In this document: piece after piece, positions 1 to 24,062 of the stretch
Position numbering within the stretch: the first letter of the stretch is position 1
Layout: each line of letters opens with the position of its first letter
NCBI GenBank assembly: GCA_021783855.1
Contig: JAJXTL010000036.1
Span: forward strand, 1-24,062
Length of the DNA stretch: 24,062 bases
Source of the DNA: Pseudomonadota bacterium
GTDB lineage: Bacteria; Pseudomonadota; Gammaproteobacteria; Burkholderiales; Gallionellaceae
Reading direction: 5' to 3'
The notes under the pieces: model-generated
What the model was told of the DNA's origin: nothing
What the model saw: the letters and a program-made list of their open reading frames with translations, nothing else
Database searches by the model: none
Program-made: the position numbers and the translations under genes

Positions 1-11
1 GTTTTCGTTAA

Positions 12-521
12 TTATTCAACCAATTGCAGACTGCTGATGCGTTCAGACCAGTCCCCGGTGCTGTCTTGCACCTCTTCCTTAATCACGATTTCCGTATCGC
101 TTATTTTCTTGATCAGGCCAAAATTCATGCCTATGTAATTACCCGCCTTGACCTGATACAGCTTCCCGTCCGGTGCGCGTATGACGGCAAAGCCGACCTT
201 GGCCTTGTATACGTAACCGACCATTTTCAGACTTTCCAGAGGAAACTCCTCCAGCGCCTCCCTGGGACGATTAAGGTCAGGCTGATTTCCCCCGCCTTTC
301 CCATTGGCGCTCGCTTCAGGCTTGCGTGGCTTGAAAGGATCGGTCAGATTTGCATCGTTGGCATACGCAAAAGGCTCATAGAGCTTTACATTAGGCGGCG
401 GCTCAATTTTACCGCGCATATCCGTGCCGGAGTTTTTGACAAAATCACGCAGGTCGCCAAACTCCTCGCCGCCGCATCCCGTCAACAAAAAACAGGCAAT
501 TGCCAGACAGGTCAGTTTCAT
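12..521 (-). CDS. pilP: Type IV pilus assembly lipoprotein PilP
   Basis: Inner-membrane-anchored periplasmic lipoprotein that links the PilM/N/O platform to the PilQ secretin of the type IV pilus machine. The 169-residue product starts with a lipoprotein signal: a hydrophobic stretch and lipobox LLTGC with the lipidated Cys at residue 16. A low-complexity, Pro/Gly-rich linker follows (about residues 40-90), then the C-terminal beta domain (about 93-169, with GYVYKAKVGFAVI) that in the family binds PilQ. Its ATG overlaps the pilO stop by 4 bp, so the two are probably translationally coupled. Gene order pilM-N-O-P on one strand is the classic operon, and pilQ is expected just beyond the left edge. 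Identification is firm from position, lipobox and domain layout. Confidence 0.95.
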   Translation of the reverse strand: MKLTCLAIACFLLTGCGGEEFGDLRDFVKNSGTDMRGKIEPPPNVKLYEPFAYANDANLTDPFKPRKPEASANGKGGGNQPDLNRPREALEEFPLESLKMVGYVYKAKVGFAVIRAPDGKLYQVKAGNYIGMNFGLIKKISDTEIVIKEEVQDSTGDWSERISSLQLVE

Positions 522-1144
522 TTGTTGGCTCCCGCCGACTTGCCGGATTTCTTTTGTGCCGAAAGTTCTTCCTCATCCAGATAACGAAATGTCTTCGCAA
601 CAGCCTCCATCGTCAATGCCCCGCCTGCCGGTGAAATAGATATGTCATTGAGCGTTACAATTCTCGGCAACATGGAAATATCACTGGCAAATTTCCCCAG
701 ATCGTCGTAGCTGCCCGTCACTTTGATGGTAATCGGTTGTTCGGCGAACGAACCCTTTATGCTTTCAGGACCCGGACGAAACAAATCGAACTGCAATCCG
801 CGCCCCAACCCGGCCTGATTAATATCCGTCAGCAGGGCATCCATTTCCGATTTGTTCGGCAACTGTTTGAGCAATGCGCCGAAAGACTCCTGAGTTTCAA
901 GCAACTGCTTTTTGATCAGATCGAGATTGACAGCCTGCCTCTTCTTGGACAGAAACGTATCCTTGAGCGTAGCCTCTTTTTGCCGGGCAACTTTCAGACC
1001 GTCCCATTGATCCTGCCAATCCAGCACAGCGCCCGTTGCGACCACGGCGATAAATATAACCGCGAAGGCCAACAGTTTTGCCGACCATGGCCAGGCTCCC
1101 GGGGTTTTCGGGTTAAGGTTCTTCAGTTCATCTAAGTTCATCAT
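518..1144 (-). CDS. pilO: Type IV pilus inner membrane protein PilO
   Basis: Bitopic inner-membrane protein that pairs with PilN in the periplasm to form the alignment complex between the cytoplasmic PilM ring and the PilP/PilQ outer part. The 208-residue product has a short cytoplasmic N-terminus, one membrane segment at about residues 23-41, a coiled-coil stretch (about 50-100) and a C-terminal ferredoxin-like domain (about 110-190), the usual PilO plan and length. It begins 5 bp after the pilN stop and overlaps pilP by 4 bp. The first two codons are both ATG (1144 and 1141), so the exact start is uncertain by one residue. Confidence 0.95.
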   Translation of the reverse strand: MMNLDELKNLNPKTPGAWPWSAKLLAFAVIFIAVVATGAVLDWQDQWDGLKVARQKEATLKDTFLSKKRQAVNLDLIKKQLLETQESFGALLKQLPNKSEMDALLTDINQAGLGRGLQFDLFRPGPESIKGSFAEQPITIKVTGSYDDLGKFASDISMLPRIVTLNDISISPAGGALTMEAVAKTFRYLDEEELSAQKKSGKSAGANK

Positions 1145-1149
1145 GACGG

Positions 1150-1725
1150 TTAGTTCCTTCCACCCTTGACCGCATCCGTAGCTGGCGACTTGGTCAGGTT
1201 AAAAGTCAGGGTAAACTCGCTGACTCGCGCGCCATTTGCACTGGACGCATGTATTTCCACCAGTGCGGGTGACTCCAGCCATGCCGAATCTTCAATCGCC
1301 CGCATCAACGTCGACACCCGCGCATTTGACTGCGCGTAACCAACCAGATTGATGGCATCGCCGTTTTGCCTGATGGATTTGAGGTATACACCCTCCGGCA
1401 ATATGCGCAGCATCTGATCCATCAAGTGCACCACACTGGCACGATCGCTTTGCAACTTTTCAACCGCATCCTTGCGCTCAAGCAGCGATTTGGTCTGCTC
1501 ACGCAACTTCCTGATTTCCCCGATCTGCTTGTCCAGTATGGCAGTTTCTTTTTCCAGATAGGCATTTCGGCGCGCCTGATAATCCACCTGTGTGCTGATC
1601 GCCATATGCACCAACCCCCATACCAACAGGCCCAGCGCGGCTGAAATAAAGCTCAGCGCAAAAAACTGGATTTTTCTGGCACGGCGCTTTTCCTCGCGAT
1701 GAGGCAATAAATTTATGCGTATCAT
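1150..1725 (-). CDS. pilN: Type IV pilus inner membrane protein PilN
   Basis: Bitopic membrane protein of the pilus alignment complex. The 191-residue product opens with MIRINLLPHR, the conserved cytoplasmic INLLP peptide which in this family inserts into the groove of PilM. A basic stretch, one membrane helix (about residues 21-43), a coiled coil (about 50-95) and a periplasmic PilO-like fold follow. The start overlaps the pilM stop by 4 bp, consistent with coupled translation of the two interacting partners. The presence of the PilM-binding peptide together with a complete PilM makes the assignment secure. Confidence 0.96.
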   Translation of the reverse strand: MIRINLLPHREEKRRARKIQFFALSFISAALGLLVWGLVHMAISTQVDYQARRNAYLEKETAILDKQIGEIRKLREQTKSLLERKDAVEKLQSDRASVVHLMDQMLRILPEGVYLKSIRQNGDAINLVGYAQSNARVSTLMRAIEDSAWLESPALVEIHASSANGARVSEFTLTFNLTKSPATDAVKGGRN

Positions 1726-2816
1726 GATGGGTCAAACCTCCGCATAGCCAAACCGCAGGCAATAATCAACGCCGGCGCATCCGCCTGTAACTGGCGGTTT
1801 TTTATTCTGCTTGAGAGAGTCATCAGTGCAAACGGATTTGCCACCATGGTGCTTACCTGCGTACGCGTCGCAACCGCATCGTCCAGTCCTGGCAGTACTG
1901 CACTGCCGCCTGCCAAAACAATATAATCGATCTCATTGTATTGCGAAGAAGTAAAGAAGAACTGGAGCGCCCGCGCAATTTCCATCACCAGACTGTCGCG
2001 GAACGGCGACAATACATCGCTCTCATAATTATCCGGCAAACCGCCGCTGCGCTTGGCCGACTCCGCCTGCTCAGCCGACAGGCCAAACATGCTTTGAATC
2101 TGCTGAGTCAGTTGCTCGCCGCCAATCTGCTGATCGCGCGTATATATGGATTGCCCGTTGCGCAGCACGTTTACGTTCATCACGGTCGCACCGATGTCGA
2201 TCAGCGCCACGCACTTGTCTTCCGCGCTATCGGGCAACTGCGCCCGTATTTGTGTAAATGCAGTTTCGGCGGCATAGGGTTCCACGTCCACCACGATGAC
2301 ATTAAGTCCTGCCGCCTGAGCTGCCGCCACCCTGTCTTCTACATTCGCCTTGCGTGAGGCCGCAAGCAACACCTCCACCTCGTCCGCATTGCCTGGGGCC
2401 GGACCTAACACCTGAAAATCCAGGTTCACCTCTTCCAGCGCAAAGGGGATATACTGATTCGCTTCGGACTCAACCTGATATTCCAGATCCTCGTCGCTCA
2501 TTCCGGCAGGCAGGAGAATTTTTTTGGTAATGACGGCAGCAGCAGGAAGCGCGACGCTGACATTTTTTATTTTTGTACCCAGATGTTTCCATGCACGCTG
2601 CAACGTTGCTGCCAGCGCATCCAGATTATTGATATTGCCATCACTGACCGCGTCCTTGGGTAGCGACTCAATGGCATAGCGCTCGACGATATAGCCTGTT
2701 GGCGCAAGACTGAGTTCAACCAGCTTAACCGAAGAGGAACTGATATCCACCCCGATCAGGGGAGGCGTTTTAGACTGGAGAAGTTCCAGCAAAATATCAA
2801 AATTTACTTTAGGCAT
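1722..2816 (-). CDS. pilM: Type IV pilus ATPase-like protein PilM
   Basis: Actin-fold (FtsA-like) cytoplasmic nucleotide-binding protein that recruits PilN and couples the pilus motors to the envelope complex. The 364-residue product has the phosphate-1 loop DISSSSVK at residues 24-31, the phosphate-2 loop VALIDIGAT at about 203-211 and the adenosine-type motif VLAGGSAVLPGL at about 300-311, with length typical for PilM. It is the first gene of the pilMNOP operon and is divergent from mrcA, the arrangement usual in beta- and gammaproteobacteria. No strong ribosome-binding site is visible before the ATG. A possible promoter lies about 20-55 bp upstream on the minus strand (TATACG box), but it is weak. 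Confidence 0.96.
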   Translation of the reverse strand: MPKVNFDILLELLQSKTPPLIGVDISSSSVKLVELSLAPTGYIVERYAIESLPKDAVSDGNINNLDALAATLQRAWKHLGTKIKNVSVALPAAAVITKKILLPAGMSDEDLEYQVESEANQYIPFALEEVNLDFQVLGPAPGNADEVEVLLAASRKANVEDRVAAAQAAGLNVIVVDVEPYAAETAFTQIRAQLPDSAEDKCVALIDIGATVMNVNVLRNGQSIYTRDQQIGGEQLTQQIQSMFGLSAEQAESAKRSGGLPDNYESDVLSPFRDSLVMEIARALQFFFTSSQYNEIDYIVLAGGSAVLPGLDDAVATRTQVSTMVANPFALMTLSSRIKNRQLQADAPALIIACGLAMRRFDPS

Positions 2817-2886
2817 AGGCCGTTCGGAGCTTTTCCGTATAAAGTGGATGAAATCCTAACAACAACCGTCGATACTGTAAAGACGT

Positions 2887-2915
2887 TTTTGGGTGCGGCA
2901 TTTATCTCGTATAAT
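2887..2915 (+). promoter_or_regulatory. Probable sigma-70 promoter of mrcA
   Basis: A perfect -10 box TATAAT lies at 2910-2915. With a 17-bp spacer the -35 position (2887-2892) reads TTTTGG, a poor match. Transcription would start near 2922, giving a leader of about 30-45 nt before mrcA. It sits in the 136-bp divergent gap between pilM and mrcA. Confidence 0.5.
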
Positions 2916-2967
2916 CCGTCTGCTGCTCAAACGATACCATTATTAATTATTCTTGAACAACTATTCA

Positions 2968-5277
2968 ATGCTTACACGCCGCTGGCTGCTCCCTCTTATC
3001 CTCGTACTCGCGCTGATATTACTGCCGTCATTGTTGCTTGGCATGGCGGTAATGCTGACTTATCCGACACTTCCCTCTCTGGAGTTGCTCACCGACTATC
3101 ACCCGAAAGTTCCGTTGCGCGTATACAGTGCTGAAGGCACTTTGCTCGGCGAATTTGGCGATGAGCGTCGTGCGCTGGTGAAAATCGCCGATGTGCCCGA
3201 CAACATGAAGCATGCCATACTCGCCGCCGAAGACGATCGCTTCTATCAACACGGCGGCGTTGACTATATGGGTGTGCTGCGCGCCGCGCTTTCCAACTTC
3301 ACCGCCGGCGGCAGCAAACAGGGGGCGAGCACCATCACCATGCAGGTGGCGCGCAATTTTTTTCTGTCCAAGGAAAAAACCTTCACGCGCAAGTTTAACG
3401 AGATGTTGCTTGCCTTCAAGATCGAACATTATCTTTCCAAGGATGAAATCCTGCAGCTTTACATCAACCAGATCTATCTTGGTCAGCGCTCCTACGGTTT
3501 CGCTGCGGCGGCTCAGATTTATTTCGGCAAGCCGCTGGATCAGCTTTCCGTTGCCGAAGACGCCATGCTGGCCGGCTTGCCTAAAGCGCCTTCTAGCTAC
3601 AACCCGGTTGTCAATCCGAAACGGGCAAAATTGCGTCAGCTTTATGTGTTGCGTCGCATGCACGAGCTGCACTTCATCACCGACGCGCAGTTCAATCTGG
3701 CTCAGAACCAGCCTATCGTCACCAGACGCGGCAATCAGGAGTTTCCGGTCAAATCCGACTATCTAACTGAAATGGTTCGTCAGTCCATGTACCAGAAATA
3801 TCAGGACGGCGCCTATACGCAGGGTTTAAAGGTTTACACCACCATCCGCCAGCAGGACCAGATGGCAGCCTATCAGGCGGTGCGCAAAGGCGTGCTTGAG
3901 TATGACCGGCGTCATGGCTATCGCGGACCGGAAGGCTTCGTTGATTTGCAACAGGACAGCAGCGAAGAATACCTGGAGGAATCCTTGCAGGACACCACCG
4001 ACAACGACGATTTAATTCCTGCCGTAGTGCTGTCCGTATCCGCCACCCGGCTACAGGCTTATTGCAAAGGGGGTGAGCGCGTCACCCTCGGTGGTGAAGG
4101 ATTGCGCTTTGCACAACGGGCTTTGAGCGACAAGGTCGCGCTGAATCAGCGCATCGTGGCGGGTTCCATCATCCGTGTGCAGAAAAATGACCAGGGCGTC
4201 TGGCAGATCAGCCAGCTTCCACAGGTGGAAGCGGCGTTTGTTTCGGGCAATCCGCTCGATGGCGCCATCTATTCCCTGGTGGGCGGCTTCGACTTTAATC
4301 ACAATCAATTCAACCATATCACGCAGGCCTGGCGTCAGCCCGGCTCCAGCTTCAAGCCGTTTATCTATTCCGCCGCGCTTGAGAAGGGCTTCACGCCAGC
4401 CACCATCATCAACGATGCGCCACTGACGTTCGGCGCCGACCAGACCGGCAGCACGCCCTGGGAGCCGAAAAACTACGACGGAAAATACGAAGGCCCGATG
4501 CGTATGCGTGAAGCGCTCGTTCATTCCAAAAATCTGGTCTCCATTCGCATACTGCAATCCATTACTCCTTCTTATGCGCAGGACTACATCACCAAGTTCG
4601 GCTTTGATGCCGACAAACACCCGCCTTATCTCACCATGGCGCTGGGTGCCGGGTCGGTGACGCCGCTACAGATGCTGACCGGCTATTCGGTATTTGCCAA
4701 CGGCGGCTTTCGCACCACCCCTTACTACATCAAACGCGTCGAGGATGCGCAAGGCAACGTGCTCAGCCAAACCACACCACTCGTGGCAAATGAAGGCGCT
4801 CAACAAGTCATCGATGTGCGCAATGCCTACACCATGGTCAGCATGATGCAGGACGTGGTCAGACACGGCACCGGCATACACGCGATGCAGCTCGGACGCC
4901 AGGATCTGGCCGGCAAAACCGGCACCACCAGTGATTCGATAGACGCATGGTTCTGCGGCTTTCAGCCTACCGTGGTCGGCATCGCCTGGATGGGCTTTGA
5001 CCAGCCACGCAGCCTGGGCGGCAAGGAAACCGGCGGCGGCGCCGCGCTGCCGATCTGGATGAGTTACATGGAAAAAGTTCTCAAGGGTGTGCCTGAGGCA
5101 GCATACAGCATGCCCGACAACATGGCTGCCGTGCGTATTGACGATAACGGTCATCGCAATGAAAGCGGCACACGTGATGAATATTTTTATCAGGAAAATG
5201 TGCCCGGTGCACAGCCTGCCCCGGCACCTGCCGAAACGGGAAAACCTGCCAATACCATCAAAGATCAGTTACTCTAA
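2968..5277 (+). CDS. mrcA: Penicillin-binding protein 1A (bifunctional glycosyltransferase/transpeptidase)
   Basis: Class A PBP that polymerises lipid II and cross-links peptidoglycan on the periplasmic face of the inner membrane. Numbering from ATG 2968 (769 aa): membrane anchor at about 7-30; GT51 domain with catalytic Glu88 in the EDDRFYQHGG motif, the GASTITMQVARN motif and the LQLYINQIYLG motif; an OB-like insert at about 310-420; transpeptidase domain with the SSFK tetrad (Ser460, Lys463), SKN (520-522) and KTGTT from Lys650; and a Pro/Ala-rich tail. All catalytic motifs are intact. An in-frame TTG at 2953 could add five residues. Neither start has a good Shine-Dalgarno sequence; ATG is preferred because it is the stronger codon and directly precedes the basic/hydrophobic anchor. 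Divergence from pilMNOP is the usual context. Confidence 0.96.
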   Translation: MLTRRWLLPLILVLALILLPSLLLGMAVMLTYPTLPSLELLTDYHPKVPLRVYSAEGTLLGEFGDERRALVKIADVPDNMKHAILAAEDDRFYQHGGVDYMGVLRAALSNFTAGGSKQGASTITMQVARNFFLSKEKTFTRKFNEMLLAFKIEHYLSKDEILQLYINQIYLGQRSYGFAAAAQIYFGKPLDQLSVAEDAMLAGLPKAPSSYNPVVNPKRAKLRQLYVLRRMHELHFITDAQFNLAQNQPIVTRRGNQEFPVKSDYLTEMVRQSMYQKYQDGAYTQGLKVYTTIRQQDQMAAYQAVRKGVLEYDRRHGYRGPEGFVDLQQDSSEEYLEESLQDTTDNDDLIPAVVLSVSATRLQAYCKGGERVTLGGEGLRFAQRALSDKVALNQRIVAGSIIRVQKNDQGVWQISQLPQVEAAFVSGNPLDGAIYSLVGGFDFNHNQFNHITQAWRQPGSSFKPFIYSAALEKGFTPATIINDAPLTFGADQTGSTPWEPKNYDGKYEGPMRMREALVHSKNLVSIRILQSITPSYAQDYITKFGFDADKHPPYLTMALGAGSVTPLQMLTGYSVFANGGFRTTPYYIKRVEDAQGNVLSQTTPLVANEGAQQVIDVRNAYTMVSMMQDVVRHGTGIHAMQLGRQDLAGKTGTTSDSIDAWFCGFQPTVVGIAWMGFDQPRSLGGKETGGGAALPIWMSYMEKVLKGVPEAAYSMPDNMAAVRIDDNGHRNESGTRDEYFYQENVPGAQPAPAPAETGKPANTIKDQLL

Positions 5278-5375
5278 CGTGCATGACAATATGACACCCC
5301 AAATGATGCAAATAATTTTCGCAGGGATATTGCCATGCAGTGTGATAACTCGCAAACTCGCCATGATCGCTCCCT

Positions 5376-5583
5376 CCCTTGCAGGGCGCGTTTCAGCGGA
5401 GCTGAAACCGTTCGCAAGGCGCAGAGCATGCTCTGCGAAACCCCTTGCTCACCCCCCGTTCCCCCCACTTCGTGCCCCACGGCTGGCTTTGCACTGCCAG
5501 CCGACTCATACGGCGGAAAGCATGCTTTCCGAAATCCCATATTCATCCCAGAGGGCGATGGGTACGGTTCGTCGCTTCGCGAC
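5376..5583. repeat. Array of short palindromes between mrcA and the next gene
   Basis: The 326-bp gap after mrcA has no convincing gene. It holds at least five clean hairpins: 5390-5408 (8-bp stem, GGA loop), 5420-5437 (perfect 18-nt palindrome centred on GCATGC), 5480-5503 (8-bp stem), 5514-5531 (perfect 18-nt palindrome, again centred on GCATGC) and 5571-5583 (5-bp stem, TTC loop). A shorter one lies at 5376-5386. The two GCATGC palindromes sit in a shared context (GGCG before, CGAAA and CCC after) and differ by paired substitutions that keep the stem. None is followed by a T-run, so these are not ordinary terminators. Confidence 0.75.
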
Positions 5584-5603
5584 TATCACACGCTAAAAAC
5601 AAC

Positions 5604-6218
5604 ATGAGCAAACCACATATTCAGAGGCGCGATCTGATGCGCGAACAACTGGCGCACCAAGCGGCCAAACTGATTGCAGAAGCCGGCATTGCGGATTTCG
5701 CCTCCGCCAAACGCAAGGCAGCCCGACAACTCGGCGCATCGGACACCCAACATTTGCCCAGTAACAGGGAAGTTGAGGAGGCACTGCAAAGTTATCGCTC
5801 GCTTTATCAGCACGACAGTCATCCCGACATCCTGTACCAGTTACGCACCGAAGCCCTGGCCTGCATGAATCTGTTCGCAACGTTCAACCCCTACCTTACC
5901 GGTTCGGTGCTGAGCGGGGCTGCGGGCGAAAATTCAGACATCAATCTGATGCTGTTTTCAGACGACACGAAAGCCGTATTGCTGTTTCTGCTCAAGAACA
6001 AGCTTGATTTCGAGGACGGCGAGTGGCGTGTTCGACTGGGCGGGCGAGAAGAGACTGTGCCAAGTTACACCTTGGCAGGCGAATCAGGCACCCAGATACA
6101 CCTCATCGTGCTGCCGGAAAACGCCCGTCACAGCGGCAGCCGCCACCCTGACACCCATGCGAATATCGCTGCGGTGGCTAAAATGATCGAGGAGCGAGGA
6201 TTGAGGATTGAGGATTGA
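5604..6218 (+). CDS. Nucleotidyltransferase-fold protein, probably catalytically degenerate
   Basis: Predicted 204-residue soluble protein of unknown function. After a helical N-terminal part (about 1-90), residues 100-117 have the layout of the Pol-beta/MNT nucleotidyltransferase motif: Gly100-Ser101, a short loop, then SDIN at 111-114. Active enzymes have DxD or DxE here; this protein has Asp112 and Asn114. The third acidic position, expected in the strand QIHLIVL (164-170), appears to be His166. The fold is therefore inferred and activity is doubtful. ATG 5604 is chosen because the upstream frame runs through the palindrome array and looks non-coding. The C-terminus (EERGLRIED) and stop codon are encoded inside a heptamer tandem repeat, so the tail may be recent. 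Confidence 0.7.
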   Translation: MSKPHIQRRDLMREQLAHQAAKLIAEAGIADFASAKRKAARQLGASDTQHLPSNREVEEALQSYRSLYQHDSHPDILYQLRTEALACMNLFATFNPYLTGSVLSGAAGENSDINLMLFSDDTKAVLLFLLKNKLDFEDGEWRVRLGGREETVPSYTLAGESGTQIHLIVLPENARHSGSRHPDTHANIAAVAKMIEERGLRIED

Positions 6219-6238
6219 GGATTGAGGATTGAGGAATT
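6196..6238 (+). repeat. Heptamer tandem repeat (GAGGATT)n across a stop codon
   Basis: Five perfect tandem copies of GAGGATT (6196-6230) and a sixth imperfect one. Because the unit is 7 bp and contains TGA across the junction, it supplies stop codons in all three frames. The stop of the upstream gene (6216-6218) is one of them. Related sequence in opposite orientation lies at 6413-6442. Confidence 0.9.
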
Positions 6239-7456
<1,218 letters not shown>

Positions 7457-7468
7457 TTAATTTTCCCT

Positions 7469-7496
7469 GGAACTATTTAAGAGAACGCTTATCTGA
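7469..7496 (+). promoter_or_regulatory. Sigma-E (RpoE/AlgU)-like promoter of a candidate small RNA
   Basis: GGAACTA at 7469-7475 and TCTGA at 7492-7496 are separated by 16 bp (7476-7491). The established RpoE/AlgU consensus is GGAACTT, 15-17 bp, TCTGA, so only one base differs. It points rightward, away from hemB and antisense to yihA, and predicts a start near 7501-7504, immediately before a structured segment with a terminator. Confidence 0.6.
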
Positions 7497-7501
7497 TCAC
7501 G

Positions 7502-7592
7502 TGAATGACGTTAAATCATTCCACGTTTCTCCTCCCTGAGCGTGTCTTAACCTGGTTAAGATTTTAGCCCCCACATGTTGGGGGCTTTTTTT
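7502..7592 (+). ncRNA. Candidate stress-induced small RNA with anti-Shine-Dalgarno motif
   Basis: A transcript of about 90 nt is predicted from the sigma-E-like promoter to a strong terminator. It would fold into a stem-loop at about 7500-7525 (CGTGAATGA against TCATT-C-CACG, one bulged C), a single-stranded pyrimidine-rich linker with CTCCTCCCT (7529-7537), a second stem-loop TCTTAAC/GTTAAGA (7545-7561, CTG loop) and the terminator hairpin. The linker is complementary to purine-rich ribosome-binding sites, as in the CCUCCUCCC-motif small RNAs of Rhodobacter. Both neighbouring genes are on the other strand, so the plus-strand terminator needs a transcript of its own. No short ORF explains it. 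Function and targets are unknown. Confidence 0.6.
7566..7592 (+). terminator. Rho-independent terminator of the candidate small RNA
   Basis: Stem AGCCCCC (7566-7572) and GGGGGCT (7580-7586), loop ACATGTT, followed by a run of seven T (7586-7592). On the minus strand the hairpin is followed by AAAATC, with no T-run, so it is directional and does not serve yihA. Confidence 0.9.
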
Positions 7593-7615
7593 GGACTTAC
7601 CACTAACGACTGACT

Positions 7616-8248
7616 TCAGTCTATGACGCTTTCATCCACGTTAGTCTTGGTGTCATCCGCCTTTAACCATCCGGAAATCACCGCTTCCGCCTCTTCCACG
7701 CCCTGCTTCTTCAGACTGGAAAACAACTGCACAGAGCATTGCGGATAGTTTTCGCCAAGATACGCTTTAACCTTCATCAACGTTATTGTCGATTGCTGGC
7801 GACTCAACTTGTCCGATTTGGTCAGCAATATGTGTACCGGTTTGCCGGTAGGCGCGAACCAGTCCAGCATGGTTTCATCCAGCTCCAGCAACGGGCGGCG
7901 TATGTCCATAATCACTACCAGCCCGCAAAGTTCCTCGCGCTTTTGCAAATAAGTGCTCAACAACCCTTCCCAATGGCGCTTGGCCTCGGGCGGCACTTTG
8001 GCGTAACCATAGCCAGGCAAATCCACGATGTAGTCGTTATGTCCAAGCGAAAAGTAATTCAGATGCTGGGTGCGGCCCGGCGTCTTACTGGTATAAGCAA
8101 GACGCACATGGTTCGCCAGGGTATTGATCGCACTCGATTTACCTGCGTTGGATCGCCCGACAAAAGCCACTTCGCGACCGCCGTGCATCGGCAAGTCCTT
8201 GATGTGGTTGACGGTGGTGTAGAACGTCGCCAGAGAAAAAAGTCCCAT
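7616..8248 (-). CDS. yihA: Ribosome biogenesis GTP-binding protein YihA/EngB
   Basis: Small essential TRAFAC-class GTPase (210 aa) acting in late large-subunit ribosome assembly. Motifs seen in order: G1 P-loop GRSNAGKS (31-38), a G2 region with TPGRTQ (56-61), G3 DLPGYG (76-81) and G4 TKSD (143-146). Length and motif spacing are those of EngB. The first base of its ATG overlaps the last base of the hemL stop at 8248, so it is probably translated from the same message as hemL. A short acidic C-terminal tail follows the GTPase domain. The next gene downstream on this strand is hemB, across a 174-bp gap that holds the candidate small RNA. Confidence 0.97.
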
Positions 8249-9531
8249 TATTTCCAGACCGAGAAAATTGCATCAGCTTTGGCTATCGTCGCGTCGATGT
8301 CGGCCTCGGTGTGCGCTGAAGACACGAATCCCGCCTCGAAGGCGGAAGGTGCCAGATACACGCCCGCATCCAGCATGGCGTGGAAAAAACGGTTGAAGGC
8401 CTCCTTGTCGCACGCCATTACCTCGGCATAGCTGGTAGGCACGTCTTTACTAAAGTACAGACCGAACATGCCGCCTACCGATTGTGCACAAAACTCAACC
8501 TTATGCCGTTTGGCACTCGCACTCAGGCCTGCCGTCAATTGTGTCGCCAACTGCGCCAGACGCTCATAGAAACCGTCAGCCTGCACCAGCTTCAGGGTTG
8601 CCAGACCCGCCGCCACCGCGAGCGGATTGCCCGACAAGGTTCCTGCCTGATACACAGGGCCCAGCGGCGCCAGGCATTGCATGATGTCGCGTCGTCCGCC
8701 GAACGCGGCTGCCGGCAAGCCGCCGCCCATCACCTTACCCAACGTCACCAGATCGGGTTTGATGCCATAATAACCCTGTGCGCCTTGGAGACTGACGCGG
8801 AATCCCGTCATCACTTCGTCCAGAATCAGCACCGCGCCATACCGGGTGCAAAGATTACGCAACGCATCCAGGAATTCGCGTTTGGGCGCAATCAGATTCA
8901 TGTTACCCGCCACAGGCTCGACGATCACTGCTGCAATTTCGCTGCCCATTTCTGCAAACGCGCGCTCAAGTCCCGCAGCATCATTGTAATCGAGCACTGT
9001 AGTCAAGGCTGCGATTTCAGCGGGCACACCCGATGAGCTTGGCTGACCAAAAGTCAGCGCGCCCGAGCCCGCCTTGACCAGCAGTCCATCGGAATGACCA
9101 TGATAACAACCCTCGAACTTGACAATGCGCGAACGGCCGGTGAAGCCGCGCGCCAGACGGATCGCCGTCATGGTCGCCTCCGTACCGGAACTGACCAGTC
9201 TCACCATTTCAAGACTCGGCAGCAAACGGCACAGCAAAGTTGCCATTTCCAGCTCGGCGGCGGTCGGCGCACCAAAGCCCAGTCCATTGGCTGCCGCCTC
9301 CTGCACCGCACGAACTACGTCCGGATGACAATGACCTGCGATCATCGGCCCCCATGAACCCACGTAATCGATATAGCGTTTGTCGTCCGCATCCCAAACG
9401 TAAGCACCCTGGCCGCGCTTGAAAAACAGCGGCGTACCGCCTACCGAACGAAACGCGCGTACCGGCGAATTCACGCCGCCGGGAATCAGCTGTTGCGATG
9501 CGTCGAAAAGTTCCTGATTGTGAGAAGTCAT
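8248..9531 (-). CDS. hemL: Glutamate-1-semialdehyde 2,1-aminomutase
   Basis: PLP enzyme converting glutamate-1-semialdehyde to 5-aminolevulinate in the C5 pathway of haem synthesis. The 427-residue length is standard. Visible signatures are the N-terminal [12 protein letters not shown], the [15 protein letters not shown] cofactor-phosphate region (114-128), [10 protein letters not shown] (236-245) with the Asp that contacts the pyridine nitrogen, and the PLP-binding Lys266 in TLGKVMGGG. It feeds HemB encoded nearby. The start is clear from the conserved N-terminus; the ribosome-binding site (AGAAAG) is weak. It is followed without a gap by yihA. A 163-bp repeat-bearing spacer separates it from thiE upstream. 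Confidence 0.97.
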
Positions 9532-9558
9532 GTTGCGTCTTTCTGGCTAATTATCAAA

Positions 9559-9676
9559 GCGAAACTCGCGTAGCGTTTCGTTCGGCCCCTCTCCCTCTGG
9601 GATAACCAGCGACTTACCCGCTTGCGGGCCTAGTCGATTGGCTAGTCGTTTCACCAGAGGGTTCGGGTGAGGGAAA
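9559..9676. repeat. Nested inverted-repeat element between thiE and hemL
   Basis: The 163-bp spacer contains CGAAAC/GTTTCG (9560-9565 and 9575-9580), then CCCTCTGG (9593-9600) matched by CCAGAGGG (9654-9661). Inside these arms are a CCCGC-TT-GCGGG hairpin (9617-9628) and a direct repeat TAGTCG. CCCTCTCC on the left and GGTGAGGG on the right extend the symmetry loosely. It resembles the dispersed CCCTCTGG/CCAGAGGG intergenic repeats of many proteobacteria. There is no T-run and no gene. Confidence 0.65.
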
Positions 9677-9694
9677 CGGGTGTGGCAAGTTTCA

Positions 9695-10357
9695 TTATTT
9701 GGGATGGTTGCTTGCCATACCCGTTGGGTTATACAAATTTGAAAACTGCTTCGCAGCATGCGCGATATCTCCCGCGCCGAACAGCGCCGAAATCACCGCC
9801 AGCGCGTCTGCGCCTGCATCCCGCAAGGACCCGCCGTTCTCTGCCGTGATTCCTCCTATCGCTGCTATCGGCAGAGCGATCTCGCGACGGGCCTGCCTCA
9901 ACAAATCCGGCGTTGCCGACACGGCTTCGGGTTTAATGTTCGAGACAAAAAAAGCGCCGAATGCGACATAATCAGCGCCCTGAGCCGCCGCCTGATGCGC
10001 CAGTGCAATGCGATTATAACAAGACACGCCGATTATTTTTTCATTGCCCAGCACGGCTCGCGCAGCAGCCACGCTGCCGTCATCAAAGCCCAGATGCACG
10101 CCATCGGCATCCACCTGCACGGCCAAGGCAGCATCATCGTTGATGATCAGAGGCACAGCAAATTTCTGCGTCAACCGGCGCAAGGCAACCGCCTGTTCCA
10201 GTCGCAAAGCGGCATCGCCCGTCTTGTTTCGGTATTGCAGGATAGTCGCCCCGCCTTGCAATGCCAGTCTCACCTGACGCAACAACGCCGCCGTATCCGA
10301 CTCCTCCGGCGTAATTGCATACAGGCCGTTAATTGAGCGTCTCAGGCTTGTCCTCAT
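9695..10357 (-). CDS. thiE: Thiamine-phosphate synthase
   Basis: Joins HMP-diphosphate and the thiazole phosphate to make thiamine phosphate. A TIM-barrel of 220 residues from ATG 10357. Motifs: ITPE near the N-terminus (15-18), QYRNK (41-45) and NDD (73-75) for diphosphate and magnesium, ADGVHLG (84-90), FGAFFVSNIKP (133-143) and the phosphate loop IGGITAENGG (167-176). The open frame extends 23 codons further upstream, but that part reads through thiD and lacks family similarity, so the internal ATG is chosen. The gene overlaps the end of thiD by 29 bp, suggesting coupling. The last dozen residues (NLYNPTGMASNHPK) look like a non-conserved tail. Confidence 0.94.
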   Translation of the reverse strand: MRTSLRRSINGLYAITPEESDTAALLRQVRLALQGGATILQYRNKTGDAALRLEQAVALRRLTQKFAVPLIINDDAALAVQVDADGVHLGFDDGSVAAARAVLGNEKIIGVSCYNRIALAHQAAAQGADYVAFGAFFVSNIKPEAVSATPDLLRQARREIALPIAAIGGITAENGGSLRDAGADALAVISALFGAGDIAHAAKQFSNLYNPTGMASNHPK

Positions 10358-11168
10358 CGTCTTCACCGCGCGCCCAGAACAGCCTGTCGGGGATGAACTG
10401 CCCCATACCTGGCCTGAAACCCGCATTCAGCGTCTGCCAGGTATACTCCTGCGCCTCCTTGACCGCCTCCGGAACATCCACACCCTGCGCCAGCAAGGCG
10501 GCAATGGCTGAAGCCATGGTGCACCCGGAGCCGTGATAAATTCCCGGCAGGCGCGCCCAGGCGTCGCTGCGCACCATCCCTTGCTCACTGTACAAAGTGT
10601 TGATCACTTTGGGTGTCTGTTCGTGCGTGCCGGTGATCAACACATATTCGCAACCCATTGCCAGTATGCGCTTGGCGCATTCTTCCAGACTGGGATCATC
10701 TTCCTCGTCGTCTTCATCGATCGCCAGACGACGTGCTTCTATGCTGTTCGGCGTGACGATGGTCGCCTGCGGAATCAGCAACTCGCGGATCGCATCCAGC
10801 ATATCTTCGTCAGCCAGTTCATCGCCGCGCCCCGACGCCAGCACGGTGTCGAGCACAAAAGGAACGTCGGGATAATCCGCCAGTATCTCGGCAATCGCCA
10901 CGATATTTTCCACGCTGCCGAGCATGCCGATCTTGAAAGCCGCCACCGGCACATCTTCTAGCATTGCTCGCGCCTGATCCACCACCCATTCCGGCTCCAT
11001 CGGCAGCACGTCCTCCACCCCGCTGGTATCCTGCACGGTAATCGCCGTGACAACCGACAGCGGATGGCAACCCATGCTGGCAATGGTCAGCATGTCGGCC
11101 TGCAAGCCGGCTCCTCCGGATGGATCGGTGGCGGCGAAACTCATTACTAGCGGGAAAGATTCAGACAT
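10329..11168 (-). CDS. thiD: Hydroxymethylpyrimidine/phosphomethylpyrimidine kinase
   Basis: Phosphorylates HMP and HMP-phosphate to supply ThiE. A ribokinase-fold enzyme of 279 residues from ATG 11168. The N-terminal substrate segment FAATDPSGGAGLQAD (11-25) and the C-terminal anion-hole motif GSGCTMASA carry the catalytic features. An acidic insert (IDEDDEEDDPSLEE, about residues 140-153) and an acidic tail are less usual. An in-frame ATG at 11201 would add 11 residues, but a TATATA box at 11209-11214 would then leave almost no leader, so the internal ATG, which matches family N-termini, is preferred. No TPP riboswitch motif is visible upstream. It is followed by thiE with overlapping frames. 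Confidence 0.94.
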   Translation of the reverse strand: MSESFPLVMSFAATDPSGGAGLQADMLTIASMGCHPLSVVTAITVQDTSGVEDVLPMEPEWVVDQARAMLEDVPVAAFKIGMLGSVENIVAIAEILADYPDVPFVLDTVLASGRGDELADEDMLDAIRELLIPQATIVTPNSIEARRLAIDEDDEEDDPSLEECAKRILAMGCEYVLITGTHEQTPKVINTLYSEQGMVRSDAWARLPGIYHGSGCTMASAIAALLAQGVDVPEAVKEAQEYTWQTLNAGFRPGMGQFIPDRLFWARGEDDEDKPETLN

Positions 11169-11283
11169 GGTGTAGGCGATTATGCGCGTCAGGTCGGTCA
11201 TTTTACCCTATATAACCGCGATCGCCGAATACAACGTGCATCTCCATCTCGACCCTGATACCCGGCCCGGGACGATGCGATGA

Positions 11284-12549
11284 TCAGGCACGAGCTTTAG
11301 CAACAGGCTGCGCCTCATTCCACGGCGCGACCTTAAACAGCAGCAACATGCCCGGGATCGCAAGCACTGCGCATAAAAGAAAAAATCCGTTCCAGCCCAT
11401 CGCCTCCACCAGCCAGCCGGTTGCCGCATTGGCGAAGGTGCGCGGCATCGCCATCAAACTGGTGAACAACGCAAATTGGGTAGCCGTATAAGCGGGGTGG
11501 GTGGTGCGTGCGATGAAGGCGACGAAGGCCACCGTACCCAAACCCACCCCCAATGCTTCAAGACCGATTACCATCGCCAACTGGGTGCGCTCCAGCGCGC
11601 CGATCTCGCCGTGATAGCCGATGGAAGCCAGCCAGGCAAAACCGAAGATCGCCAGTATCTGCACCACGCCGAACAGCCACAGCGCACGGTTGATGCCGAT
11701 CTTCACCATCCACAGCCCGCCCAGCATGCCGCCGATGACCGCAGGCCACAGACCTGCGTTCTTGGCGATCAGGCCGATGTCGGTTTTGGAAAAACCCATG
11801 TCCAGATAAAAAGGCGTGGCAAGCGCGGTGCACAGACTGTCGCCCAGCTTGTAAAAAAGCAGAAAAGCCAGAATCAGCAGCGCGCTGCGCCAGCCCTGCC
11901 GGTTGATGAATTCTCGAAACGGTTCAACCACGGCCTCGCGCAACGTTTTCGGTGGCACTGCGCGGTGCGGCTCCTTAACCAGCAGCGTCATCGCGATGCC
12001 GGGCAGCATGAACAGCGAAGTGATGATGAACACCATATCCCAGGGCATAAAATCGGCGAGTATCAGCGACAACGAGCCCGGCACCAGACCTGCAATGCGG
12101 TAGGCATTGACATGCACCGCATTGCCCAGCCCCAGTTCGGCATCTTCGAGCAGTTCGCGCCGGTAGGCATCCAGTACGATATCCTGCGTTGCGGAGAGTA
12201 CCGCCAGCAAGGTGGCGCACCACGCGATGGTAGCAAGCTGGCTGGCTGGCGAGAAACCGCCCATGCCGGCGATGACAGCCAGCAGCCCAAGCTGCGTCAT
12301 CACCATCCAGCCGCGTCGCCGCCCCAGCACGGGCAGCGCATAGCGGTCGAGCAACGGCGACCAGATGAATTTCCAGGTGTAGGGAAACTGGATCAGCGCG
12401 AACAGGCCAATGGTTTTGAGATCCACATGTTCACTGCGCAGCCAGGCAGGCAGCAAATTGAACAACAGATACAGCGGCAGGCCGGAAGAAAAGCCGGTGA
12501 ACACGCAGATCAGCATGCGCCGGGTAAACAGCTGCCTGACGACGCTCAT
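11284..12549 (-). CDS. ampG: AmpG-type muropeptide permease (MFS)
   Basis: Proton-coupled major-facilitator permease that brings anhydro-muropeptides from the periplasm into the cytoplasm for cell-wall recycling. The 421-residue product has about 12 hydrophobic segments and AmpG-like landmarks: FSSGLPLYLLFNLLPAWLR near the N-terminus, the WSPLLDRY loop and the GRRRGWM basic loop after TM2, and TQDIVLDAYRREL before TM5. The ATG overlaps the metW stop by 4 bp, so it is the third gene of a metX-metW-ampG operon. The substrate is inferred from the family; AmpG-like proteins with other cargo exist. In some species AmpG also feeds AmpR/beta-lactamase induction, but no such genes are nearby. Confidence 0.88.
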   Translation of the reverse strand: MSVVRQLFTRRMLICVFTGFSSGLPLYLLFNLLPAWLRSEHVDLKTIGLFALIQFPYTWKFIWSPLLDRYALPVLGRRRGWMVMTQLGLLAVIAGMGGFSPASQLATIAWCATLLAVLSATQDIVLDAYRRELLEDAELGLGNAVHVNAYRIAGLVPGSLSLILADFMPWDMVFIITSLFMLPGIAMTLLVKEPHRAVPPKTLREAVVEPFREFINRQGWRSALLILAFLLFYKLGDSLCTALATPFYLDMGFSKTDIGLIAKNAGLWPAVIGGMLGGLWMVKIGINRALWLFGVVQILAIFGFAWLASIGYHGEIGALERTQLAMVIGLEALGVGLGTVAFVAFIARTTHPAYTATQFALFTSLMAMPRTFANAATGWLVEAMGWNGFFLLCAVLAIPGMLLLFKVAPWNEAQPVAKARA

Positions 12550-13139
12550 ACTTCCCGCTGGAAGCGATATACCGCCGTGCTGCCGAGCAGATTGGGCAGC
12601 ACACCAACTTCACGCCCGCCGGTCATCACGCTGCGCGCCGTGACGCTGACGCAGTATGTGCGGCAAAAATTCTCGAAGTCATTCAGCGTGCACAGGTGCA
12701 CGTTCGGCGTGTCGTACCACTGGTAGGGCAACTCGCGCGATACCGGCATATTGCCCAGCAACACGTCAAGGCGGCTCCTCCAGTAGCCGAAATTGGGGAA
12801 GCTGACAATGCCTTCACGTCCGACCCGCAGCATCTCCTGTATCAACGGTTCGGTATGCCGCGTGGCTTGCAACGTCTGCGATAGGATGACAAAATCGAAC
12901 GCGCCGTTCTCGAAATCCGACAGGCCGGCATCCAGGTCGTTCTGAATCACATTCACTCCATTGGCAATACAAGAAACAATGTCCAGATCGCTGATCTCCA
13001 CACCGTAACCGCGCACCGCCCGCGCTTCCTTGAGATAGCGCAACAAGCTGCCGTCGCCGCAGCCCAGATCCAGCACTGAAGCGCCCTTGGGTATCCAGGC
13101 AGCAATGGCCGCAAAATCGGCCCTATCAGTCGCACTCAT
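12546..13139 (-). CDS. metW: Methionine biosynthesis protein MetW
   Basis: Class I SAM-dependent methyltransferase-fold protein required with MetX for methionine synthesis in many proteobacteria; in studied cases it partners MetX in homoserine acylation. From ATG 13139 the product has 197 residues. SAM-binding motif I is [12 protein letters not shown] near residues 22-33. The conserved MetW blocks ILSQTLQAT and [12 protein letters not shown] follow. The start chosen forms an ATGA overlap with the metX stop (4 bp). A longer frame exists, but it adds five unconserved residues. The 3' end overlaps ampG by 4 bp. Confidence 0.95.
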
Positions 13140-14269
13140 GCCGACACCTCGCAACTTACCCGGTCAAGATACGCGCGCACCACGTCGAAATAATGCGGAT
13201 GTTCCATCAGGAAGGAATCATGCCCGTGCGTGGAAGTAATCTCCGCGTAGCTGACCGGGCGTTTATTGTGCAGCAGTGGACGGATAATCTCGCGCGAGCG
13301 CTGCGGCGAAAAGCGCCAGTCGGTGGTGAACGAGATCACCAGAAAAGCAGCTTTTGCGCGCGCAAAGGCGCGGTTCAGATCGCCGCCGCAATCCTGCGCA
13401 GGGTCAAAATAATCCAGCGCCTTGGTCATCAGCAAATAGGTATTGGCATCGAAATAGGCGGCAAACTTGTCGCCCTGATAGCGCAGATAGGATTCGATCT
13501 GAAATTCCACCTCATAGCCATAATTATATTGTTCGGTGCGCAACTCGCGCCCGAACTTGTCCGCCATCGCATCATCAGACAGGTATGTTATGTGTCCAAG
13601 CATGCGCGCCAGCCTGAGCCCGCGCGTCGGCACCACGCCGTGCTGGTAATAATCGCCGCCGTGAAAATCCGGATCGGTCAGGATCGCATTGCGCGCCACA
13701 TCGTTGAAGGCGATATTCTGCGCGGTGAGGCGCGGCGCACTGGCGATAGACAGCACATGGCGCACCCGATCAGGATAGGCCAGCGACCATTGCAAGGCTT
13801 GCATGCCGCCCAGACTGCCGCCGATCACGGCGGCAAAACAGCCAATGCCCAGCCTGTCTGCCAACCGCGCCTGCGACTCGACCCAGTCCTCTACCGTGAT
13901 CACCGGGAAACTTGCGCCGAAAGGCTTGCCGGTTTCAGGATTGATCGAGGAGGGGCCAGTCGATCCATGGCAGCCGCCCAGATTATTCAGGCCAACGACG
14001 AAAAATTTATCGGTATCGATCGGTTTGCCGGGACCTACCATGTTGTCCCACCAGCCGATATTTTTTGGCTCATCGGCGTAGAAGCCCGCCACATGATGGT
14101 GTCCTGACAAGGCATGGCAGATCAGAATGGCGTTGGATCTGTCGGCATTGAGCGCACCGTACGTCTCATAGAGCAGCTGATAGCCGGGCAACACCGCGCC
14201 GCTGCGAAATACCAGCGGAATGTCGAACAATGCGCATTGCGCAGTCACTATGCCTACAGAATTACTCAT
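13136..14269 (-). CDS. metX: Homoserine O-acyltransferase (MetX; probably succinyl-specific)
   Basis: Activates homoserine by O-acylation, the committed step to methionine. Alpha/beta-hydrolase fold, 377 residues. The catalytic triad is visible: Ser152 in the nucleophile elbow GGSLGGMQ, Asp317 in FTTDWRF and His350 in [20 protein letters not shown] (96-108) lines the active site. Many proteobacterial MetX proteins use succinyl-CoA rather than acetyl-CoA (MetXS). That is likely here by lineage and by Arg two residues after Asp317, but it is not proved. Downstream overlap with metW marks an operon. The leader contains a SAM-II riboswitch, a terminator and a 114-bp inverted-repeat element, so end-product repression by SAM is expected. 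There is no good Shine-Dalgarno sequence directly before the ATG. Confidence 0.95.
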
Positions 14270-14272
14270 AAA

Positions 14273-14386
14273 ATTTGTTTTGCGGGCGAATCGCTATGTC
14301 GCGTACTCGCTCTATCCTCACCTACCTGAGCGGTATGTCTCGTCATTCGCGGCGCGGCTCCTTGCACTTCATCCCGCAAAACAAAT
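14273..14386. repeat. 114-bp element with perfect 14-bp inverted ends in the metX leader
   Basis: ATTTGTTTTGCGGG at 14273-14286 is exactly inverted at 14373-14386, with 86 bp between. Inside, CGAAT (14287-14291) can pair with ATTCG (14345-14349). The element ends 3 bp before the metX ATG and lies between the riboswitch terminator and the gene. It could be a small non-autonomous insertion or a structured part of the metX leader that masks the translation start. Confidence 0.75.
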
Positions 14387-14404
14387 CAAGACATCTTGCT
14401 CCAG

Positions 14405-14437
14405 AAAAAAACCCGTTCAGCTTGCGCCAAAACGGGT
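14405..14437 (-). terminator. Attenuator terminator of the SAM-II riboswitch
   Basis: Read on the minus strand, ACCCGTT (14437-14431, complement) pairs with AACGGGT (14417-14411) around a loop containing CGCAAGCTG and is followed by a run of at least six T (14410-14405). It lies downstream of the aptamer and upstream of metX. The loop CGCAAGCTGA (14417-14426) is exactly complementary over 10 nt to TCAGCTTGCG in the aptamer (14471-14480), giving a plausible antiterminator. Confidence 0.85.
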
Positions 14438-14439
14438 GT

Positions 14440-14500
14440 CCTCGCTTTAGCTAGAATATTTAACGTGCCCCGCAAGCTGATGTCAAATCGGCACGGGGTG
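14440..14500 (-). promoter_or_regulatory. SAM-II riboswitch upstream of metX
   Basis: S-adenosylmethionine-binding aptamer in the metX leader. Read on the minus strand, the stem CGTGCC (14495-14490) / GGCACG (14469-14464) encloses GATTTG and GCTTGC. It is followed by TTAAA (from 14463) and AGCTAAAG (to 14444). These are the conserved blocks of the SAM-II (metA/SAM_alpha) family in the right order and spacing, and metX/metA is its classic target. The pseudoknot helix is less clear by eye; CTTGC/GCGAG is one option. A terminator follows within about 5 nt, so control is probably transcriptional: SAM bound, terminator formed, metX-metW-ampG off. Confidence 0.87.
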
Positions 14501-14501
14501 A

Positions 14502-14530
14502 AGTTTGTACGTTTTATCACGCCATGTCAA
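14502..14530 (-). promoter_or_regulatory. Possible promoter of the metX leader
   Basis: A perfect -35 box TTGACA lies at 14530-14525 on the minus strand. The -10 is weak: TACAAA with a 15-bp spacer or CAAACT with 17 bp. Either would start transcription just before the SAM-II aptamer. Confidence 0.4.
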
Positions 14531-14568
14531 TGCGACATATGCCGCCGCCGTGCCGCTCACATCCGGTT

Positions 14569-14603
14569 TTTCTCGCTCCCACGCAGCGCGTGGGAGCGAG
14601 AAA
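14569..14603. repeat. Perfect 16-bp-stem palindrome (REP-like)
   Basis: Arms 14569-14584 and 14588-14603 are perfectly complementary, with a 3-nt loop AGC. The core CTCCCACGC/GCGTGGGAG matches a dispersed intergenic palindrome type seen in many proteobacteria (recollection, not searched). A partial copy, TGGGAGCGGG, follows at about 14621. It lies between the divergent metX leader and ald and has no T-run on either side. Confidence 0.8.
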
Positions 14604-14663
14604 GGCGACCTGTGATACGATGGGAGCGGGTGCCGGCTTGACTCGACACAGGGAAATACGCAA

Positions 14664-15773
14664 ATGAAGATCGGCGTTCCAAAGGAAATCAAGACAAACG
14701 AACATCGGGTCGCGCTGATACCGTCAGGCGTCGCTTCGCTGACGGAGGCCGGACATGTCGTACTGGTGGAACACAGTGCAGGTCTTGGCAGCGGCTTTAC
14801 CGACGAACAGTACCGGAGCGCCGGCGCACAGATCACGGATGCCGACACGCTCTGGTCCGCCTCCGAACTGATCGTCAAGGTCAAGGAGCCGATTCGCGCG
14901 GAATGGCCGCGGCTGCGTGCCGGACAAGTCCTCTTCACCTATTTTCATTTTGCAGCAAGCCGCGAGCTGACTCAGGCGCTTCTCGACTCAGGTGCGATTT
15001 GCATCGCGTATGAGACCGTGGCGCAGCCCTCCGGAGAATTGCCCCTGCTCACACCCATGTCGGAAGTAGCGGGGCGGATGGCCGTGCAGGAAGGCGCGAA
15101 ATACCTTGAGAAACAGCATGGCGGACGCGGCGTGTTGCTGGGCGGCGTACCCGGCGTGGCGCCGGCACACGTCGTTGTCATCGGCGGCGGCGTGGTCGGC
15201 AGCCATGCGGCGCGTCTGGCAGCAGGCATGGGCGCGCGCGTCACGATTATGGATGTATCGCTCGAACGACTGCGCTGTCTGGATGAAACCTTGCCCGCCA
15301 ACGTGCAGACGCTGTTTTCCAATCGCCATAACCTGCTGGAACAGTTGCCCGGCGCGGATCTGGTCATCGGCTGCGTGCTGATTCCGGGCGCTGCGGCCCC
15401 CCGCCTGATACAACGCGCTGATTTGAAGCTGATGCAGCAAGGCGCTGTCATCGTCGATGTTGCGGTGGATCAGGGCGGCTGCATGGAGACAACACGCCCC
15501 ACCACGCACGAAAACCCGATCTATGTCGTCGATGGCATCATTCACTATGCGGTCGCCAACATGCCGGGCGGCGTGCCGCGCACCGCCACACTGGCGCTCA
15601 CCAACGCCACCTTCCCTTATTTGCTGCAACTGGCAAACAAGGGATGGCAGCAGGCGCTGCGCGACAATCCTGCACTGCGCAGAGGATTGAATATCGCGGC
15701 GGGCAAGATCACCTACCCTGCGGTAGCGGACGCCTTCGGCCTGCCCTGCACCGCGCCTGAACACCTGCTTTAA
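14664..15773 (+). CDS. ald: Alanine dehydrogenase
   Basis: NAD-dependent interconversion of L-alanine with pyruvate and ammonia. The 369-residue length is typical. Residues corresponding to the known active site are present: Arg15 (NEHRVAL), Lys74 (KVKEP), His95 (FHFAAS) and Asp269 (VDVAVDQGG). The Rossmann motif is VIGGGVVGSHAA (about 172-183). An AGGGAA ribosome-binding site lies about 10 nt upstream of the ATG. It stands alone: divergent from metX, and followed by a 433-bp repeat-rich spacer before the convergent ptsI. No terminator with a T-run is visible right after the stop; a small hairpin (15825-15843) is the closest structure. Confidence 0.96.
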   Translation: MKIGVPKEIKTNEHRVALIPSGVASLTEAGHVVLVEHSAGLGSGFTDEQYRSAGAQITDADTLWSASELIVKVKEPIRAEWPRLRAGQVLFTYFHFAASRELTQALLDSGAICIAYETVAQPSGELPLLTPMSEVAGRMAVQEGAKYLEKQHGGRGVLLGGVPGVAPAHVVVIGGGVVGSHAARLAAGMGARVTIMDVSLERLRCLDETLPANVQTLFSNRHNLLEQLPGADLVIGCVLIPGAAAPRLIQRADLKLMQQGAVIVDVAVDQGGCMETTRPTTHENPIYVVDGIIHYAVANMPGGVPRTATLALTNATFPYLLQLANKGWQQALRDNPALRRGLNIAAGKITYPAVADAFGLPCTAPEHLL

Positions 15774-15904
15774 TCACTCACCACAAGCTACTCGCTTTTA
15801 TCCCGGATAATCCATTAGCAAAAACTGCGTCATACCAGCGCAGAGGGGTAAGCAGGCAAGCCGCGAAGTGGCTGCTCGCAAAGTCGGTATCCAGATAGTT
15901 AACA
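15774..15904. other. Spacer after ald: broken intergenic repeat
   Basis: No gene is seen. CTGCG/CGCAG forms a hairpin at 15825-15843. GTCATACC (15830-15836) and GGTATCCAG (15886-15894) look like the two outer arms of a CGTCATNCC...GGNATCCAG-type dispersed palindrome, separated by unrelated sequence with its own AGCAG/CTGCT stem (about 15851-15876). Confidence 0.4.
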
Positions 15905-15907
15905 AGT

Positions 15908-15954
15908 TCCCACGCAATAAGTAGTGACTTTGCACATGTTTGACCGTGCTTATA
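15908..15954. repeat. Element sharing 18 bp with the right end of the window
   Basis: ATAAGTAGTGACTTTGCA (15917-15934) is identical to 23902-23919, and the flanks also match (TTCCCACGCA here, TTCCCGCGCA there). In both copies the block runs into a small hairpin (here GCAC/GTGC, 15932-15949) followed by TTATAAC or TTAAC. It looks like one end of a repeated or mobile element. Confidence 0.6.
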
Positions 15955-16004
15955 ACCTGCCACTTGGCAACCGTATTCTGGTTGCATAGTGGATGGCTGG
16001 CAGA

Positions 16005-16117
16005 CTGTCGGACTTCAATTTTTATTCTATGCAACCTATTGATTTTTAACAATTAAATATTTTCTTAATTTATACGCACATTAATGGAGTCAATGAGTTA
16101 CAAGACAAGTCCGACAG
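16005..16117. repeat. AT-rich segment bounded by 11-bp inverted repeats
   Basis: CTGTCGGACTT (16005-16015) and AAGTCCGACAG (16107-16117) are perfect inverted copies around 91 bp of AT-rich DNA with no ORF. The size and ends suggest a small non-autonomous element or an insertion-sequence remnant. A short hairpin GCAACC/GGTTGC (15967-15985) lies just outside. Confidence 0.6.
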
Positions 16118-16159
16118 GCTCCTAGTTGCTGGTTATTCGCGGAATGTTTTTATTGCTGG

Positions 16160-16179
16160 ATTCCGGCTTTTGCCGGAAT
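16160..16179. repeat. dRS3-like hairpin downstream of ptsI
   Basis: ATTCCGGC-TTTT-GCCGGAAT, preceded by CTGG and followed by GACGG, resembles the widespread CTGGATTCC...GGAATGACG repeat. It lies 27 bp after the ptsI stop and could help end that transcript, but it lacks a T-run in the needed direction. Confidence 0.65.
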
Positions 16180-16206
16180 GACGGCCTAATGAATTATTTG
16201 GGTTTA

Positions 16207-17931
16207 TCAGTCGTTCAGTTTATCCAGCAATTCGCGTATCTTCATCGGGTCATCGGTGCGCATGATTTTCTGCGTGAGTGCGCCGATCTCCCGCAAACTG
16301 GTGGTCAGCACGCGCTGTTTGATGGTTGGCACCTGCGCTGAAAACATCGAAAACTGACGCAGACCCATGCCCAGGAACAGCCGCGTGTAGGCCAGTTCGC
16401 CGGCCATTTCGCCGCAGACCGAGACCGGCACGCCTAACTTATTGGCCGTGCCGATGACATGAGACAACAAGTGCAGCACGGCGGGATGCAGCGGATCGTA
16501 GAGATGAGCCACGTCTTCATCGGTGCGGTCGATCGCCAGCGTATACTGAATCAGATCGTTGGTGCCGATGGACAGAAAATCCAGCTGCCTGGCAAATACG
16601 CCAAGTGACAAGGCTGCGGCGGGAATTTCGATCATGCCGCCTATTTTCACACCCCGGTCATAAGGAATACCCTCAATGTCCAGCTCCTGCCTGGTTGCTG
16701 CTATGAACTGCAGGGTCTGGTTGAGTTCCGACACGCAAGACAGCATGGGTATCAGTATTTTCACGTTGCCAAAATGAGTCGCGCGCAGCAGGGCGCGCAA
16801 CTGGGTACGGAATAATTGCGGTTCGGCCAGACACAAACGGATGGCGCGCAATCCCAGCGCCGGATTGCTTGCGACGCGTTCGGCGCCCTTGATTTGTTTG
16901 TCCGCACCCAGATCAAACGTGCGGATCGTGACAGGCTGTCCGTTCATGCCGGAAGCGGCAGCCCGATACGCCTCAAACTGCTCTTCCTCGTTTGGCAACT
17001 CATCGCGGTTCAGGAACAGAAACTCACTGCGAAACAAGCCTACGCCGGTCGCGCCATTTTCTCTGGCCTCAATAATATCTTCCGGCTTTTCAATGTTGGC
17101 GTGCAATTCGATGACCGCGCCATCCAGCGTATTGGCGCGCGCAGTGCGCAGCCTTTTCAGCTTCTTGCGCTCCAGCTCCCACTCGCTTTGCAACAGCCTG
17201 TATTCTGCCAGGATCGCCTTGTCAGGATTGACGATCAGCACACCCTGTTCGCCATCCAGAATCAACAGATCATCTTCGCGTATCAGCTCGCGTGCATGAT
17301 GCAAACCGACCACGCAGGGCGTATTCAGGCTGCGCGCCACAATCGCAGTGTGCGAGGTGGCACTGCCGGCATCGGTGATGAAAGCCGCAAATTGCTGCGG
17401 CTTGTACTGGATCATATCGGCGGGACTCAAGTCATGCGCCACCAGTATCGTCTCGACATCATGACGCAGATGCGTCGGCTGAAATCCGGGCTGACCGGAC
17501 AACTGCTTGAGCAGCCGTTCGGCGACCTGTTTCACGTCCGCCTGACGCTCGCGCAAGTACGCATCTTCAAACTCGTCGAACTGCGCCGCCAGCGCATCAG
17601 TCTGCACCTTGATCGCCCACTCGGCATTGCAATGCTCGCGTTCCACCATCTCTCGCGGCCCGATGCTCAGCAGCGGATCATCCAGTATCATCTGGTGCAA
17701 TTCGAGAAAGGCGTCGAACTCGGCGGCCGCGTAACTGGGGCGATTGCTGCGCAAACCGGCAAACTCGCGGCGTGTGGCCTGCAAAGCGGCATCAAAGCGC
17801 GCGATCTCATCGACGACAAATGGCTTGGGCAGTGTGTAATGCACCACTTCCAGCGAGTTATGCGAAAGCAGATGCGCATGACCGATCGCAATGCCGCTGG
17901 AAACCGCGATGCCATGCAGAGTGAAGATCAT
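16207..17931 (-). CDS. ptsI: PTS enzyme I (phosphoenolpyruvate-protein phosphotransferase)
   Basis: Cytoplasmic enzyme that takes phosphate from PEP and passes it to HPr. The 574-residue length matches canonical EI. The N-terminal domain carries the phosphorylated His194 in GSATSHTAIVARS. The C-terminal PEP-binding barrel has GLFRSEFLFLNR (298-309), the IEIPAAAL and IGTNDLIQYTLAIDR motifs, and the active-site Cys506 in VCGEMAG. It overlaps ptsH by 4 bp and is the last gene of the EIIA-HPr-EI group. No EIIB or EIIC is encoded in the window, so the relay is probably regulatory. The family is certain; the physiological role is inferred. Confidence 0.97.
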   Translation of the reverse strand: MIFTLHGIAVSSGIAIGHAHLLSHNSLEVVHYTLPKPFVVDEIARFDAALQATRREFAGLRSNRPSYAAAEFDAFLELHQMILDDPLLSIGPREMVEREHCNAEWAIKVQTDALAAQFDEFEDAYLRERQADVKQVAERLLKQLSGQPGFQPTHLRHDVETILVAHDLSPADMIQYKPQQFAAFITDAGSATSHTAIVARSLNTPCVVGLHHARELIREDDLLILDGEQGVLIVNPDKAILAEYRLLQSEWELERKKLKRLRTARANTLDGAVIELHANIEKPEDIIEARENGATGVGLFRSEFLFLNRDELPNEEEQFEAYRAAASGMNGQPVTIRTFDLGADKQIKGAERVASNPALGLRAIRLCLAEPQLFRTQLRALLRATHFGNVKILIPMLSCVSELNQTLQFIAATRQELDIEGIPYDRGVKIGGMIEIPAAALSLGVFARQLDFLSIGTNDLIQYTLAIDRTDEDVAHLYDPLHPAVLHLLSHVIGTANKLGVPVSVCGEMAGELAYTRLFLGMGLRQFSMFSAQVPTIKQRVLTTSLREIGALTQKIMRTDDPMKIRELLDKLND

Positions 17932-18194
17932 TCGCCTTCCCCGAAGTAATCATTGATCAGTGCGAGAATTGCCGCCATAGCAGCCTCTTCATCCTCACCT
18001 GTCGTTTCAATGGTAATGGTCGACCCCTTGGCGGCGGCCAGCATCATGACGCCCATGATGCTTTTGGCATTCACCCGGCGGTTATTGCGCGACAGCATGA
18101 CTTCACATTTAAAACTTGAAGCAAGCTGCGTGAGTTTGGCCGATGCGCGCGCATGCAGACCAAGCTTGTTGATGATGAGTGCATCTTGCTGCAT
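17928..18194 (-). CDS. ptsH: Phosphocarrier protein HPr
   Basis: Small phosphocarrier (88 aa) between EI and EIIA. The phosphorylation site His14 lies in KLGLHARASAK, and the HPr-kinase-type serine region reads NAKSIMGVMML with Ser45, so regulation by HPr kinase is possible. It starts 1 bp after the EIIA stop and overlaps ptsI by 4 bp, so all three are almost certainly co-translated. Length and both sites are intact. Confidence 0.96.
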   Translation of the reverse strand: MQQDALIINKLGLHARASAKLTQLASSFKCEVMLSRNNRRVNAKSIMGVMMLAAAKGSTITIETTGEDEEAAMAAILALINDYFGEGE

Positions 18195-18195
18195 G

Positions 18196-18588
18196 CTAAT
18201 GCTCCATGTGAATGATACATTCGCGACCGCCCTCGACAGCCATCTCTGCCAGTTCGGCGAGCGTCTTGTTCGATGAACACACCACGCGCAGCAACATGGG
18301 CAGATTTACGCCCGTCACGCCCTCAACACGCTCCGCATGGCAAAGCCTGCGACCTATATTGCTGGGCGTGGCACCAAACACATCGGCCAGAATCAACACT
18401 CCGCTGCCGCTGTCAAGCTCCTTGATGAGCTCCTCGCCCTCGGCAAGTTTGTGTTGCGGGTCGTCTTCGGCCAGCACCGACAACACCTTGAGATTCACGG
18501 GTATCTCACCCAGCACATGTTTGACGCAGTCCGCCAGGCTATTGCCCAGACCGTTGTGCGTTACCAATAATATCCCAACCAATTCCAA
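18196..18588 (-). CDS. PTS EIIA component, mannose family
   Basis: Stand-alone EIIA-Man domain (130 aa) that accepts phosphate from HPr on His11 (GILLVTHNGLG). ADVFGATPSNIG (about 68-79) is the typical second block around the active site. In betaproteobacteria this protein usually occurs without EIIB/EIIC, next to ptsH and ptsI, and is thought to signal energy or carbon state rather than import sugar. The same holds here, as no permease genes lie nearby. It is the first of the three tightly packed PTS genes, 20 bp downstream of apbE, so it may be read from the gshA/apbE message. Confidence 0.93.
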   Translation of the reverse strand: MELVGILLVTHNGLGNSLADCVKHVLGEIPVNLKVLSVLAEDDPQHKLAEGEELIKELDSGSGVLILADVFGATPSNIGRRLCHAERVEGVTGVNLPMLLRVVCSSNKTLAELAEMAVEGGRECIIHMEH

Positions 18589-18608
18589 TTCTCCCTTATT
18601 TCACCCGC

Positions 18609-19685
18609 CTACTCGACTTGCAGTTTAATTGCTTTATCAGTGAATTCCAGCCGTTTCTGCATACCGCTTGTGATATGAATGTTGCCCGCCTCATCCACCA
18701 GCATCGCATCCGTCAGGCCCATCCGGGTAGCCGCCGCACGCCAGCCTTGCACACCGGAGATGAACAAAGGCTTGGAAGCCGCATCCGACAACACGCCGGC
18801 GTGTATTCCACGCGTCATGATCGTCACGGCCTGCACGCCCTGCATGGGATATCCGCTGGCGGGGTCAATCAGATGGCAATAACGCTTGCCGCCCAACATG
18901 AAATAACGCTGGTAATCGCCTGATGTACCGATGGCTTCGCCGTCATGCAAATCGATCGCAGCCAGCGCACCGGATTTGCGGGGATGCTGTATGCCGACGC
19001 GCCACGGGCGTTGGCCGTGTTGCCCAATGGCCAGAATATTGCCGCCGATGTTGATCAGGGCATCATGGATACCTTGCTTCTTCAATATTTCGGCCGCCCG
19101 ATCCAGCGCATATCCCTTGGCATAGCCACCCAGATCGAGTTGCACGGCTTTATTACTGCTGCGCACAAGCACCCCGCCCTTGACAGGCTCAAAGCTGAGA
19201 TCACCCATCTGCGGATTGGCGCTTACCCACTGCGCAATCAGCTTTTCATCCGGTTGCACCGGCTTGAAATCATCGGCATGAAAACCCCATAGCTGCACCA
19301 GTCCACCGACAGCAGGATTAAAAAGACCCTGTGACTGTTTTGACATTGACGCCGCATCCTGCAATATGGCGGCCAGCTCAGGGGAGACGACCTTACTTTC
19401 ACCGCCAGCTATGGCCTTGTTCAAATCGCTCAACTCGGAAGGCTTCCAGGCATGCAGCATGTCATGCAAGCGCTGAAATTCCTGCATTACGGCGGCGACA
19501 GCCTGCCTTGCATGCGGTTCGGATTCGCCATAAATGCTGACTTCCACCAGCGTGCCGAACACGTAGCCCTGCTCCTGATACAGGGAGTCCTTGTCACAAG
19601 CTGCCAGTAAACCAAAAACAGCAAACATAACCAGCCACTTGGCGAACGTTCTTAGTTCGCTTAGTGGAATGGCTAGTTGTTTCAT
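18609..19685 (-). CDS. apbE: FAD:protein FMN transferase (ApbE lipoprotein)
   Basis: Periplasmic lipoprotein that attaches FMN covalently to Thr/Ser of target flavoproteins such as NqrB/C and RnfD/G. From ATG 19685 it has 358 residues: a signal with lipobox LLAAC (lipidated Cys30), the FAD/substrate motifs DLGGYAKGYALDRA (184-197), NIGGN (212-216) and GTSGDYQRYF (253-262), HLIDPASG (271-278), and the metal-binding SDAASK with Asp301. The open frame runs further upstream, but that part overlaps gshA and repeats. ATG 19685 directly precedes the signal peptide. The neighbours (gshA and PTS genes) give no hint of its flavoprotein target. It occupies the place where related genomes usually have gshB. 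Confidence 0.93.
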   Translation of the reverse strand: MKQLAIPLSELRTFAKWLVMFAVFGLLAACDKDSLYQEQGYVFGTLVEVSIYGESEPHARQAVAAVMQEFQRLHDMLHAWKPSELSDLNKAIAGGESKVVSPELAAILQDAASMSKQSQGLFNPAVGGLVQLWGFHADDFKPVQPDEKLIAQWVSANPQMGDLSFEPVKGGVLVRSSNKAVQLDLGGYAKGYALDRAAEILKKQGIHDALINIGGNILAIGQHGQRPWRVGIQHPRKSGALAAIDLHDGEAIGTSGDYQRYFMLGGKRYCHLIDPASGYPMQGVQAVTIMTRGIHAGVLSDAASKPLFISGVQGWRAAATRMGLTDAMLVDEAGNIHITSGMQKRLEFTDKAIKLQVE

Positions 19686-19715
19686 CAGCAAACCGAGTTT
19701 TATGATCCGCCGCAA

Positions 19716-19750
19716 CAATCCCTCAATCCGCATTCCGCAATCCTCATTCA
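19716..19750 (-). repeat. GGATTG-type repeats after the gshA stop
   Basis: On the minus strand the gshA stop is followed by GAGGATTG, CGGAATG, CGGATTG and AGGGATTG: four degenerate 7-8-bp units related to the GAGGATT array at 6196-6238 and to the hemB end. They fill the gshA-apbE gap. Confidence 0.7.
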
Positions 19751-21015
19751 TCCATTTCCTCAAGCTCCACCGAGGCGGCCAGCAACGCCAGGCGCGCCAC
19801 CACTCCGTAGGCATAAAACCGGTTCGGCGTATCGTCCGGCGCGCTGTCCGGATTCGGCAGAGTGCAGCAGGACTCGAACGCCAGCGGCACGAAGTGCATG
19901 CCCGGCGCGTTGAGATTCTCATCCACACCGCGAGTTGTGTGCACGCGATAAAAACCGCCGACCACGGAATGGTCGATCATATACACCACCGGCTCTGCTA
20001 CCGCCTCATTGATGCTCTCGAAGGTATAGACGCCTTCCTGCACCAAGACATCCGAGACTTCGAGGCCCTCTTTCACCACCGCCATCTTGTTGCGCTGTTT
20101 ACGGTTAAGCCCGGTAATTTCGCTGGCATCCTTGACCGTCATGATGCCCATGCCATAAGTCCCGGCATCGGCTTTGACAATAACGAAAGGATCGTGCTTT
20201 ACGCCATATTCGGCATATTTGCTGCGCATCTTTTGCAAAACATCGTCGACCTGGGCAGCCAGACACGCTTCGCCGGTACGCTCATGAAAATTGACCTGGT
20301 TACATGTCGCGAAATAAGGATTGATCAGCCATGGGTCGATATTAAGCAGCGCGGCAAACTCTCTCGCCACCCGGTCGTAAGCCGTAAAATGCCTGGATTT
20401 TCGCCGCGTGTACCAGCCTGCTGAAAGAGGCGGCAGTATCGTCTGCTCGATATTTTTGAGAATATCCGGCACCCCTGCCGACAAATCATTATTAAGCAAC
20501 ACCACGCAGGGATTGAAGTCATCCAGACCGAGACGGTTGCCGCGCCGCACCAACGGCTCCAGCTTCAATTCACCGCCGTTGGGCAACGGTATATTGGTCG
20601 GCGTCGTGATCTCCGGCAGCAAGCTGCCCACTCGCACCATCATTCCCGCCTGCTTCAGGATGGTGACGATCTGCGCCACATTTTGCAGATAAAACATATT
20701 GCGCGTGTGATTTTCCGGGATCAGCAGCACCCCGCGTGCATCGGGGCAAATCTTCTCCACAGCACCCTGCATGGCCTGTACGCACAACGGCAAAAAATCC
20801 GGATTGAGATTATTGAATCCGCCGGGAAACAGGTTGGTATCCACCGGCGCCAGTTTGAAACCGCAATTGCGCAAATCCACCGAGGCGTATAACGGGGCCG
20901 TATGCTCCAGCCATTGCCTGCGAAACCAATGCTCTATGGTCGGCATGGCAGCCAGAAACCGCCGCTCCAGATCGAGCAGTGGGCCGTTGAGTGCAGTAGT
21001 AAGATGAGGAACCAT
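19744..21015 (-). CDS. gshA: Glutamate-cysteine ligase, Acidithiobacillus ferrooxidans type
   Basis: Makes gamma-glutamylcysteine, the first step of glutathione synthesis. From ATG 21015 the product has 423 residues and resembles the GshA class first defined in A. ferrooxidans (TIGR02049), not the E. coli type. Visible blocks include SVDLRNCGFKLAPVDTNLFPGGFNNL near the N-terminus, LLIPENHTRN, and an ATP-grasp-like KADAGTYGMGIMTV stretch. Two further in-frame ATGs (21045 and 21066) would add unconserved residues. A TATATT box about 10 bp upstream of 21015 suggests a short leader. It follows motB on the same strand after 56 bp. No gshB is present in the window. The assignment rests on recollection of the family pattern. 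Confidence 0.9.
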   Translation of the reverse strand: MVPHLTTALNGPLLDLERRFLAAMPTIEHWFRRQWLEHTAPLYASVDLRNCGFKLAPVDTNLFPGGFNNLNPDFLPLCVQAMQGAVEKICPDARGVLLIPENHTRNMFYLQNVAQIVTILKQAGMMVRVGSLLPEITTPTNIPLPNGGELKLEPLVRRGNRLGLDDFNPCVVLLNNDLSAGVPDILKNIEQTILPPLSAGWYTRRKSRHFTAYDRVAREFAALLNIDPWLINPYFATCNQVNFHERTGEACLAAQVDDVLQKMRSKYAEYGVKHDPFVIVKADAGTYGMGIMTVKDASEITGLNRKQRNKMAVVKEGLEVSDVLVQEGVYTFESINEAVAEPVVYMIDHSVVGGFYRVHTTRGVDENLNAPGMHFVPLAFESCCTLPNPDSAPDDTPNRFYAYGVVARLALLAASVELEEMDE

Positions 21016-21071
21016 GATGTGTCTGAATATAACGGATACAGACATTCTAGCCGATTGGCCGGCCAAACGGC

Positions 21072-21965
21072 TTATTGTCCGTCTTTTTCGAGTGCAGATG
21101 CCTCAGCCTTACTGTTCATGACGATAATACTGATGCGCCGGTTGCGAGCATCAAACTGATCGACTGGATTAAACAACATGGAATGGGCAAGACCTACCAC
21201 CCTCAGGACTTTGCTTTGATCCATTCCGCCCGCAATCAATTCCCGCCGCGAAGCGTTCGCTCTGTCGGACGAAAGCTCCCAGTTGCTGTAACCGGCATTG
21301 CCGCCCTGATAGGCGAGAGCATCGGTATGTCCCGACAAACCGATCTTGTTGGGAACCTGGTTCAGCGTTTTGCCTATCGAGCGCAATATTTCCACAGCAT
21401 AGGGTTGCAAGATCGCGCTGCCAATTTCAAACATCGGACGGTTTTTCGCATCGATTATCATGATGCGCAGCCCCTCAGTCGTCATGTCGATCTGCAACTG
21501 ATCCTTGTAGCGGCTCAACTTTGGATCGGTTTCGATGAGCTGCTCCAACTGTCCTTCGAGCGACTGTAGTCTTTTTATTTCCTGCAACCGCAACAGTCGT
21601 CCGGCATCCTCCATTGAAATGGCGACATTTTTCGTGGGCTGCGCGCCGTACTTAACCTGACCGGTCGCCATAGTCTTATCGTCGCCATAATCACTCACGA
21701 TCTGACTGGAAGCCAGGTCTTCGTGCTGTCCGCCTGCAAGCACGGCCAGCAAGGGGGTCTTGAAATATTTCTCAATCGCCCTTCTGTCCGCAACCGAGAC
21801 GGCAGAGATCAGCCATAACATCAGAAAAAATGCCATGAGCGCGGTTACAAAATCGGCATAGGCGATTTTCCACGCGCCGCGCGGCGGCTGACGTATTACA
21901 CGGCGTATCCTCCGGATGATAATCTTCCGTTTGAATGGCTTGCTTTTTTTGGGCGAGCTGATCAT
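21072..21965 (-). CDS. motB: Flagellar motor stator protein MotB (no motA adjacent)
   Basis: Peptidoglycan-binding half of the flagellar stator. From ATG 21965 it has 297 residues: a basic N-terminus (about 6-30), one membrane helix (about 36-57) starting with AYADFVTALMAFFLMLWL in which Asp38 is the proton-carrying residue, a plug/linker segment, and a C-terminal OmpA/MotB domain with GHTDALAY and NWELSSDRANASRREL. All hallmarks of a working MotB are present. The frame is open 72 codons further upstream, but that region is the c-di-GMP riboswitch, so it is excluded. motA is normally directly upstream and is absent here. The riboswitch ends about 80 nt before the start codon. Confidence 0.92.
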   Translation of the reverse strand: MISSPKKSKPFKRKIIIRRIRRVIRQPPRGAWKIAYADFVTALMAFFLMLWLISAVSVADRRAIEKYFKTPLLAVLAGGQHEDLASSQIVSDYGDDKTMATGQVKYGAQPTKNVAISMEDAGRLLRLQEIKRLQSLEGQLEQLIETDPKLSRYKDQLQIDMTTEGLRIMIIDAKNRPMFEIGSAILQPYAVEILRSIGKTLNQVPNKIGLSGHTDALAYQGGNAGYSNWELSSDRANASRRELIAGGMDQSKVLRVVGLAHSMLFNPVDQFDARNRRISIIVMNSKAEASALEKDGQ

Positions 21966-22044
21966 AAAACCTGACTGGCAAACGAATTGTTGCGCGAGTT
22001 TCACGTTTAAAATAGTACAAAGCCCGGAAACGCCTGAAAACTGG

Positions 22045-22150
22045 ATTACCTGGCGACCCCGCTGGCACTCGACTGTTGTCGTATAGGAATAACCCCTTAG
22101 CCCGGTAGCTTTGCGTCCCCGCCTTTCAACGGGTTTGCCCTTGCAGGCGT
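22045..22150 (-). promoter_or_regulatory. Cyclic-di-GMP-I (GEMM-I) riboswitch in the motB leader
   Basis: On the minus strand the aptamer shows GGGCAAACC (22140-22132), P2 CCCGTT/GGCGGG closed by a GAAA tetraloop (22127-22124), the core GGGACGCAAAGC (22119-22108), ACCGGGCTAA (22106-22097) and the P3 return GCCAGCGGGGTCGCC (22066-22052). P1 is CCTG (22147-22144) with CAGG (22052-22049). These match the class-I c-di-GMP aptamer block by block. Downstream, CAGGCG (22036-22031) can compete for the P1 strand CGCCTG (22149-22144), a likely switching helix. A separate 8-bp hairpin (22148-22168) sits at the 5' edge. Confidence 0.92.
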
Positions 22151-22180
22151 TGATTGTATTAATCAACGATTGCCCTGCCA

Positions 22181-22209
22181 ATGTAACGGAATATCCGCGG
22201 GCGCGTCAA
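22181..22209 (-). promoter_or_regulatory. Probable promoter of the motB riboswitch leader
   Basis: TTGACG (22209-22204) and TTACAT (22186-22181) on the minus strand are spaced by exactly 17 bp. The predicted start near 22174 would include the whole c-di-GMP aptamer in a leader of about 210 nt. Confidence 0.45.
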
Positions 22210-22253
22210 TCGACTTTCCGAACTCGCGCTTAGTGCACCAGATGCGCTGATGG

Positions 22254-22259
22254 TAGAAT
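22254..22259 (+). promoter_or_regulatory. Possible -10 box of ybiT
   Basis: TAGAAT at 22254-22259 lies 27 bp before the ybiT ATG. No good -35 is visible, so this is a weak call. Confidence 0.35.
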
Positions 22260-22285
22260 GCGCGACTTATTTTGTGAGGCACCTC

Positions 22286-23884
22286 ATGTTATCTACCGCA
22301 AACATCACCATGCAATTCGGGGCCAAGCCCCTGTTCGAGAACGTTTCCGTCAAATTCGGCAACGGCAACCGCTACGGCCTGATCGGCGCGAACGGTTGCG
22401 GCAAATCCACTTTCATGAAAATTCTGGGCCGCGATCTGGTGCAGACTTCAGGCGAGGTCATGCTGGATAAGACCGAGCGACTGGGCAAGTTGCGCCAGGA
22501 TCAGTTTGCCTATGAAGACAACCGCGTGCTGGATGTGGTGATGATGGGACACGACGAAATGTGGCAGGTAATGTCGGAACGCGATGGGATCTACGCCAAT
22601 CCGGATGCCACCGAGGAAGATTACATGCGCGCAGCCGATCTGGAAGCCGAGTTCGCCGAATACGACGGCTACACCGCCGAGGCACGTGCCGGCGAACTGC
22701 TGCTGGGCCTGGGGATCGCCATCGAATTGCATCAGGGCCCGATGAGCGCAGTGGCACCCGGCTTCAAGCTGCGCGTGCTGCTGGCACAGGCGCTGTTCTC
22801 CGACCCGGACATCCTGCTGCTGGACGAACCGACCAACAACCTGGATATCAACACCATCCGCTGGCTGGAAAATATCCTCAACGCGCGCACCTGCACCATG
22901 GTCATCATCTCGCACGATCGCCATTTCCTGAACAGCGTGTGCACCCACATGTCCGATCTGGATTATGGCAAGATCACCACCTATCCCGGCACCTACGACG
23001 ATTACATGCTGGCTTCCACCCAGGCGCGCGAGCAGCAATCGGCCGACAACACCAAGGCAAAAGAGAAAGTCGCCGAACTGAAAGCCTTCGTTGCGCGTTT
23101 CTCGGCCAATGCCTCCAAGGCCAAACAGGCCACGTCCCGCGCGCGCCAGATCGACAAGATCAAGATCGAGGACATCAAGCCTTCCAGCCGCCAGTACCCG
23201 TTCATCCGCTTCGAATACGATGACAGGGAAAAACTGCATCGCACCGCCGTTGAAGTCGAGGCTTTGTCCAAGGGTTTCGACCGCGTGCTGTTCTCCAACG
23301 TGAATTTTCGCATCGATGCGGGCGACAAGGTGGCCATCATCGGACCTAACGGGATCGGCAAGACCACGCTGTTGCGCTGCCTGGCGGGCGACCTTACGCC
23401 TGACTACGGCGTCATCAAGTGGACGGACAAAGCCAAAGTCGGGTACTACGCACAGGACAGCACGGCCGAATTTGCAGAAGACCGCATCATGACCGACTGG
23501 ATGACCTACTGGCGCGGACCCAATGACGACGATCAGACCGTGCGAGCCACGCTGGGCCGGTTGCTGTTCTCCGGCGACGATGCCCATAAACCGGTCAAGG
23601 TGCTGTCCGGCGGTGAAAAGGGACGCCTGTTGTTCGGCAAGCTGATGCTGCAACGCAACAACGTGCTGCTGATGGATGAACCGACCAACCACATGGACAT
23701 GGAATCCATCGAGTCGCTCAACACTGCGCTGCTCGAATACAAGGGCACCGTGGTATTCGTCAGCCATGACCGCGAATTCGTCTCATCGCTTGCTACGCGC
23801 ATCATAGAAATCACGGCCAAGGGCGTCACCGACTACCACGGCACCTATGAAGAATATCTGCGCGATCAGGGCATGTCGGTTTAA
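22286..23884 (+). CDS. ybiT: ABC-F family ATPase YbiT
   Basis: Cytoplasmic twin-ATPase protein of the ABC-F group that acts on the ribosome; the exact role of YbiT is not settled. From ATG 22286 it has 532 residues, close to the E. coli protein, with GAGG as ribosome-binding site 6 nt upstream. Domain 1: Walker A GANGCGKS (34-41), a degenerate signature ([10 protein letters not shown]) as in other YbiT proteins, and Walker [12 protein letters not shown] (177-187). The linker is rich in Arg/Lys/Ala (about 245-300). Domain 2: Walker A GPNGIGKT (353-360), signature LSGGEKGR (440-447) and Walker [12 protein letters not shown] (461-471). Both catalytic Glu residues are present. There are no membrane segments, so it is not a transporter. 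It is monocistronic and divergent from motB. Confidence 0.96.
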
Positions 23885-23887
23885 CGT

Positions 23888-23940
23888 CGTCATTCCCGCG
23901 CATAAGTAGTGACTTTGCAATCGTTTTTTGATTGCTTAAC
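23888..23940. repeat. Second copy of the ATAAGTAGTGACTTTGCA element
   Basis: CATTCCCGCG (the left half of a CATTCCCGC dispersed palindrome) is cut off at 23901, and the 18-bp block shared with 15917-15934 begins at 23902. It is followed by the hairpin GCAATC-GTTTTTT-GATTGC (23917-23935) and TTAACG. The hairpin arms differ from the copy at 15.9 kb but remain paired. This is probably the boundary of a mobile element that continues past the window. Confidence 0.6.
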
Positions 23941-24011
23941 GTGAAAGAATTCAGATTTTGGGCGTGCAGGAAGCTGGCTATTGAAAGCCATTAAATTTGA
24001 AAGTACGCTGA

Positions 24012-24062
24012 TCAGACTGGATTCGGAATGAAACCGAACTCTCTGAGTTTTTTGATCCAGCG
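24012..24062 (-). CDS. Possible C-terminal fragment of a transposase or other ORF (partial)
   Basis: The minus strand is open from the window edge to a TGA at 24014-24012, encoding RWIKKLREFGFIPNPV. A position just inside a repeated element end would suit the C-terminus of a transposase, but 16 residues do not identify a family. Another minus-strand frame is also open from the edge to about 23892, so the coding frame is uncertain. Confidence 0.25.
   Translation of the reverse strand, partial: RWIKKLREFGFIPNPV

Follow-up and report, generated by a model that had tools for sequence, protein, structure and literature searches.

The stretch at 7469–7592 of the plus strand, within a window of 24,062 nucleotides (the whole stretch of DNA analysed here, from a bacterium of the Gallionellaceae), is probably a free-standing gene of the anti-hemB RNA family, activated by sigma-E and encoding a trans-acting blocker of ribosome-binding sites. 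The RNA is not new, given that its family is already known (Rfam RF02837; ncS04 of B. cenocepacia); the gene is well supported, the promoter claim is strong by comparison, and the function is what we infer from the sequence.

The RNA Gene and Its Family

In the window, the gene for delta-aminolevulinic acid dehydratase (hemB, ALAD; 6434–7441, Pfam PF00490, 452.4 bits) and a yihA/engB-type GTPase gene (7616–8248, Pfam PF01926, 68.1 bits), which we take to be yihA, both lie on the minus strand, opposite in direction to the RNA just as the initial annotation had described them, and the RNA sits on the plus strand opposite the yihA-hemB gap, upstream of the start of hemB. The RNA gene proper spans 7503–7592 (+), about 88–91 nt, and is supported by an Rfam match, by its fold and by covariation in 56 sequences. 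Positions 7520–7592 (+) match the full RF02837 “anti-hemB” model (1–81) with 54.6 bits against a curated cut-off of 49.5, and therefore the window RNA is a member of a catalogued family, also listed under the alias Burkholderia RNA 7; none of 14 named control genomes gave an RF02837 match above the cut-off. The small RNA gene that had been proposed at this site, without being recognised, is thus confirmed by this match together with a stable fold. It is like ncS04 of B. cenocepacia J2315 in its covariance-model family, its site opposite hemB, its loop motif and its terminator. In the open-access literature searched we found neither a function for the RF02837 family nor a report tying it to sigma-E, and hemB, ncS04, RpoE and sigma are all absent from a review on small RNAs of the Burkholderia cepacia complex (PMC10987360).

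The Betaproteobacteria toxic small RNA family, RF02278, was also considered, since it shares with the window RNA a CU-rich stretch complementary to the Shine-Dalgarno sequence (anti-SD) and a terminator hairpin, and membership was rejected with a weak score of 29.1 bits against a cut-off of 50. The RF02278 RNAs of B. cenocepacia (ncS03, ncS05, ncS27 and ncS62) are 57–92 nt long and are described as double-hairpin RNAs (PMC5688073), whereas the window RNA has four helices in about 90 nt. In Bordetella, S17 is reported to be homologous to the RF02278 RNAs.

A search with the HemB of the window was headed by MAGs of Gallionella and Gallionellales, with identities near 90%, which makes this group the most likely origin of the window; a distant search of 7440–7620 against plasmids gave no match. 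Two riboswitches lie elsewhere in the window, both on the minus strand: a c-di-GMP-I riboswitch (22049–22149; 61 bits, cut-off 35), lying upstream of a gene whose MotB-like product has MotB_plug and OmpA domains, and a SAM_alpha riboswitch (14430–14504; 41.1 bits, cut-off 36), whose family takes its name from the Alphaproteobacteria and which lies upstream of a gene for an alpha/beta-hydrolase (13136–14269) that we would guess to be metX.

Fold and Loop Motif

The 94 nt from 7501 fold with −29.6 kcal/mol (z −3.79), and none of 200 shuffles folded as well. Four plus-strand hairpins follow one another: hairpin 1 at 7503–7521, hairpin 2 at 7522–7544, hairpin 3 at 7545–7561, and an intrinsic terminator at 7566–7592, whose hairpin (7566–7586) has 8 counted pairs and whose run of seven T occupies 7586–7592. 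The terminator had been foreseen, as a 7-bp stem with seven T; as for the rest of the initial description, about 90 bp with two stem-loops around an exposed motif, the structured stretch held and the layout did not, given that the motif lies inside the loop of hairpin 2.

This structure is upheld by an alignment (A1) of the window with 55 relatives from hemB loci (56 sequences). Over the 25 pairs of the four helices, 93.0% of cells are paired, where shuffles give 83.1% and slid versions no more than 48.8%; 20 of the pairs are changed on both sides, and none of 500 shuffles scored as high on any of five measures. Both-sided changes affect 7/7 pairs of hairpin 1, 3/5 of hairpin 2 (94.6% of cells paired) and 5/6 of hairpin 3, and the terminator helix likewise covaries. 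We suggest keeping in mind that helices 1, 3 and 4 come from RNAalifold and helix 2 was added from the window fold before counting, and that A1 leans towards typical members because, among the seven of 62 prepared sequences that it omits (L013, L015, L030, L045, L049, L060 and L070), L030, L045, L060 and L070 are deviating ones; L001 and L018, cut or containing N, had been omitted earlier.

The loop of hairpin 2 presents CUCCUCCCU (7529–7537, +), complementary to AGGGAGGAG ribosome-binding sites. Its conserved core is CUCCCUGA, with CTCCCTGA found in 151 of the 168 loci described below, and the full motif CUCCUCCCU is intact in 85 of the 168 (counted as CTCCTCCCT). In one Nitrosomonadales MAG (L030), promoter, hairpins and terminator seem to be kept and the CUCCCUGA loop is lost, with CACCCCUUGG in its place. 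The CCUCCUCCC stress RNAs of Rhodobacter have an exposed C/U-rich anti-SD loop, a trait that the window RNA shares; the likeness to them that the initial annotation had drawn extends to part of the motif and not to the full 9-mer CCUCCUCCC, which is absent from the window RNA, where the sequence reads UUUCUCCUCCCUGA. Many relatives also carry a CU-rich terminator loop (CUCCCCUUU, A1 columns 96–111), possibly a second pairing site, whereas in the window, as in several near relatives, the terminator loop is short and lacks this stretch.

Occurrence of the RNA and Its Promoter in Relatives

The HemB search yielded 80 loci. With patterns widened after sequence inspection, the RNA could be identified in 64 of them, on the strand opposite hemB and upstream of it. 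Of the 16 loci in which it was not identified, seven bear Methylotenera or Methylophilaceae in their titles, and one (L047) offers no more than about 300 nt of upstream sequence. R1, a covariance model restricted to the RNA and starting just past the −10 box in nearly all rows, found the RNA in 270 of 399 genomes of the order of Dechloromonas agitata. The first nine genomes all carry it, including three Methylotenera in which it lies away from hemB, with neither HemB nor YihA matched within 1.5 kb.

Upstream of the RNA in the window stand a −35 box GGAACT (7469–7474, +) and, after a spacer of 17, a −10 box TCTGA (7492–7496, +), the same boxes that had been described as a near-perfect RpoE-type promoter GGAACTA-N16-TCTGA. 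This is the single perfect match to the pattern GGAACT-N17-TCTNA when both strands of the 24 kb window are taken together; if up to two mismatches are allowed, the 13 sites found are in line with the 10.7 expected by chance, and therefore only the perfect match counts. By geometry only, 6–9 nt past the −10 box, transcription is predicted to start at 7502–7505 (+).

We scored ten promoter positions (GGAACT plus the T, C, T and A of TCTNA) in 168 loci, an uneven, score-based selection from all matches: set A, 65 loci from the HemB search of the window; set B, 34 loci, namely 5 of the first nine genomes and 29 of the best from the 399-genome search; and set C, 69 loci whose scores range between about 98 bits and the lowest value among the loci fetched. 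Set B omits 8 of 42 loci because their genomes are already represented in set A, one of the eight being a promoterless tandem copy (L090), and the model R1 behind sets B and C contains no −35 box and, in nearly all rows, no −10 box. A score of at least 9 was reached in 129 of the 168 loci (A 57/65, B 29/34, C 43/69), leaving 39 below 9, and a score of at least 8 in 152, in which the boxes form a conserved block. Only 0.3% of mononucleotide shuffles reach 9 and 5.6% reach 8; for reverse complements the figures are 0/168 and 7/168. After upstream regions at least 60% alike had been removed, 78 of the remaining 108 still reached 9. In loci with the boxes, these are the conserved upstream columns and the DNA between them is variable. 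Picking the best site inflates the information content of the scored columns; the unscored T after GGAACT, which is unaffected by this picking, carries 0.61 bits; a T at this position fits the sigma-E consensus. The sigma-E-like promoter is thus conserved in most of the relatives inspected and is missing or weak in some lineages, and conservation extends to promoter, loop and terminator jointly in the loci inspected, which is the check that the initial annotation had proposed.

The copies that do not lie beside hemB mostly carry similar sites. Among the Methylotenera, L089 has a perfect −35 box with TCAGA, and L088 and L087 have AGAACT sites further upstream; second RNA copies away from hemB in two Gallionella genomes (L091 in G003, L092 in G002) have sigma-E-like boxes with scores of 9 and 8, and the best site of each of the five copies scores 8 or 9. 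Set C shows another gene order in 21 of its 69 loci: here the RNA comes after yihA in the same orientation, HemB has no match within 1.5 kb, and the promoter score reaches 9 in 13 of the 21. The Nitrosospira briensis genome (G004, C17) has two tandem copies of the RNA (L083 and L090), and only the first has a sigma-E-like promoter.

Is the Promoter Read by Sigma-E?

An RpoE-family protein scored above the cut-off in 15 of 15 genomes examined. As a weak indication, NGAACT-N17/18-TCTNT occurs within 400 nt upstream of 6 of the 15 rpoE genes, in a scan without a control and with sites of such quality not being rare. The abundance of the motif was dropped as evidence of a sigma-E regulon, given that its counts do not exceed those of the reversed pattern: GGAACTT-N15..17-TCTNA gave 17 sites against 17 in six genomes, and GGAACT-N16..18-TCTNA gave 98 against 177 in 15 genomes. 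The regulon argument rests, for this reason, on which genes recur. The 17 sites precede the RNA (2), rpoH (2), bepA (2), a cytochrome-c-like gene (2), a small conserved protein (3) and an amoC-like frame (1), with nothing clear behind the other 5. All three of RNA, rpoH and bepA carry the upstream motif in both Nitrosospira genomes, and a third genome resembling these two has the same motif before rpoH and bepA. The first 103 residues of one of these RpoH proteins score 157.8 bits (sigma-32 subfamily) and 150.9 bits (RpoH) against NCBIfam, and 110 residues of one BepA score 59.6 bits, all below the whole-protein cut-offs because only pieces were scanned. From the wider search, 20 of the 98 sites were fetched, picked by eye and mostly GGAACTT; named from their translations, they precede rpoH-like genes (2), bepA (1), an MlaA-like lipoprotein (1), cytochrome-b561-like genes (2) and a cytochrome-c-like gene (1), the rest having nothing clear.

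In E. coli, rpoH and bepA are sigma-E genes. The sigma-E label is well founded by sequence because the motif also precedes rpoH and bepA in the Nitrosospira relatives, and the reading of the promoter as sigma-E-type, already made in the initial annotation, gains support from this and from its conservation. Moreover, the SigE of Bordetella reads the P3 promoter of E. coli rpoH (PMC3490749), which shows the consensus to be in use within this bacterial class.

Two further observations concern other genes behind the motif. The amoC-like frame (51 residues) scores 27 bits against a cut-off of 280.6; a study cited in PMC5960693 deals, by its title, with AmoC3 in a Nitrosomonas europaea stress response. 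In three genomes (L311, L317 and L318 in G006, G316 and G227), the promoter motif stands before a conserved small cysteine-containing protein of 80–85 aa, whose one scanned copy had no match in NCBIfam.

Burkholderia-like Members

Among 20 mostly large genomes, five of which are also in set C, 17 had an RF02837 match over the cut-off. Eighteen loci were taken from these genomes: of the 17 loci scored, six reach a promoter score of 9 (two of these look identical) and 11 stay below 9, and a matching site is visible in the remaining locus (L304). Three anti-hemB RNAs of large genomes (L296–L298) have no good sigma-E box. Where the window RNA has a sigma-E-type promoter, the three presumably Burkholderia-like loci with the highest RF02837 scores (L289–L291) have instead a sigma-70-like −10 box, TATGAT or TATCAT (TATATGAT or TATATCAT), with no clear −35 box seen, and genomes looking related to B. 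cenocepacia have no sigma-E box at the RNA.

One of these loci agrees in length with the measured member of the family. From an assumed start 7 nt past the −10 box to the end of the T run, L289 spans 105 nt, and ncS04 of B. cenocepacia J2315 is reported to have 105 nt with mapped ends (PMC5688073). One Burkholderia-like genome (G294) has a second RF02837 match, below the cut-off, on the same strand at 72.2 kb, and the spacing between ncS03 and ncS04 is 71.6 kb; this similarity, like the top RF02837 score of the search, contributes to the label Burkholderia-like. By qPCR, ncS04 showed no significant change in any of the seven conditions listed in Table 2; cells were treated with SDS and peroxide as well, short stress being described as largely without effect, and ncS04 is named in a figure legend among the Northern panels for biofilm and mineral medium (PMC5688073). 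Probably, then, ncS04 has lost the stress promoter, and such a promoter replacement would explain why ncS04 looked unregulated.

Targets, Mechanism, and Alternative Explanations

A search of 20 genomes for TCAGGGAGG-N4..11-ATG yielded 63 matches, compared with 6 when the pattern was reversed, a control unmatched for Shine-Dalgarno content, and three of the 63 simply represent the complementary strand of the RNA gene. In 34 translations of at least 60 aa, named from the translations, the only recurring ones were PPK2-like (3 genomes), biotin-carboxylase-like (2) and one exported protein pair (2), and no convincing conserved target emerged from the 20 genomes. For 51 porin and small outer-membrane protein (OMP) starts in 15 genomes, from part of the matches listed, the loop duplex ranged from −5.8 to −16.1 kcal/mol, with the main porins mostly in the weaker half; in this set, which has some clearly mis-picked starts and no control, porins and small OMPs did not stand out as main targets.

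MicA, RybB and MicL of enterobacteria are sigma-E small RNAs. The window RNA has in common with them a short stand-alone gene, a terminator and, by sequence and conservation, the sigma-E-type promoter at the 5′ end that marks this class, and pairing in trans would be expected as well; no sequence kinship with them was seen (the MicA model gives 19.6 bits, cut-off 41), and the porin targeting of the enterobacterial RNAs is not supported here. A sigma-E-made RNA with an exposed anti-SD loop would most simply repress translation in trans. Under envelope stress, RNA polymerase with sigma-E would start at about 7502–7505 and make an RNA of about 90 nt ending at the terminator; hairpin 2 would display CUCCUCCCU, and the loop, probably together with Hfq, would pair with (U)CAGGGAGG-type ribosome-binding regions of other mRNAs and block their translation. 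For the RF02278 RNAs, CU-rich stretches are likewise predicted to cover ribosome-binding sites (PMC5688073), and a reporter test in the work on Bordetella showed direct repression of BP2158 by S17S (PMC11722255).

The family name itself suggests another reading, a cis-antisense RNA that pairs with a read-through yihA-hemB mRNA and tunes haem synthesis, and the location of the RNA agrees with it, since it faces the yihA-hemB gap in the window and precedes the start of hemB, on the other strand, in 64 of 80 HemB loci. Perfect antisense pairing, however, needs neither a conserved seed nor compensatory changes, and the three Methylotenera genomes, the two Gallionella second copies and the 21 set C loci of other gene order all have the RNA away from hemB. 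Given these copies and this second gene order, we consider cis control of hemB very unlikely, and the retention of the promoter in copies not beside hemB also disfavours a hemB-only role.

The lack of a significant change of ncS04 in the listed qPCR conditions (PMC5688073) and the fittingly placed TATGAT/TATCAT boxes of three Burkholderia-like loci would also suit a constitutive or growth-linked metabolic RNA made by sigma-70, like the RF02278 double-hairpin RNAs, with the GGAACT/TCTNA boxes having no major role; this seems quite unlikely to us, since where these boxes are present they are the conserved columns amid varying DNA, and they match the boxes of rpoH and bepA. More room should be given, while still regarding it as rather unlikely, to a general damping of translation, in which the anti-SD loop binds many purine-rich ribosome-binding sites and hence has no specific targets. 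The seed does overlap the anti-SD core CCUCC, neither the pattern search nor the OMP starts disclosed a conserved target, and overproduction of ncS27, an RF02278 RNA, slowed the growth of B. cenocepacia (PMC5688073); the conserved core CUCCCUGA, on the other hand, is longer than the anti-SD core and shifted from it, and the RF02278-like S17S of Bordetella did not impair the exponential growth of E. coli (PMC11722255). The sigma-E-activated, trans-acting RNA therefore stays our preferred reading.

Significance

We lean towards seeing RF02837 as a sigma-E small RNA that is widespread among Betaproteobacteria and possibly ancestral there, a counterpart of MicA and RybB with a single anti-SD loop (core CUCCCUGA), whose stress promoter was later swapped for a housekeeping one in Burkholderia-like bacteria. 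The RNA is otherwise an ordinary member of its family, and the point of interest is the sigma-E link together with its apparent loss in one lineage, which would allow the replacement of a promoter to be observed at a small RNA that is itself conserved. A conserved promoter of the sigma-E type would assign the RF02837 family to the envelope-stress response, suggesting a job for it, and, if true, this would add a small-RNA arm to the sigma-E response in a group with iron oxidisers and ammonia oxidisers among its members.
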